Source of the DNA: Limisphaerales bacterium
GTDB taxonomy: Bacteria; Verrucomicrobiota; Verrucomicrobiia; Limisphaerales; JAKEEH01
Reading direction: 5' to 3'
Assembly: GCA_022616725.1 (NCBI GenBank)
Contig: JAKEEH010000331.1
Location: forward strand, 1-54,175
Length of the DNA stretch: 54,175 nucleotides
Part shown: piece after piece, positions 1 to 54,175 of the stretch
Position numbering within the stretch: the stretch's first letter is position 1
Layout of the letters: each line of letters begins with the position of its first letter
Translations under genes and position numbers: made by a program
The notes under the pieces: model-generated
Told to the model about the DNA's origin: nothing
The model's input: only the letters and a program-made list of their open reading frames with translations
The model's database searches: none

Positions 1-2
1 AT

Positions 3-572
3 AGCCCGGAAGACGGACAGGATTTGACCCAGCAATTCTTCTCCGTGTTCCTGGAAAAGAAATATTTCGGCTTGGCAAATCGCGAGCGTGGCCGGTTCCG
101 CTCCTTTTTGGTCGCCAGCTTCAAGCACTTCCTGGCCAATGAATTCAAACGCGGCCGGACGATCAAGCGGGGCGGGCAGTACGCGTTCGTGTCCTGGGAT
201 GAAACGCAGGCGGAAGCGCGCTACGGGAATGAACCAGCTTGCGAGACGACGCCGGACGCGCTGTTTGAGCACGCTTGGGCGCTGACTTTGCTCGAGAAGG
301 TCATGAAAGATCTCCACCGGGAATATGCAAGCGCGGGCAAGGACCGGCTCTTCGCGGCGCTCGAAGTTTTTCTTTCGGGCGAGAAGACCGAGACGACCTA
401 TGCGGAAATCGGCGAAGGCCTCCGGCTCAGTGAATCGGCAGTCAAGATGAGCGTATCGCGTCTCCGTCGTCGTTATGGCCAACTGCTCCGAGCCGAGATC
501 GCCAACACCGTTATCGATGCGGCCAGCGTGGAAGATGAACTCCGCCATTTGTTGAGTGCATTGAGCCGATGA
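3..572 (+). CDS. ECF-type RNA polymerase sigma factor, 5' end outside the window
   Basis: The reading frame is open to the left edge; residues SPEDGQDLTQQFF precede the first possible internal start (TTG at 24), so the true start lies outside the window. DLTQQFF plus the following helix match sigma region 2, which binds the -10 element and core polymerase. The C-terminal half (TYAEIGEGLRLSESAVKMSVSRLRRRY) is a region 4 helix-turn-helix. This is the large-family ECF type common in Planctomycetes and Verrucomicrobia, which often sits beside a Ser/Thr kinase, as here with the kinase starting at 737. I infer that the kinase and sigma factor form a signalling pair. No anti-sigma factor is visible. 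The function assignment is firm; the regulon is unknown. Confidence 0.9.
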   Translation, partial: SPEDGQDLTQQFFSVFLEKKYFGLANRERGRFRSFLVASFKHFLANEFKRGRTIKRGGQYAFVSWDETQAEARYGNEPACETTPDALFEHAWALTLLEKVMKDLHREYASAGKDRLFAALEVFLSGEKTETTYAEIGEGLRLSESAVKMSVSRLRRRYGQLLRAEIANTVIDAASVEDELRHLLSALSR

Positions 573-590
573 AAATGAGGTGCACTCGTC

Positions 591-640
591 TGGTGTCTCG
601 GCTTCAGCCCAAACGCGCTTGGTGTCCCGGCTTCAGCCGG
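591..640. repeat. Two 19-bp direct repeats with a small hairpin between sigma factor and kinase genes
   Basis: TGGTGTCTCGGCTTCAGCC (591-609) and TGGTGTCCCGGCTTCAGCC (620-638) differ at one base and start 29 bp apart. The second copy ends in CCGGCT-TC-AGCCGG (627-640), a six-base-pair hairpin. The 164 bp gap between the two genes contains nothing else recognisable. Confidence 0.6.
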
Positions 641-736
641 CTCTTCATCTTGGTGTTGCTATCTGGTATTTCGCGCGGCTGTTACGTTTGGAAGTAACCC
701 TTGTAGTAAGCACTGGAAGTTCGTTGTAACCCAGGG

Positions 737-2863
737 ATGCCTGCGACACGAAAATGTCGTGGCTGCGGGGCTGACGTGCCGGCCAATGCTCCCTTCGGCC
801 ACTGTCCGAGCTGCCTTCTGGAATTGGGCTTCGGCCCATTGCCCGAAGGGGTGGAAGCGACGCGTCCACCCGCGGGTGGTGGTCGCGCTTTTGCGGATTA
901 TGAATTGTTTGAGCAGATTGGCCGCGGCGGCATGGGCGTCATTTACAAAGCTCGCCAGGTCACACTCAAGCGCCTCGTCGCCCTGAAAATGGTGAAGGCC
1001 GGTGAATTCGCCTCGCCAACGCTCATCCAGCGATTCCATCTCGAAGCCGAGGCTGCCGCCAACTTGCATCACCCAAACATCGTTCCCATCTATGAGACCG
1101 GCGAGCATGACGGGCAGCATTTCTTCAGCATGGAACTGATCGACGGCGCGGGCCTGGATCGCTACATCACGAGCACGGGCTTCTGCTTCAACGGGAAATC
1201 CGGAGACAAGCCGTCCCTCCGCGCGTGCCAGGAACAAATCGCGCGCATCATGGCCAAAGTCGCGCGCGCCGTGGATTACGCCCACCAGCATGGCGTATTG
1301 CACCGCGACCTCAAACCAAGCAACGTTATTCTTGACGGTCGAGGCGAGCCGCATTTGACGGACTTCGGCGTCGCAAAAGTAATCGGCCACGAAGGCAGCA
1401 GCCTCACTGCGAGCGGCGCGATCATGGGCACGCCCAGCTACATGGCGCCCGAACAAGCCGCCGGACAGAGCAAACGGATCACGATCGCCGCCGACATCTA
1501 CAGCCTCGGCGCCATTCTCTACGAAATGCTCACCGGCCATGTGCCCTTCCGCGCCGAGACGCCCGTCCAGACCTTGAAACAGGTCATTGAGGAAGAACCC
1601 AAACATCCATCGACATTCAAGGAGGGTTTGGATCGCGACCTGGCGACGATCTGCATGAAGTGCCTCGAAAAGGAGCCGCCGCGGCGTTACCCTTCTGCCG
1701 CAGCGCTGGCCGAAGACCTGGACCGTTTCCAACGCCGAGAACCTATCGCGGCGCGCCCCGCTGGGACCGCAGGAAAGGTCTGGCGCTGGGCGCGACGCAA
1801 CCCAAAGGTAGCGGCGTTGAGCGCGGCCGTTGCGGTGCTGCTGGTGGTCTCGGGCGTCGCAGTCACCATCGCGGCGATGCTTCTGAACGACAGAGTTCAC
1901 ATCCTGACCCAACAGCTTGGGGTGCATCGGCAGGTGATGTCGGGTTTGGCAGCGCTCGACACAGATCCAACGGAGCCGTACTTTGATATTTCTTCAGCGA
2001 CCAGGCGAGAGCTTACCGGAGAGCCCCGGTTCAGTGCTGGCGTCAAGCTCAAGTTCGGGACCTATAGATACGCTCATCCTACCAACATGTTAGACGGGTT
2101 TTCGCCGATATTGGCGGCCTTGGAGGAGTATCTGAGTAAACAGATCGGGCGGCGGGTTGCTATCGATATACGTGTCTTCCAGACCTATCAGAGGACACAC
2201 GAGGCCTTGGCATCCAACTACTTGCATTTCGGACGAATCGGGCCGGCTTCCTACATCAAGCTCTCCGACAAGGGCGACGCTAGCCTGCTCGCCGCTCAAT
2301 TTGGCTCAAAACCCGTGACATTGGCCATTTTCACGCTGAAAGACAGCGATATTGCGAGACGATTCCTCGAGAAAACCAATACGCCCTTGACTGAACTGCT
2401 CAGAAACCAGTCCTTCGCGTTCGGCGATACCAACTCCACGACTGGGAACTTCGTCGCCAAGTGGTTCTTAGTGGTCTCGAACGGGATTTACGCCAGCGAC
2501 CTCGGCACAAAGAAACATCTTAAGTCGCACAACGAAGTCTGCCAGGCCGTGCGGGCTGGCGAATTTGACGTCGGTGCGGCCAATCTCAATTACGTGGTCA
2601 GATATCCGGATTTGCAAGTCCTGGCGACCTACGCCCTTCAAGAGGATGTGGGGCGTTGCTGGGTGGCGAGCAAGGCGCTGGATACGAATATGGCGAAGCA
2701 CATCCAAAGGTTCTTCCTGGAATTGAGCGATCCACGCATCTTCGAGGCCCTCACACAGCTCGATGGCGAGGTGAACCACTTTAAAACGATGAGTGACGAA
2801 TCGCTGAAGCCGCTCCGGAACATCATCCACCAGGAAGCTACGTTCGAAGCGGGCAGGAAGTAG
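737..2863 (+). CDS. Membrane Ser/Thr protein kinase with C-terminal PhnD-like phosphate/phosphonate-binding domain
   Basis: The 708-residue protein has four parts. A zinc ribbon (C7, C10, C23, C26) is followed by a Hanks-type kinase domain at about 55-335. The kinase has the glycine loop IGRGGMGVIY, VALK Lys84, HRDLKPSN with Asp191, DFG Asp209 and GTPSYMAPEQ, so it should be active. One transmembrane helix lies at about 357-383 (NPKVAALSAAVAVLLVVSGV). Residues about 437-700 resemble PhnD-type periplasmic phosphonate or phosphate-binding proteins (KFGTYRYAHP, FGRIGPASYIKL, FAFGDTNSTTGNF, FDVGAANLNYV). The topology implies a cytoplasmic kinase reading an external anion through a solute-binding sensor. 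Genes on either side are an ECF sigma factor and an OprO/OprP porin, which fits phosphorus sensing; the ligand itself is inferred. Confidence 0.9.
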   Translation: MPATRKCRGCGADVPANAPFGHCPSCLLELGFGPLPEGVEATRPPAGGGRAFADYELFEQIGRGGMGVIYKARQVTLKRLVALKMVKAGEFASPTLIQRFHLEAEAAANLHHPNIVPIYETGEHDGQHFFSMELIDGAGLDRYITSTGFCFNGKSGDKPSLRACQEQIARIMAKVARAVDYAHQHGVLHRDLKPSNVILDGRGEPHLTDFGVAKVIGHEGSSLTASGAIMGTPSYMAPEQAAGQSKRITIAADIYSLGAILYEMLTGHVPFRAETPVQTLKQVIEEEPKHPSTFKEGLDRDLATICMKCLEKEPPRRYPSAAALAEDLDRFQRREPIAARPAGTAGKVWRWARRNPKVAALSAAVAVLLVVSGVAVTIAAMLLNDRVHILTQQLGVHRQVMSGLAALDTDPTEPYFDISSATRRELTGEPRFSAGVKLKFGTYRYAHPTNMLDGFSPILAALEEYLSKQIGRRVAIDIRVFQTYQRTHEALASNYLHFGRIGPASYIKLSDKGDASLLAAQFGSKPVTLAIFTLKDSDIARRFLEKTNTPLTELLRNQSFAFGDTNSTTGNFVAKWFLVVSNGIYASDLGTKKHLKSHNEVCQAVRAGEFDVGAANLNYVVRYPDLQVLATYALQEDVGRCWVASKALDTNMAKHIQRFFLELSDPRIFEALTQLDGEVNHFKTMSDESLKPLRNIIHQEATFEAGRK

Positions 2864-2902
2864 GCTGTTTATGTCGAACATAGCTCAAACGAACTGCGCC
2901 GG

Positions 2903-4363
2903 ATGACAATACTGCTTATGAAACCGCCTTCTCTGCTCACCGGCCTGATCGTGATTCAAGTCGCTTTCGTTACGCCGGACGCCGCTGACGCTGACGAACG
3001 AGACGACCGCATTCGCGCCCTGGAAAAGCGGGTCGAACAGCTCGAGAAACTACTGCTAGAGCGGGAAGCCAAAATTGCTCCGCCCGGCGAGGCGCCCAAA
3101 CCGGCTGAAGCCCCAAAGCCCGGTCCCAGCCTCTCCATTGGCGCCTCCGGTTTCAGTATGCGCTCGGCGGATACGAACTTTGCGCTTCGCCTCCGAGGTC
3201 TGTTGGACGTGGACTCGCACTGGTACGTTGATGACGGCGGCATCAGTGACAATGACACCTTTCTGGTGCGGCGGGCGCGGCCCATCCTCGAAGGCACGAT
3301 CTTTCGCGACTTCGACTTCCGCTTTACGCCGGAATTCGGCGGCTCCTCGACCACGATTCGGGATGCCTGGCTGAACTACCGTTACGACGATCCGTTGCAA
3401 TTGCGCATCGGGAAAATGAAGTCACCGGCCGGCCTGGAGCGCTGGCAGTCTGTCGCCAATACGCTGATGGTCGAACGCAGCCTGGTGTCCGGCCTGTGGC
3501 CTGTCCGCGACCTCGGCCTCATGCTGCACGGCGAACTCTGGCCGGGCGACGAATCCGTCACAAAAGCTCTTGGCGCGAGTGGCCTGGCAAATTATGAGCT
3601 CGGCGTGTTCAACGGAGCGGCGGACGGTCGCGCAGCCGGCAACGCCGATTTCGACGACGATAAGACCGTAGCGGGCCGGTTATTCTTTCATCCGTTTCTC
3701 AAAAGTGGGTTGAAGCCGCTTGGCCGGCTTGGTGTCGGAGTCAGCGCCAGCTACGGCAATGCAGAAGGCAGCGCCGGCCTCCCGGACGACCGCGGCTACG
3801 AGACGGAGGCGCGACAGGGCTTCTTCAGCTATCTCAGTGGCGACGGCGCCACTCCTGCGACCGTCAACGTCATCGCCGACGGCTCTCACTGGCGAGTGGG
3901 GCCGCAAGGCTACTGGTATTGCGGACGGTTCGGCTTGCTCGGCGAATACGCAATTTCCTCCCAACGCCTGCAACGCCAGGCTGGGCCAGTCACTTTGAGC
4001 CGCGCAGAGCACGATGCCTGGTCGGTCACCGCCTCCTGGCTATTGACGGGTGAGGAGGCATCATTCCGCAGCACCACGCCGCAAGAGAACTTTGATCCGC
4101 ACGCCGGCGGCTGGGGGGCGTGGCAAGTGGTCGCTCGTTACTCGTATTTGGACATTGACGACGATGTTTTTCCGAGCCTCGCCGATCCAGCGGAATCGGC
4201 CACGCGTGCGGCGGGTTGGGCCATCGGCTTGAACTGGTATTTGAACCGCAATGTCCGCGTCTCACTTGACTTCAATCACACGGACTTCGAAGGAGGCGAG
4301 AGCGGCAGCGTCACAGCCCAGGACGAGGACGCCTTCCTCACTCGCGTCCAGCTCGCCTTCTAA
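2903..4363 (+). CDS. Phosphate-selective porin O/P family protein
   Basis: This outer-membrane beta-barrel of 486 residues has a hydrophobic N-terminal signal, a short coiled coil (DDRIRALEKRVEQLEKLLLE) and a proline-rich linker before the barrel. That order is typical of the OprO/OprP porins of Gram-negatives. Barrel features include FLVRRARPILEGTIFRDFDFRFTP, LRIGKMKSPAGLERWQS and a C-terminal strand ending in phenylalanine (RVQLAF), the signal for outer-membrane assembly. The family carries phosphate or polyphosphate across the outer membrane. An alternative start is ATG 2918. The 39-bp gap after the PhnD-kinase gene suggests one transcript, so the kinase may control or respond to this uptake route. 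Confidence 0.88.
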   Translation: MTILLMKPPSLLTGLIVIQVAFVTPDAADADERDDRIRALEKRVEQLEKLLLEREAKIAPPGEAPKPAEAPKPGPSLSIGASGFSMRSADTNFALRLRGLLDVDSHWYVDDGGISDNDTFLVRRARPILEGTIFRDFDFRFTPEFGGSSTTIRDAWLNYRYDDPLQLRIGKMKSPAGLERWQSVANTLMVERSLVSGLWPVRDLGLMLHGELWPGDESVTKALGASGLANYELGVFNGAADGRAAGNADFDDDKTVAGRLFFHPFLKSGLKPLGRLGVGVSASYGNAEGSAGLPDDRGYETEARQGFFSYLSGDGATPATVNVIADGSHWRVGPQGYWYCGRFGLLGEYAISSQRLQRQAGPVTLSRAEHDAWSVTASWLLTGEEASFRSTTPQENFDPHAGGWGAWQVVARYSYLDIDDDVFPSLADPAESATRAAGWAIGLNWYLNRNVRVSLDFNHTDFEGGESGSVTAQDEDAFLTRVQLAF

Positions 4364-4477
4364 AAGACTGGCGGCCAATTCTGGCACCCCAATGTTGTGG
4401 AGGACTGATGTCATAGCATGACAATCCGATTCATTCGACAACTGGCAACCCCGATGGTACAAGTCCCGAGTAACAAT

Positions 4478-4762
4478 ATGAGCGTCGAGATAGGTTCGAT
4501 CATCGTTCGCACCCCAGAGGTTCGAGATGGCAAGCCACACATTGCAGGCACGGGCATCAGCGTTCACCGCCTTGTCCGCTGGTACAAGCAGGGGTACAAT
4601 CCCGAACAGATTGCCGATGAGTATGCGCACCTGACCCTGGCCCAAGTGTACGCGGCGCTGTCCTACTACCACGCCAACCAGGCGGACATCGAGGCAGAAC
4701 TGGCTGCGGAGGACTCTGAGATCGCGCGGCTGGAACGCGAGGCGGGACCAGTTTCCCGCTGA
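4478..4762 (+). CDS. DUF433 family antitoxin (VapB-like)
   Basis: The core IIVRTPEVRDGKPHIAGTGISVHRLVRWYKQG followed by NPEQIADEYAHLTLAQVYAALSYYHAN is the DUF433 winged-helix fold, the antitoxin half of DUF433/DUF5615 modules. I chose ATG 4478 because the domain begins directly there; ATG 4418 and 4454 would add a non-conserved extension. The stop codon overlaps the ATG of the DUF5615 gene by one base (TGATG), which indicates translational coupling. It probably neutralises the neighbouring PIN-like protein and represses the pair. Confidence 0.85.
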   Translation: MSVEIGSIIVRTPEVRDGKPHIAGTGISVHRLVRWYKQGYNPEQIADEYAHLTLAQVYAALSYYHANQADIEAELAAEDSEIARLEREAGPVSR

Positions 4763-5120
4763 TGCAGGTTCGCCTGTACCTGGATGAGGACGCTTCATCG
4801 CGCTCGTTGGCGCGAGGCCTGCGGGCGCGCGGTATCGATGTCCTCACCGCCGTTGAGGCGGGCAGACTGGAAGAGGACGACCCGAATCAACTTGACTTTG
4901 CCACACAACAAGGCCGGGCCATTTACACCTACAACGTCGCCCACTTCTATCGGCTCCACACGACTTGGGTCATGGGGGCAAAAGCCGTGCGGGAATGATA
5001 CTGGTCGCGCAGAGCCGCTTCAGCGTTGGTGAGCAACTGCGCCGCGTTCTAAAGCTCATCGCCAATAGGTCGGCGGAGGCGATGCGAAACCATATTGAGT
5101 TCCTCAGCGCCTGGAATTGA
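4762..5120 (+). pseudogene. DUF5615 PIN-like toxin, split by a -1 frameshift
   Basis: Residues 1-73 (MQVRLYLDEDASSRSLARGL, then TYNVAHFYRLHTTW) are a DUF5615 PIN-like ribonuclease with the early acidic residues of that fold. The starting frame stops at 4996-4998. The rest of the family domain continues in the -1 frame from about 4983 as RAGMILVAQSRFSVGEQLRR to a stop at 5118-5120. The total length of 359 bp is exactly one base short of 120 codons, and the break falls in the A run at 4980-4983. Either one A was lost (mutation or sequencing error) or the ribosome slips back on AAAA. As written, the toxin lacks its C-terminal third and may be inactive. It is coupled to the DUF433 antitoxin. Confidence 0.8.
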
Positions 5121-5282
5121 GCAGTTGAGCCACCACCGCGCTTGAATTACTGCATCGGACAGGCGGCCGGCTCTGACTTCCGATCACCTTAAGTCAGATT
5201 CTCTGTTACCCTTCCGGAGGTTTCTTTCAGTAAGGAGCAGGACCCCAATACGGGTTGAACAACAACAAAACTCCAACAACCT

Positions 5283-6092
5283 ATGAGAAAAAAAACGCAA
5301 ACCATAATTTCAGCTAAAACGGCCTGGTGGATGATCTCGGCGATCGTCGGCCTTTGCGCACCGAGCGCGCGAGCTGATGCGCCACAGTCCGAGTCACCCA
5401 ACACGACGCTCGTTTACTTTGTGCGCCACGCCGAGGACGTTCCAGAGTTGGTGGGATCCGATCCCAGCTTCACGGTCACATTCAACAACTGCAACCTGGA
5501 TGGGTCTTGTTGCGAAGAGGCTCTCAATTCCCTTGGCAAAGTGCGCGCGACGGTCCTGGCTGACTGGTTCGAGGAGAAGGGGCTTACATCAACGCTGACC
5601 CATGTCATCGCCAGCCACAAGCTCCGCACCCGCCAGACGGTTGCCGGGATCGCCCAAAGAGCAGGCTTGGGTGGCGATGTCGATCAGGCGCCTGGCGACG
5701 GCGTCATTAACGTCCCGCCAATATCCGGGGAGTGCGATCCGGGCTGGACATCGTCCTCCTCAGTCACGCAGCCGCAAATCAATTTTATCGCGACCCTCCC
5801 TGTGGGGAGTCGGGCTGTCGTTTGCTCCCACAGCCCGGTGTTATACCCGCTGATGCAAGCCTTTGGCATAGATACAAGCGATTCCGTTAAGTTCCCGAAG
5901 GATTCCAGAGGGCGCGTCAGTGGATTTAGCAATCTGTGGATCGTCGAACTGCAACCGACGAGATTTGCTGGCGCGCTTGCGTACCAGGGTCGTCTTCTCG
6001 AGCATGTCCGGCTCGATTTCCAGTTGGAGAAGTCTTCCATTGACCGAGATTACGGGAATGCGCCAGGCCGAGGATCGCGCGACGACGACTAA
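5283..6092 (+). CDS. Exported histidine phosphatase superfamily protein
   Basis: A basic N-terminus and hydrophobic segment (about 14-30, ending SARADA) form a signal peptide. The catalytic motif is VRHAE (R48, H49, E51). A second conserved arginine lies in ASHKLRTRQT and the second catalytic histidine is in CSHSPVL (H183). This is the phosphoglycerate-mutase/SixA fold that hydrolyses phosphomonoesters through a phosphohistidine intermediate; here it probably acts in the periplasm. A cysteine-containing insert (NNCNLDGSCCEEA) separates the first motif from the rest. The gene stands alone, and no Shine-Dalgarno sequence is seen in the A/C-rich leader. The substrate is unknown. Confidence 0.85.
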   Translation: MRKKTQTIISAKTAWWMISAIVGLCAPSARADAPQSESPNTTLVYFVRHAEDVPELVGSDPSFTVTFNNCNLDGSCCEEALNSLGKVRATVLADWFEEKGLTSTLTHVIASHKLRTRQTVAGIAQRAGLGGDVDQAPGDGVINVPPISGECDPGWTSSSSVTQPQINFIATLPVGSRAVVCSHSPVLYPLMQAFGIDTSDSVKFPKDSRGRVSGFSNLWIVELQPTRFAGALAYQGRLLEHVRLDFQLEKSSIDRDYGNAPGRGSRDDD

Positions 6093-6132
6093 GAAAAAGT
6101 CACCTGCGTTTCCCAAACACACCCAACACCGA

Positions 6133-6170
6133 GCCGGTCCCGCGACAAGCCATTTGAGCGTGGGACCGGC
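6133..6170. terminator. Strong hairpin between convergent genes, possible bidirectional terminator
   Basis: GCCGGTCCCGCG (6133-6144) pairs with CGTGGGACCGGC (6159-6170) over 12 base pairs with one G-T wobble around a 14-base loop. It lies between the converging histidine phosphatase and DUF190 genes. No T tract follows on either strand, so intrinsic termination is not certain. Confidence 0.45.
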
Positions 6171-6219
6171 AGGAGTCAGAATAAGGACCGTGGAACTCGT
6201 CAATCTGAGGCACTCGGCT

Positions 6220-6567
6220 TCACTCTGCGCCGGGCACTGCCCCTTTGTAGGCGATTACCTGTATGTTCTCCAATGTGATCAGTCCGCCCTGCATCATGTC
6301 ATCCAGCACAGGCAGGAAGGAGTCGATCTTTTCCTTGCTATCAACGATTTCGATCACGAGCGGTAAATCCAGGGAAAGGCGAAGGATCTTTGCCGTGTGC
6401 AGGCGGCTGGACTTTCCGAAACCCATCGGTCCCCTGAGAACCGTTGCGCCCGCGAGATGCATCTCACGCGCCTTTAGCACGATCGCTTCGTAGAGAGGTT
6501 GGTGCTTGTACCGGTCACTTTCGCCTAAAAAAATCCGTAGCAGCACCGCGTTTTGAGGTATTTGCAT
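6220..6567 (-). CDS. DUF190 family (PII-like) protein
   Basis: The 115-residue protein matches DUF190: LRIFLGESDRYKHQPLYEAI, GATVLRGPMGFG, and LPLVIEIVDSKEKIDSFLPVL. The family has a ferredoxin-like fold related to PII proteins and is commonly encoded beside CrcB fluoride channels. Here it starts one base after the crcB stop (TGA-C-ATG), so the two are certainly cotranscribed. A regulatory or accessory role in fluoride resistance is inferred from context. Confidence 0.88.
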   Translation of the reverse strand: MQIPQNAVLLRIFLGESDRYKHQPLYEAIVLKAREMHLAGATVLRGPMGFGKSSRLHTAKILRLSLDLPLVIEIVDSKEKIDSFLPVLDDMMQGGLITLENIQVIAYKGAVPGAE

Positions 6568-6568
6568 G

Positions 6569-6964
6569 TCAGTTTGCCTTTGGTGCTGTAAAAGTTAGCG
6601 CGAGCAGATGGCCAAGCCAGACTGAGATGAGGCAAAGCGCCGAGGAAAGGACAATATTCAATCCTGCGTAGAACCACTCACGGTCGCGGATCAGTTCGAG
6701 GGTCTGCAGACTAAACGAGGAGAAGGTGGTGTAACCACCGCAGATCCCGATCATGAAAAAGGTCCGAAGCGATGGCGCAACTAACCAGCGGCCATCCGGA
6801 CCGGTTAATGTGGCAAAGAGTCCAATGGCGAAGGAGCCGGAAACGTTAACCACGAGCGTGCCCCACGGAAACGCCTGGCCGATGCGATCGGCGACGAGAC
6901 CAGAAAGCCAGAATCGCGCCACGCTGCCCACTGCGCCGCCAATTGCAACCCAGAGATAGCTCAT
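6569..6964 (-). CDS. crcB: Fluoride efflux channel CrcB/Fluc
   Basis: The small inner-membrane protein (131 residues) has four hydrophobic helices. Family motifs present are GGAVGSVARF (9-18), GTLVVNVSGSF (35-45) with the pore-lining Asn, and GICGGYTTFSSF (73-84), which carries the Na+ site and the phenylalanine box. CrcB forms antiparallel dimers that export F-. ATG 6964 was chosen because the family begins at the first helix; an in-frame extension to 7000 adds only basic residues. I looked for the fluoride riboswitch upstream and did not find it; phased T/A tracts lie there instead. Confidence 0.93.
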   Translation of the reverse strand: MSYLWVAIGGAVGSVARFWLSGLVADRIGQAFPWGTLVVNVSGSFAIGLFATLTGPDGRWLVAPSLRTFFMIGICGGYTTFSSFSLQTLELIRDREWFYAGLNIVLSSALCLISVWLGHLLALTFTAPKAN

Positions 6965-7047
6965 TATAAGCCGGTGCGGACGCGCTAATCTTCTGAGCAA
7001 AAGCCCTTCTCAAAGCAAGACAAAGGCAAAAATCCGGGATTTCTGTG

Positions 7048-7079
7048 GCGATTTTTTTAGCGATTTTGAGCGATTTTTC
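7048..7079. promoter_or_regulatory. Phased A/T tracts upstream of crcB
   Basis: GCGATTTTTTTA, GCGATTTTGA and GCGATTTTTC follow each other with 12- and 10-bp spacing. Read on the crcB strand they are A tracts on one face of the helix, about 85-115 bp before the crcB ATG. Such arrays bend DNA and can act as UP-like elements. The rest of 6965-7247 shows nothing recognisable. The regulatory role is inferred. Confidence 0.4.
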
Positions 7080-7247
7080 TTGAAGTTTTATTACGGTTCT
7101 GTTACAAAAATTAGCCGCGCGGGTAGGACCACCAGTCCGAAACCGGGCTTGAGGTCGTTGTGTCCCGGGGCGTCAGGACCTGCTAACAGCAGTATCCCTC
7201 TTCAGGGAACGCCAATCTCAACTTTCTCCTCCCCGCGCTCCGTTTAT

Positions 7248-8042
7248 TCAAGGCTGCACGGGCACGAGCCGGTCCCCCAAAATCGCCACTTTCAACGTGA
7301 ACTCTGCCGCTTGGAGCAACGGCGACATGTAATCGTCGCGGCTGTTGCCGGCCGCCCAGGGTGAGAAGGCCGGGAGGACCAGGATATCGTTGAATCGTTG
7401 AATCGTTGAACCGTTGAACCGTCGGCTTGAGCGTCCCACCAGAAAGCAAGGGTATTTCTGCCAGGTGGCCGCGCCGTCATCGAGGGTGACGCAGGGGTGT
7501 TCGTGCCCGATAACCAACCAGTCGTGGCCGGGGATGGCGTCTTGTGACGCAATTACGGATTTTTCGTCGCCGTGCAGGAACAGGCAGCGCTCTTCCGAAA
7601 AATGGTCGGCCACGGTGATCCTGGCGACCTCCCCGGAGAAGACCGTCTGGAGGTCGCGATCGTGATTGCCGGCGACCAGGATGACTTTCGTTTGGCTCGC
7701 AAGCTCATTCAGCAGGCCCTGGAACGCATCGCGCAAAGGCGGAACGGGCAACGCGCGATGGACCACGTCACCAACCAGCACGATCTGATTCGGACAATAA
7801 TCCCTTTGCAGAGCCGCCAGGCGCGCGGTGGTGTTGTCCGGCACGTTGATGGGCAACAATTGCCCACCGCAGCGATGCGCCCAGGCATAGCCGATGTGCA
7901 GGTCGGCGACGGCTAACGTTCTGGACCTTTCGAGCCAGACGGCGCGGCGAGCGTCCAGCCAGAGGCCGGGAGCGACTTCCAATCGGGCTTGGCCGTTGAA
8001 TCGTTGAATCGTTGAATCGTTGAATTGTTGGGCTGTCACCAT
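7248..8042 (-). CDS. Metallophosphoesterase (PdeM-like) carrying two in-frame octanucleotide-repeat insertions
   Basis: Calcineurin-like motifs are ADLHIGYAW (D47, H49), VLVGDVVH (D92), VAGNHDRD (N126, H127), LFLHGDE and VIGHEHP. This order matches the PdeM/YfcE-like group linked to DNA-repair nucleases. ATG 8042 overlaps the stop of the upstream dihydroorotate-dehydrogenase-like gene (ATGGTGA), so translation is coupled. Residues 7-16 and a second stretch near 210 read FNDSTIQRFNG and FNGSTIQRFND. Both are encoded by tandem 8-bp repeats (7995-8030 and 7386-7422) that interrupt otherwise normal sequence without breaking the frame. Catalytic residues are intact. Substrate unknown. Confidence 0.82.
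   Translation of the reverse strand: MVTAQQFNDSTIQRFNGQARLEVAPGLWLDARRAVWLERSRTLAVADLHIGYAWAHRCGGQLLPINVPDNTTARLAALQRDYCPNQIVLVGDVVHRALPVPPLRDAFQGLLNELASQTKVILVAGNHDRDLQTVFSGEVARITVADHFSEERCLFLHGDEKSVIASQDAIPGHDWLVIGHEHPCVTLDDGAATWQKYPCFLVGRSSRRFNGSTIQRFNDILVLPAFSPWAAGNSRDDYMSPLLQAAEFTLKVAILGDRLVPVQP
7386..7422. repeat. Octanucleotide tandem repeat (TTGAATCG type)
   Basis: About four units of TTGAATCG/TTGAACCG lie inside the metallophosphoesterase gene. Three units make 24 bp, so the reverse strand reads as the octapeptide FNDSTIQR with no stop. Confidence 0.85.
7995..8030. repeat. Octanucleotide tandem repeat (TTGAATCG type)
   Basis: Three exact TTGAATCG units and one TTGAATTG unit at the 5' end of the metallophosphoesterase gene encode residues 6-16 of that protein. 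Confidence 0.85.
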
Positions 8043-9094
8043 TCGGGGTGTCTTGATTTCAGTTCGGCAGCAAGGTCGGGAATGTACATGGGCGAGGAAC
8101 CCATCAGAACAGCGCACGCACCTGTGTCGAAGAAATCGCGCGCGTCTTCGTCGCAGGACACGCCGCCGACCCCCACGAGGGCGAGTTTAAGGCCTTCAGC
8201 CCGGATGATTTCGCCGGCGCGACGCAGGCCTTCAACCGAAGCGTTATGAATTCCCCGGCCGATGACGCCGGCTTTGGCGAACGGCTCGCCAAAAACAGGG
8301 CGCCCGTTACGCCGCAGGACCGGACGGCTGACCGCGTTAACCAGGGTGACGCCGTCGGCGAGGCCGTTCACGAATCTCAGGAATGTCCGCAGCTTCGCGG
8401 GATCCGCGAAGTGGCCTATTTTGAGAAGGAGCGGCTTTTTCTCAATGGCAGCGCGAATTGCAGAAGTAATCGTCCTGCTGAGTTGCGCGTCCATATAAAC
8501 GCTGCCTTCCTGGGAGCAAACGTTGGGGCAGGAGAGGTTCGCTTCGATGACATCGGCGCCGGCTTCGGCAGCCCAGGCGGCGCAGCGGGCGAAATCGTCC
8601 GCTACGTCGCGCGCGGCAGCGCCGTCGAACGGCGTCGCCACGACGGAAACGATCAGGACTTTTCCCGGGGCCAAAGCAGCACGAGCGCGCTGAACGTCTT
8701 CGCGCCAGGTTTGCGGCGCCATGGAAGGCATGCCGAAACAAACGGCGGAAGTGATTTGCGTGGGATTTTCGGGGATGCGGTCGGTGGCATAAACGGGTCC
8801 ATCGCCGCCGTCGTCCTCGACGAAAACCCAGTTGGGCGGATCGTAACAGGGTCGGTAAGAGGTGCGCACGGTCTTGTAAGTGAGGATGTCGAAGCCGCGT
8901 TGGGCGTATGCGAGCAGCCACTTGCTGTTGAGGAGCAGGCCGGCGCTGATGCCAAGGCGGCTGCGCACCTCGAGGCCTAGGAATGACTTCATCGGACCGA
9001 GGGGCGAGGCCTTCGGCTGGGTGGTGAAGACAGGACCGCGATCGTAATTGAATTGATACGATTGGGTAATGTCGTAGGTTTGAGTGATCTGCAT
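8036..9094 (-). CDS. Dihydroorotate dehydrogenase-like FMN oxidoreductase
   Basis: TIM-barrel flavoprotein of 352 residues from ATG 9094; a GTG two codons upstream at 9100 is the alternative. Motifs of the class 1 dihydroorotate/dihydropyrimidine dehydrogenase family are GLEVRSRLGISAGLLLNSKW, VIEANLSCPNV (substrate-binding loop with the family cysteine), LLLKIGHFADPAKL, GVTLVNAVSRPV, and the C-terminal FMN phosphate site LALVGVGGVSCDEDARDFF followed by GACAVLMGSSPMY. The gene lies between a glycosidase gene and a phosphoesterase gene, not with other pyrimidine genes, so it may be a dihydroorotate dehydrogenase homolog with another substrate. It starts about 10 bp after the glycosidase stop and overlaps the next gene. 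Confidence 0.8.
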   Translation of the reverse strand: MQITQTYDITQSYQFNYDRGPVFTTQPKASPLGPMKSFLGLEVRSRLGISAGLLLNSKWLLAYAQRGFDILTYKTVRTSYRPCYDPPNWVFVEDDGGDGPVYATDRIPENPTQITSAVCFGMPSMAPQTWREDVQRARAALAPGKVLIVSVVATPFDGAAARDVADDFARCAAWAAEAGADVIEANLSCPNVCSQEGSVYMDAQLSRTITSAIRAAIEKKPLLLKIGHFADPAKLRTFLRFVNGLADGVTLVNAVSRPVLRRNGRPVFGEPFAKAGVIGRGIHNASVEGLRRAGEIIRAEGLKLALVGVGGVSCDEDARDFFDTGACAVLMGSSPMYIPDLAAELKSRHPEW

Positions 9095-9103
9095 GGGCAC
9101 GAG

Positions 9104-10513
9104 TCAGCGTAGGAGGATACGCAAAGCAACGTCTTCAATGAATGGCGGCGAGCGCAGGGCCAATTGACCGCCGGCATGTTCGACGCGGTCACGTTTGTCG
9201 GGCTTGCCGGTCCGGGTGTTGATCCATTCGAGACGATAATTACCGCTGGGAAGACCGAGGGCGATGTTTGCGTCGCGCACCAGCGCATTGGTGGGCTTGC
9301 CGGTCTCGCAGAGGTAAATTGCATAGGCGCTGCCGACCTGGGCGAGAGCGCGAGCGGAAAGGCCATCGGATTTGGAGACAACAACATTGGTCGCCGGGCG
9401 CATGGCAATAAAATTGAAACTGTGGATAAAATCCTTTAGCACGCGCATCTCCCTGCGAAAGGCCGGATTTCCGCCACCGGGCTGTTTTGCGGGGTAAACG
9501 AAAGTGCCGTCTTCGTGACCGACGGCGAAGGAGTAATCGAGATGGTTGAAAAGGCCGCCGCCGGCGAGGATAAATTTCCAGGCTTCGCGCCGATACGGAA
9601 AATTGTTGGTGCCGGCGAAGCCGGTCTCGTTGTCACCGATCGCTTTGTTGAGCCGATAGTTCATTGTCACAGTATTGGGCGGGTAGGCGTAGTGGAAATT
9701 GAAGATTGAAATCTGCGGGTGCGGGCGCTGCACAAGGGCTTTGTTGTTGGCGATGTTTTGCGAGATCAGATGACGGAAGCGGAAAGGCCGTTGCGTCTCG
9801 GTGATGACATCAGCCATGCGATGCTGCCATTCCAGGGTGACGCCGCCGAAGTAGGGTTCATTGCAGATTTCGTAATAGACGTTGTCGAAGTTGCGCAGCT
9901 CCATAACGATTTTGCGGACCATAGCCTCGTGCACAGGGAGAAGGCCGCCATGCTTGTTCAGCGTGTAAACATTGGTTCGCGCGACCTTCCCGACGCCGTT
10001 GACATTGTTGTCGGCGTTTTGCGGGCTGAGTTTCCATTGGGACTCTTCGTAGAAGGGGCAGAAGAGATTCATTTCGACAATGATGCCGCGGTCTTCCGCC
10101 TTATCCACGAAGTCCTTAAGCCGCTTGAAATACGCCTCGTCCCATCTGTTCAGGTCAAACTTATTGCCGCCGTTGGCGCCGCCGGGGGTGTCGCTGCGCG
10201 CCCACGGGCAGATGAAGGCGCCCGGCATGGGCGCGAGGGTGTTGCTGGCGATGTTGAACGCGCCGACCGGTTCCACGTAGGCGCCGGAAAACGTGCGTGT
10301 CAGGTTGAGGCCATCGCGCCGCAGTATGTCAAGGTATTTCGTGTAATTGAAATCGAGATTGAGGACCGCACCATAGTGTTCGACGGAGGTGATGAGCACC
10401 GCCGGCTTGCCGCGATAGACGAAATAATGCGGATTGTCGGGGTGCAGGGCGAGTGGTCCGCTCGCACCCATGGCGGCCGAGGTCAGCACGACCAAACACA
10501 GGAACAATCTCAT
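9104..10513 (-). CDS. Exported cellulase-like (GH5-type TIM-barrel) glycoside hydrolase
   Basis: From ATG 10513 the protein is 469 residues with a signal peptide (MRLFLCLVVLTSAAMGASG). The barrel resembles clan GH-A enzymes: YYEICNEP gives the probable acid/base Glu219 after Asn218, and GDNETGFAG gives a candidate nucleophile Glu296. The C-terminal 90 residues (YAIYLCETGKP, then GNYRLEWINTRTGKP) look like the putative collagen-binding or DUF5060-like beta domain attached to many Verrucomicrobia glycosidases. The frame is open to 10708, but that extension is encoded by a dispersed palindromic repeat and is unlikely to be translated. It leads the operon with the dehydrogenase and phosphoesterase genes. 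The substrate is unknown. Confidence 0.75.
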   Translation of the reverse strand: MRLFLCLVVLTSAAMGASGPLALHPDNPHYFVYRGKPAVLITSVEHYGAVLNLDFNYTKYLDILRRDGLNLTRTFSGAYVEPVGAFNIASNTLAPMPGAFICPWARSDTPGGANGGNKFDLNRWDEAYFKRLKDFVDKAEDRGIIVEMNLFCPFYEESQWKLSPQNADNNVNGVGKVARTNVYTLNKHGGLLPVHEAMVRKIVMELRNFDNVYYEICNEPYFGGVTLEWQHRMADVITETQRPFRFRHLISQNIANNKALVQRPHPQISIFNFHYAYPPNTVTMNYRLNKAIGDNETGFAGTNNFPYRREAWKFILAGGGLFNHLDYSFAVGHEDGTFVYPAKQPGGGNPAFRREMRVLKDFIHSFNFIAMRPATNVVVSKSDGLSARALAQVGSAYAIYLCETGKPTNALVRDANIALGLPSGNYRLEWINTRTGKPDKRDRVEHAGGQLALRSPPFIEDVALRILLR

Positions 10514-10617
10514 ATGCACGCGGCGAAGATGATGGGGCATTGCATTGGCGTCAATCGTGGGTCGCTCGGACGTCGGGTTTACGTAACCATTTGTATAGCC
10601 GGGCCGACCGCCTGGAC

Positions 10618-10644
10618 AAAGCGCCAGAGGACAGGCGCACTCCA
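10618..10644. repeat. Half copy of the 100-bp palindromic element
   Basis: The 27-bp arm beginning AAAGCGCCAGAGGACAGG is identical to the left arm at 31406-31432, but no right arm follows. It lies in the 211-bp space between the divergent glycosidase and DUF1015 genes. Confidence 0.8.
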
Positions 10645-10724
10645 CGACGCTGTCGCGCATTACGCGGCGTTCCGGGTTTTTCGCTGGTTGCTTGGGGTTC
10701 GGGTTCATAGATTCGGCGCTCTTT

Positions 10725-11939
10725 ATGGCTATCGTGAGACCGTTTGCCGCGTTGCGGCCACAGCCGGACCTGGCTCGGGAAATCTGCGAACTGCCTTACG
10801 ACGTGATGTCGTCGGCGGAGGCGCGGCAGATCGCGTCCGGCAGGCCGTTGAGCTTTCTGCGCGTCAGCAAACCGGAAATTGATCTGCCGGAGGGGACAGC
10901 TATTTACGCTCCGGCGGTCTATGCCAAAGGCAAGGAAAATTTTGCACAATTGATCGCGCGGGGCGCGCTTGGCAAGGAGACGCGGCCATGCTTTTACCTC
11001 TACCGGCAGGTCATGGGGAAGCATCAGCAGACCGGGTTGGCAGCGGTGGCGAGTTGCCGCGAGTATCAGGAGGGCATCATCAAGAAACATGAGCTGACAC
11101 GGGTCGGTAAAGAGGATGATCGCGTGCGACACATCGAAGCGTTGAACGCGCAGACCGGCCCGGCGTTCCTGGCCTATCGCAGTGTGCGCGAGATCGACGA
11201 TTTGTTCGCGCGCAAAACTTCGGCGGCAACGGAAATCGACTTTATGGCCGACGACGGTGTGCGCCACAGCGCCTGGGTCGTGGATGACCCGGGGGACATT
11301 GCGTTCATTGAAAATGAGTTTGCCGCAGTCCCGACACTTTATATCGCCGATGGGCACCATCGCAGCGCGGCGGCGGCACGGGTCTATGAAGCGCGGCAGG
11401 GCGCGGGCAACAGCGCGTATTTTCTGGCGGTGATTTTTCCACATTCGCAGATGCAGATTCTGCCCTACAACCGCGTGCTGAAAGATTTGAATGGGCATGC
11501 GCCCGAGCAGTTGCTGGAGAAGCTTGATGCGGTGTTCGTGATCAAGGACGAGCCTATCGCGAGGCCGTCGCGCCGGCACGAACTGGGCGTTTATCTGGCG
11601 GGCAGGTGGCGGCGGCTGCATTTTCGGCCGCAATTCGCGGGCACGGCCGATCCGATCGAGAAGCTGGATGTCACCCTGTTGCAGAAGTATGTCCTGGCGC
11701 CGATTTTCGGTATTGACGATGCGCGCACGAGCGAACGGATCAGCTTCGTCGGGGGCATCCGCGGGGCCGCGGAACTGGAACGGCTTGTCAACAGTGGAGC
11801 GTATGCATGCGCGTTTTCGATGTTTCCGACGAGCATCGAGGAATTGATGGCGATCGCGGATGCGGGCGGAATCATGCCGCCCAAGAGCACGTGGTTCGAA
11901 CCCAAGCTGCGCGACGGGATGTTCTGTCATATGCTTTGA
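10725..11939 (+). CDS. DUF1015 family protein
   Basis: The 404-residue cytoplasmic protein begins [17 protein letters not shown] with LPYDVM, the standard DUF1015 opening. It also carries [42 protein letters not shown] and [15 protein letters not shown], all family signatures. ATG 10725 is chosen over the frame start at 10692 because the family begins at this Met. The biochemical role is not settled from sequence. The 3' end overlaps the converging macrodomain gene by 13 bp. Confidence 0.9.
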
Positions 11940-12454
11940 GGCGGATGGGACAAAAGCCGGTCGTAGAGATCACGCGCTTCCCGACCAAAGCAAACGAAGA
12001 TCACCTTTTCGATGTCGGGGTGGGCTTGCAGCGATTCGCGCGTCTGGCGAATGGCGATCCGCGCGGCGCGTTCGAGTGGGAACCCATAAGCGCCGGTGCT
12101 GATGCCGGGGAAGGCGACTGATTTAATGTCGTGTTGCGCGGTGAGAGCCAGGGAGTTGCGATAACAACCGGCCAAGAGGGCGTCCTCATCGCGTTTGCCG
12201 CCATGCCAGACGGGGCCGACGGTATGGATTACCCATTTGGCGGGCAGGCGATAGCCGCGGGTGATCCTGGCTCCGCCGGTGGGGCATCCGCCGAGAGTGC
12301 GGCATTCCTCGAGCAATTCCGGTCCGGCAGCGCGGTGGATCGCGCCATCAACGCCTCCCCCGCCGAGCAGGGTTGTGTTGGCGGCATTGACGATGGCATT
12401 GACCTCCAAGCGGGTAATGTCGCCTTCAGCGGCCTGGATTCGATCTGTTTTCAT
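11927..12454 (-). CDS. Macrodomain protein (ADP-ribose / O-acetyl-ADP-ribose hydrolase type)
   Basis: The 175-residue single-domain protein shows the macrodomain motifs [34 protein letters not shown], and [15 protein letters not shown]. These bind ADP-ribose and, in the MacroD/YmdB class, hydrolyse O-acetyl-ADP-ribose or remove ADP-ribose from acidic residues. The Asn of NAAN and the Gly-rich loop are present. ATG 12454 fits the fold; the upstream in-frame extension runs into repeat DNA. No partner ADP-ribosyltransferase is encoded nearby. Confidence 0.92.
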
Positions 12455-13344
12455 GGCGAGTGCTGTCCGGAAATTGTTCGGTTTTTTCCGGTTTTCGAGT
12501 GAACACAAAACTGTACGACTGGACGGCAAGTCGTCGTAAGTGCTTGGTACAGCGTGATCGAAACTGGACGATTTCGTGAGATCGTACAGTTTTGTACAGT
12601 TTTCGAATCCGGGAAAAATGGCATCCCCACCCCCCACTTCTGTAGCAGTTTTGGATCACTTTTGTATCAGGTTTCATGGCGCCCCTTCGATTTGAAAATG
12701 GGACGATGTGGAAACTTGTCGTCGTAAGTTGTTGCGGCGCAACGATCCAGGTCTGCAGCGTGTTCGAATTCGTCCCGTTTTGTCCCATTTTGGTTCCACC
12801 CCGCCGCCCGCAAATTCGCCTTTTCGGGTGGGAATGGATGGATTTTGGATGGGTTTTCCCGAAAAAATTGAAGCGCCAGCCAGCCGGCGGGACGCCGGCC
12901 GGGGCGACCGAGACGGTCGCGCTCCCCCATGTTTGGAATCGGCGGTCGGTCTTTGTCCATAGGCCCCTGGCATTTTCGGTCAATTCCGGTCAGTTTTGGT
13001 CAGTTTTCCAGCGCGGAGTTAAGTGGTTAACCCAGTTAAAACAGTTAAATTGGTCCCTTTTCATACTACGCCTATTATACCACGGGTTTTGGGGAGTTCG
13101 GGGGCAGGGCCAATTCTTAACATGCCTATGCGTGCCTATCAGTGCCTATGCGTGCCAGTAAGTGCCAAAAAAGTTAGGAATTCCAGTTGACAAGGTTTGA
13201 AAAGCCTCAGAGTTGATGTGAAATGGATAGAGCGGGAGAATGGAAGGCGGTTGCAGGGGGACCAAATCAGAGGGGCTTGGTCCGGGGTCGGTGGTTACAA
13301 CAGAAAAAGCGCGAAATAGTTCGATTAAGCTTGACATTTGCAAA
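12455..13344. repeat. 0.9-kb non-coding region packed with 10-bp-period direct repeats
   Basis: No convincing gene is present. Short direct repeats of unrelated sequence all have a period of 10 bp: GTACAGTTTT twice (12584-12603), GTCCCRTTTT twice (12772-12791), GGTCAATTCC then GGTCAGTTTT twice (12978-13007), and TGCCTATGCG-type units five times (13123-13170). The string GTCGTCGTAAGT occurs near 12530 and near 12719. Open frames across the region have low-complexity translations and no recognisable domain, so I do not call them genes. Confidence 0.65.
13123..13170. repeat. Five tandem 10-bp units (TGCCTATGCG type)
   Basis: The units are TGCCTATGCG, TGCCTATCAG, TGCCTATGCG, TGCCAGTAAG and TGCCAAAA. 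The array lies 175 bp before the EcsC start and is followed by TTGACA at 13187-13192, which has no good -10 partner. Confidence 0.8.
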
Positions 13345-14166
13345 ATGAGTTTTCCGCCGCCATTACCGACTCCGAAACTGTTGCCGCAGGAGCTGCACGA
13401 CCTGCGTTACGCGAAAATGCTGCTCGAAAATCCCGGGTTTACAGCGCGGATAGCGAATCTGATCGGCACGCCAATCGAGAAGGGATTCAAGATGTTGCCG
13501 AAGAACTGGTCGGATGTGGTGCACAAGGCGAGCAAGGGGGCGTTGATGAAGGCGCTGCAACTGGCGGTGATGACACTCGGGCCGCGCAATCGCGCGAAAT
13601 CGTCAGAACGATTTCATAAGCTGCTCGTGGGAGCGTCCGGGGGGATCGGCGGGGTGTTTGGGCTGGCGGCGCTGCCGATAGAGTTGCCGGTTTCGACCAC
13701 GATCATGTTGCGTTCGATTGCCGACATAGCCCGGAGCGAAGGGCATTCGCTTTCGACAGTGCAGACGCGGCTCAGTTGCCTGGAAGTGTTTGCGCTGGGA
13801 GGGCGAAGCGCAGCCGACGACGCAGTGGAAAGCAGTTATTGGGCAGTGCGGGCGGCGCTGGCGAGGGCGATCTCCGATGCGGCGGCCTACCTGGCGCACA
13901 AGGGGGTGCTGGAAAGATCGGCACCGGCGATTGTGCGTCTGATTGCGGCGATTTCGTCGCGGTTCGGGGTGGTGGTTTCGGAGCAACTGGCGGCGAAGGC
14001 CGTTCCGATCGTCGGCGCGGCGGGAGGGACGATCGTGAACGTGCTGTTCATGGATCATTTCCAGGACATGGCGCGGGGGCATTTTATCGTGAAACGGCTC
14101 GAAGCGAAGTACGGGATGGACGTTGTGCAGACGGTCTATAACAGCATCGCCATTCGGATTTCATGA
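13345..14166 (+). CDS. EcsC family protein
   Basis: The 273-residue protein matches the EcsC family: LRYAKMLLENPGFTARIANLIG, IEKGFKMLPKNW, then a long amphipathic or hydrophobic middle (LVGASGGIGGVFGLAALPIELPVSTTIMLRSIADIA) and the C-terminal FMDHFQDMARGHFIVKRLE. In Bacillus EcsC is linked to an ABC exporter, but most homologs stand alone as here and have no known function. Start ATG 13345 (MSFPPPLPTPKLLP) is favoured over the upstream frame, which crosses repeat-rich DNA. Confidence 0.85.
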   Translation: MSFPPPLPTPKLLPQELHDLRYAKMLLENPGFTARIANLIGTPIEKGFKMLPKNWSDVVHKASKGALMKALQLAVMTLGPRNRAKSSERFHKLLVGASGGIGGVFGLAALPIELPVSTTIMLRSIADIARSEGHSLSTVQTRLSCLEVFALGGRSAADDAVESSYWAVRAALARAISDAAAYLAHKGVLERSAPAIVRLIAAISSRFGVVVSEQLAAKAVPIVGAAGGTIVNVLFMDHFQDMARGHFIVKRLEAKYGMDVVQTVYNSIAIRIS

Positions 14167-14224
14167 AACATTTCACGGACAACGGCTTGTTCACTAGGCG
14201 AGTAACGCCGGCCGCCGCCGGGTT

Positions 14225-14770
14225 TCAGCGCAGCTTGATGCGCTTTGGGAACTCTGGACAAAGTTGAGAAGCAGTAATGGGCTGGGCTGTTTTCGGGGCG
14301 TAGAAAGTCATCGTGCCAGATTGCGCGCAAACCCAAACTTCCTTTGCGCCAGCATCGAAATAGAGCGCCATCTTTTCCTTGATCTCGGCGTCGGTGTTGC
14401 TCGGTGAAAGGACTTCCACGCAGATTTCCGGCGATGTGGGAAAGCAGACTCGATTGCCCAGTTCGCGCATGCGATCCGGGGATGCCCAAGCTACATCGGC
14501 GGCTTTCACGCCGTCGGCCGTGGAAATTGGACATTCGGTGAGCACACGACCTCGGGTCATTAAGGTTCTGAGCAGATGACCGATCTCTAACTGGAAGCTT
14601 CCATGGCTCGGGGCGGGCGGGGGACTCATAATTATGTGGCCGTGGCGATCGGTTTCAATTCGTCCTTCGAACCTGGCCAGCTCTGGGTCGGCCAGTAATT
14701 CAGCCCAGCGACGCAAATTGAAAGCCGTCTGCGCCTCGTGCTGCGGGAGTTCGATGGTCAGCGTTGCCAC
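14225..14770 (-). CDS. Uma2 family (DUF820) putative endonuclease
   Basis: The 181-residue protein has the PD-(D/E)XK-like DUF820 core: GRIETDRHGHIIMSPPPAPSH, VKAADVAWAS (metal-binding Asp), PEICVEVLSPSNTDAEIKEKM (Glu-x-Leu-Ser active-site segment) and YFDAGAKEVWVC. The start is GTG 14770. Uma2 proteins occur in many scattered copies in cyanobacteria and PVC bacteria, and their nuclease role is predicted, not shown. It is monocistronic and converges with the ecsC-like gene across 58 bp. Confidence 0.9.
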   Translation of the reverse strand: MATLTIELPQHEAQTAFNLRRWAELLADPELARFEGRIETDRHGHIIMSPPPAPSHGSFQLEIGHLLRTLMTRGRVLTECPISTADGVKAADVAWASPDRMRELGNRVCFPTSPEICVEVLSPSNTDAEIKEKMALYFDAGAKEVWVCAQSGTMTFYAPKTAQPITASQLCPEFPKRIKLR

Positions 14771-14853
14771 GACGACAAGTTAACAGTGGGGTTTTGTTGG
14801 ATCAAGTGGGGGTACGCGGCCCCGCTTTGTTCAGGCCGAGTGACGCGTGACAG

Positions 14854-14881
14854 CAATTGACTTGACGTTATGCCAATTGTC
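14854..14881. promoter_or_regulatory. Two CAATTG boxes 20 bp apart before topB
   Basis: CAATTGAC (14854-14861) and CAATTGTC (14874-14881) lie two helical turns apart in the 312-bp space between the divergent Uma2 and topB genes. The arrangement could bind a dimeric regulator. Nothing else in 14771-15082 is recognisable, and no clear -35/-10 pair was found. Confidence 0.25.
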
Positions 14882-15082
14882 AAGAAATTTACACTTGATG
14901 GAACTATTCCCAAGGTATTGGCGGGGCGGACCGATTTTTGTATTGGCAAGTGGCCAGCGCACTGCTTTCCTGCCCGGCCAGTTTTTTGACTTATCGGCGG
15001 GTTTAAGCAACTTTTTACTACGTCGATAACTCAACAGGTAGGTTGCCGCCGACGCGCAGGGCAGTAGTCTGCAGCGAAATTG

Positions 15083-17929
15083 ATGGGAAAAGCGTTAATC
15101 ATAGCAGAGAAACCGTCCGTAGCCGCGGACATTGCGAAGGCGCTTGGCGGCTTCAAGAAGGACGCCTCGGGCGAATTCTACGAGAGCGAAAAAAACGTCC
15201 TTTCGTCGGCGGTGGGCCATTTGCTGGAGTTGGTGGTGCCGGATGAGTTCGAAGTCAAACGCGGCAAGTGGACCTTCGCCCATCTGCCGGTCATTCCGCC
15301 GCATTTCGACTTGAAACCGATCGAGAAGAGCGAATCGCGGCTCAAGGTGCTGACGAGGCTCATCAAGCGCAAAGACGTGGACCTGCTCATCAACGCGTGC
15401 GATGCCGGCCGGGAAGGGGAATTGATTTTTCGTTACATCGTCAAGCACACCAAAGCCAGACAGCCGATTCAGCGGCTGTGGCTGCAATCGATGACGCCGA
15501 CGGCCATTCGTGATGGTTTCGCGCGGCTGCGGGATGACGTTTCGATGCGCCCGCTGGCCGACGCCGCAACCTGCCGGTCTGAATCCGACTGGCTGGTGGG
15601 GATCAACGGCACGCGGGCGATGACCGCGTTCAATTCCAAGAGCGGCGGATTTCATCTCACGACTGTTGGGCGCGTTCAGACGCCGACGCTGGCCATCCTG
15701 GTCGAGCGCGAGGAAAAGATTAAGCGATTCGTGCCCAAAGATTTTTGGGAGATCGTCGGCACGTTCGGCGCGCATGCGGGCGAATACACGGGCCGCTGGA
15801 TCGACGAAGCCTTTCAAAAGCCGAAGGAGGGCGAGACCGCGGACCTGCGCGCGGATCGCGTCTGGTCGCTGGAAAAGGCCGAAGCCATTCGGGCCAAGTG
15901 CGTGGACAAACCCGGCACGGTCACCGAAGAGAGCAAGCCGACAACGTCGATCTCTCCGCTATTGTATGACTTGACAAGTTTGCAACGGGAGGCGAACAGC
16001 CGATTTGGGTTCTCGGCCAAGACGACTCTTTCACTCGCGCAGGCGCTCTACGAAAGGCACAAAGTCCTCACTTACCCGCGAACGGATTCACGGCATTTGC
16101 CGGAAGATTATATTGGCACTGTCACGCAGACCCTCGAGGTGCTGAAAGGCACCGGGTATGGAACGTTTGCCGATGCAATCCTTACGAACCATTGGGTGCG
16201 CCCAAACAAGCGGATATTCGATAACGCAAAGGTCTCGGACCACTTCGCAATTATCCCAACGTCGCTGGCGCCGAAACACTTGAACGAGCTGGAGGCGAAG
16301 CTCTACGACATGGTGACCAAGCGGTTCCTGGCGATCTTTTATCCGCCCGCGGAGTTCCTGGTGACAACACGCATCACGCGGGTCGAGGGCGAGCCGTTCA
16401 AAAGCGAAGGCAAAGTGATGGTCAAACCCGGCTGGCTGGCGGTCTATGGCCGGGATGCGCAATCGGATGACCAGGCGACGCTGGTGCCGGTGCAAGCGGG
16501 CGAACAGGTCAACACCCTCAAAGTCGAAGTCAACGCCAACCAGACCAAGCCGCCGCCGCGTTTCACGGAGGCGACGCTGCTGACGATGATGGAAGGGGCG
16601 GGCAAACTGATCGAGGATGAAGAATTGCGCGAGGCGATGAGCGCAAAGGGCCTGGGCACGCCGGCGACGCGCGCGGCCATCATCGAGGGCCTGATTTACG
16701 AGAAGTACGTGCACCGGAACGGCAAGGAACTTCAACCCACCGCGAAGGCGTTTTCGCTGATTACCCTGCTGCGCGGGCTTGGGATTCCGGAACTCAGTTC
16801 ACCGGAACTGACCGGCGATTGGGAATTCAAGCTGCGCCAGATGGAGCACGGGAAATTGCGGCGTGAGGAGTTCATGAACCAAATCGCCGACATGACCCGC
16901 CACATCGTCGATCGGGCGAAACAGTATGAGAGCGACACGGTGCCGGGCGATTTCGCGACGCTCAAAGTGCCATGCCCCAAATGCGGCGGCGTCATCAAAG
17001 AGAACTACAAGAAGTTCCAATGCCAGAGCTGCGACTTTTCGCTGTGGAAGATCGTTGCGGGCCGGCAGTTTGAGATCGAGGAAATCGAGGAGCTGATTTC
17101 AAAACGCGTCGTCGGGCCGCTGCAGGGATTCCGCAGCAAGATGGGCAAGCCGTTCGACGGCGTCATACGACTGAATGATGAGCTGACGCCCGCGTTTGAT
17201 TTTGGCCAGACGGAAAAGGACGGCAATGGCGCGGCTGCCGAAGTGGATTTCACGGGCAAAGAGCCGCTGGGAAAATGCCCCAAGTGCGGGGCGAATGTGT
17301 TCGAGAACGGGGTCAGTTATGTCTGCGAGAAGGCGGTTGGCCCGAAGAAGTCGTGCGATTTCCGCAGCGGGATGATCATTCTTTCGCAGCCGATCGACCG
17401 CGAGCAGATGAAGAAACTGCTGACGAATCGAAAGACTGATTTGCTGGACAAATTTGTATCCCGGAAAACGGGGCGGCCCTTCAAAGCGTATCTTGCTATT
17501 GACAAAACTGGGACGCCGACGTTCGAGTTCGAGCCCAAGCCGGCCAAAGGCGAGAAGGCGAGAGAGAAAAAGGCCAAACAGGAAAAGATCGATTTCTCGG
17601 GCCAACAGCCGCTCGGCAAATGTCCCAAATGCGGCGGCCGGATCTTCGAGGGGCCGTCGGAATATTTGTGCGAAAAATCACAGGCGGATTCCAGGCCGTG
17701 CAAATTCAAGGTGGGCAAAGTGATTCTGCAGCAACCGATCGATCACGGGCAGTTGCAGAAGCTGCTGACGCAAGGCAAGACAGATTTACTGGACAAGTTC
17801 GTCTCGGCGAAAACCGGACGCACCTTCAAAGCGTGGCTGGCGCGCGATGAATCGGGGAAGATCGGCTTTGAGTTCCCTCCCCGCGATGACGAGACGGTGA
17901 CCGACGCCGGCAAAGACCCGAAAACTTAG
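15083..17929 (+). CDS. topB: Type IA DNA topoisomerase III with three C-terminal zinc/Toprim-crypt repeats
   Basis: The protein is 948 residues from ATG 15083 (preceded by an in-frame TTG). The Toprim domain has IIAEKPS (Glu9) and CDAGREGE (Asp107 to Glu113). The catalytic tyrosine is Tyr331 in LTYPRTDSRHLP. SMTPTAIRDGF, VGRVQTPTLAILVERE and GLGTPATRAAIIEGL are further topoisomerase III/type IA signatures. The C-terminus holds a four-Cys finger (CPKCGG with CQSC) followed by three repeats of the form QLxKLLTxxKTDLLDKFVSxKTGRxFKA, two of them with their own CPKCG fingers. The enzyme relaxes or decatenates DNA by single-strand passage. XerC is encoded 36 bp downstream, so the two may share a transcript for chromosome resolution. 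Confidence 0.95.
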   Translation: MGKALIIAEKPSVAADIAKALGGFKKDASGEFYESEKNVLSSAVGHLLELVVPDEFEVKRGKWTFAHLPVIPPHFDLKPIEKSESRLKVLTRLIKRKDVDLLINACDAGREGELIFRYIVKHTKARQPIQRLWLQSMTPTAIRDGFARLRDDVSMRPLADAATCRSESDWLVGINGTRAMTAFNSKSGGFHLTTVGRVQTPTLAILVEREEKIKRFVPKDFWEIVGTFGAHAGEYTGRWIDEAFQKPKEGETADLRADRVWSLEKAEAIRAKCVDKPGTVTEESKPTTSISPLLYDLTSLQREANSRFGFSAKTTLSLAQALYERHKVLTYPRTDSRHLPEDYIGTVTQTLEVLKGTGYGTFADAILTNHWVRPNKRIFDNAKVSDHFAIIPTSLAPKHLNELEAKLYDMVTKRFLAIFYPPAEFLVTTRITRVEGEPFKSEGKVMVKPGWLAVYGRDAQSDDQATLVPVQAGEQVNTLKVEVNANQTKPPPRFTEATLLTMMEGAGKLIEDEELREAMSAKGLGTPATRAAIIEGLIYEKYVHRNGKELQPTAKAFSLITLLRGLGIPELSSPELTGDWEFKLRQMEHGKLRREEFMNQIADMTRHIVDRAKQYESDTVPGDFATLKVPCPKCGGVIKENYKKFQCQSCDFSLWKIVAGRQFEIEEIEELISKRVVGPLQGFRSKMGKPFDGVIRLNDELTPAFDFGQTEKDGNGAAAEVDFTGKEPLGKCPKCGANVFENGVSYVCEKAVGPKKSCDFRSGMIILSQPIDREQMKKLLTNRKTDLLDKFVSRKTGRPFKAYLAIDKTGTPTFEFEPKPAKGEKAREKKAKQEKIDFSGQQPLGKCPKCGGRIFEGPSEYLCEKSQADSRPCKFKVGKVILQQPIDHGQLQKLLTQGKTDLLDKFVSAKTGRTFKAWLARDESGKIGFEFPPRDDETVTDAGKDPKT

Positions 17930-17965
17930 CTCGCCGCGGCTGCGGGGTGTGATCATGCTTCGCGC

Positions 17966-18922
17966 GTGCCTGAGCAACCCGGCGATGAAGTGCGCGATCC
18001 ACTGATTGAGAGCTTCCTGGAGCATCTTGCAACGGAGCGCGCCGCCTCGCAATACACGCTGCGCAATTACCGCCAGGCGCTCTACGAATTTCACAATTGG
18101 CATCGCAAGGAGCGCAACCATGCGCCGAACTGGGATGAGTTGACGCGCGATGAATTCCGGGCCTACCTGAGATTTCTGAGCCGCAACAATAGGAGCCGGG
18201 CTTTGATTCAGTTGCGCTTCAGCGGGCTTCGCTCCTTCTACAAATTTCTCGTGCGGCGAGGAAAATTGGAAACGTCGCCGATCAAAAACATCGCCTTGCC
18301 GAAGCAGGGTCGGCGGCTCCCGCAGTTCCTGACGATCCAGCAGATGAATGATTTGCTTGACGCACCGCTGAAAGAGCTTGAGGTCGCGCGCGCGGCCAGG
18401 GGCGGAGAAGTGGACGAAAGCCCCTTCCTGCGGGACGTGGCGATTCTCGAGACGATTTACTCGTGCGGACTGCGCATTAGCGAGTTATGCGGGCTGCGAG
18501 TGGAGGATCTGAATGCGTCTGAGCAACTCGTGCGGGTGCGCGGCAAAGGCAAAAAGGAGCGGCTGGCGCCGATTGGCGGCAAAGCGCTGGAAGCGATCCA
18601 GCGCTATTGGCGCAGCCTGCCGAACGCGCCCGCTGCGACATCCCCGGTCTTTCTCGCGCGTTCGGACGGCGAGCGCGCGATGTACCCGCGGCTGGTGCAA
18701 TTGCGGCTCAAACGGTATCTGGAGCTTTGCAGTCTCGATCCGAAATTGACCCCGCACAAGCTGCGCCACAGTTACGCCACGCACATGCTGGACGCCGGAG
18801 CGGACCTGCGCAGCGTGCAGGAACTCCTTGGCCATGCCCACCTTGTCACGACGCAGGTGTACACGCACGTGACCACCGAACGGCTAAAGAAGGCTTACGA
18901 CGCGGCGCACCCGAGGGCGTAA
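17966..18922 (+). CDS. xerC: Site-specific tyrosine recombinase XerC
   Basis: The 318-residue protein has an N-terminal SAM-like DNA-binding domain (SFLEHLATERAASQYTLRNY) and a catalytic domain with all active-site residues: Arg170 (YSCGLRISELCGL), Lys near 195 (RVRGKGKKERL), His264 and Arg267 (PHKLRHSYATHM), His290 (LLGHAHL) and Tyr299 (VYTHV). The length and the short linker fit chromosomal XerC better than a phage integrase, and no attachment site or phage genes are near. The start is GTG 17966; no in-frame ATG precedes it. With XerD at dif sites it would resolve chromosome dimers. Confidence 0.92.
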   Translation: MPEQPGDEVRDPLIESFLEHLATERAASQYTLRNYRQALYEFHNWHRKERNHAPNWDELTRDEFRAYLRFLSRNNRSRALIQLRFSGLRSFYKFLVRRGKLETSPIKNIALPKQGRRLPQFLTIQQMNDLLDAPLKELEVARAARGGEVDESPFLRDVAILETIYSCGLRISELCGLRVEDLNASEQLVRVRGKGKKERLAPIGGKALEAIQRYWRSLPNAPAATSPVFLARSDGERAMYPRLVQLRLKRYLELCSLDPKLTPHKLRHSYATHMLDAGADLRSVQELLGHAHLVTTQVYTHVTTERLKKAYDAAHPRA

Positions 18923-18929
18923 GTCTGCT

Positions 18930-19262
18930 GTGAAGCTTCCGAACGCGAGCAGAGCGCTGATCAGCCAAGAAAAAATCACTCTTTACCTACTCGATCCCCT
19001 TCATCCCGATGGTGGCAACAAGGCTCGTTTCTTTCTGCGTCACGGATTTCGAGCCGAAGCCTGGATCGAATTGGCTTCCGCTCTGAAACGAATTGGTGAA
19101 GATAATGATGTTGGAGAACCGGTGGAAACGATGCACGGTATCAAGTATGTTATCGACGGAACGATGACGACGCCGTCAGGCAGGCGGGCAAAGGTCCGCA
19201 CAGTTTGGATCGTGGATCGCGGATCGGAAAGTCCGCGTTTCGTGACAGCATATCCAATATGA
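18930..19262 (+). CDS. DUF6883 family protein
   Basis: The 110-residue protein begins at GTG 18930 and matches DUF6883: KLPNASRALISQEKITLYLL, HPDGGNKARFFLRHGF, and GRRAKVRTVWIVDRGSESPRFVTAYP. Its end overlaps the start of the DUF4926 gene by four bases (ATGA). Genes of this type sit next to DUF4926 genes in several bacteria, and I infer a toxin-antitoxin-like pair in which this conserved, charged protein may be the toxin. No activity is established. Confidence 0.78.
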   Translation: MKLPNASRALISQEKITLYLLDPLHPDGGNKARFFLRHGFRAEAWIELASALKRIGEDNDVGEPVETMHGIKYVIDGTMTTPSGRRAKVRTVWIVDRGSESPRFVTAYPI

Positions 19263-19498
19263 GCAATATCAAAGAACATGAAAGAGTGGTCTTGCAGACT
19301 CGCTTATCCGCCGAGTCGCTAGAGCCGGGCGATGTGGGCACCGTTGTTCATGTTTATCCGGATGGTAAGGCATTCGAGGTGGAATTCTTCACCCTGGACG
19401 GGCATACGGCGGCTGTCGTTACGCTCGAAGCAAATCAGGTGCGCCCTGTAACGCGACGAGACATAACGCATACCCGCGAACTCGAGACGTGGCCTTAG
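19259..19498 (+). CDS. DUF4926 family protein
   Basis: The 79-residue protein from ATG 19259 has an SH3-like small beta fold signature: HERVVLQTRLSAESLEPGDVGTVVHVY, FEVEFFTLDGHTAAVVTLEANQVRPV. This is the DUF4926 domain. The ATG overlaps the stop of the DUF6883 gene, so the two are translationally coupled. Its 3' end overlaps the converging M42 peptidase gene by four bases. It is probably the small partner (antitoxin or immunity-like) of the DUF6883 protein; this is inferred from gene order. Confidence 0.8.
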   Translation: MSNIKEHERVVLQTRLSAESLEPGDVGTVVHVYPDGKAFEVEFFTLDGHTAAVVTLEANQVRPVTRRDITHTRELETWP

Positions 19499-20565
19499 AT
19501 TCGAACTTTAAACTGTTCGCCCCGCTTGAGTGACCACGCGAAGCCCGCGAGCAGTTCAGGGATTTTGGCCAGATCCCGCAGGCTGACGAGTTCGACCGGC
19601 GAGTGCATGTAGCGATTGGGCAGGCTGAGGAGCGCCGAGGGGATGCCTCCGCGGGTCCAGAAGATCACATCGGTATCCGTACCGCTCGTGGCTGACATGG
19701 CTTCGTGTTGCAGGCCGATCTTTGCTCCCTGAGCGACGTCTTCCAGCCGCCGCACGACATCCGGGTGGTTGCACCCGCCGTGCGTCAAGGTAGGACCGTG
19801 CCCGATCCTGATCTCGCCGTGCATTTGACGATTGACCGTCGGATAATCAGTCGCGTGAGTCACGTCCACTACGACGGCAACGTCGGGTTTCAGGGTATAG
19901 GCGATCTGGCGGGCGCCGAGGAGGCCGATTTCCTCCATGATGTTGGAGACGGCAGATACTTCCGCGCGCAGCTTCCTCTTGCCTTCGGTCAATAAACGCA
20001 GTGCTTCGGCGACGGCGAAGGTTCCAATGCGATTGTCGAAGGCGCGCGAGATCGCGAGGTCACCGCGGAGGAGGTCGAACTCATCGACCAGGGTAATCGG
20101 ATCGCCGATTTTGACGAGCTTTTCGGTTTCCTTGCGGCTGCCGGCTCCGATGTCAATGAACAATTCGTGGATTTCAGGAGCTTTGCGCTCCTTTTCCCCT
20201 TTGGTCAGGTGCGGCGCAACGTTGCCCACGACGCCCTTGACGGGGCCGTTTTTGGTGTGAATGGAAACGCGTTGCGCCTTTGTGATCGCCGGATCGACGC
20301 CCCCGAGCTTGCGCACGTATATAAAGCCGTCGGCGTCAATGAAATTGACGGCCATGGCAATTTCATCGGCGTGTCCGGCAAACATCACACGCGGCGACCC
20401 GCCTTTATTGATGGTGGCGACAGCATTTCCATAGGCGTCGGTGAAAGTCTCATCGGCAAATTGCTTGACATAGTTGAGCCAGACGCGCTGTCCCCGGACT
20501 TCATGGCCCGATGGACTCGGCGTGTTGATGAGGCGTTGCAAAAAATCGAGTGATGCGTGGCGCAT
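19495..20565 (-). CDS. M42 family metallopeptidase (glutamyl/aminopeptidase type)
   Basis: The 356-residue protein carries the M42 dinuclear-metal set: MFAGHADEIAM (His and catalytic Asp), RAFDNRIGTFAV (bridging Asp), SNIMEEIGLLGAR (general base Glu and ligand Glu), VVDVTHATDYP (Asp ligand) and the C-terminal RYMHSPVELVS (His ligand). Such enzymes form large dodecameric aminopeptidases in the cytoplasm that trim peptides; some members were once called endoglucanases. It follows an enolase-superfamily gene on the same strand, 18 bp away, probably as one operon. Confidence 0.9.
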   Translation of the reverse strand: MRHASLDFLQRLINTPSPSGHEVRGQRVWLNYVKQFADETFTDAYGNAVATINKGGSPRVMFAGHADEIAMAVNFIDADGFIYVRKLGGVDPAITKAQRVSIHTKNGPVKGVVGNVAPHLTKGEKERKAPEIHELFIDIGAGSRKETEKLVKIGDPITLVDEFDLLRGDLAISRAFDNRIGTFAVAEALRLLTEGKRKLRAEVSAVSNIMEEIGLLGARQIAYTLKPDVAVVVDVTHATDYPTVNRQMHGEIRIGHGPTLTHGGCNHPDVVRRLEDVAQGAKIGLQHEAMSATSGTDTDVIFWTRGGIPSALLSLPNRYMHSPVELVSLRDLAKIPELLAGFAWSLKRGEQFKVRI

Positions 20566-20583
20566 GGACTGAGAGTAAGAGAG

Positions 20584-22005
20584 CTAGGGAACTGAATCCA
20601 GAGGCAACGCGATTGGCGTCAGACCCTTTGGATCGAGGAGAAAGCCAACGCCGAATGGCGCGGCATTCACGGTGGTCAACTTGATTTCACCGTTCGCAAT
20701 CGCGACCGTCGGCCAGCCGCTCCCGGATCGACGGTAGAGATCGGATTGATTCGTGGCGACCTGCTCCTGGATGCCGGCGGGGAATTGCGAGAGGCCGGCA
20801 TGATAGTGATGGCCGTTGCGTTCGACGCTGTCGATGCCGAGCACGGCCATCACCGCGAGATCCTGCTGGAGCGCCACCGGGCCGATATTACAAAGGTCCT
20901 CACCGCTCATGATGAGATTGGCGCCGGACTGCGCGATCAGGCAGCGATTGGCAATACCTTTGATGACGCCTTTGCAGTTTTTATGACTGGCGCCGGCATA
21001 GGCGAGCCGCAACGCCGTCGAGACCGCGTCGAGAGATCCGTCGGACTCGTCAATGATAATCGGCGGGCGCTGGCGCCAGCTCTTGAACTCGGCTGCCACC
21101 TCGGGGCGCAGCGCAAAATCGCGGTGAACCGGCTGCTCGACGAACAGCAGGCGCTCCCAAAGGCCGTCCAGCATTGGTTCGGCGCGGACCGCGCGCCACC
21201 ACGCCTGGAAATCACCGATTGATTTGAACTGCTCGTTTGCGTCGAGCGTAAAGGCATATTTGCTGCCGCATTGCGAGTGGAGAATTCCGGCGATTCGCTT
21301 GAGTCGGGTCAGGTCGTTGGCGAGTTGGCCATTGACCTTGACTTTGAAATGCTTCAGGCCGTAGCGGCGGACGGAAGCTTCGAGCGACTGCGGCAGGCCG
21401 TCGTTCAGGCGCTCTGTCGGAGGGATTTCGTCATCGGTCAGGGCGTCCGCCAAACCGATCGTGTGCCGGGCGATCACTTTCGAAAGCGGCGTTTTTGGCA
21501 AAAAGTCGGCCGGTGTCCGGCCACGCAGCTCGGGGCGAAGTTCCCCAAGGTCAATTTTGAACAAGCCCCCTTGCACCGCCTGCGCGAACGTCACGCGGCT
21601 GAGACGGCAGAATGCGTCGATCAGAGCCCGCTCGACGAGCGACGTACCGAAGTGAGCCAACAATGGCGGCATCGTCCGTTGCCGAGCCCATTGATCCTGC
21701 TCATCGTAAAGCGCTTTCCAGAAGGCGAAAAGGCTTGGCACGGATATTTTCCTTGAGGTTTCAAGTGCCCGCCGGATGACCAGCAACATCTCGTCGATTT
21801 CGGCGTCGAGCGGTTTATCGGGGATTTTCGTGAACCATTTCGGCGGCAGGCAATCCGACGCGAAACCGGTTGATTCCCCGTTTCCAAATTCGGCGCGGAG
21901 ACGAACAAAGATCTCGGGCACGCGGGTCATGGTGGCGATGCCGTACTTGAAAGGAATGCGTGTTTGCAGGTCGATGCGGTAGATCTGAAAATCGATGATT
22001 TTCAT
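20584..22005 (-). CDS. Mandelate racemase/muconate lactonizing enzyme family (enolase superfamily) protein
   Basis: The 473-residue protein has the N-terminal capping domain (MKIIDFQIYRIDLQTRIPFKYG) and a barrel with FKVKVNG (catalytic Lys), TLDANEQF (Asp metal ligand), LFVEQPV (Glu ligand) and IIIDESDGSL (Glu-Ser-Asp ligand region). This is the metal-dependent alpha-proton abstraction machinery of the family. The length is greater than typical dipeptide epimerases, with an added C-terminal region (SLYRRSGSGWPT). The neighbouring M42 peptidase could suggest a peptide-related substrate; this is inference. Confidence 0.85.
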   Translation of the reverse strand: MKIIDFQIYRIDLQTRIPFKYGIATMTRVPEIFVRLRAEFGNGESTGFASDCLPPKWFTKIPDKPLDAEIDEMLLVIRRALETSRKISVPSLFAFWKALYDEQDQWARQRTMPPLLAHFGTSLVERALIDAFCRLSRVTFAQAVQGGLFKIDLGELRPELRGRTPADFLPKTPLSKVIARHTIGLADALTDDEIPPTERLNDGLPQSLEASVRRYGLKHFKVKVNGQLANDLTRLKRIAGILHSQCGSKYAFTLDANEQFKSIGDFQAWWRAVRAEPMLDGLWERLLFVEQPVHRDFALRPEVAAEFKSWRQRPPIIIDESDGSLDAVSTALRLAYAGASHKNCKGVIKGIANRCLIAQSGANLIMSGEDLCNIGPVALQQDLAVMAVLGIDSVERNGHHYHAGLSQFPAGIQEQVATNQSDLYRRSGSGWPTVAIANGEIKLTTVNAAPFGVGFLLDPKGLTPIALPLDSVP

Positions 22006-22042
22006 GATTCGGTTGTGGATTACTACGAGGTCGTTCTGTCTC

Positions 22043-22804
22043 TCATTCGGTATGCGCGAACGGCGGGAACAGCGGCGAACGGATGAGGTTCATCCGGGAG
22101 AGCCGGAACTTGACGGCTGTTTCCAAGCACCCAAACCCATACTGTACACTTCGTTTGAAATTGATCGAGGAGGCTTGCGCAAAGTAACGCGTGGGGCAGC
22201 TGACCTCACCAATCGTGTATCCAAACCAGATGATCTGCGCCAGCATTTGGTTGTCGAACACAAAGTCATCCGAGTTGGCCTCCAACGGCAAGCGTTCCAG
22301 GATTTCGCGTGAAAAGGCGCGGTAGCCGGTGTGATACTCGGAGAGCTTGGCGCCCAGCACGACATTTTCGACTGCGGTCAGGAAGCGGTTGGCGACGTAT
22401 TTCCAAGGCGGCATGCCGCCGCGCAGGGCGTAGCCGCCAAGAATTCTCGACCCGAGAACGCACTGGTGCACACCATTGGCAATGATGGACGCCATAGCTG
22501 GGATGAGCCTGGGCGTGTACTGGTAGTCGGGGTGAATCATGATCACGATATCCGCGCCTTCTTCGAGGGCGAGCCGATAGCAGGATTTTTGGTTGCCGCC
22601 ATAGCCGCGGTTCTTTTCGTGCACGTGCACCTTGACATTGGCGAGCGTGCGCGCGATGGCGACGGTCTCATCATTGCTCTGGTCATCGACGAGCACGATG
22701 AGATCGGCGATGTTCTGGGCAACCACCTCATCGTACGTTTGGCGCAAGGTCGCCGCCGCGTTATAGGCGGGCATGACGACGACTACCCTCCGATGGCCAA
22801 ACAT
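22043..22804 (-). CDS. Glycosyltransferase family 2 (dolichol-phosphate mannosyltransferase-like)
   Basis: The 253-residue soluble GT-A fold protein shows VVVMPAYNAAATLRQTYDEV, the nucleotide-binding LIVLVDDQSNDETVAIA, and the metal-binding ADIVIMIHPDYQYTP. It also has an acceptor region (GGMPPWKYVANRFLTAVENVVL, HTGYRAFSREILERLP). These features match polyprenyl-phosphate sugar transferases. It is divergent from the methyltransferase gene at 22912. Confidence 0.9.
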   Translation of the reverse strand: MFGHRRVVVVMPAYNAAATLRQTYDEVVAQNIADLIVLVDDQSNDETVAIARTLANVKVHVHEKNRGYGGNQKSCYRLALEEGADIVIMIHPDYQYTPRLIPAMASIIANGVHQCVLGSRILGGYALRGGMPPWKYVANRFLTAVENVVLGAKLSEYHTGYRAFSREILERLPLEANSDDFVFDNQMLAQIIWFGYTIGEVSCPTRYFAQASSINFKRSVQYGFGCLETAVKFRLSRMNLIRSPLFPPFAHTE

Positions 22805-22828
22805 ACTCTTGCTTCCATAATTGCGTCA

Positions 22829-22892
22829 GTGAATCGTTGAATTGATTGAGCGATTTAACTGCCGAACGCCGTTGACGTTTTAGCGATTTAAC
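22829..22892. repeat. Degenerate octanucleotide repeat and AGCGATTTAAC pair
   Basis: GTGAATCGTTGAATTGATTG (22829-22848) is a decayed piece of the TTGAATCG repeat. AGCGATTTAAC occurs at about 22848-22858 and again at about 22882-22892. The repeat sits in the divergent GT2/methyltransferase promoter gap. Confidence 0.55.
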
Positions 22893-22911
22893 GCTGCCAG
22901 TGCCAAGCCAA

Positions 22912-23874
22912 ATGCAGTCTTGCCCGCACCCCGTCGAGCGACAATCCCTTCTTTTCGGGGCGCGCGATTACATTACTGGCGATGCTTTTCGGATCGAATG
23001 TTGCATGGAGTGCGGCCTCGCGTTTACCCGTCCGCGTCCGACGGCCAACGAGCTTGGCGGCTATTATCCGCAGGCATATCACGGGTCGGGAGCGCGGCGT
23101 TTCCCGTGGTGGGTTGAGAAGCTCCAGCGGGCCCTTTACAGGCGGCGCGCCGCGGCGGTGGAAAAAGTTCTCGGCCGCAAAGGCCGCGTTCTGGATGTGG
23201 GCTGCGGACCCGGGTTTTTGCTGCGTGAGTTTCGTGAGCGCGGCTGGGAAGTTCAAGGGACTGAATTCGGCGAACATTCAGCACGCCACGCCCGCGAAGC
23301 GCTCGGACTGCCGGTTACCGTCGGCGACTTGAGCAACCTGCAACTTCCGGCAACGCACTTTGATGCAGTCGTAATGTGGCATGTGCTTGAACATATCGTG
23401 GACGTGCACGCCACGATCGCGGAAGTCGCGCGCATCTTGCAGCCGGGCGGTATCTTTTTGTGCGCTGTGCCGAACTTTGGCAGCCTTGAAGCACGGTGCA
23501 CGCGCGACAAGTGGTTTCACCTGGACGTGCCGAGGCATCTGAATCATTTCACGATACCAGCCCTGGTCAGATTGCTCAACAACGCCGGTTTCCAGGTAGA
23601 GCAAACTTCTTTTATTGCTCTCGAATACGATTGCTTCAGCTTTACGCAGACGGCGCTAAACGTTTTGGGCTTGCGCCCCAATCTGCTTTACAACCTACTC
23701 CGTGGCGCCAACGCCAAAGTTGTGTGCCATGCAGCTGCCTGGCAGAGCATCGCTTCAGTTTTGCTAGCTGCCCCGCTGGGCCTTCTTAGCGTTCCGGCGA
23801 CGACGCTGGCCGCCCTTCTCCGCTCCGGAGCGACGATGACTCTGATGTGTAAGAAGGAATCTCGCGCGGGTTAG
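22912..23874 (+). CDS. Class I SAM-dependent methyltransferase
   Basis: From ATG 22912 (a GTG lies four codons earlier at 22900) the protein is about 320 residues. An N-terminal cysteine-containing segment (CCMECGLAFTRPRP) resembles the zinc ribbon seen in many sugar and cell-envelope methyltransferases. The SAM-binding motif is VLDVGCGPGFLLREF, followed by FDAVVMWHVLEHIVD and LQPGGIFLCAVPN. The long hydrophobic C-terminal segment (VLLAAPLGLLSVPATTLAALL) may contact the membrane. Beside a GT2 gene, it may act on surface glycans or lipids. Substrate unknown. Confidence 0.85.
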   Translation: MQSCPHPVERQSLLFGARDYITGDAFRIECCMECGLAFTRPRPTANELGGYYPQAYHGSGARRFPWWVEKLQRALYRRRAAAVEKVLGRKGRVLDVGCGPGFLLREFRERGWEVQGTEFGEHSARHAREALGLPVTVGDLSNLQLPATHFDAVVMWHVLEHIVDVHATIAEVARILQPGGIFLCAVPNFGSLEARCTRDKWFHLDVPRHLNHFTIPALVRLLNNAGFQVEQTSFIALEYDCFSFTQTALNVLGLRPNLLYNLLRGANAKVVCHAAAWQSIASVLLAAPLGLLSVPATTLAALLRSGATMTLMCKKESRAG

Positions 23875-23911
23875 CTAGACAAACCACGCCTTCCGAGTAA
23901 AGAATCTCCCT

Positions 23912-25411
23912 ATGTTCTCACGTGTCGCTTTGATTGCTTTGCTGTTTGGTTTTGCAGCAGTCGAAATGCAAGTGCGCGGCGCGCTGGCCTCGCGTCCGAA
24001 TATCGTGGTGCTGATTGCGGATGATATGGGGTGGGACGACTGCGGGCCGTACGGGAACCGCCGCGTGCGCACGCCAAACATTGATCGGCTGGCGCGGGAA
24101 GGGATGAAATTTGATCGCGCGTTTGTCACCTGCAGTTCGTGCAGCCCGAGCCGCGCCAGCATCATGACGGGGCGGTATCCGCACAACACGGACGCCGAGC
24201 AGTTGCACTGGCCCCTGCCGCGCGCGCAAGTCACTTTTGTCGAGAAACTCAAGGCCGCCGGCTACTGGACGGCCGCTGCAGGTAAATGGCACGTCGGCAA
24301 CGAAGTGAAGGATCGATTCGACGCCGTCGCCGAAGCGGGCACCGCGGGCTTTCAATTGCCGTCCGGCCCCAACGCGCGCCGAGCGGGGATGATCGCCGAA
24401 CAGGACGAGAGCGGTTGCGGAAATTGGCTGCCGGCGCTGCAATCCCGCCCCAAGGAGAAGCCGTTTTTCCTCTGGCTTGCTGCGCTCGACCCGCACCGGG
24501 ATTACAAGCTGAACACGATTCCCAATCCGCACAAGCCGGAGCAGGTGATCGTGCCGCCGTATCTGCTCGACTCGCCCGAGGTCCGGCGCGATTTGGCGTT
24601 GTATTATGACGAGATTACCCGGCTGGACAGGTTTATCGGCAAAATCCTCGATGAACTGGAGGCGCAAGGCGTCGCGACGAATACGTTGGTTATTTTCATG
24701 GCGGATAATGGCCGCCCCTTTCCACGTTGCAAGACGACGGTTTACGACAGCGGAATCAAGACGCCATTCATCGTGCGCTGGCCGGCGAAGGCGCAGGCCG
24801 GCTCGCAATGCGCCAGTCTCATCAGTTCGATTGATATTGCACCGATGCTGCTCGAAGTAGCCGGCGTCGAGCCGCCCAAGACGTTCCAAGGCCGCAGCTT
24901 CGCGAAGCTGTTCGCCGATCCCTCGCAAAAAATTCGCGATCACATTTTTGCCGAACGTAACTGGCATGATTATGATGCCCATGGCCGGGCGGCGCGGACG
25001 GAGCGCTTCAAATACATTCGCAACTTTGACGCAAACCTCCCCAACACGCCCCCGGCCGATGCGGTGCGGAGTCCGACGTTTCAGGCGATGCGGCGGCTGG
25101 CGCAGGTGGCGGAACTACCGCCGGAACTACTCGTTTGTTTTCGCAAGCCCAAGCCTGCAGAGGAGCTTTACGACATTGAAAGGGATCCGCACGAACTCAG
25201 GAACATCGCGGACGATCCGGCGCACGCCGAGACTTTGAAGGGGCTGCGGGAGCGACTGGAGCGGTGGCAACGCGAAACCGACGATCCGATGCCCGGTTTG
25301 CGGAACCCGGACGAGTTTGATCGCGAAACCGGCGAACCATTACCCAATCGAAAGCGGCCCCGCCTTTCAAAGCAGGAACTGTTGTCCCACATGAAAGCGA
25401 AGACTCCTTGA
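23912..25411 (+). CDS. Sulfatase, heparan N-sulfatase-like (S1 family)
   Basis: The 499-residue exported protein has a signal peptide (MFSRVALIALLFGFAAVEMQ) and the alkaline-phosphatase-like sulfatase fold. Metal-binding IADDMGWDDCGPYG comes first. The sulfatase signature CSPSR lies in SSCSPSRASIMTG, where the Cys is converted to formylglycine. LHWPLP and AAGKWHVGN resemble N-sulphoglucosamine sulphohydrolases, and VIFMADNGRPFP carries the second metal site. The maturase (FGE or anSME) is not in this window. The stop overlaps the start of a second sulfatase by four bases, so the two are coupled. Probable substrate: sulfated amino sugars or related polysaccharides, by similarity only. Confidence 0.9.
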   Translation: MFSRVALIALLFGFAAVEMQVRGALASRPNIVVLIADDMGWDDCGPYGNRRVRTPNIDRLAREGMKFDRAFVTCSSCSPSRASIMTGRYPHNTDAEQLHWPLPRAQVTFVEKLKAAGYWTAAAGKWHVGNEVKDRFDAVAEAGTAGFQLPSGPNARRAGMIAEQDESGCGNWLPALQSRPKEKPFFLWLAALDPHRDYKLNTIPNPHKPEQVIVPPYLLDSPEVRRDLALYYDEITRLDRFIGKILDELEAQGVATNTLVIFMADNGRPFPRCKTTVYDSGIKTPFIVRWPAKAQAGSQCASLISSIDIAPMLLEVAGVEPPKTFQGRSFAKLFADPSQKIRDHIFAERNWHDYDAHGRAARTERFKYIRNFDANLPNTPPADAVRSPTFQAMRRLAQVAELPPELLVCFRKPKPAEELYDIERDPHELRNIADDPAHAETLKGLRERLERWQRETDDPMPGLRNPDEFDRETGEPLPNRKRPRLSKQELLSHMKAKTP

Positions 25412-26958
25412 AACCTACGATTCTCTTTTTTTGGACCGCGCTGTCGTTCAGCGCGGCGGCAGCGCAGCGCCCGAACATTGTGTTCATCATGACCGACGAT
25501 CACGCGCCGCACGCGATCAGCGCTTACGGCAGCCGGGTCAATGTCACGCCAAATCTGGATCGGCTCGCGCGCGAGGGCATGCGGTTTGATCGCTGTTTTG
25601 TCGAGAACTCCATTTGCACGCCAAGTCGCGCGGCGATTCTCACCGGAAAGTACAGCCACAAAAACGGCACGCCGGTCTTTAATACTTTCGACGGCTCGCA
25701 GCCCCACGTTGCGAATTATCTTCAGCAGGCCGGTTATCACACCGCCGTGGTCGGGAAATGGCACCTTGGGAGCGAACCGACAGGCTTTGATTTTTATTCG
25801 GTCCTGCCCGGGCAGGGGTTATATCACGATCCTGTTTTCCTGGACCGCAATGGGCGGCGCAAGACCAATGGCTATGCGACAGACTTGATTACGGATCTGG
25901 CGATTGATTTCGTGAAAGCCCGGCCTGCAGGAAAGCCATTCTTCCTCTGTCTGCACCATAAGGCGCCGCACCGCGAATGGGAGCCCGATGCGAAGCATGC
26001 CAAACTCTACGACGGCGTTGAGATCCCGGAGCCTCCCACCCTGCGCGACGACTACACGACGCGCACTGACGCCGCACGGGAAGCGACGATGACGATCGCG
26101 CGCCACCTCAATAACCGCGATCTCAAGATGAAACCGCCGCCGGAACTCAAAGGCACAAATCGCCAGCAATGGCTGGCGAAGGTCCCGATGGAAGTCACTA
26201 TTGACATCGGTAGTGAGACGAAAACTTTAGCCGGTGACGAACTGCTGAAATGGAAATACCAACGGTATATCAAAGATTACCTCCGCTGTATCGCATCGGT
26301 GGATGATAACATCGGGCGATTCCTTGAGTTCCTGGACGCCTCCGGACTCCGCGAAAACACGGTGGTGATTTACACGAGCGACCAGGGGTTTTTCCTTGGA
26401 GACCATGGTTGGTACGACAAGCGGTTCATGTACGAAGAATGTTTGAAGATGCCGTTCATCGTCCGGTGGCCCGGCGTGGTCAACCCGGGCTCGATCGAAA
26501 AGGCGATGGCGCTTAATATCGATTTCGCGCCGACGTTCCTGGAAATGGCCGGGGCGAAGATTCCAAGTGACATCCAGGGGCGCAGCCTGATGCCGCTGCT
26601 GAAGGGCAAAACGCCGCGCACCTGGCGGCGCAGCTTTTACTATCGCTACTATCACGATCCCGGCCATCACAACGTGCGGGCTCATTACGGGGTCCGGACG
26701 GAGACGCATAAGTTGATCTACTTTTGGAAAAAGGACCAATGGGAGTGTTACGATTTGGGCAGGGATCCACAGGAACTCAAGAACGTATATGACGATCCGG
26801 CTTACACGCAGACCGTCGCGATGCTTAAAAGGGAACTCTATCGCTTGAAGGAACAGGTCCAGGACAACGACGAGTTCGCGTTGAAGCAACCACGCGGTGG
26901 CGTCGATGGGCCGCAGTTCGTTGATCCGAAAAGCCCTGCCTCGGAAAGCGCCGAGTAG
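25408..26958 (+). CDS. Sulfatase (S1 family, arylsulfatase/iduronate-2-sulfatase-like)
   Basis: Translation most likely starts at TTG 25408, inside the TTGA overlap with the previous stop, because only this start gives a signal peptide (MKPTILFFWTALSFSAAAAQ). The formylglycine motif is CTPSR in NSICTPSRAAILTGKYSH. Metal-site residues lie in FIMTDDHAPHAIS and VVIYTSDQGFFLGDHGW. WHLGSEPTGFD and MYEECLKMPFIVRWPG are typical of bacterial exo-sulfatases acting on glycans. It should work in the periplasm beside the preceding sulfatase, each removing a different sulfate from one polymer. Confidence 0.92.
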   Translation: MKPTILFFWTALSFSAAAAQRPNIVFIMTDDHAPHAISAYGSRVNVTPNLDRLAREGMRFDRCFVENSICTPSRAAILTGKYSHKNGTPVFNTFDGSQPHVANYLQQAGYHTAVVGKWHLGSEPTGFDFYSVLPGQGLYHDPVFLDRNGRRKTNGYATDLITDLAIDFVKARPAGKPFFLCLHHKAPHREWEPDAKHAKLYDGVEIPEPPTLRDDYTTRTDAAREATMTIARHLNNRDLKMKPPPELKGTNRQQWLAKVPMEVTIDIGSETKTLAGDELLKWKYQRYIKDYLRCIASVDDNIGRFLEFLDASGLRENTVVIYTSDQGFFLGDHGWYDKRFMYEECLKMPFIVRWPGVVNPGSIEKAMALNIDFAPTFLEMAGAKIPSDIQGRSLMPLLKGKTPRTWRRSFYYRYYHDPGHHNVRAHYGVRTETHKLIYFWKKDQWECYDLGRDPQELKNVYDDPAYTQTVAMLKRELYRLKEQVQDNDEFALKQPRGGVDGPQFVDPKSPASESAE

Positions 26959-27077
26959 CGCGCCCGAATAGCGAACGACTTCGCGCCGCAATCCCGCCGT
27001 ACCTGTAAATGGTGAAACATTGCTTGAAAGGCCCGGTGGTTCTGAGAACACTCATGATCGCGCTGGAGCGCTAAGAT

Positions 27078-29129
27078 ATGTATTTCGGTGTCGATTATTA
27101 TCCCGAACATTGGGTGTATCCGTACGCGGGTACGCCGGAGAAACCCGAAGCGCGCTGGGTGCGGGATGTCGAGCTGATGGTGGCCGCGGGGGTGAATGCG
27201 GTGCGGATGGGGGAGTTTGCGTGGGGCCTCTACGAACCGGAGGAAGGGAAGTACGATTTTGAGTGGATGCGCCGCGCCATGGACCTGTTCGGCAAGGCGG
27301 GAATCGAGGTGGTGCTCGGCACGCCCACAGCCGCGCCGCCGATCTGGCTGGCGCAAAAGCATCCCGAAATCCTGCCCATCGATGAGCGGGGTCTGAAGCG
27401 CTACGAGGGAACGCGCCGCGGGTACTGCGTTAATAGCGACATCTATTGGGATTATTCGCAGAAAATCATTCGCGCCCTCGCCGAGGCGCTGGGCAAGCAC
27501 CCGCAATTGATCGCCTGGCAGATTGATAACGGCCTCGGCGGGCACGGCACGGAGTCGTCGTTCAACGACGAGACGCGACGGGATTGGCACGCCTGGTTGA
27601 AGGCTAAATACGAAACCGTCGAGCGGCTCAACGACATGATGGGCACGCGGTTCTGGGGACAAGTGGTAACGGAATTCGAGCAGGTGCCGATGCCGCGGGC
27701 GACTCCTACGATGCACAATCCGGCGCTGGTGATGGACTGGATGCGCTTTTGCAGCGACACCATTATTGCGTATGCGCGGATGCAGGCAAACCTGTTGCAC
27801 GAACTGACGCCCGGGATCCCGGTGACGCAGAACCTGCGCGCGCTGACCCGCCACTTCGACCATTTCGACATGGCAGAGGTGATCGATTTTGTTTCGCTCG
27901 ACAGCAACGCGACGATCAAGAGCAGGTCCTCGGAGCTGGCGAGCGAATTCGACATGATGCGCTCGCTGAAGAAGACAAACGTGCGCACGCCCGGGGACGA
28001 TTGCGGCTTTTGGGTAATCGAACAAAAGGCCGGGCACGTCCACTGGCAGGACGTGAATTCGCTGGTGCGCCCCGGTGTAGTGCGGTTGTTCACCTATCAA
28101 CTGATTTCGCGCGGCGCCTCGGGTGTGTTCTATTTTTTATGGCGGCAGCCGCGGATCGGTTCGGAGCAGTTCTACGGAGGGGTGCTCTCGCACGACGGTC
28201 GCGGGGAAAACCGGGTCTATCACGAGATTCAACAGATCGGGCAGGAGATCAAACGGATGGCGGCGGAATTGAAGGGCACAAAAGTCGTGGCGGAGACGTG
28301 CATTTTGTACAGCCATGAGAATGATTGGGACCTGAAGTTCAACCGGCAACCGAATAAGTTTTTCAATCAGCGCGATCACATCCAATTGTTTTATAATGCG
28401 CTGCACGACCGGAATATCCCGGTGGATTTCGCAAGGCCAACGGAGGACTTGTCAAAGTACAAGCTCGTTTTTGCGCCGTCGTTGCATTTGCTGGCGGGCG
28501 GGGAAGCCGATTTGCTCAAGCTGTACGTCCAGAATGGGGGGACGCTTGTAGGCACCTGCAACACGGGTTTGGTCGATGAGCACCACATCGCTCCCGACAG
28601 CGGGTACCCACATGACCTGACGGACCTTTTCGGGCTGGAGGTGCTGGAGTTCGATCCGCTGCCGCCCGGAGAAGAAAATCACTTGACAATCAAAGGGCAG
28701 TTTACGACATCACACCTCCACCACGCGCGGCTGTGGTGCGACATCATCGACACCAAAGGCTGCCAGGTGCTTGGCACCTACGCCAAAGACTTTTACGCCG
28801 GCCGGCCGGCAATCACGATGAACAATTACGGGGAAGGCCGCGCCATCTACATCGGTACTATTAGCCATCAACCGTTTTATCACGACCTGGTGGTGTGGTT
28901 GCGGCAAGTGATCGGGCTGTTCCCGCTGCTCAAAGTGCCGGACACGGTGGAAGTGAGCATGCGACAAAAGGAAAATAAGAAAATCTATTTCCTGCTGAAT
29001 CACCAAAACTCGCCGGTGCGCATCTCGTTCTTCAAAGCGATGCACGATTTTCTGAGCGGCAAGACTTTGAGCGGCAATTTTGACCTGCCCCCGCATGGCG
29101 TGCTGGTGCTGGACGAGGAAAAGGGATGA
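27078..29129 (+). CDS. GH42 beta-galactosidase-family protein lacking the acid/base glutamate
   Basis: The 683-residue protein has no signal peptide and begins MYFGVDYYPEHWVYPYAG, the GH42 opening. The barrel (1-390), trimerisation domain (about 395-600) and C-terminal beta domain are all present. The nucleophile Glu315 is kept in FWVIEQKAGHVHWQ. The acid/base motif, normally W-Q-x-D-N-E, here reads AWQIDNGLGGHG, so Gly152 (GGC at 27531-27533) replaces the catalytic Glu. Surrounding conserved residues are normal. The protein may be inactive, use another acid, or act as a transglycosidase or lectin. Its stop overlaps the ATG of the dciA-like gene (ATGA). Confidence 0.88.
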   Translation: MYFGVDYYPEHWVYPYAGTPEKPEARWVRDVELMVAAGVNAVRMGEFAWGLYEPEEGKYDFEWMRRAMDLFGKAGIEVVLGTPTAAPPIWLAQKHPEILPIDERGLKRYEGTRRGYCVNSDIYWDYSQKIIRALAEALGKHPQLIAWQIDNGLGGHGTESSFNDETRRDWHAWLKAKYETVERLNDMMGTRFWGQVVTEFEQVPMPRATPTMHNPALVMDWMRFCSDTIIAYARMQANLLHELTPGIPVTQNLRALTRHFDHFDMAEVIDFVSLDSNATIKSRSSELASEFDMMRSLKKTNVRTPGDDCGFWVIEQKAGHVHWQDVNSLVRPGVVRLFTYQLISRGASGVFYFLWRQPRIGSEQFYGGVLSHDGRGENRVYHEIQQIGQEIKRMAAELKGTKVVAETCILYSHENDWDLKFNRQPNKFFNQRDHIQLFYNALHDRNIPVDFARPTEDLSKYKLVFAPSLHLLAGGEADLLKLYVQNGGTLVGTCNTGLVDEHHIAPDSGYPHDLTDLFGLEVLEFDPLPPGEENHLTIKGQFTTSHLHHARLWCDIIDTKGCQVLGTYAKDFYAGRPAITMNNYGEGRAIYIGTISHQPFYHDLVVWLRQVIGLFPLLKVPDTVEVSMRQKENKKIYFLLNHQNSPVRISFFKAMHDFLSGKTLSGNFDLPPHGVLVLDEEKG

Positions 29130-29536
29130 TTCGCAACCCGATGTTCATCCCCGCGCTGGGTCCACCGAAGCTGTCGGCAAAACAACAGACGCTGGCGCAA
29201 TGGCGCGGAATCGATGCCGCACCACAGGAAAGGGGCCGCGAGGACCGCGCCAAGAGCCTGGCGGCGGTGATGCCCAAGGTGCTCACGACGCTGCGCATGG
29301 AGCGCCGGCAATCGGAGGCTGAAATCGTGCGTGTCTGGAACAACCTGCTCGACCCGCGCATTACGACCCATGCGCAACCCACTGGGATCAACAACGGGAC
29401 GTTGTTTGTCGCCGTGGACAGCAACGTGTGGCTCGATGAAATCGTCCGTTATCGTCGTAAAGAGATTCTGGATCGATTGCAGCACTGTTTTGGCAAGGAG
29501 TTGATTGCGCGAATTTCATTTCGACTTGGCGGGTGA
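29126..29536 (+). CDS. dciA: DUF721/DciA family helicase loader
   Basis: The 136-residue protein has the DUF721/DciA core: IVRVWNNLLDPRITTHAQPTGINNGTLFVAVDSNVWLDEIVRYRRKEILDRL and FGKELIARISFRLG. DciA is the ancestral loader of the replicative helicase DnaB in bacteria lacking DnaC or DnaI. The N-terminal 60 residues are basic. The ATG at 29126 overlaps the GH42 stop by four bases, so a replication factor is translationally coupled to a carbohydrate gene. Confidence 0.85.
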   Translation: MIRNPMFIPALGPPKLSAKQQTLAQWRGIDAAPQERGREDRAKSLAAVMPKVLTTLRMERRQSEAEIVRVWNNLLDPRITTHAQPTGINNGTLFVAVDSNVWLDEIVRYRRKEILDRLQHCFGKELIARISFRLGG

Positions 29537-29592
29537 GGGTTGGCAGAGATCGCGATGAGGCGTTAACCTGGGAGCAGGAAGGGTCCGAAACT

Positions 29593-31365
29593 ATGAGAAA
29601 GCTGATCTGGTCAGGCGTGTCGGTTCTGTTGGCTTGTGCCGCGGGGTGCGGGAAAAGGGAAGGGAGCGGCGGCCCCCAGGCTGAAAGTCCGCTACCGGAA
29701 CCGCCGCTGAAACTCAATATCGAGCCGGGCAAGCCGGGGGGGCGGCTGGTCATGGCTGTATTCGGCGAACCGAAAACATTTAACCCCATCACTGCCAATG
29801 AATCTTCCTCTACCGATATTATTGCCTACTTGTTTGCGGGACTGACACGAATTGACCTGATCAGTTTCGAAGCGGAGCCGGCGCTCGCCGAATCCTGGAC
29901 GGTCGCTGATGACAAGAAAACGTGGACTTTCAAATTGCGGAAGGGATTGCGTTGGGGTGACGGAAAGCCTCTGACTGCCGATGATGTCTCGTTCACCTGG
30001 GAAGTGATTTACAACACGAACATCAACAATGTCGTTGCCGATGCGTTCCGTATTCGCGGCAAAGAATTCACCGTCAGCAAGTTGGACGACTTGACTATCA
30101 AAGTGGTCACGCCGGAGATTTATGCGCCCTTCCTCAGCTTTTTTGGATCGGTGCCCATCATTCCGCGACACACGCTTGCAGGCGCCGTCAAGCAAAAACA
30201 GTTCGAATCGGCTTACGGCATCAATACCCCTTCCAGCGGGATCGTCGGCAGCGGCCCATATAGGCTGAAGGAATACAAAGCGGGCCAACATGTCTTGTTG
30301 GAGCGCAACCCGCATTTCATGGCGGTGGATCGGAACGGGCAGCGTCTGCCGTACATTCAAAACGTCATCTGGCTCACCGTGCCAGATCACAATGCGATGG
30401 CACTGCGGATGTTGCAGGGCGAAAGCGATGTTCATCAATTTCTCCGTCCTGACGAGGTCGATCGGTTTCAAGAGGAGGCGAAGAAAGGCAAGTTCCAGGT
30501 GCTGGAATTGGGCACGCAAATGGAGCCGAGCTACCTTTGGTTCAATCAAAACACCAATCTGAACAAAAACTCCGGCAAACCCATCGTCGCGCCGACGAAA
30601 TTGAAATGGTTTCGGAATCAGAAATTCCGCCAGGCGATTGCCCATGCCATCGATCGCGACAGCATTATCAAATCTACTTACGCCGGACGCGCCAGGCCGA
30701 ACTATGGTTTCCTCTCCCCGGCCAACAGCCGCTGGTTCAACCCAAATATCCCGCAATACCCCTTTAGTCAGGAAAAAGCCAAAGCCTTGCTGGCCGAAAT
30801 TGGGATCCAGGACCGGAACGGGGACGGGATTCTGGAGGATGCCGACGGCAACCAAATCGAATTTGTCCTCAACACAAATACTGGAAATACGGTCCGCCAG
30901 AAAATCGCGGTATTTTTGCAAGAGGATTTGAAGAAGCTGGGCATTCAAGTGATTTTCCAGCCTTTGGACTTCAACGTGCTCGTAGACAAAATCAACACGA
31001 CCTATGAATATGAGTCTGCTCTGCTGGCCTTTGGCTCTGATGCGATCGACCCGACGACTTCGATGAATATGATCAAATCCAGCGGTTTTACCCACGCGTG
31101 GTTTCCTCGGCAGAAGGAACCTTCCACGCCGTGGGAAGCGCGCATGGACCAGTTGATGGACCTCCAGGTGAGCACGCTTGAGTTTGGCGAGCGCAAGAAA
31201 TACTTCGACGAAGTGCAACAGATTTTTGCCGAGCAGCTTCCCATGATTTCGATCGTGGCGCCGCAGGCCTACGCCGTGGTCAATACGCGGTTGGCAAATA
31301 TCCGGCCCACAGTCGCGGCCTCACAACGCGTTACTTGGAATGTGGAAGAGCTTTATTTTAAATGA
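29593..31365 (+). CDS. ABC transporter substrate-binding lipoprotein (SBP_bac_5, oligopeptide-type)
   Basis: ATG 29593 gives a lipoprotein signal (MRKLIWSGVSVLLACAAGC) with the lipobox Cys near residue 19; an earlier frame start at 29533 lacks one. The body is a type 2 extracellular solute-binding protein: FGEPKTFNPITANES, DKKTWTFKLRKGLRWGDGKPL, DDVSFTWEVIYN, GSGPYRLKEYKAGQHVLLERNPHF and NQKFRQAIAHAIDRDSIIKS. Such proteins bind peptides or oligosaccharides and hand them to an ABC permease. No permease or ATPase is encoded here. The following gene is a paralog. Confidence 0.9.
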   Translation: MRKLIWSGVSVLLACAAGCGKREGSGGPQAESPLPEPPLKLNIEPGKPGGRLVMAVFGEPKTFNPITANESSSTDIIAYLFAGLTRIDLISFEAEPALAESWTVADDKKTWTFKLRKGLRWGDGKPLTADDVSFTWEVIYNTNINNVVADAFRIRGKEFTVSKLDDLTIKVVTPEIYAPFLSFFGSVPIIPRHTLAGAVKQKQFESAYGINTPSSGIVGSGPYRLKEYKAGQHVLLERNPHFMAVDRNGQRLPYIQNVIWLTVPDHNAMALRMLQGESDVHQFLRPDEVDRFQEEAKKGKFQVLELGTQMEPSYLWFNQNTNLNKNSGKPIVAPTKLKWFRNQKFRQAIAHAIDRDSIIKSTYAGRARPNYGFLSPANSRWFNPNIPQYPFSQEKAKALLAEIGIQDRNGDGILEDADGNQIEFVLNTNTGNTVRQKIAVFLQEDLKKLGIQVIFQPLDFNVLVDKINTTYEYESALLAFGSDAIDPTTSMNMIKSSGFTHAWFPRQKEPSTPWEARMDQLMDLQVSTLEFGERKKYFDEVQQIFAEQLPMISIVAPQAYAVVNTRLANIRPTVAASQRVTWNVEELYFK

Positions 31366-31405
31366 AGCGAGACAAATGGATCGCTCCGAAGGAAGCGAGC
31401 TAGCC

Positions 31406-31505
31406 AAAGCGCCAGAGGACAGGCGCACTCCATGACCTGGCGGAACTGGAAATGGCCCTTGCGGGCGCGCTTGCGTCGTGGAGTGCGCCTGCCCTCTGGC
31501 GCTTT
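31406..31505. repeat. Complete 100-bp palindromic element
   Basis: A 27-bp left arm starting AAAGCGCCAGAGGACAGG (31406-31432) is matched by an inverted right arm (31479-31505) with one mismatch, around a 46-bp centre. The outer ends are AAAGC/GCTTT. Another near-complete copy is at 39347-39445 and a half copy at 10618-10644. No gene for a transposase is contained, so it resembles a MITE or large REP-type element. Confidence 0.88.
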
Positions 31506-33321
31506 CTATCCGCAACAGGCATTCCCCAACGGCAATTGCAACGGCGCGCGTGCAACCATTGCTCTTTCGATGTGTTTTTTGCTTTGCGGCTGCGGTCAAA
31601 AACAACAGAGCGCCAGGTCCGGCGCTGACACCGCGCCGCTTCCGGAAAAGCCGCGCGTCGTTAGCGCCGAACCGGGTGTGCGCGGCGGGCGCATGCGGCT
31701 GGCAAATTTCGCCGAGCCGAAGACCTTCAACCCAATCACCGCCGCCGAGACATCGTCCTTTGACCTCATTTACCTGATGTTCGACGGCCTGGTGAAGAAG
31801 AACTTCGTCACCCAGGAAATGGAGCCCGGCCTCGCCGAGCGCTGGACTGTCGGGCCGGACCAGAAGACTTGGACATTTCACTTGCGCAAAGGCGTACGTT
31901 GGAGTGACGGCCAGCCGTTCACGGCTGACGACGTGATATTTACCTACAACGACGTGATCTACAACACGAACATCGTCAACGTGAAGGTCGATTTCATCCG
32001 GGTGGGTGGAAAGAATTTCGAGGTCACGAAAATCGACGATTACACCGTCAAGGTGGTCACGCCTGACATCTACGCGCCGTTCCTGGAGTATTTTGGGCAT
32101 CACAATCGCATCGTTCCCAGACATATTTTGAGCAAGGCGGTCGCAAACAAAACCTTCGAATCGGCTTACGGGGTCAATACACAGCCCTCGGAGTTGATTG
32201 GCACAGGGCCGTTCCGGCTGGTGCAACACAAGCCCGGGCAGTTCAGCCTGTTCGAGCGCAATCCGCACTATTGGTCCGTCGATTCCAAAGGCACGCGCCT
32301 GCCTTACGTCGATAACGTGATCGTGATGGTCGTCCCGGACCAGAATACAATGGCGCTGCGCTTCCTGAACGGCGAGACGGATTTGCTCGAGTTCGTCCGG
32401 CCCGAAGAGTACGAGCGCTTCAAAGGGGCTTCAGCCAAGGGCGGCTTTAAGTTGATCGAGCTCGGCGTCACGCCCCAACTGGACCTGATCATCTTCAACC
32501 AGAACACCGGAGCGAACCCGTCCACCGGGAAGCCGCACGTCAACCCGGCGAAGCTGAAATGGTTTCGAGAAACGAAATTTCGGCAGGCGATCTCCTTTGC
32601 CATCGACCGGCCCAGTATCGTCCGATCCACGCTCAGCGGCCTGGGCGAGCCGAACTACGGCTACATCACCAGGGCGAACAAACGCTGGGTCAACACAAAT
32701 ATCGCGCAATATCCCTACCATCCCGCCCGCGCCCGGGAATTACTGTCCGAGATCGGAATTCAAGATCGCAATAACGATGGTCTGCTCGAAGACCGCGACG
32801 GAAACATCATCGAGTTCGAGATGAACACCAACGCGGGCAACAGCCGGCGCGAGAAGGGTTCCATCCTCGTGCAGGACGATCTGAAGAAGCTCGGCATTCG
32901 AGTCAATTTTCGCCCGATGGACTTTGTGACTATCGTGCAGAAGCTCGACAGCACCTTCGATTTCGAGTGCATCTACCTGGGCATGGCAAGCGAATCGACG
33001 GAACCGGCGGAGACTCTCAACGTGTTGCGCTCCAGCGGCTTTCTACACCAATGGTTTCCGCGGCAAAAGACCCCGTCCACGGACTGGGAGGCGCGGATCG
33101 ATCAACTGATGGAGCTGAATCTTAAGACCTTCGACTTTGCGGAACGCAAAAAATACTTCGACGAAGTGCAGGCGATCATGGCCGAGCAGATGCCCATGAT
33201 CCCGACAGTGGCCATGAATGCCTACTCCGCCGCGCGAAACAACGTGGCCAACCTCCGGCCCATCGTGCACCACAACAACCGCCTCATTTGGAACATCGAG
33301 GAGCTTTATTTGGGGAAGTAG
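31432..33321 (+). CDS. ABC transporter substrate-binding lipoprotein, paralog with start inside a repeat element
   Basis: The 629-residue protein is a close paralog of its upstream neighbour: LANFAEPKTFNPITAAETSS, DQKTWTFHLRKGVRWSDGQPF, GTGPFRLVQHKPGQFSLFERNPHY and ETKFRQAISFAIDRPSIVRS. A lipoprotein-like segment ATIALSMCFLLCGCG lies at about 41-55. The only usable start is ATG 31432, which is in the palindromic element, so residues 1 to about 25 (including RRGVRLPSGAF) are encoded by the repeat. That adds an arginine-rich n-region before the hydrophobic stretch. No permease is nearby; this looks like a tandem duplication of an orphan binding protein. Confidence 0.85.
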   Translation: MTWRNWKWPLRARLRRGVRLPSGAFYPQQAFPNGNCNGARATIALSMCFLLCGCGQKQQSARSGADTAPLPEKPRVVSAEPGVRGGRMRLANFAEPKTFNPITAAETSSFDLIYLMFDGLVKKNFVTQEMEPGLAERWTVGPDQKTWTFHLRKGVRWSDGQPFTADDVIFTYNDVIYNTNIVNVKVDFIRVGGKNFEVTKIDDYTVKVVTPDIYAPFLEYFGHHNRIVPRHILSKAVANKTFESAYGVNTQPSELIGTGPFRLVQHKPGQFSLFERNPHYWSVDSKGTRLPYVDNVIVMVVPDQNTMALRFLNGETDLLEFVRPEEYERFKGASAKGGFKLIELGVTPQLDLIIFNQNTGANPSTGKPHVNPAKLKWFRETKFRQAISFAIDRPSIVRSTLSGLGEPNYGYITRANKRWVNTNIAQYPYHPARARELLSEIGIQDRNNDGLLEDRDGNIIEFEMNTNAGNSRREKGSILVQDDLKKLGIRVNFRPMDFVTIVQKLDSTFDFECIYLGMASESTEPAETLNVLRSSGFLHQWFPRQKTPSTDWEARIDQLMELNLKTFDFAERKKYFDEVQAIMAEQMPMIPTVAMNAYSAARNNVANLRPIVHHNNRLIWNIEELYLGK

Positions 33322-33338
33322 GCCGCATAAAAAGCGGC
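33322..33338 (+). terminator. Small hairpin just after the second binding-protein gene
   Basis: GCCGC-ATAAAAA-GCGGC directly follows the stop codon, forming a five-base-pair stem followed by a moderately T-rich stretch (ACTCTCTTTACT). It is a weak terminator candidate. Confidence 0.3.
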
Positions 33339-33362
33339 ACTCTCTTTACTGCTGTTGATTTC

Positions 33363-33515
33363 TTACCGGTTAATCAGCCGAAACAAACGCGTTCCAGTCG
33401 CCGGAGTATTGTGGCGTGCAGACACATTGCCTTTTAGCGCCATCTTTTGGAGTTGATACCCGCATTGCTTCGCCAGCTTTGTCCAATCGGTGATCTGATC
33501 CAGACGACTGCCCAT
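33363..33515 (-). pseudogene. Possible remnant of an AraC-type helix-turn-helix regulator
   Basis: The 50-codon frame begins MGSRLDQITDWTKLAKQCGY and continues QLQKMALKGNVSARH, which resembles the first helix-turn-helix of short AraC-family regulators common in Verrucomicrobia. After SARH the similarity is lost and the frame stops (RLFRLINR). The remainder of 33339-33925 holds no gene that I can support, only a decayed TTGAATCG repeat near 33823-33868. The assignment rests on a short match and is tentative. Confidence 0.28.
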
Positions 33516-33822
33516 ACAATGATCCGTTCCTTCAAAATTATTTGCACGGCCTGACTATTTTCCTGTCTCGTTCCAAAACATTCCGCCTCCCTTGTCCCGC
33601 TTGTTTTGGAAACCCACGACTTCAAAGCAGCGCTCGTGCCATATCGGCGCAGTCACATTGGCCGATGTGAAAACTTCATTCGCTCATTAAAGGGAAGGTG
33701 TGCAAGGTGTGCCCTCTCTTGTTGCGGATTTGAGGCGATTCGGTAAAACTGCCGCAACGTGATTCCAATTGGCAAACGCGAAGCCCGAAGGATTCAGCGC
33801 GGAGACGCGGAGGCGAAGCCAG

Positions 33823-33868
33823 ATCGTTGAATCAGTCAAGAGTGATTGGTTGAAGGGTTGAATTTAAT
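33823..33868. repeat. Degenerate octanucleotide repeat locus
   Basis: ATCGTTGAATCAGTCAAGAG followed by GGTTGAAGGGTTGAA is a decayed version of the TTGAATCG/TTGAAGGG array found elsewhere in the window. It ends about 60 bp before the Cys-rich hypothetical gene. Confidence 0.5.
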
Positions 33869-33925
33869 CATTGGTCAGCACGCAGGGATTTGACCTTTCC
33901 CGCATTTTTGCTCCATTGTTGCGCC

Positions 33926-34534
33926 ATGGCAGGCAGTTCCGAGTCGCCCCTGGATCGATTGTGGAATGAATACAGCGTGGTTTACCGCGACTGGGACGAC
34001 CTGACGTTGGGGCGATGGATGGCTCAAACGCTCGGCCAGCTCCGGGGGCGGGTCTGGCGGCTGTCGCATCCCCTCCTGGGCGCTTACAGGCTGACCGCCC
34101 AACTCGCCCACGAACGCGATGTCTGGTGCAAGCGCGTCGCCACTGCGCCGCCAGCCTACGTTGCATCCGCCTGCTGCCGGGCGCCGTTGCTGCCGCTGTT
34201 TACGCGCGACATTTTGGAAACCGGCCTGGTGTGCCAGCACTGTGGGGACACCTGCATCCCCTTCGAAGATATGCCAACGGAATTGCAGGCGCCGGCGCGG
34301 GCCTGGGGGGAGAAATACGCTCCTGTTCACGCCGTCGCCCATTGGGATGACGCGCAGCGCAAACGCTCTGGCGACTACGACAAGGCGTTCGAGAATGCCG
34401 CCAAACGCGCGGAGAAACTCCTGGCCGAGGCCGGGGCCAAACTCCTGCCTCCGTTCCTCGATCATTACCCCGCGATCATCTGGGAAGACCAGGATGAATG
34501 CCTCGAGGTGCGCCCCGAGGATATCGAGATCTAA
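33926..34534 (+). CDS. Conserved Cys-rich protein of unknown function
   Basis: I do not recognise the family. The 202-residue soluble protein starts at ATG 33926 (MAGSSESPLDRLWNEYS) and has no signal peptide. A likely zinc site is formed by Cys-Cys at 83-84 and CQHCGDTC at 103-110, spaced like a treble-clef or ribbon finger. The C-terminal part is charged and helical (DKAFENAAKRAEKLLAEAG) and ends IIWEDQDECLEVRPEDIE. A zinc-binding, possibly nucleic-acid-related, role is conceivable but unsupported. The AsmA-like gene follows 46 bp later on the same strand. Confidence 0.7.
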   Translation: MAGSSESPLDRLWNEYSVVYRDWDDLTLGRWMAQTLGQLRGRVWRLSHPLLGAYRLTAQLAHERDVWCKRVATAPPAYVASACCRAPLLPLFTRDILETGLVCQHCGDTCIPFEDMPTELQAPARAWGEKYAPVHAVAHWDDAQRKRSGDYDKAFENAAKRAEKLLAEAGAKLLPPFLDHYPAIIWEDQDECLEVRPEDIEI

Positions 34535-34580
34535 CCCTGCTCGTATCCAGTGTCACTCTCACAACTCTGTCTGCACTAAA

Positions 34581-35285
34581 ATGCCGCGCCTGAAAAAAGT
34601 CCTGTCGTGGCTGGTGGTGCTGGGTCTGGCGCTGATCGTCGCGTGTGTGGTGCTGCTGGCGTTCCGAGACCCGCTGTTGCGCCGATATGTTGCCAATGAA
34701 ATCAGAAACGAGACAGGCGTCGAAGCGAACTTCGGATCGTTCAAAGTTGGCTTGAAGGATGGTTCGCTGCACATCACGGATTTCAAGCTGCAAAACCCGC
34801 CCGGATTTGGGGATGCGCCTTTGTTGCGCATGCCGGAACTCTACGTGCGAGTGGACCGTGAGGCCGTCGCCGAGGGCAAGCTGCGCTTTCACGAAGCGCG
34901 GGTGAATATCGGCGAACTTCAAATTATAAGAAATGCGGCGGGGGAAACCAACATCATGCTTTTGCAGGAACATGCGAAATCCAGGCCGAAGAAGAAGCGG
35001 CGTCGTTTCGACGATGAGGTGAGCTTCGGCGGGATCGGTGAATTGCGTGTGACGCTGGGCAAAGTGCGGTATATCGACATGCAAAACCTGGGCGAGAATC
35101 GCGATTTTCTAATTGACATTAAAGACGAAGCGGTCACGACCATCAAAACTGAGAAGGACCTCGAAACATGGGCCAAAGGGTTGTTCGTGCGCATTGCCGT
35201 GCAACAGCTTCTCAAAGAAACCCAGCAGCGGAAGTTCCCCGACCTGCGCATCGAAGACCAGGTGGAACGAGAGAACGCAAAGTGA
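34581..35285 (+). CDS. AsmA-like membrane-anchored protein
   Basis: The 234-residue protein has one N-terminal transmembrane helix (LSWLVVLGLALIVACVVLLAF). The following segment resembles the N-terminal AsmA/DUF748 repeat: LRRYVANEIRNETGVEANFGSFKVGLKDGSLHITDFKLQN and PELYVRVDREAVAEGKLRFHEARV. Full-length AsmA-type proteins, which bridge inner and outer membranes for lipid transport, are much longer; this is a short Verrucomicrobia form with a basic stretch (KSRPKKKRRRF) in the middle. The larger frame beginning at 34119 is an artefact reading across the previous gene. Confidence 0.75.
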   Translation: MPRLKKVLSWLVVLGLALIVACVVLLAFRDPLLRRYVANEIRNETGVEANFGSFKVGLKDGSLHITDFKLQNPPGFGDAPLLRMPELYVRVDREAVAEGKLRFHEARVNIGELQIIRNAAGETNIMLLQEHAKSRPKKKRRRFDDEVSFGGIGELRVTLGKVRYIDMQNLGENRDFLIDIKDEAVTTIKTEKDLETWAKGLFVRIAVQQLLKETQQRKFPDLRIEDQVERENAK

Positions 35286-35382
35286 TCGGATCGCGATCCA
35301 TCGGAAAGAAATCGGCTGCTTGACTTCACCAAGACAGGGCTTCATTTTTTGAGGTTTGGGATCAATTTAACCGACAGTTTCG

Positions 35383-36753
35383 ATGAAGACTAAACGCAAG
35401 AAGCGTCAGGAGGCGGAATTCAACCGCCGGGATTTTCTTAAGGGCGGTTCGCTGGCTACGATGATGGCCATGCTCGGGGGAGTCGAACTCCGAGCGCAGG
35501 TTCCTGAAGCCAAGCCGGAGGAACAGGAGCCCGGGGCGCTCGTGAAGTGCGGTGTGATCGGTCTTGGTGCGCGGGGACGGGAAATCGTCTCGACGCTGAC
35601 GCGGCTCAAGGAAGCGGAAATCTCGGCTGTTTGCGACAAGTATCCCCCGTTTCTGAAACGCGGCGGGAATCTTGCGCCCAAGGCCAAAGCGGTCGGTGAT
35701 TACCGCCCGATCCTCGACGACAAGGAAATAAAAGCCGTCGTCATCGCCACCCCAACTCATCAGCACAAGGAGATCGTCAAAGACGCGTTCCAGGCGGGCA
35801 AGCATGTGTATTGCGAAGCGCCGCTGGCCCATACGATCGAGGACGCTCGGGCGATTGCGCAGGCGGCGCGGGCCGCGAACCGGCAGGTGTTTCAGGCCGG
35901 GCTCCAGATGCGATCGGATCCGCAACGACATTTCCTGCTGCCCTTCATCCGCGCCGGCGCACTGGGGAACATCGCGATGGCGCGGGCGCAGTGGCACAAG
36001 AAACAAAGTTGGCGCGCGGCGGCGCCGACGCCGGAGCGCGAACGCGAAATGAACTGGCGTTTGCGCAATAGCAGTTCGACCGGAATCATGGGCGAGATCG
36101 GGATTCACCAGCTCGATATGTGCGGCCTTTTCCTCAACACCCGTCCGGTTTCGGTAACTGGCTTCGGATCGCTGATCCACTGGAACGATGGCCGCGACGT
36201 GCCTGATACGGTCCAGACCATCGTTGAATACCCCGGCGGAGTTCGGCTCATTTACCACGCGACGCTGGTGAATTCCTTCGACTCGGATTACGAAATGTAT
36301 TACGGAAGCGATGCGGCAGTGATGTTGCGCGAGAACAAGGCCTGGATGTTCAAGGAGGTCGATTCGCCTTTGCTCGGCTGGGAAGTCTATGCCCGCAAAG
36401 ATACCTTTTACAAGGAGACGGGCATTGCCCTGGTTGCGAACGCGACAAAGCTGGCGGCCCAGGGGGAAAAGCCGGTTGAAGAAGCGCCCTTCACGAACAC
36501 GCCGCTCTACTATGCGCTGGAAGCATTCATCACGAATGTGAATGAAATCAGCACTGCGGTGGAGGACTTCTCAGCCAGTTTTAACATCAATGACAAGCCG
36601 GCGCTGGAGAAGTATCTCGCCGATATTCGCCTGCAACCTCACGCGACCTGGATGGACGGTTACGGCGCAACGGTGGTCGCCATCAAAGCCAACGAGGCGG
36701 TCGTCAAAGGCCAGAAGATCACGTTCCAGAAGGAATGGTTTGAATTGGGCTAG
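35383..36753 (+). CDS. Tat-exported Gfo/Idh/MocA family oxidoreductase
   Basis: The N-terminus carries a twin-arginine signal (FNRRDFLKGGSLATMMAMLGG). The Rossmann fold has CGVIGLGARGREIVSTL. The Gfo/Idh/MocA core follows: AVVIATPTHQHKEIVKDA, AGKHVYCEAPLAHTIEDARAI and GEIGIHQLDMCGLFLN. The usual catalytic-loop EKP is EAP here, a common variant in PVC bacteria. These NAD(P)-dependent enzymes act on sugars or cyclitols; export suggests a tightly bound cofactor used in the periplasm. Length is 456 residues. The substrate is unknown. Confidence 0.9.
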   Translation: MKTKRKKRQEAEFNRRDFLKGGSLATMMAMLGGVELRAQVPEAKPEEQEPGALVKCGVIGLGARGREIVSTLTRLKEAEISAVCDKYPPFLKRGGNLAPKAKAVGDYRPILDDKEIKAVVIATPTHQHKEIVKDAFQAGKHVYCEAPLAHTIEDARAIAQAARAANRQVFQAGLQMRSDPQRHFLLPFIRAGALGNIAMARAQWHKKQSWRAAAPTPEREREMNWRLRNSSSTGIMGEIGIHQLDMCGLFLNTRPVSVTGFGSLIHWNDGRDVPDTVQTIVEYPGGVRLIYHATLVNSFDSDYEMYYGSDAAVMLRENKAWMFKEVDSPLLGWEVYARKDTFYKETGIALVANATKLAAQGEKPVEEAPFTNTPLYYALEAFITNVNEISTAVEDFSASFNINDKPALEKYLADIRLQPHATWMDGYGATVVAIKANEAVVKGQKITFQKEWFELG

Positions 36754-36787
36754 AGCTTTTTCAGTCGAAATCTCAAATAATTAATAG

Positions 36788-37429
36788 ATGCGTTTTTCCA
36801 GAATCACAACATGGATGGCCGCCGCTGTGTTTTGCGGAGCGGTTATGGTCGATGCGGCAGAAACCCTGCGCTTTGAAGGCCGCCCCGGCAGCAAGGTCAA
36901 GATTGATGGCACGTCCACCGTGCATGATTGGACGGTCGAGAGCCAGCTCCTCAGCGGCTTCATGGAATTCGATGCCGGGTTTGCCAAAGACCCAGCCGCA
37001 GCAGCCAAATCGGCCAAAGCCGAAGTTACGATCATGGTGCGCTCGCTCAAAAGCGGCAAAAGCGGGATGGACAAAGTGATGCAGGAAGCTATGAAAATGC
37101 CGCAGCACCCGAAGATTGAATACAAGTTGCTGCAGCTCACACCAAAATCCGGCGGCGCTGAAGGCACCAGCGCTCAGTTCGACGCGACGGGGGCGTTAAC
37201 CGTCGCAGGGGTAACTCGCACAAACACGATGCCGGTGACGATCGAGAAAGTAGGCGAGACTAAAGCGAAGGTCAGCGGCGCGACTAATCTTAAAATGACT
37301 GATTTCGGGATCAAGCCTCCATCGCCGGCCTTCCTGCCAATCAAAACGGGCGATGACGTGAAGATCGCCTTTCAGTGGCAAACAGAACAAGTTGCCGCTG
37401 CCGCCGCAAAAACGGCCGAGACGAAATAG
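36788..37429 (+). CDS. YceI family periplasmic protein
   Basis: The 213-residue protein has a signal peptide (ITTWMAAAVFCGAVMVDAAE). The YceI lipocalin-like fold is indicated by KVKIDGTSTVHDWTVESQLL, MVRSLKSGKSGMDKVMQEAM, HPKIEYKLLQL and the C-terminal LKMTDFGIKPPSPAF with DDVKIAFQW. YceI proteins bind polyisoprenoids or other hydrophobic molecules in the periplasm and some are stress-induced. The gene converges with the PepSY gene across about 65 bp. Confidence 0.9.
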   Translation: MRFSRITTWMAAAVFCGAVMVDAAETLRFEGRPGSKVKIDGTSTVHDWTVESQLLSGFMEFDAGFAKDPAAAAKSAKAEVTIMVRSLKSGKSGMDKVMQEAMKMPQHPKIEYKLLQLTPKSGGAEGTSAQFDATGALTVAGVTRTNTMPVTIEKVGETKAKVSGATNLKMTDFGIKPPSPAFLPIKTGDDVKIAFQWQTEQVAAAAAKTAETK

Positions 37430-37495
37430 GGAACCAGTGACCCCTGGAAAGTGCGTCAGTCGGTGGATCGAGGACCTCGGTCTTATTGCAGTTCT

Positions 37496-37822
37496 CTAGT
37501 CGTCATCATCCCCCTTGTCATCGTCTTCGTCATCCTCGTCCTCGACGCTGAGGAGCTTGCCGTCCTCGGCAACTTCGATCTCAATGGTTTTGCCGTCGGA
37601 TTTTTTGACCTCGGCTTCGTAAACGACAGTCCCGTCCTTCTTCGTTTCCTTTTCGATCTCAAGGATCTTTCCGCCGTTGGCATTTTCCTTGATGGTTTTC
37701 TGAACGGCGGCGGGACAGTCCGAGAGCTTGACCTTTTCTTCCCTGGCCAACGCAGACAATGGCTGAGCCAGCATTATCGCCGCGGCAATGAATCCTGCTT
37801 TAACACAAGCGAATGTTTTCAT
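37496..37822 (-). CDS. Exported PepSY-like protein with acidic tail
   Basis: The 108-residue secreted protein has a signal peptide (FIAAAIMLAQPLSALA) and a single PepSY-like domain (LSDCPAAVQKTIKENANGGKILEIEKETKKDGTVVYEAEV). It ends in a run of Asp and Glu (SVEDEDDEDDDKGDDDD). PepSY domains are found in peptidase inhibitors and sensor proteins. The acidic tail could bind divalent cations. It is next to an ECF sigma factor gene on the same strand, 62 bp away, and may be cotranscribed with or controlled by it. Confidence 0.8.
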   Translation of the reverse strand: MKTFACVKAGFIAAAIMLAQPLSALAREEKVKLSDCPAAVQKTIKENANGGKILEIEKETKKDGTVVYEAEVKKSDGKTIEIEVAEDGKLLSVEDEDDEDDDKGDDDD

Positions 37823-37884
37823 GATTCCCTCCGCACATTAGCGTACGATGCAAAAGGATACACCGCAGCGGAGCGACTGGCAAC

Positions 37885-38529
37885 TTACAGCAGCTTGCGC
37901 TCCAAGTCTTTAAGTTCTTTCTTGACAATAGAAATTTCTTTCTTGACAATTGCTCCAACCCGATGCCGCGCCAAATACACTTGCCCGATATTGACGTTGA
38001 GGTTTTCCGCCACCTTTTGCAGCGGCCAGCGCTTGATCGTACACAAATCAAAAATCTGGTAGTGTTTCGCTTGGACCTTGCGCTTGACCCGTGACAGGGC
38101 CAGGTCCATCAGATGCTTTTCCCATTCCTCATCCCAAAGGCGTTCCAGGCGCGAATCGGGATCGGGAATATTCTCCAGGAAACTGGTTGAAGTGGTCAAC
38201 GGCTCGCCGCGGATGGCGGAGGCCTCCCGCTGACGCTTGCGAAGTTGATCCTTGATGCGCCAATGCGTCTGCTTCATCAGCCAGCCCTTGAATGAGCCGA
38301 TGGCGGGATCATAATTGAACTGGGGCATCTTTTTCGAGACGGCGATGACAGTTTCCTGCACGACCTCCTGCGCTTCCACCTCGGTGAGGCCCGACTTTAT
38401 GGCGACGCCGTAAATCAGCTTCCAATAGCGGTCGAAAAACTCCTTCCAGCTATCCTGATCATCCAAGTCCTTCAGGCGATTGAGGAGGCTGTGGCGGGTT
38501 GGAATCAGGTCGTCCCCGGGACTGGACAT
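37885..38529 (-). CDS. ECF-family RNA polymerase sigma factor
   Basis: The 214-residue protein from ATG 38529 has sigma region 2 (SWKEFFDRYWKLIYGVAIKSGLTEVEAQEVVQETVIAVSKKM, FKGWLMKQTHWRIKDQLRKR) and region 4 (AKHYQIFDLCTIKRWPLQKVAENLNVNIGQVYLARHRV). This is an ECF group typical of Verrucomicrobia and Planctomycetes, with a basic C-terminal tail. No kinase or anti-sigma gene adjoins. The downstream PepSY protein is a candidate target or partner. Confidence 0.9.
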   Translation of the reverse strand: MSSPGDDLIPTRHSLLNRLKDLDDQDSWKEFFDRYWKLIYGVAIKSGLTEVEAQEVVQETVIAVSKKMPQFNYDPAIGSFKGWLMKQTHWRIKDQLRKRQREASAIRGEPLTTSTSFLENIPDPDSRLERLWDEEWEKHLMDLALSRVKRKVQAKHYQIFDLCTIKRWPLQKVAENLNVNIGQVYLARHRVGAIVKKEISIVKKELKDLERKLL

Positions 38530-38594
38530 AAAGCGCGCATTCTGTTTCTGATAAATACGGGGTTCCGCGCGCAGTTCTTTCACAAAAGATGACT

Positions 38595-39248
38595 TTACTT
38601 TTGGGTTCGCTGAATCGAGAAGCGGGACAGCCGCGCCCATCGCTCGACGTGAGGCGGCCCCTGGTAGAATTGCAGGCTGATCATCGCCGGGGCTCCGGGG
38701 AGAGCGGGCAGGGAGCAGTCGCCGGCCGGAACCCACTTTTCGGCGCCGTGGGGCCGATAATGGCCCACAATGCGATTTGTCGTCACGACGAGCCTTAAAT
38801 CCACTTTGTCGGCCCGAATGCCGTTGATCGAGATGGTCCTGGCCTTGTCGCCTTCCTCCCGGCCCATGACGACGGACAACTGCCCGTCCACCAACTCCTG
38901 ACCAATCTTAACCATGTGGCTGTCGGCGTAATACCAGACCAGGTCTGCTTGTTCGTATTGCTCGGTCGGGCGGTTTTCCACCGTGGCAACGATCTCCAGG
39001 GTTCCATGATTGAATGCGGGGGCAGGGCGCACCAAAACATTTTTGGCGTCGTTGGCCGGCCCCCACATATTTCCGGGCAGAAGACGCACTTCCAATGTCC
39101 CGTTCGTCAGACGCCATCCGGAGCGGTCCTCGCGAATCCACCTCCACGAAGGATCGAGCGGCTTCGAGAAGTCGGCGCGAAACACCTCGCTCGCCTGCCC
39201 GAAAGGCGCCAAAAGGAGCACGGCAAAAGCCCCGATCCAACGGTTCAT
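38595..39248 (-). CDS. Exported concanavalin-A-like (DUF1349/beta-xylosidase C-terminal-like) protein
   Basis: The 217-residue protein has a signal peptide (WIGAFAVLLLAPFGQASE). The sequence FSKPLDPSWRWIREDRSGW, LEVRLLPGNMWGPANDAKNV, YEQADLVWYYADSHMVKIGQE and a late ISLQFYQGPP are consistent with the jelly-roll domain used in DUF1349 and GH43 C-terminal modules. No catalytic residues are evident. It may bind sugars. Confidence 0.7.
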   Translation of the reverse strand: MNRWIGAFAVLLLAPFGQASEVFRADFSKPLDPSWRWIREDRSGWRLTNGTLEVRLLPGNMWGPANDAKNVLVRPAPAFNHGTLEIVATVENRPTEQYEQADLVWYYADSHMVKIGQELVDGQLSVVMGREEGDKARTISINGIRADKVDLRLVVTTNRIVGHYRPHGAEKWVPAGDCSLPALPGAPAMISLQFYQGPPHVERWARLSRFSIQRTQK

Positions 39249-39346
39249 AAGTCGAGCTTGCTTCTTACGACCAGTCGTTGAAAGTCCAAATTCGACCTAT
39301 CCTATCCTCATAACCCTCGTTTTGCACAGGTGTAGCCCCGTTCTCA

Positions 39347-39445
39347 AAAGCGCCAGAGGACAGGCGCCCACGACGCAAGCGCGCATCAGCGAGAGCCGTT
39401 GAGAATTCCGCCAGGTTTTGGAGTGCGGCTGTCCTCTGGCGCTTT
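39347..39445. repeat. Divergent copy of the 100-bp palindromic element
   Basis: The left arm AAAGCGCCAGAGGACAGG (39347-39364) and the inverted right arm ending CTGTCCTCTGGCGCTTT (39429-39445) flank a centre different from the 31406 copy. It lies in the 202-bp gap before the DUF3616 stop codon, so it may shape the 3' end of that mRNA. Confidence 0.85.
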
Positions 39446-39450
39446 GGGAA

Positions 39451-40701
39451 TCAGTAGCGACTGGGATAGCGGATACGATAGAGGCGGCGGCTGTTGGGGG
39501 GCAGATTGTAGTTGGTCCAGTAAGTTTGGCCGGCCGGTGGAATAACCACGGTTGAGATGTAGCCCCATGGGGCACCGATCTCGGCAGCCTCAACATCGTA
39601 ACTTCCGCCCGGACGCCCTACGATGAGAAAGCGGAACGAACTCTGGGCCATGAGCGTGCCGCGCAATTCCGGTATCGCCGGACCGAGCGTCACGAACTGG
39701 CTCTTGAAATCACCGCCGCCTTCGCTGATGAGCTGCACCTGGGCGCCAGTGGCGATCGGTTGCTCGACGATCAAGCCTTCGGGCTGGTTGACCGTGAAGC
39801 TTGCCTGCCGTTCGTAGGCTGGCGGGCCAGCCGCGCCGCTCCAGGTGTAAAGGCGGAACGTGCCACTGTTGGTGGTAGTTCCCGCGACGATAACGACCCC
39901 GTTGGAAGAGCTGTCAAGACTGCGAAAGCCGCGGCGGTCAAGAAACATTTCAATGGGCTGGTCAAAACGGGCGGGGCCAGGCGCCGGGTTGCCGAGCACG
40001 AGCTGGGGCAGATTCAGCAGCGGAACGATCAGGGCGTTTGTGCGGCCGCTGGAGGGAGTCAGAGGCGAGCGAAAACCGATATACGCCACGGCGCCAGTCG
40101 GCGCCATGCAGAGCGCTTCGATATTGAAGCCGTCGCGCGCGGCCGTTTCCGGCGGTACGCCTTCGGCGGCACTGGCGGCAAGTTGGAGAAAGCGCGCGCC
40201 CAATCTGTGCCCGTTGGTATTATCCCAGGCGATCAGGTCACGGCGCAGGTTATCGTATCGACCGACGTAGCTGAGCGTGGCGCCTGCGCCCGTGCCGGCA
40301 ATGTCAGTGGCAAAAAGTCGTTGGCGGTTCGGACGCAGTTCGCCGGGTGGATCGCATCCACCGCAGTTGCCGTGACTGCCCAACCAATAGATTCGGTTGC
40401 CGATGCGAACGGACGCTTCGATATCGACTTCGCGAATCGTTCCGGAGGGCGAGAGGTCGGTCAGGCCAAGGTTCGGGGTGAAATCCTTTTGATAGATTGG
40501 GGGCCCATCGACCCGGCGGTCATAGATGCGCAGGATTTGGTCTTCGTCATCGCCCACGACCATGTAGTTGGCATCGATGGCGACGGCGGTTGAAGCATTC
40601 GCGGACAGGGTGTGAGTGGCCGCGTCTGTGTCCAGCGTCACAACGAAGGCCAGCGTGACGGCTAAAAGTTCGGGTTGAACTTTAGACCACGGCGTTGGCA
40701 T
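39451..40701 (-). CDS. Exported DUF3616-like beta-propeller protein
   Basis: The 416-residue protein has a probable signal segment (LLAVTLAFVVTLDTDAATH). It matches the DUF3616 layout: VAIDANYMVVGDDEDQILRIY, REVDIEASVRIGNRIYWLGSHGN, FNIEALCMAPTGAVAYIGFRSPL, IEMFLDRRGFRSLD and a C-terminal beta segment (PAGQTYWTNYNLPPNSRRLYRIRY) common to Verrucomicrobia extracellular proteins. The propeller is probably lectin- or esterase-like; activity is unknown. It lies 13 bp downstream of the giant SBBP gene on the same strand, probably as one transcript. Confidence 0.75.
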   Translation of the reverse strand: MPTPWSKVQPELLAVTLAFVVTLDTDAATHTLSANASTAVAIDANYMVVGDDEDQILRIYDRRVDGPPIYQKDFTPNLGLTDLSPSGTIREVDIEASVRIGNRIYWLGSHGNCGGCDPPGELRPNRQRLFATDIAGTGAGATLSYVGRYDNLRRDLIAWDNTNGHRLGARFLQLAASAAEGVPPETAARDGFNIEALCMAPTGAVAYIGFRSPLTPSSGRTNALIVPLLNLPQLVLGNPAPGPARFDQPIEMFLDRRGFRSLDSSSNGVVIVAGTTTNSGTFRLYTWSGAAGPPAYERQASFTVNQPEGLIVEQPIATGAQVQLISEGGGDFKSQFVTLGPAIPELRGTLMAQSSFRFLIVGRPGGSYDVEAAEIGAPWGYISTVVIPPAGQTYWTNYNLPPNSRRLYRIRYPSRY

Positions 40702-40714
40702 AGGTCTGGTTGAT

Positions 40715-43700
40715 TTACCGCTCTTGCGATGGCAGCTTCACGGCCCGATAAAAGCGAGGGCCGGCCGCCAAGGGGTCAATAAACTCAATGCTGCTGGTTT
40801 GGTTATAATTGGTAGCAACAGGCGCCCAATCAATCAAGTCCAATGATCTGTCAAGGCGAAAGCCGTAGCCGATCTGGCCGATGACGCGAAGCTGGATGGC
40901 GCCATCGACAATCTCCGCGAAGGCAATGCGCGGGACGGCGGGGCCATCGATGTCCAGTTCGGCGACAGGGCTGAGCACGGAGCCAAGCCGGTTCAGAACT
41001 TCAACTGTATAGTAGCCGGCGGACCCAACGTTGATATCGTACAGTAGCAGCTCCGAGGCGTTAAACCCTTCGCTGACGATCGCGCTGTTTCGCCGCCAAA
41101 TGTAGTAAAGGGGCCCTTCGCCGGCCGCGGCAACCGAAAAACTCACCGATTCCCCGATGACACCGAGGCGCCGCGGCGGAGGCACCAGGATCGCCGGTGC
41201 GTTTGGCACCACGCCCGGCGTGTACTTGATCGTGATGAAATCTTCGGCAGACGGGCCAAAGGATCCGCCGGTAACAAAAACATTTCCAGCGCTATCAGCC
41301 GCGATTGCGGCGCCGGCGTCACTCCCGTCAACAGGGTTCGTGTATCTGGCGAACCAGCGTCGATTTCCCTGCGCGTCGTAGCAGAGAGTTGTGGCATCAA
41401 AATCCGGCGCTGTCTGCGACGTGCCGGTGACGTAAATGCGGGCGTTCGAATCCAGGGCCATCGCCAACGCATTGTCGGCGCCGTGGTTCGGGCCGTCATA
41501 GCGCGCCAGCCATAACCGTACCCCTCCAGGGCTGAATTTCAGCGTCGCGTAATCGGTCCCGGTTATGAAACTGTGCGAAGTGCCGGTCACATACGCGTTT
41601 CCGCCGGGATCAACCGCCAGGTCGAACAGGTAGTCGGCAAAGTGATCGCGTCCATCGTATCGCGCTTCCCAGAGGAGTTCGCCAGAAGGCGCATACTTGA
41701 GCAGCGCGAAATCGGGGAACCCGTTGGCGTCGTCCGAATCACCGCCTAAATAAATATTCCCGCCCGAATCCAGACAAAGCCTGACAGCGCTGTCATAAGC
41801 ATTGCCGGGCCCATTGTAATGATTGGTCCATACCGGCAAACCAGCGCCCGTGTACTTGATCGCCAGCATATCGGGGTGCATACCGTTTCGCACGGATGCG
41901 CCCGTGACATAAAGGTTTCCGGCCGCGTCAACTCCAACATCCGAGGCGGTGTCGAACCCGCTAACTGGACCATCGTATCGTACTGCCCAAAGTTGCGCGC
42001 CCGCGGCGTTGTATTTGATCGTGACCACATCCTGGTTGTAAGCCCCCGTCAGCGAGATTGTTGAGCCTGTAACGTAAACATTTCCCTGGCCGTCCACCAC
42101 AATCGCGTGGCCTTGATCGTCCTGATGATCGGCGCCATCGTACCGGGCGACCCATAATTGATTGCCGCTTGAGTCGTATTTAATGATCACGATGTCCTCG
42201 CGCGTCTTGCTTCCCCACGAATAGCCGGTGACATACACGTTCCCTGCTTCGTCAACCGCCAAGTCGGTCGGGCGATCGAAGTCATTTCCTGGCCCATCAT
42301 AACGCGCCGCCCAAAGCTCCTGGCCGGCGGGATCATACTTTACCGTCGCAATATCGAATCCTGTTCCGGGACCCGATGAGCGGCCTGTCACATAGACAGC
42401 CCCGTCGCTGCCGGCCGCAATGGCAACTGCGGAATCGATACTGTCTCCCGCAGGTCCGTTGTAACGGGCGGCCCAGGACTGCTGCGCGACGTGTGTAACC
42501 AGCAGCCGCGCGGGCGCGCTGCGCGCGAAACCGACTTGATTGCGCACTTCGACTTCATAATCTCCCGCGTTTGCCGGTTGAATATCCGTCACGGTAAAGA
42601 TGCGTTGAGTGGCATTGGTCATCGGAACGCCTTGAAATGACCACTGGTAGTTCAACGGTTCAGACCCTTCTGCTGTGACGGTAAACGAGACGGAACTGCC
42701 TGGGATCGCGGTCTGAGCCAGTGGTTGCACGAGGATGGCTGGCGGGTTCTGGACGTCGAGAGTCGCTTCGGGGCTGATAACGGTTCCTTTGGCGTTGCTG
42801 ACACGCACCGAATAATTACCTCCGACTCCGGTATCCACCTGGGCAAGCAGAAGAATCGGCCCCGTCGCACCATCGAGGTCCTCGCTGTTGAATTGCCATT
42901 GATAGCGTAGTGGAGCATCGCCGTCGGCTGCGACGGAGAATACGGCGTTGCTTCCGCTGGCCAGGACCTGGCTGGCTGGCGGTGTCAGGATGGCGGGCAG
43001 TCCCGGGACGGCCTTTTGGCTGTACTTGAGGAGCACAAAGTCTTCGCCAGTTCCGGAAATCCCCGATGAACTTCCGGCGACATAAACGTTTCCCAAGCCG
43101 TCGATCGCCAGGGCGGATGGTTTGTCGTCCGAGTTATCCGGGCCATTGTATTGGGCTGTTAAAAGGCGATTTCCTTGCGCGTCATATTTGATAAATCCGA
43201 TATTGCGTCCGCTGAGCGGGGCTGCAAGGAGCGTGGTTATATAAACGTTCCCCGCATCGTCCACGGCCAGGCTGCGGCTGCCGTCGTATTGGCTGCTGAT
43301 GTGCCACGCGCGCCACAACTGCCGACCGTCAGGGTCGTACTTAAGCGTGGCAAACTGCCTGATGCCCGAGTCGTCGCTCTCGAAATCTGAATGGCCGGTG
43401 ACGTAAATATTTCCAGCCGCGTCCACAACCAGCGCGCTCGGGTAATCTTCGGAATTCAAGTAGCCGTCGTAACGGGCGCTCCACTGGCGGATTCCGTCCG
43501 AATTGTATTTCACTATGACATAATCGCTGCCGAACTCGTCATAGTTGATCGTGCCATAGGAATTGCCGGTGACGAGGACGTTGCCCAAAGGGTCAACTGC
43601 CACCGCCACGGCGCTGTCAGTTCCGGCAGCGTCGTAAGAGACCGTCCATCCCGGAGTGCCGTTGGTGTTGTACTTGACAGTCAAAAAGTCCTGGTTTGAA

Positions 43701-46141
43701 CCGTTCCAGGCGGTTCCAGTGACATATACATTTGCGCCGTGGACCGCAATGGAACGTGCGGAATCCATCCCGTTGCCCGGGCCATCGACGGTGACAGCCC
43801 ATTGTTGGCTCCCGCCGGGGCCATGCTTGATGATGAGGAAGTCCTCTCCATTTTGGCCGGCGACATAGGCGTTGGATGAGTCATCCAGAGCGATTGTCAG
43901 GGTCGATTCGATCAGGTTTGTCGTGCCAAAACGGGCTGCCCAGAGCAATTGGCCGGAAGAACTGTAGCGCACGGTCAGCGCGTCCCGCTCTGTTTCGGGG
44001 ATATCTGTGGCCCCGGTAACCCAAACATTCCCCGCGGAATCGACCGCCATCGCGTAAACGGTGTCAACGCTATTGGACTCCGCCGAATAGCGCGCCGTCC
44101 AGAGGCGATTGCCGGACGAGTCGTACTTGATGATGACAAAATCCGAATCGGATGGCGAGCCAGCCGAGGTGCCCGCAAGGTAAACGTTTCCAAAGCCGTC
44201 AACTTTGACGAGCGGATTCACATCCGTCGCCGCGCCCGGACCGTCGTACACGTCGGTCCATTCCTGCCGTATCTGGTCCGAAACAGTAAGCCGAGCAACG
44301 GCGCTGGTGATGGCACCGGAGTCATTTGAAACGACCAACGTGTAATTGCCGGCGTCGGTCGATTGAGCACTTCGGATCGTCAGGAGTGAATCGCCCCCGC
44401 CCGATACCGGGAAATCATTGCGAAACCACTGATACGAGAACGGTTCTGTTCCTGTCGCTGAAACCGAAAAAACCGCCTCCGCGCCGGCGAAGACAAGCTG
44501 GTCCTTTGGTTGCGTCGTGATGATCGGCGGAGTGAGCACGACAAGCCGCGCCTCCGGAGTCGCCACCGCACCGAACTGGTTCGTCACTTCGACCGAGTAA
44601 TCGCCCGTCTGATCGAAGCGCACGTCGGACAGTACCAGGGAGGAGTTGGTGGCGAATGGCAAGATCAGCCCATTGTAGCGCCATTGATACGCGAGTGGAC
44701 CGTTCCCCGCGGCTGTGACAGTGAAGACTACATTGCTTCCGGCAGGTACCCTTTGGTCCACGGGCTGGACGGTAATCTCAGGCGCGCCGGAGGGGGCCGG
44801 TGTTTGCGCGTATTTGATCGTCAAGAAGCCATCCCCGTTTTGAGGGTCGTGAGTATGTACGGCCAGGAAAATATTTGACGCGCTTGCAACGGCCAGCCCC
44901 ACGGGGTTGTCGTAGGGCGACGGCGCAACGTAGGCCGATTTCCAGAGGCGGTTGCCCGACGAATCGTATTTCAACAGCGTGACGTGCCAATCGGCTGCGA
45001 CCGCGCTCACGCCGGCAACATAGGCGGAACCGCTGGCGTCCAGCGCCAGATATTGGGCCGCGTCATAAGCGAGGGGCGAACCATTATGCCGGGCGGTCCA
45101 GAGTTCATTTCCGGCAGGAGCGTACTTGATCAGCACGGATTCGCTGTCGCTGCTGCCGAAAATGCTCCCCAGGACCAGAATATACGTACCGTCGAAGGCG
45201 ATGCCACGAACCTCAACACTTTCATAGCCAGGAAAGCCACGGCGCGCGGCCCAAAGCCGGGCGCCATTTGGGTCGTATTTGACGGTTGTGAACTCGAATC
45301 GGGCGATCATCCCCGGTCCGCGTCCGAGGGATATGCCGGCGACATACACATTGCCGAGCGAGTCCACCATAAGCGCCCTGGCGCTGTCGTGTTGATGTAA
45401 CGGCCCATCATACCGCACGGCCCAGAGTTGCACCCCCTGGTTATTGTATTTGATTGCAGCGTAATCCGAGGCGGTCGTGGTTTCGGACGTTCCCGTGACA
45501 TAAACATTGCCTTGCAAATCGACCGCCATGCCCGCGGCGCTCTCGCTATGATTGCCGAAGCCCGTGAAAATGTTGGTCCACTTGGGGCTGCCGTCGGCGG
45601 AGTAGCAGACGGTGATCACATCCGAGTGCGATCCCGGGCGGACAGTCGTCCCTGTGACACAGACATTGCCGAGAGCGTCGATGGCGATGGCCGCCGGGTG
45701 CTCAACGGAGTTGGTGCTGACTGAACACGCCCGCGCCCAGATCTGTGTGCCAGTGGATGAGTATTTAATGGTGGCGAAATCGGCCAGGTCAAACCGTCCG
45801 CTGCGGCCCGTCACGACGACGCTGCCATCCGGGCCGACGGCGATCGCGACCGGGAAATCCGCGTCACCTGCAGTTGCATTGAAATACCGCGACCACAGGT
45901 TGCTTCCCGCGGCATCGTACCTAAGAGTGGCATAAGTCTGATCAAATCCGGCGAGGTATGCGTGTCCGGCAACATACACTTCGCCAGAAACCCCGGTGGC
46001 AAGCGCCACGGGAATCGTCTGGCCCAGGCCTTCTCCGAAATAAAGCCGTGACCACGACTGCTGAATCTGAGCCGAGCAGACGAAGGCGCCCACCGCGGCG
46101 ACACCGCAGCCGATACGCAAAGTTCCGGGCAAGATCCGCAT
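40715..46141 (-). CDS. Giant exported SBBP beta-propeller / Ig-like repeat protein
   Basis: From ATG 46141 (signal peptide MRILPGTLRIGCGVAAVGAF) the protein is 1808 residues. It contains three blocks of SBBP repeats (each built on NVYVTG, VKYDSSGN and LWxARY motifs) at about 25-450, 629-1045 and 1220-1645. Each block has eight repeats by my count, enough for one eight-bladed propeller. Two Ig-like domains separate the blocks (about 453-625 and 1049-1215), and one more (about 1649-1735) precedes a C-terminal beta domain (FRLDRSLDLIDWAPV). The Ig motif is the YQWxxN strand. It is probably a cell-surface or secreted adhesin or polysaccharide-binding protein. Confidence 0.88.
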   Translation of the reverse strand: MRILPGTLRIGCGVAAVGAFVCSAQIQQSWSRLYFGEGLGQTIPVALATGVSGEVYVAGHAYLAGFDQTYATLRYDAAGSNLWSRYFNATAGDADFPVAIAVGPDGSVVVTGRSGRFDLADFATIKYSSTGTQIWARACSVSTNSVEHPAAIAIDALGNVCVTGTTVRPGSHSDVITVCYSADGSPKWTNIFTGFGNHSESAAGMAVDLQGNVYVTGTSETTTASDYAAIKYNNQGVQLWAVRYDGPLHQHDSARALMVDSLGNVYVAGISLGRGPGMIARFEFTTVKYDPNGARLWAARRGFPGYESVEVRGIAFDGTYILVLGSIFGSSDSESVLIKYAPAGNELWTARHNGSPLAYDAAQYLALDASGSAYVAGVSAVAADWHVTLLKYDSSGNRLWKSAYVAPSPYDNPVGLAVASASNIFLAVHTHDPQNGDGFLTIKYAQTPAPSGAPEITVQPVDQRVPAGSNVVFTVTAAGNGPLAYQWRYNGLILPFATNSSLVLSDVRFDQTGDYSVEVTNQFGAVATPEARLVVLTPPIITTQPKDQLVFAGAEAVFSVSATGTEPFSYQWFRNDFPVSGGGDSLLTIRSAQSTDAGNYTLVVSNDSGAITSAVARLTVSDQIRQEWTDVYDGPGAATDVNPLVKVDGFGNVYLAGTSAGSPSDSDFVIIKYDSSGNRLWTARYSAESNSVDTVYAMAVDSAGNVWVTGATDIPETERDALTVRYSSSGQLLWAARFGTTNLIESTLTIALDDSSNAYVAGQNGEDFLIIKHGPGGSQQWAVTVDGPGNGMDSARSIAVHGANVYVTGTAWNGSNQDFLTVKYNTNGTPGWTVSYDAAGTDSAVAVAVDPLGNVLVTGNSYGTINYDEFGSDYVIVKYNSDGIRQWSARYDGYLNSEDYPSALVVDAAGNIYVTGHSDFESDDSGIRQFATLKYDPDGRQLWRAWHISSQYDGSRSLAVDDAGNVYITTLLAAPLSGRNIGFIKYDAQGNRLLTAQYNGPDNSDDKPSALAIDGLGNVYVAGSSSGISGTGEDFVLLKYSQKAVPGLPAILTPPASQVLASGSNAVFSVAADGDAPLRYQWQFNSEDLDGATGPILLLAQVDTGVGGNYSVRVSNAKGTVISPEATLDVQNPPAILVQPLAQTAIPGSSVSFTVTAEGSEPLNYQWSFQGVPMTNATQRIFTVTDIQPANAGDYEVEVRNQVGFARSAPARLLVTHVAQQSWAARYNGPAGDSIDSAVAIAAGSDGAVYVTGRSSGPGTGFDIATVKYDPAGQELWAARYDGPGNDFDRPTDLAVDEAGNVYVTGYSWGSKTREDIVIIKYDSSGNQLWVARYDGADHQDDQGHAIVVDGQGNVYVTGSTISLTGAYNQDVVTIKYNAAGAQLWAVRYDGPVSGFDTASDVGVDAAGNLYVTGASVRNGMHPDMLAIKYTGAGLPVWTNHYNGPGNAYDSAVRLCLDSGGNIYLGGDSDDANGFPDFALLKYAPSGELLWEARYDGRDHFADYLFDLAVDPGGNAYVTGTSHSFITGTDYATLKFSPGGVRLWLARYDGPNHGADNALAMALDSNARIYVTGTSQTAPDFDATTLCYDAQGNRRWFARYTNPVDGSDAGAAIAADSAGNVFVTGGSFGPSAEDFITIKYTPGVVPNAPAILVPPPRRLGVIGESVSFSVAAAGEGPLYYIWRRNSAIVSEGFNASELLLYDINVGSAGYYTVEVLNRLGSVLSPVAELDIDGPAVPRIAFAEIVDGAIQLRVIGQIGYGFRLDRSLDLIDWAPVATNYNQTSSIEFIDPLAAGPRFYRAVKLPSQER

Positions 46142-46275
46142 AGCGGGGAATAGATAGAAGTTAATCCAGTTCGCCACGGAATGAAAGGCGCTTCGAAAAC
46201 ACCAGATGCCAAACACCAAAAACCACCAAAACCCCAAACCCGGCGTTTGTTGTTTAGTCTTTCTTGTTTCGTCCG

Positions 46276-47765
46276 TTAACGGAACGAACGGTGCGTTCTT
46301 TCAGAAAACTTTGCTCTTTCCGTGGTATTTGACTTTTGTTGTGTGCTGCTTGCGAGTGGCAGAATCCATTTGGAGGGTAGAAGCGTGCGTTTTTCCGCAG
46401 CCAAATTCACCTGCGGATCGACCAGGAATCGCGGCGGGCGGCCATTCAACGAGCTCGTGACCGTCGCCCTGACTTCCAATGGATAGCCCAGACTTCGCCG
46501 TTTGGCCTGGTCGCGGGCGATGTGATGGGCCATCTGCAGGATCATGTCCGGGCGGCTTGCCATCTTGGACGCCTGGCGGGGCGTCAGGTAATGGCGTGGG
46601 CTGATTTCCCAGGTGCTGCCGCGGCGCGGGTCGGTAATAGAGAAACGGGCCTGCGAGTTTTGTCGCGCAATTTCATGTGCCACGAGAAACGGTGGCCCTC
46701 TTCGGTCCAATGAACGCTGCCAGGATACAGCAAGTGGCGGAGCGGCACGAGAAGTTGGATCGCCAGGTAGGCGCTGATAAGGCTGATGGCGACACGACGT
46801 TGCAGGATTGAAGGGTTGAAGGGTTGAAGGGTTGAATCGTTGAACCGTTGAACCGTTGAGCTGTTGAACCGGGCCTTGACCTTTGCCCAAAGGAGGCGCG
46901 GCCAGTCGGGCCGTAAATAGAGGGTTGTCGCCGCGATCATCAGCCATGGAAAGATCCCGATGCTGAACAGGATCGCATTGAGCAAGTGAAATGTCACAGC
47001 CCACACGAATGCCAGGACGCGGGTTCGCTTCCAGAGTAATAATGGGACAATCGCAAGGTCGAAGATTAGCCCGCCATAGTTGAAAAGCTGTACCCCCCAC
47101 TCGTTGCCGACGAACAGTCCCAGCACGGGAGTCTGGGCGTAAGGCGCAAGCCAGGAGCGAAAGGGTTCGCCGCGCAGCCAATCCCCGTTCAATTTAGCGA
47201 TGCCGGCATAAAAATAGACGATCGATAACTGCGCCAGCAACAGCGCCAAGACCCAGCGCGGCGCGGTCGAAGAATTCATCTGCTTAGCCCTCCACGCGTC
47301 CAACGAGCCGGCACGGTGCGCTGGGATAACGACCATCAGCAGGCAAAGCAGCGATACTAGGTAGAAGTGGTTCAGGTAATACGCCTGATCGAGCAGAAAA
47401 GCATAAGTGAAGGTGACAAAAAGCAGCGTCGCGCTTAAACGATACCAAAAGCCGAGCAGGACGCCCAGCGCCGCCGCGCCTAAAACCGCGAAATGAACGT
47501 ACATTCCAATGCCGGGCCACGGCTTAACCCAATCGAAACCGTAATACGTGAAGTGAAACTTTGGTTTGACGTAGTATTCTCCGATGAAATCCATCCCCAA
47601 ATAACGGCCCGCCTCGACGAGCATCGTCAAACCAAACAGGACGCGAAATACGACCAGTGATGCGATGTCCACCGGAACAAATGGCCATTGCCAGGCGTCG
47701 AGTCGGCGCGGGAGATGCGCGACTGCAACGGTCTCCGGAGGAGGCAATTGAACACCCGTTGCCAT
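46276..47765 (-). pseudogene. HTTM-domain (vitamin K-dependent carboxylase-like) membrane protein, broken by -1 frameshift
   Basis: From ATG 47765 the protein has several transmembrane helices and HTTM features (LVVFRVLFGLTMLVEAGRYL, YYLNHFYLVSLLCLLMVVIPA, IVYFYAGIAKLNGDWLRGEP, FNYGGLIFDLAIVPLLLW). The first frame reads to 46584, but after FSWHMKLRDK its sequence is meaningless. The family C-terminus (ITDPRRGSTWEISPRHYLTP, MASRPDMILQMAHHIA, SLNGRPPRFLVDP, LPSKWILPL) continues in the -1 frame to a stop at 46276. The break is at the T run 46658-46661 (AAAA in the gene); adding one base gives exactly 497 codons. An octanucleotide-repeat insertion (FNSSTVQRFNDSTLQPFN) lies at 46806-46871. Confidence 0.85.
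46806..46871. repeat. Octanucleotide tandem repeat, largest array (TTGAAGGG and TTGAACCG variants)
   Basis: About eight units of the 8-bp repeat in two variants are inserted in frame inside the HTTM gene, in a cytoplasmic or loop position between helices. It encodes ten or more residues of the FNDSTIQR type. Confidence 0.85.
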
Positions 47766-47839
47766 AGGCGACAATGATGTTCCGAGTGTATCTCCGGAAG
47801 GCGATTCCAGGCATGGGTTAACAACCCACCGGACAGTGT

Positions 47840-49354
47840 TTATTCCATTGCGGCTATGATCTCATCGATCGAGAGGAGAGCAAAATTGGTCGCGTAATCG
47901 GACATGGCGTAAGGCAGGATCAAATCGCGCCCGTGCGCCAGCGCCCCGCAGGTGTACACGACATTCGGCACATAGCCTTCGCGTTCATGCTCGGTCGGCT
48001 TCAGGAGCGGCGCGCGCAGCCGGCCGATCACTCGAGTCGGGTCTTCTTTGTCAAGTAGAAATGCGCCAATACAGTATTTGCGCATCGGGCCGACGCCGTG
48101 GCTGAGCACGAGCCAGCCCGCTTCGGTTTCGATGGGCGAACCGCAATTGCCGAGCTGCACGAATTCCCATGGAAAGGTCGGCTTCAATACCAGCTCCGGG
48201 GCATACCAAAAATGGAGGTTCTCGGAGTACATGACATAAATATTTTCATTATCCTGGCGCGAGAGCATCGCATAATTCTCGCCGATTTTGCGTGGGAACA
48301 ACGCCATGCCTTTATTCTTCACGGCCGGGCCGTTCAGCGTGATGAACTTAAAATGCAGGAAGTCCGACGTTTCCAAAAATTGGGGCAGGGTAACTTTTCC
48401 GTCAAAAGCAGTGTAGGTGGCGTAATAAACGCGCGTGCCATCGTCGTTTCGAAAGAGAACAAAGCGCGCGTCCTCAATACCGTTGCTCTGCGAAGGCGAG
48501 GTCGGGAAAATGACGCGTTCGGAGACGCGGCTTTCGGGAGCGAACTGCACCTCATAGTTCGATTGGGCGAGCAGAAGCATTCCGCGCGCGACGGTCTCCG
48601 ATTCCGGATCTAATGCACGGACAGATTGAAGCATGGCGTCGGTTTTTTTGCGCAAATCCCGCAGGGTGAAAGAAGACCCCAAACCGTCGAGAACGCGCCG
48701 GCTGAACTGGCTCGTCAAACCTAGTTCGTAGAGCTTGCGCTCGAAGAGCGCCTTGTCATAAGACGCGCTCGGAATCTGGCGTGGCTCGGTCAAAAAGCGG
48801 GTCGGAGTGTTGATGGTAACGTTGCGATCGGCATCCACAACCCCAGTCCGAAACGTAACGGACGAGATGTGCCCCTCGCCCGTAGCCCGGAAACTGACGA
48901 TGAAGCGCAACGCGCCCTCCGGCAGGTTACTTTGGTCAGGATGCGGAACAATCGACGGGTTAAACAGGGCGGCGGCTTCGAGCGAGTATTCGTGCGTAAA
49001 ATAAGCCCCAATGACCATTTTGCGCGCTTCGGAAAGCTTTTGGTTGGTCAGCAGGAAATTTTGGACCTGTTCAAAGCGGGCTTTCAGCAGGTCGCGCATC
49101 TGCTGATGCCGTCCGGAGAATTCGGCCATAATCTGGTCGAGCAGATCCCGGATTTCTCCCTCCGAGAGGCTCATCACGCGCGCGCAAAGGTTAACGCAGC
49201 GCTGCTCACTCGTAAGCCAGAAGGGGCGCACCAGCACGCGGGATCGATCCGGCACAAGAGGGGTGCCCGTGCGCCGCACGGTAATGGATTTTGGATGGGC
49301 AAAGCTCGTGCCGTCATCCTGACCGTCCTCGACCGTTTTCAGGTTAGTGCTCAT
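47840..49354 (-). CDS. GH130-type beta-mannosyl oligosaccharide phosphorylase family protein
   Basis: The 504-residue cytoplasmic protein matches the long GH130 subgroup. A helical N-terminal region (SEGEIRDLLDQIMAEFSGRHQQM) precedes the five-bladed propeller. The propeller includes FNPSIVPHPDQSNLPEGALRFIVSFRATGEGHISS, GIEDARFVLF (the region holding the catalytic Asp), YTAFDGKVTLPQFLETSDFLHF, NIYVMYSENLHFW and GNCGSPIETEAGWLVLSHGVGPMRKYCIGAFLLD. Family members phosphorolyse or hydrolyse beta-1,2 or beta-1,4 mannosides. It lies between an HTTM gene and the ceramidase-dehydrogenase gene on the same strand. Confidence 0.82.
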   Translation of the reverse strand: MSTNLKTVEDGQDDGTSFAHPKSITVRRTGTPLVPDRSRVLVRPFWLTSEQRCVNLCARVMSLSEGEIRDLLDQIMAEFSGRHQQMRDLLKARFEQVQNFLLTNQKLSEARKMVIGAYFTHEYSLEAAALFNPSIVPHPDQSNLPEGALRFIVSFRATGEGHISSVTFRTGVVDADRNVTINTPTRFLTEPRQIPSASYDKALFERKLYELGLTSQFSRRVLDGLGSSFTLRDLRKKTDAMLQSVRALDPESETVARGMLLLAQSNYEVQFAPESRVSERVIFPTSPSQSNGIEDARFVLFRNDDGTRVYYATYTAFDGKVTLPQFLETSDFLHFKFITLNGPAVKNKGMALFPRKIGENYAMLSRQDNENIYVMYSENLHFWYAPELVLKPTFPWEFVQLGNCGSPIETEAGWLVLSHGVGPMRKYCIGAFLLDKEDPTRVIGRLRAPLLKPTEHEREGYVPNVVYTCGALAHGRDLILPYAMSDYATNFALLSIDEIIAAME

Positions 49355-49514
49355 AGTCCTACCTATTTCAATTAGTCCGGATCGCGGGCGGCTTCGACCG
49401 CGTTATGAACGGAACAGCCCCGCTTCTGTGAGGTTAGACTGGTCCCATGCTCGGTCAAGTTCGGCGCGGACGGCTCTCGGTGCTCTATCGGCTACAGATA
49501 CAAACGAATTGAGC

Positions 49515-52500
49515 CTAGCGGCCGCCGGCCATGCTGGTTTCCGGCCCAACAAGGTAAAGGCCGAACCAGCGTTGGCTGTTGGCGGACGAGCCTCGAACTT
49601 CAAGGCGCACCGGCCCGCCGGCATCAACGGCTTCAATTTCGATTGTGAGGATGCCGTTGCTGTCTTCGGAGTTGTTTTCCCTGACGGCGTACGCCATTCG
49701 CACTTTGCCGTCGTCGCTGCGCCAGGCTTCGTCATGCAGCGTCACATCGAACTGCAACGCCGGTTTTCCGTTGACAAGCAATTCAAAATGGCCGGCGGGC
49801 TGGGAAATGTAGCCCAATGCCGCCGGAAACCGGAACCGTCGCCCGATTGCGGCAGCTTCCCAAACGACGCGGCCTTTTCCATCGCTCTGCCGGCAATGCG
49901 CCAGCGGCAGCCGCCCCAGCCAACTCGAATAGTCCAATTGTTCGGACGCAGTCACGATCCGGAAGGGCGTCCGATCTCTCGCGAACATATCGCGAGAGCG
50001 CCGAACCTGTTCGGCAGTGGCGCCACCAAAAGGCGCCGGAGCCCCTTGTTTGAGCCACGCAACCAGGTCGGCCATGTCCTGGGGCGTGATGCTCTGTTCC
50101 AGACCCTCCGGCATCACAGAGATAGCTGAGGCTCGGATCTCGGCGATGTCACTGCGCAGGAGCTTTTCCTCGAAACCGCCCCCTTGCACGAGCGTGAGGC
50201 TGGTTGCTGTCTCGCCGCGCACCACCCCGCTCAACGAACGGCCATCCCTGGTTTCGATGCTGTACCCCGCAAACCTGGGCTCGACCACGGCATTGGGGTC
50301 CAGAATGGCAAGGACGAAATCAGTGACGCTCTTACCGGCGAACTCGGCAAGGTTTGGACCGACGGCGTGACCTGCTCCGCGAAAAGCATGGCAGGAGGCG
50401 CAGTTTTTCTCGAACAGAGCCGCGCCGTTCTCGGGATGGGCTTCGAGGTCTTTAACCGAGTGGTATTTCGCAAGGACTTCGGCGCGCGAGGCATCTGGAG
50501 GCGGCGCAATACGCAGCTTCTGGCGCGCAGCGAGCGGAATTTCGGCAATTGAGACCCCGCCTCGGTCAACCGCAGTTCGCAATTGCTTCGACCAATCTTC
50601 GCGCGTCACCAGCAGGTCGATAAATTTGCTCCGAGTCGCGGGAGGGAGTTGCGGCCAGGCGCTGAGCACGCTCTCAGCCACGATTACGTGGCGAACCTGG
50701 CGCAAGCGCTCAAACGCGGCCGGGTGGTGACTCGCGATCTCGGTCAGGAGACGCACGTCGGATTGAAGCTGCTCCGGCTGGTGAGCGAGGAGGGCGATGG
50801 CAGCGGTGGAACCGGTTCGCGCCGCCTTGCGGGCATCGTCCAACACCGTGGCGATCTTCGCGGATTGAGAGACGGTCGGCGGGCTTTGTGCGTTCAGAAT
50901 GGCGGCAAGTAGTTGGAATTGCCGATCTGTAGGTTTTTCATCCGCCTTTGGAATGGCGGCTTGAAACACATGCGCGACCGCGGCTTCGTCGCTGGCGCGC
51001 ACGGCCGTCGTGATCAGTTTTTCGAGCAGGTCCGGAGCGATGCCTTCCTGAGCCAAAAGCTTTTCGAGAAGCGGAGCAAGATGAGGCACGGCGGAACTCA
51101 CGATCGCCGCTTTCAACCAACGGTCGTCCTTTGCCTGAGATGCCAAATCAGCGAGGGTGCTGGCTGCGGCTGGATCGGCGTAATTGCCCATGGCCAGGGC
51201 AATTTCAAACGCTGTCCTCTGTGCCATTGGCTCGGTGTGCTCACGAGGGTCAACGCTGTGAAGGAAAGTCAGCCCGCTCCTTATACCGGGGGTTACAAGC
51301 CTAACGGCTTGACAACGAACGTTTGGATCTTTGTCCCTGCGAGATGCAACTTCACTGCGGCCAAAGTGTTTTAGCAGCCACAGTGCCTGCACCCGGGCCG
51401 CAGCATGCAGACCATTCGTCGCAATGACCAAAAGCTCGTCGAGGGGAACGCCCGTGCGGGAGAGAAGTTCGCGGTGAATTAAATCGCGCTTCGGGCCGTT
51501 TGGCCCATCGAGTTTTGCCACCAACTCGGAAGCGTTCATTCGCGCGATGTTTTCGATCGACCGCGGCTTCGTCCCGCGAGGATAAACGCGGTAAATACGT
51601 CCCTTGTCATCTCCGGCGCGCACGTCGAGCGTCGCGAGACGATTGCTTGAAATCCAGCGTGGGTGTTCGATCACGAAGCGATACATATCGACGACCCACA
51701 ACGCGCCGTCGGGTCCGGTGCGCGCCTGAACCGGGCGAAACCAATTATCGGTGCTGGCGAGGAATTCAGTGCGTTGTTCGCCAGAGGCGCGGCGCGCCGA
51801 AAATGTCGCGCCCCCTGGTTCCAGCACCAGCCGGTGAACCAGGTTGTGCACCGGTTCGCAGACGAAAGCATTACCGTAGTAGTTCGTGCCCAGGATTGTG
51901 TCGCGGTAAATCTCCAATCCGCACGCTGAAGTGGTGTGATTCGCGTGGCTTGGGTCATTGAACCGCTCGAGCGTGCGGCTTGCTGGATAAAGACGATTCG
52001 GCTCCGGATCCTTCACCGGATACACGCGCGGGTCCGGCGCGGGGACATAGGGGTTGCGCCGGACGTAGTGATCGGGCAGTGGAAAATGCCAGATCAAGGT
52101 GCTGTTATCGCAGCCGAACCAGTTGTCCCAATCGTCCCGCACCCGGCCTTGCTGGCTCAGCCCGGCGACCGGCTCGATTTCGCCGGCGCCAGGATTCATC
52201 CGAAAATCACGGCCGCCCAGGTCTGCTTCTTTGCCTGTCATGACACTTTTGATTTTGCCGCCAAAAAGTCCGCTCGCGCCGTAAACCCAGCCGTCGAGTC
52301 CCCACGTCAAGCCGTTCACGCGCGCCTGGTAGTTGTGCGTCGCGAAACCGGTGAAATTGGTGCGAACAGAGTCCGCTCTGCCGTCGCCATCGGAATCTTC
52401 GGCGTAGAGGATGTCCGGCGCAGCGCAGATCAGAGCGCCCTTGTTCCAGGCCATAATTCCCGTGGGAAACGGCAAGCCGTCGAGAAAGAGGCTGGCCCGG

Positions 52501-54071
52501 TCGTACTTGCCGTCGGCATCGTGATCGCTCAAGACCTTCACTCGCCCGCCCGGTTTAAAGTCGCCGTCCATGCCGCTTGGGTAATCGTGCATCTCGACTA
52601 CCCAGAGCCGCCCATCAGCGCCCCAGTCAATCGCGACCGGATCCACGATCAACGGTTCGGCAGCGACCAGTTCGACTTCGAGGTTTGCCCTGGCGCGGAA
52701 TGCTCCCAGCGCTTCGTCCGGGGGTTTTGGCGGCGGAAACTCGGCTTTCTTCGGATCGTCAACAAAGTTTTTTGGCAGAAGTTCATGAACGGTTTTGATG
52801 ATCAGTTCTTCGCTTTCGGGTGCAAGCCGCGCCGGGCGGTCGTAATACCACAGCGAGTCCTCAGCTTCATAGCCGCCCTCTTGCAGGATGCGCGACGAAG
52901 GAATGTAACAGGGAACGTCGTTGGCGTAGGCCGTAACCCACAAGCGGGAGGAGTCAAGTTCTTTCTTCAAACGCAGGGAGTAATCCACGACGACTTCACC
53001 GGCCATAAAAACCATCGCCAGATCGTCGCCGAAGGTCCAGGTGTGAACCCGGTAGGCCAGGTTCGTCGGCAGCGCTTCACCGCGATCGAGCCGTGCCAGG
53101 TTCTTGCGCGCGTGATAACCCACGATTCCTGATCGTTTCGCGCGTTCCTCCCATTCCGCGCGCGTGAAATGTTTCTGAAATGGCAGTTGAATCTGCTTGC
53201 TTCGGCACTCCGGCGAGCCTTTAAGGGGCACGAAAGTGCGCGCCAGAAGATGCTTCACTTCGCGCGCAAGCTCCTCACCGTGCTGGCGCGCGTGGTCCAG
53301 TGTGCCGCGCGGACTTGGATTGGCATCGGCCCCGCAGCCGATACTGATCAGCGCGACAGCTCCGGGGTGATCGCGCTCGAGAAATTCCTGCGCATAGCCG
53401 GACCAGTCGCCGTGGAACTGATTGAAGTCGCCGCCCAATGTTGTGCAATGGCAGGCATAATTGGCCACAAGCGCCCGGAGCTTCCCGTCGGCATCCGTTA
53501 CACGCAGCACCGGCAGCGAGTGGTCCACCGGACCTCCCTGGGTTCGGCGATTCTTTGCGAAACGCGCCTCACCCTGGGACCATGTGAGGTGCGCAGGACG
53601 ACGATCTCTGAGCGCGACACGAGCGACTTGTTCGAGCTTGTCCGCGAGGTCCCTCGTGTATCGCTCGATGCGACCCTGCTCCTCAGGCGGAAGGTCCTGC
53701 ACGAACAGGTTCGGCGCGAAGCCCGCCACCGTCGGCGCCGAGTGGGTATGGGAAGAACAGAGCGCGATCCGTTCCGCCTTGACCCCGTCGCGCTGCAATC
53801 GCCTCGCGAGATCGTCCACCATGGTCCCCTGAATGCCGCAGTTATCGACCGTCAGAAACAACGCGGGCTCCTTCTCGCCGATGGCCAGCGCTTTGGCCCA
53901 AATCCGCTGCGCCGCGTTGGTGGCCTCGGTTTTGCGCACGGCGTAACCGGTCATGCGGACGGGATAATCCGGCGTGATGTCGATCCGACCCACCCCGACT
54001 TTGAGGGGCTGATCGCCCGCGCCCAGCGCTGCCATCACAAGGCTGATTGAAACCAGAATCGCTGTCTTCAT
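49515..54071 (-). CDS. Fusion of ceramidase-like domain, PVC membrane-bound dehydrogenase, HEAT repeats and c-type heme domain
   Basis: The 1518-residue exported protein has a signal peptide (MKTAILVSISLVMAALGAG). Residues 25 to about 450 form a neutral/alkaline ceramidase N-terminal-like domain (GVGRIDITPDYPVRMTGYAVR, SSHTHSAPT at 106-114, ISIGCGADANPSPRG). About 460-825 is the PVC putative membrane-bound dehydrogenase propeller (AEPLIVDPVAIDWGADGRLWVVEMHDYP, SDGDGRADSV). About 830-1190 is HEAT-like. A covalent heme site, CASCH (Cys1224, Cys1227, His1228), opens the PVC heme-binding domain with VGPNLAEFAG and YSIETRDGRSLSGVVRGE. The C-terminus looks like a carbohydrate-binding jelly roll. 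These modules are usually separate genes. Probable role: periplasmic oxidation of a sugar or lipid. Confidence 0.9.
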   Translation of the reverse strand: MKTAILVSISLVMAALGAGDQPLKVGVGRIDITPDYPVRMTGYAVRKTEATNAAQRIWAKALAIGEKEPALFLTVDNCGIQGTMVDDLARRLQRDGVKAERIALCSSHTHSAPTVAGFAPNLFVQDLPPEEQGRIERYTRDLADKLEQVARVALRDRRPAHLTWSQGEARFAKNRRTQGGPVDHSLPVLRVTDADGKLRALVANYACHCTTLGGDFNQFHGDWSGYAQEFLERDHPGAVALISIGCGADANPSPRGTLDHARQHGEELAREVKHLLARTFVPLKGSPECRSKQIQLPFQKHFTRAEWEERAKRSGIVGYHARKNLARLDRGEALPTNLAYRVHTWTFGDDLAMVFMAGEVVVDYSLRLKKELDSSRLWVTAYANDVPCYIPSSRILQEGGYEAEDSLWYYDRPARLAPESEELIIKTVHELLPKNFVDDPKKAEFPPPKPPDEALGAFRARANLEVELVAAEPLIVDPVAIDWGADGRLWVVEMHDYPSGMDGDFKPGGRVKVLSDHDADGKYDRASLFLDGLPFPTGIMAWNKGALICAAPDILYAEDSDGDGRADSVRTNFTGFATHNYQARVNGLTWGLDGWVYGASGLFGGKIKSVMTGKEADLGGRDFRMNPGAGEIEPVAGLSQQGRVRDDWDNWFGCDNSTLIWHFPLPDHYVRRNPYVPAPDPRVYPVKDPEPNRLYPASRTLERFNDPSHANHTTSACGLEIYRDTILGTNYYGNAFVCEPVHNLVHRLVLEPGGATFSARRASGEQRTEFLASTDNWFRPVQARTGPDGALWVVDMYRFVIEHPRWISSNRLATLDVRAGDDKGRIYRVYPRGTKPRSIENIARMNASELVAKLDGPNGPKRDLIHRELLSRTGVPLDELLVIATNGLHAAARVQALWLLKHFGRSEVASRRDKDPNVRCQAVRLVTPGIRSGLTFLHSVDPREHTEPMAQRTAFEIALAMGNYADPAAASTLADLASQAKDDRWLKAAIVSSAVPHLAPLLEKLLAQEGIAPDLLEKLITTAVRASDEAAVAHVFQAAIPKADEKPTDRQFQLLAAILNAQSPPTVSQSAKIATVLDDARKAARTGSTAAIALLAHQPEQLQSDVRLLTEIASHHPAAFERLRQVRHVIVAESVLSAWPQLPPATRSKFIDLLVTREDWSKQLRTAVDRGGVSIAEIPLAARQKLRIAPPPDASRAEVLAKYHSVKDLEAHPENGAALFEKNCASCHAFRGAGHAVGPNLAEFAGKSVTDFVLAILDPNAVVEPRFAGYSIETRDGRSLSGVVRGETATSLTLVQGGGFEEKLLRSDIAEIRASAISVMPEGLEQSITPQDMADLVAWLKQGAPAPFGGATAEQVRRSRDMFARDRTPFRIVTASEQLDYSSWLGRLPLAHCRQSDGKGRVVWEAAAIGRRFRFPAALGYISQPAGHFELLVNGKPALQFDVTLHDEAWRSDDGKVRMAYAVRENNSEDSNGILTIEIEAVDAGGPVRLEVRGSSANSQRWFGLYLVGPETSMAGGR

Positions 54072-54175
54072 TCGTTGCGAACTCCTGAACCGTCTGCCCG
54101 ACACCCTCTTCCAATGTTCATTAAAAACTCATGTTACCGAACGCGCCCTTTACGTCCAATGTATAAGCGGTGAGC

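Follow-up and report, generated by a model that had tools for sequence, protein, structure and literature searches.

A receptor Ser/Thr kinase with a PhnD-type extracytoplasmic domain and its partner ECF sigma factor in a Limisphaerales bacterium

The window, the 54,175-nt stretch of Limisphaerales DNA analysed here, is a whole contig, and its end cuts an ECF sigma factor gene, so that the sigma N-terminus is missing. The remaining 3' part (3-572, + strand) was recognised by tblastn to relatives and by a match to TIGR02937 (E 3.6e-5) that lies below the family cut-off. Downstream on the same strand, positions 737-2863 encode a 708-aa receptor Ser/Thr kinase with a PhnD-type extracytoplasmic domain. 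A zinc-ribbon-like CxxC...CxxC motif near the N-terminus (aa 7-26; 755-814), common to the paralogs, precedes a Hanks kinase domain (aa 55-324; 899-1708; PF00069, E 1.7e-50) in which the catalytic motifs are complete, namely GRGGMG at 62, VALK at 81-84, HRDLKPSN at 189, DFG at 209 and APE at 237. The protein has one strong hydrophobic helix, a single transmembrane segment at aa ~358-383 (1808-1885), where hydropathy peaks at 2.74 (aa 365) and basic residues flank the cytoplasmic side. The PhnD-type type-II solute-binding domain spans aa 436-707 (2042-2857), limits set by the family profile, and includes a match to Phosphonate-bd, PF12974, at aa 460-686 (E 1.5e-30, 106.8 bits against a curated cut-off of 27). 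Against the PDB, the family profile finds phosphite and phosphonate binders at E 9e-40 to 1e-31, PtxB (5o2j) at 9e-40, versus only 1e-8 for sulfonate binders; the best PDB match of the single domain sequence is ArrX. The fold is assigned by profile homology, an AlphaFold model of the domain from the single sequence being too poor to use (pLDDT 34.7). An intact cytoplasmic Hanks kinase joined through one membrane helix to a PhnD-type domain, as proposed in the sequence-only reading, is thus upheld by Pfam, motifs and hydropathy, and for the PhnD fold by profile.

The genome has three kinase-PhnD fusions. The count for one bacterial order is about 21, and none was found outside that order in the phylum sample searched. 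A contig scan with the full-length protein as query brought up only kinase relatives, in which tblastn found no PhnD domain. Three further PhnD matches of about 700 aa (L074, L079 and L084) were rejected as fusions, being PhnD plus PQQ-propeller proteins and not kinases. Of the 21 fusion loci, 19 have an ECF sigma gene, which in 17 immediately precedes the kinase gene, and the relatives carry full-length orthologous sigma genes in this position. In tblastn, the window sigma shares 42-46% identity with the sigma genes that precede the kinase-PhnD gene at other loci (e.g. L033, L034 and L071), and its region 2.2, DGQDLTQQ, keeps the acidic DxxD in alignment. The conserved partner of the kinase-PhnD gene is the ECF sigma gene and not the porin that follows it in the window. 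The earlier idea of a one-protein receptor kinase coupled to an ECF sigma factor is therefore supported, both by these loci and by a shared promoter-like motif that links the two genes.

The motif, TGTWAC-N16-KGTWGTA, is new and lies in sigma-kinase spacers and before downstream exported genes. In the window, TGTTAC-N16-TGTAGTA occupies the sigma-kinase spacer (680-708, +), a putative target of the paired sigma factor; it ranks second among the + strand sites of the window under an independent matrix built without it, and a motif is found at the equivalent position in the ortholog L140. The only other exact match in the 6.07-Mb genome is in the spacer of a paralog (C168). A second promoter-like site, TGTTAC-N16-TTCAGTA (5204-5232, +), lies 79 nt upstream of a phosphatase-type gene. 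It scores 17.3 bits although outside the training set, and under the independent matrix it ranks first on the + strand of the window. Across 16 genomes (~92 Mb), eight of 12 exact matches are in sigma-kinase spacers and two before an exported gene of the module; the reversed-pattern control gave six matches, scattered, in the same genomes. A matrix scan found 26 sites in 611 kb of module loci (both strands) versus one in 438 kb of control loci, and the motif is nearly restricted to these modules. With one mismatch allowed, this genome has 11 matches versus 42 for the control, no excess, and single remote sites are for this reason not to be trusted.

The gene behind the second site (5283-6092, +) encodes a 269-aa exported protein of the histidine phosphatase superfamily. 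Despite a weak Pfam match (PF00300, E 0.0066) and no meaningful match in the PDB, the residues that define the superfamily are in place: R-H at 48-49, a second R in LRTRQT (114-119) and a second H in SHS (182-184). These are conserved in three homologs, and in the G201 homolog a Cys directly follows the RH. Among 36 genomes searched, the protein was found only in the window genome (G000), in G201 (73%) and in G038 (45%). All three carry the window's kinase clade (hypergeometric p ~0.001, on n=3 only). The upstream site is conserved in one of the other two (G201, 16.0 bits), and in G038 the phosphatase gene (L071:7265-8059) adjoins the kinase-PhnD gene. By its upstream site and distribution the protein is likely a member of the regulon.

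The gene next to the kinase (2903-4363, +) encodes a 486-aa outer-membrane porin of PF07396 (Porin_O_P; E 3.2e-39). It had been described as phosphate-selective; the family and the adjacency stand, but the adjective comes from the name of the Pfam family. Its PDB matches are OprP and OprO only, over the C-terminal barrel part, at a similarity too low for the phosphate-binding lysines to be mapped. Its orthologs, 45-51% identical, are sited in sulfate-uptake operons with Rrf2, Sbp, CysT, CysW and CysA. The name phosphate porin is unsafe for that reason, and the gene was rejected as proof of phosphate. The kinase-porin order, expected to recur in other Verrucomicrobiota, is not conserved: a porin is beside the kinase at none of the 17 other fusion loci with downstream sequence, and only a decayed porin fragment comes after the kinase of the nearest relative (G201). 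The porin raises the alternative that sulfate, thiosulfate or an organosulfonate is sensed and that a sulfate-type porin has been placed under the module. Consistent with this, it is far closer to the sulfate-operon porins than to either of the other two porins that the genome encodes (~26-28% identity), and the sulfate operon of this genome on C419 (Rrf2, CysT, CysW, CysA) is without a porin and has Sbp as a stop-bearing fragment only, the intact Sbp being alone on C258. Sensing of a sulfur compound is nonetheless unlikely, given the phosphatase-type regulon member, a PhnD profile much nearer to phosphite/phosphonate than to sulfonate binders, and other annotated fusion loci in which no sulfur gene is seen.

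In Te_PtxB the oxyanion cradle is formed by Y55, Y100, S130, T131, S132 and H160, with Y208 as the cap (PMC5700983). Residue mapping shows five of the six cradle positions kept in the window domain, as Y484, S567, T568, T569 (for S132) and H598. It has V527 at Y100, the second cradle Tyr, and R640 at the cap, so the full signature of a phosphite/phosphonate binder is absent. In the nearest relative (L140), Gln replaces the cradle His, and the cradle residues are gone in most clade II members (L034, L076, L126, L127, L129, L133, L135, L136 and L139). With Arg in place of the capping Tyr in the window, and many family members without the anion cradle, the ligand may be a phosphorus oxyanion, a sulfur compound or something else. 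A phytase gene in L133 (PF02333, E 2e-76) was rejected as proof of family-wide phosphorus sensing, the PhnD domain of that kinase being without most of the cradle. All three PF12974 matches in the genome are kinase fusions and no free PhnD was found there; the fused domain is therefore not a spare transport part, and no phn ABC permease or ATPase genes were seen beside the fusion at the loci examined. Free PhnD proteins with the same pocket adjoin hybrid histidine kinases in L132 and L134, which, judged by gene neighbourhood, is a sensory use.

The phosphorus role suggested by the sequence-only reading is only partly sustained: most of the cradle and the phosphatase-type protein favour it, the Arg cap does not, and the porin is no proof. 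In its specific form, phosphate or phosphonate would be sensed, and a PhoR/PhoB-independent scavenging regulon would supply an exported phosphatase and a phosphate-permeable porin. The kept cradle matches Te_PtxB and PhnD (PMC5700983), the phosphatase-type protein is in the inferred regulon, and PF07396 includes OprP/OprO, the sole PDB matches of the porin. Against these are the porin orthologs in sulfate operons, the change of the cap, and the wider ligand range of PF12974, whose members also take arsenite/arsenate (PMC5908839) and, in BstB, sterols (PMC10942540). This form is possible, at somewhat less than even chances. Alternatively, the PhnD domain may have given up small-anion binding and respond to another ligand or to a protein or envelope partner, porin and phosphatase being chance neighbours. 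Such a change fits clade II, where the cradle is mostly lost and the loci carry genes for surface proteins and pseudopilins in place of porin and phosphatase, and it fits the BstB precedent (PMC10942540). It is improbable for the window domain, where five cradle residues are kept, and G201's porin remnant, like the co-occurrence of the phosphatase, speaks against chance.

The domain anatomy, the sigma-kinase linkage, the motif with its placement and a phosphatase confined to genomes with the window's kinase clade, as read from sequence, are best joined in a receptor kinase that senses a tetrahedral oxyanion as a single protein and acts via its ECF sigma factor on the kinase-porin and phosphatase genes, a mechanism we regard as reasonably probable. 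On binding a small oxyanion of tetrahedral shape, be it phosphate, phosphonate/phosphite or a sulfur analogue, the periplasmic PhnD-type domain would close, and its closure would switch the Hanks kinase in the cytoplasm, in one direction or the other. The kinase would control the ECF sigma encoded alongside, probably by phosphorylation. The sigma factor would then transcribe from putative TGTWAC-N16-KGTWGTA promoters the kinase-porin operon (680-708) and the gene of the exported histidine-phosphatase-type enzyme (5204-5232). The output may be an anion freed outside the cell and then passed through the outer membrane, presumably by the porin.

Planctomycetota and Verrucomicrobiota are rich in Hanks kinases whose extracytoplasmic sensors are uncharacterised, and for the most part little is known of what their ECF partners respond to or control. 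In the window, the ligand class of the sensor can be recognised and the partner sigma is encoded next to it; with a candidate promoter motif and two candidate targets as well, the whole chain is testable. With phosphate or a phosphonate as ligand, the module would sense phosphorus by a route other than PhoR/PhoU; with sulfate, it would sense sulfur through a kinase. The motif, being conserved, also offers a way into the surface-protein clusters of clade II. Tentatively, these modules may form an undescribed class of phosphorus- or sulfur-oxyanion signalling, so far in one order, in which a PhnD receptor kinase acts through a dedicated ECF sigma on the genes of an exported phosphatase and of an anion porin without PhoR/PhoB. 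The sister modules of clade II may put the same kinase-sigma-promoter unit, its pocket altered, to use for a surface-protein, pseudopilin and beta-propeller cluster.

ECF43 sigma factors are activated by Hanks kinases (PMC13147305, PMC8999054). The pairs EcfP-PknT of Vibrio parahaemolyticus and EcfK-PknS of Xanthomonas citri resemble the window module in that the sigma gene neighbours the gene of a membrane-spanning Hanks kinase whose sensor region is extracytoplasmic and in that no anti-sigma gene is seen, and the co-occurrence with a Hanks kinase gene that marks the ECF43 group holds here (19/21 loci). ECF43 members typically have an uncharged QTTA in region 2.2, whereas the window sigma has DxxD; because it retains these acidic residues, the published ECF43 switch may not apply. 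The sensor also differs, being PhnD-type and known in one order only in these searches. Precedent for PhnD-like sensors comes from AioX/ArrX (PMC5908839). The arsenic-oxyanion sensors AioX, ArxX and ArrX (AioXSR) likewise use a PhnD-like binding protein for sensing, not transport, but are free periplasmic proteins with a histidine kinase partner, an arrangement shared by the free relatives in L132 and L134, in contrast to the Ser/Thr kinase fusion of the window. The PtxB/PhnD binding proteins are alike in fold by profile and in most of the anion cradle; the window domain differs in being kinase-fused, without an ABC transporter partner, the cap Tyr or the second cradle Tyr. OprP and OprO share the Pfam family and the C-terminal barrel alignment with the window porin, whose nearest relatives belong instead to sulfate-uptake operons. 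Within the same order, the sister clusters of clade II, with LTD/Ig exported proteins, a pseudopilin and beta-propeller proteins, likewise have a kinase-PhnD gene and an ECF sigma, several with the same promoter motif, but carry pilin and surface-protein genes where the window module has porin and phosphatase. No described kinase-PhnD fusion was found in the literature, in which subscription papers were poorly covered. The window module is a variant, with a PhnD-type sensor, of the known pairing of ECF sigma factor and Ser/Thr kinase.

The unit of an ECF sigma factor, a kinase and a PhnD-type domain is real and conserved, with a candidate promoter and targets. The window is the whole of contig C481. 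Its 708-aa kinase-PhnD protein (737-2863, + strand) carries a CxxC...CxxC motif ahead of a Hanks kinase domain in which every catalytic motif is present (PF00069, E 1.7e-50); a single membrane helix (aa 358-383) then leads to a PhnD-type domain (PF12974, E 1.5e-30). The preceding gene (3-572) codes for an ECF sigma factor and retains only its 3' part, the rest being missing at the contig end; a porin gene follows the kinase gene after 39 nt, on the same strand (2903-4363; PF07396, E 3.2e-39). Reading frames, Pfam matches and kinase motifs confirm this anatomy as described in the sequence-only reading. With a family profile of 27 PhnD domains, phosphite/phosphonate-binding proteins of solved structure are matched with E-values between 9e-40 and 1e-31, and ArrX with one of about 4e-23; an AlphaFold model of the window domain, with no alignment supplied, had a pLDDT of only 34.7, too low for superposition.

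All three PF12974 domains in the window genome (6.07 Mb, 583 contigs, 86% complete) belong to kinase fusions. Strong family matches occur in roughly 16 genomes by profile search of 320 from the order; samples of 384 genomes of the class and 388 of the phylum showed no clear fusion outside the order, the best matches there being free proteins of 290-350 aa. Most relatives are draft genomes, with gene calls from a simple codon-score script. An ECF sigma gene is present at 19 of the 21 fusion loci read in detail, directly 5' of the kinase in 17, which upholds the proposed sigma coupling. In a tree of 20 fusions, that of the window groups with L140, its nearest relative (genome G201; support 100/99), within a 7-member clade; most pilin clusters fall apart from these in the 13-member clade II.

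The sigma-kinase spacers have common sites resembling TGTAACC-N15-TTCCTGTTGTA. Exact matches to TGTWAC-N16-KGTWGTA number 12 across 16 genomes, ten of them within kinase-PhnD modules (eight in sigma-kinase spacers, two before a downstream exported gene); the reversed pattern gives six, scattered, in the same genomes. The window genome holds only two exact matches to the forward pattern, in the window spacer (680-708) and in that of a paralog on contig C168. A motif matrix at a threshold of at least 11 bits finds 26 sites in module loci versus 1 in control loci; sites outside the training set precede the genes for large exported proteins at L126, L127, L128 and L071. When one mismatch is allowed, the pattern is no commoner than the control, and isolated weak sites therefore prove nothing.

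With the matrix built without the window, the top + strand site of the window is 5204-5232, 79 nt 5' of a gene (5283-6092) for an exported protein bearing histidine-phosphatase catalytic residues. Among 36 genomes, this protein is found only in the window genome, G201 and G038, all of which carry the window's kinase clade. In G038 the gene adjoins the kinase-PhnD gene and has its own motif site; in G201 it lies on another contig, with a 16.0-bit site at the equivalent position and the same TTCAGTAAGGA ending. The window site, this co-occurrence and the sites in G038 and G201 are the best support for a candidate regulon. Elsewhere in the window, a DUF433 gene with a DUF5615 gene immediately after it (4418-4998) resembles a toxin-antitoxin pair in layout, and DUF190 and CrcB-family (fluoride exporter) genes stand in tandem (6220-7000, - strand). 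No Rfam family reaches threshold in the window.

A pseudopilin gene occurs at 14 of the 21 fusion loci, mostly clade II (L034, L072, L073, L076, L080, L126, L127, L128, L129, L133, L135, L136, L138, L139). The pseudopilin is distinctive (N_methyl, 'FHCPxARFP...FSLAMNSKL') and mostly accompanied by an exported protein of ~640 aa, LTD plus Ig in all seven tested. A large exported protein often follows (Calx-beta, LVIVD or other beta-propeller, phytase, Ig), in several clusters preceded by the same type of promoter motif. At L133, a phytase-family exported protein (9810-12309; PF02333, E 2e-76) is encoded 3' of the kinase-PhnD/LTD/pilin cluster, after an exact motif match. Other PhnD arrangements include a kinase-PhnD gene with a further gene, for a free PhnD protein, immediately 3' of it (L072:6822-7925) and, in several genomes of the order, PhnD-type domains joined to a PQQ-type beta-propeller (L074, L079, L084; 675-734 aa).

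The kinase-porin order did not prove to be a conserved arrangement, as no porin was found at any of the 17 other fusion loci with downstream sequence. L140 stops at a contig end. Another G201 contig, C122, opens with the C-terminal end of a nearly identical kinase-PhnD gene, whose stop codon is directly followed by a short porin remnant with a broken frame, equivalent to residues 230-261 of the window porin; the order therefore probably once existed in this second lineage and decayed. True orthologs of the window porin (45-51% identity) belong to operons that also encode Rrf2, sulfate-binding protein (Sbp), CysT, CysW and CysA in G068, G069, G070, G078, G199 and G052, some shortened by contig ends and the G052 porin partial; an Sbp neighbour was seen in G013 and G038. 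The window genome's own sulfate operon is broken up: C419 (L202:2932-6838) carries Rrf2, an Sbp fragment bearing a stop, CysT, CysW and CysA, and the intact Sbp gene is found by itself on C258 (L201:7455-8519). Because its orthologs sit in such operons and the C419 operon lacks a porin, the window porin is of the sulfate-operon type, now behind the kinase. As an argument for phosphate it is weak.

Compared with the phosphite-binding Te_PtxB (pocket per PMC5700983), the window pocket keeps Y484, S567, T568, T569 (Ser in PtxB) and H598, and departs at two positions, where V527 replaces Y100 and R640 replaces the capping Y208. Such a pocket suits a tetrahedral oxyanion without singling one out; the anion cradle is lost in many clade II members. 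Other PF12974 proteins bind arsenic oxyanions (PMC5908839) or sterols (PMC10942540). The phosphatase-type target argues for a phosphorus ligand, and the porin's sulfate-operon origin for a sulfur ligand. Phosphate sensing by a single protein, as first proposed, is plausible from the predicted target and pocket, and unproven.

Free PhnDs with a window-like pocket, including the Arg cap, adjoin hybrid histidine kinases (PAS-HisKA-HATPase-double receiver) in G040 and G199 (L132:2267-6031, L134:2388-6215), their pockets nearly identical to that of the window at mapped positions. These resemble AioX/ArrX systems, in which a PhnD-type protein accompanies a histidine kinase (PMC5908839). The window kinase would control its ECF sigma factor by a mode that we can only infer. 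In known ECF43 pairs, the kinase phosphorylates the sigma factor (PMC13147305, PMC8999054); the window sigma factor, however, retains DGQD in region 2.2 and is therefore not of ECF43 type. Recognised ECF groups include some that combine DAED-like motifs with a linked kinase, and these may work differently (PMC8999054).

Follow-up and report, generated by a model that had tools for sequence, protein, structure and literature searches.

Dispersed octanucleotide arrays in a Limisphaerales genome and their in-frame passage through enzyme genes

Introduction

How can a tandem repeat with a unit of eight bases come to lie twice, in frame, within a single enzyme gene? The question is raised by a metallophosphoesterase gene of a Limisphaerales bacterium that is found in a contig of 54,175 nt (the window, i.e. 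the whole stretch of DNA analyzed), part of a 6.07 Mb draft genome that is 86% complete in 583 contigs. A first-pass annotation of the window proposed one octamer at five loci and an active process of expansion or copying. The arrays probably represent a dispersed short-tandem-repeat family, (GTTGAANN)n, whose coding-compatible insertions have been filtered by selection. The evidence for this reading and for its competitors is set out below.

The repeat unit and the arrays of the window

The octamer is best written GTTGAANN, in which the first six bases are fixed (the core GTTGAA) and the last two are free. The free dinucleotide occurs as TC, CC, GG, GC, AG, TG and others, TC being the commonest in the window's genome and AG and GC in G236, another genome that carries the repeat. 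Matches to TTGAATCGTTGAATCG with at most 2 mismatches number 10 in the window against 0.05 expected, and at least 10 were reached in 0 of 100 shuffles.

The good arrays of the window are 32-72 bp in length and of a single orientation. Array 1 (7386-7422, plus strand) consists of two GTTGAATC units, two GTTGAACC units and a part unit, and array 2 (7994-8030, plus strand) of three GTTGAATC units and GTTGAATT; both are detected as TTGAATCG arrays of ~4.6 copies and, delimited more narrowly, span 7389-7420 and 7995-8026. Array 3 (46799-46870, plus strand) has nine units in 72 bp, of the GTTGAAGG, GTTGAATC and GTTGAACC variants. Of the five loci first proposed, those at 7386, 7995 and 46806 stand, and those at 22829 and 33823 prove to be degenerate, with one to three imperfect units left, and neither reaches a three-unit threshold. 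The former remnant (22829-22851, plus strand) has two imperfect units with 2 mismatches in 16 and is placed between a glycosyltransferase gene on the minus strand and a methyltransferase gene on the plus strand; the latter (33823-33866, plus strand) has one TTGAATC unit followed ~20 bases further by a GTTGAAGG pair, and adjoins a GCGGAGAC-type repeat. The loci also do not all share one unit, that at 46806 being composed mainly of GTTGAAGG and GTTGAACC rather than TTGAATCG. The first-pass annotation had in addition called the unit stop-free in its phase and given its product as FNDSTIQR; the peptide is correct but the strand is not, since the orientation written there reads TGA in every third unit and it is the reverse complement that stays open. 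Elsewhere in the window, at 12584-13166, weak tandem repeats of period 10-11 are clustered.

Two inserts in a PdeM-like metallophosphoesterase

Arrays 1 and 2 are both antisense to a PdeM-like metallophosphoesterase gene (7248-8042, minus strand; start taken from our own gene finder), whose product matches PF00149 (E 6e-9) and scores 101 bits against the PdeM model TIGR04123, under the cut-off of 150. Both inserts are in frame. The first (residues 6-16) is QQFNDSTIQRFNG, encoded by array 2 immediately after the start codon so as to give a longer N-terminus, and the second (residues 208-218) is RRFNGSTIQRFND, encoded by array 1 and located between GRSS and ILVLPAFS near the C-terminus. The motifs ADxH, GD, GNHD, H and GHxHP are invariant in the alignment and are flanked by the inserts, in agreement with the early description of two inserts around an intact active site.

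A search of 58 genomes gave a phosphoesterase match in 8, the window's own genome included. The C-terminal insert is missing in the three of the seven other homologues that reach this point (L203, L204 and L207), the other four stopping earlier, and the N-terminal insert, following as it does the start codon, is poorly comparable with the homologues. Placement on structure, which had been suggested for these inserts, failed for PdeM, whose model is too weak (mean pLDDT 66.9), and succeeded for NuoN as described below.

Arrays across the genome and the rules of their passage through genes

The spread through genes that was surmised from the window is borne out on the scale of the genome: a 16-base, two-unit word with at most one mismatch gave 124 + 86 matches, 210 together, against none for the reversed control, and three exact cores gave 70 + 34 matches. 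A scan of the window and 40 contig stretches (490,756 bases) for at least three units yielded 65 arrays, each a run of 24-104 bp whose tandem octamers all point the same way. Tandem arrays of at least 2.9 copies in the scanned stretches show a peak at period 8 (67 of 103 rows) that is nearly all of the GTTGAANN family. Head-to-tail octamers at many loci of one genome match the dispersed short-tandem-repeat kind of element, of which the heptamers (STRR/SSR) are the example. The 129 flanks of the 65 arrays, searched for a larger carrier element, have in common only further repeat units, apart from a few matches to dispersed repeats of other kinds. Two of the latter adjoin arrays of this genome at L044/L217 and L215/L219: one is a palindrome rich in GC (GGGAGCGCGACCGTCTCGGTCGCCCCGACC), the other a MITE-like stretch that surrounds GAGACTAGTCTC.

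Of the 65 arrays, 28 lie in 21 genes predicted with a home-made codon-usage gene finder, 33 are intergenic and 4 are at contig edges. The in-gene arrays of this one assembly are all in frame and all antisense to the gene (28/28), an orientation that is partly built in because the gene finder is unable to cross a clean sense array; no open frame can do so, because three units in the GTTGAA orientation hold TGA in every frame. The coding strand of the in-gene arrays, NNTTCAAC, is free of stops in all three frames for every NN, which upholds the early argument that an in-frame insertion need not destroy a gene. As 8 is coprime to 3, all three frames encode one cyclic octapeptide, F-N-x-S-T-x-Q-x, and the 28 in-gene translations fit it with point changes.

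Array density is 0.068/kb in genes versus 0.408/kb between genes (ratio ~1/6), a bias against coding sequence within stretches that were picked for holding matches, so that the densities are not those of the whole genome. The ratio may be that of random insertion filtered by the antisense requirement (1/2) and by frame-keeping (1/3), a rough fit and perhaps a lucky one. Purifying selection would accordingly act as a sorting step after arrays arise: those with the GTTGAA strand in the sense of a gene would persist only in intergenic DNA or where a gene ends, and those in the opposite orientation could stay within a gene as a loop peptide if their net length is divisible by three. Where co-directional genes of the window's genome enclose an intergenic array, it is antisense in 16 cases versus sense in 3. 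Two further trends fall short of significance, i.e. the rarity in genes of GTTAAA units, which can give TAA (8/140 vs 17/155, p 0.14), and the codon phase of the in-gene arrays (15, 7 and 6, p 0.07).

In-gene arrays most often have four units (14/28), and 3-5 units in 23/28. It might be supposed that gain or loss of units switches reading frames, i.e. that the in-gene arrays serve phase variation, given that 8 is no multiple of 3 and that unit numbers vary at intergenic sites of relatives. This is very unlikely in view of the small unit numbers and of the frame kept by every in-gene array of the assembly, and the genes concerned are complex I subunits, DNA polymerase III alpha and IspG, not mainly surface antigens. 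Under the reading of filtered insertions, the inserts would most likely be neutral peptides with no function of their own. In effect, one short DNA sequence has been inserted and retained in numerous loops of essential enzymes, a natural experiment whose rules are visible: a stop-free strand, a length in threes and a loop site.

Inserts in NuoN and other proteins

The genes with arrays include those for NuoN, NuoM, IspG, DnaE (DNA polymerase III alpha), an exosortase, a glycosyltransferase, a sugar epimerase, a sulfatase, DUF7133 proteins and others. The complex I subunit gene nuoN has four insertion loci, and a homologue search gave matches in all 58 genomes searched. In the 29 best homologues, one from each of 29 further families of the order and 52-64% identical (weaker ones were left unaligned), the octamer peptide is present at none of the four loci, and nearly all have a short loop there. 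Two solved homologues likewise show a gap or a short loop at these positions, and in an AlphaFold model of NuoN (27 sequences, mean pLDDT 85.6) the inserts are in loops between helices, where confidence falls.

These comparisons bear on the alternative that the inserts are ancient conserved protein loops of incidentally repetitive sequence, an outcome that the first-pass annotation had named as its own refutation. Nothing beyond the loop position speaks for such loops; they are refuted for nuoN by the 29 homologues and opposed by the PdeM C-terminal insert, absent from each homologue reaching it, and the octamer arrays are found between genes as well. This origin has virtually no chance of being correct. 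Judged by sequence comparison, the nuoN arrays and the phosphoesterase C-terminal insert are evidently lineage-specific insertions and not old loops.

The array of a WbpP-like epimerase amounts to a net gain of about six residues, that of IspG is between two aligned parts of a solved-structure alignment, and that of DnaE is outside the aligned part of solved structures. Array 3 of the window is antisense to an HTTM / vitamin K-dependent gamma-carboxylase (VKGC)-like gene (46584-47672, minus strand; PF05090, E 5.9e-88, and PF22777; phmmer matches to human VKGC structures), where it keeps the frame and separates the HTTM part from the lumenal part. As a case of insertion this array was rejected, for the alignment shows none and human VKGC has its own longer loop at this point. 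The VKGC-like gene extends over two frames (46276-47774), with positions 3-50 of the lumenal domain in one and 48-150 in the other; the frameshift is near 46584-46700, away from array 3, and could be real or an assembly error.

Position and orientation of arrays in other genomes

The 35 arrays of G236 are distributed as 0 in genes, 22 intergenic and 13 at contig edges. The corresponding numbers (in genes/intergenic/contig edges) are 2/17/4 in G034, 6/18/3 in G139, 0/10/3 in G254, 0/16/0 in G386, 2/4/0 in G436, 1/6/0 in G495 and 2/3/4 in G404. In-gene arrays are antisense in all of these genomes except G139, where 4/6 are antisense and 2/6 are sense arms. Several contigs of G236 (L051-L061) start or end within arrays, and its true array count is thus higher because the arrays break its assembly. 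Such contig ends, together with the fragmented and incomplete state of the window's draft genome, are what could be cited for an assembly or binning artefact. That possibility is negligible: the in-gene arrays keep frame through identifiable domains, and separate assemblies of several species have the same element at the same place.

Intergenic arrays are strongly placed with respect to gene ends. In G236, G034 and G139 together, 28 of the 35 sense arrays downstream of a gene are within 25 bp of its stop codon, and the stop codon is inside the array in 16 of these 35; only 3 of the 31 arrays facing a gene end in antisense lie within 25 bp. G386, which belongs to another class, has 6/7 sense arrays 6-19 bp after a stop and 7/9 antisense arrays 7-26 bp upstream of a start, and its inverted pairs bracket the gap of co-directional genes, one arm after the stop and one before the next start. 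There are 20 inverted pairs in G386, G236, G139 and G034, and when folded they are more stable than their own shuffles in 19 of 19 cases (z -3.1 to -11.8).

This placement suggests that the arrays might be functional intergenic elements, with sense (GTTGAANN)n after stops and (NNTTCAAC)n before starts forming hairpins in DNA or RNA for termination, mRNA processing or coupling, and with the in-gene arrays as spill-over. The positions near stops, the G386 arms and the stability of the folded pairs argue for this possibility, which is nevertheless rather unlikely: no inverted pair stands out among the 65 arrays of the window's genome, the inverted-pair spacers are mostly unrelated (3 homologous pairs among the 20 spacers of four genomes), no Rfam family was matched at 7 array loci, and closeness to gene ends would equally follow if arrays were tolerated only in short gaps between genes. 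The reading of coding-compatible insertions filtered by selection remains the preferred one, although the non-random intergenic placement, both stop-hugging and inverted pairs, counts against it, and a view of the arrays as pure junk must invoke selection.

Two known kinds of mobile element were considered and rejected. A MITE is not indicated, as the inverted-pair spacers lack a common interior. The Y1/RAYT transposase PF01797 was rejected as the mover on a count in 20 genomes, in which G179 and G236, the richest in arrays, have 1 match each and poor genomes have 0-11 (G117 10, G248 11). A spacer motif, GACGCARTGACY, is common to genomes of the G236 group and G386 (L054, L065, L263, L274, L369 and L372) and is roughly octamer-phased with the arrays; it is absent from the scanned stretches of the window's genome. 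At L066 8600-8640 and L065 18440-18480 of G236, both intergenic, a second octamer-type repeat, ACGGACCA / ACGGACAA, follows GTTGAANN arrays.

Turnover and distribution

Unit numbers were compared in genera g82 and g15, both outside the window's own family, of which the genomes searched include no other member. One intergenic site has ~2 units in G298, 3 in G295 and 6 in G236; at a second the array of G295 is about four units longer than that of G236; and a g15 array differs by one unit between G139 and G099/G120. G236-group sites that aligned well are occupied in the relatives too. A clean empty DNA site was found neither in G236 versus G295, G297 and G298 nor in G139 versus G014, G069, G099 and G120, these comparisons giving unit-number changes and replaced loops or gaps instead. 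Of the expansion or copying first proposed, expansion is thereby supported indirectly, by unit-number differences in another genus, and copying to a new locus was not seen. An array would lengthen or shorten at its site in 8-bp steps, presumably by replication slippage, and new arrays would arise at dispersed sites, either from short seeds that expand or through ectopic copying; the two-unit site of G298 illustrates what such a seed might be.

The distribution is patchy. Three exact cores occur in 35/293 genomes of the order (reversed control 2/293) and, over the phylum, in 10/239 other genomes (11/240 with the window's own). Phylum counts are 171 + 126 in G386, 147 + 112 in G495 and 99 + 90 in G436, to be read against a reversed control that also matched in G436, G495, G325 and G537 at no more than 13 per genome. 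Within genus g7, G179 has 293 matches, G063 17, G006 2, and G094, G154 and G256 none; G236 has 248, and the other sampled members of its genus have none by three exact cores. The same core with a free dinucleotide occurs in distant classes of the phylum, and in a five-unit scan of one genome per species arrays are found in several other phyla too among the matches listed. The patchy high copy number makes the spread of short arrays testable by comparison of rich and poor species of one genus.

That slippage alone fails to explain one core in distant classes also counts against the preferred reading, as do the arrival of an array at a new locus not having been caught, the antisense excess between co-directional genes of the window's genome, and the lack of a significant shortage of GTTAAA units in genes. 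It is this shared core, with its free dinucleotide and its patchy abundance within single genera, that would favor a dedicated enzyme, i.e. a template-bearing or self-templating machine that would extend breaks or the ends of genes by GTTGAANN units and thereby disperse them. Such an enzyme is quite unlikely, as the one candidate examined, PF01797, does not follow the repeats, no other was found, and slippage together with inheritance could give the pattern too. A wider conjecture, itself unlikely, is that of a phylum-wide mobile GTTGAANN repeat, written by a dedicated copying machine, whose core is kept for its stop-free reverse complement and which passes through genes and donates loop peptides to essential proteins.

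Relation to known repeats

The closest parallel to the octamer family is with the heptamers GGGAATC / GGGGA(C/T)T of Xanthomonas and Nostoc, whose anatomy and preference for four units have been tied to G-quadruplexes, as given in the part of the heptamer report considered here (PMC4692102). Both kinds have a unit indivisible by three and form dispersed arrays that are low in copy number, differ in unit number at shared sites and occur singly or as inverted pairs beside genes of random function, with a preference for sense placement near stop codons and antisense placement before ORFs (PMC4692102, same part). Unlike the heptamers so described, the present repeat has a unit of 8 with the core GTTGAA and a free dinucleotide and is from another phylum, and where the heptamers are under-represented in ORFs the window's genome has many in-frame in-gene arrays (PMC4692102). 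By reading of the sequence, GGG recurs every 8 bp in GTTGAAGG arrays and not in GTTGAATC, GTTGAAAG, GTTGAAGC or GTTGAACC arrays. Among the octamers GGG runs are thus confined to the form with NN=GG, and the commonest forms are without them. As the heptamer anatomy recurs here with units mostly lacking G-runs, quadruplexes are unlikely to be its general reason.

Other small repeats share single features with the octamers, according to the sections of each report drawn on here. Rickettsia palindromic elements are likewise short and non-autonomous, lie in frame in unrelated genes and add a peptide, but are palindromes of ~150 bp, whereas the arrays of the window's genome are 24-104 bp, non-palindromic and of one orientation (PMC10969869). 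REP/GTAG palindromes, known in Verrucomicrobia from Opitutus terrae (O. terrae), resemble the octamers in lying close behind coding regions, forming inverted dimers and at times supplying the stop of the flanking ORF; the octamers differ from REP as outlined there in having neither a terminal GTAG or CGTC tag nor a 20-40 bp palindrome, and no link to PF01797 copy number (PMC3733652). The enterobacterial RU-1/2/3 are also small repeats read as parts of proteins, but are MITE-like units of 103-168 bp and not tandem octamers (PMC2759123). The octamer family was not recognized in the open-access literature, which is weak evidence of absence, and the main text of a tree-of-life survey of short tandem repeats is without the terms octanucleotide, octamer or verrucomicrob (PMC12699852).

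Sense arms within genes of genus g15

The sense arms of G139 show how an array in the unfavorable orientation can lie within a gene. An FMN oxidoreductase of genus g15 has an inverted array pair within one loop, the sense arm of which reads GTTGAATC GTTGAACC GTTCCACC GTTGAACC; the third unit, in which TGA would fall in frame, has lost the TGA. This arrangement is found in three species (G099 and G069 besides G139). By reading of the sequence, the third unit of the sense arm in a PheRS-beta-like gene of the same genome is similarly changed from GTTGAA to GTTCAA. These losses of the in-frame TGA speak for the selective filter and suggest that the g15 in-gene arrays are translated; the loop, whose repeats vary, accepts more than one kind. 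In the FMN oxidoreductase loop G014 has a seven-base repeat (AAGTCCG, ~four copies) and G120 another palindrome (L351, L352). In the G120 gene (L352) a conserved stretch is replaced by the peptide NPTNEPETHGRDARATT, which looks like the product of another dispersed coding repeat, and the gene has an internal stop.
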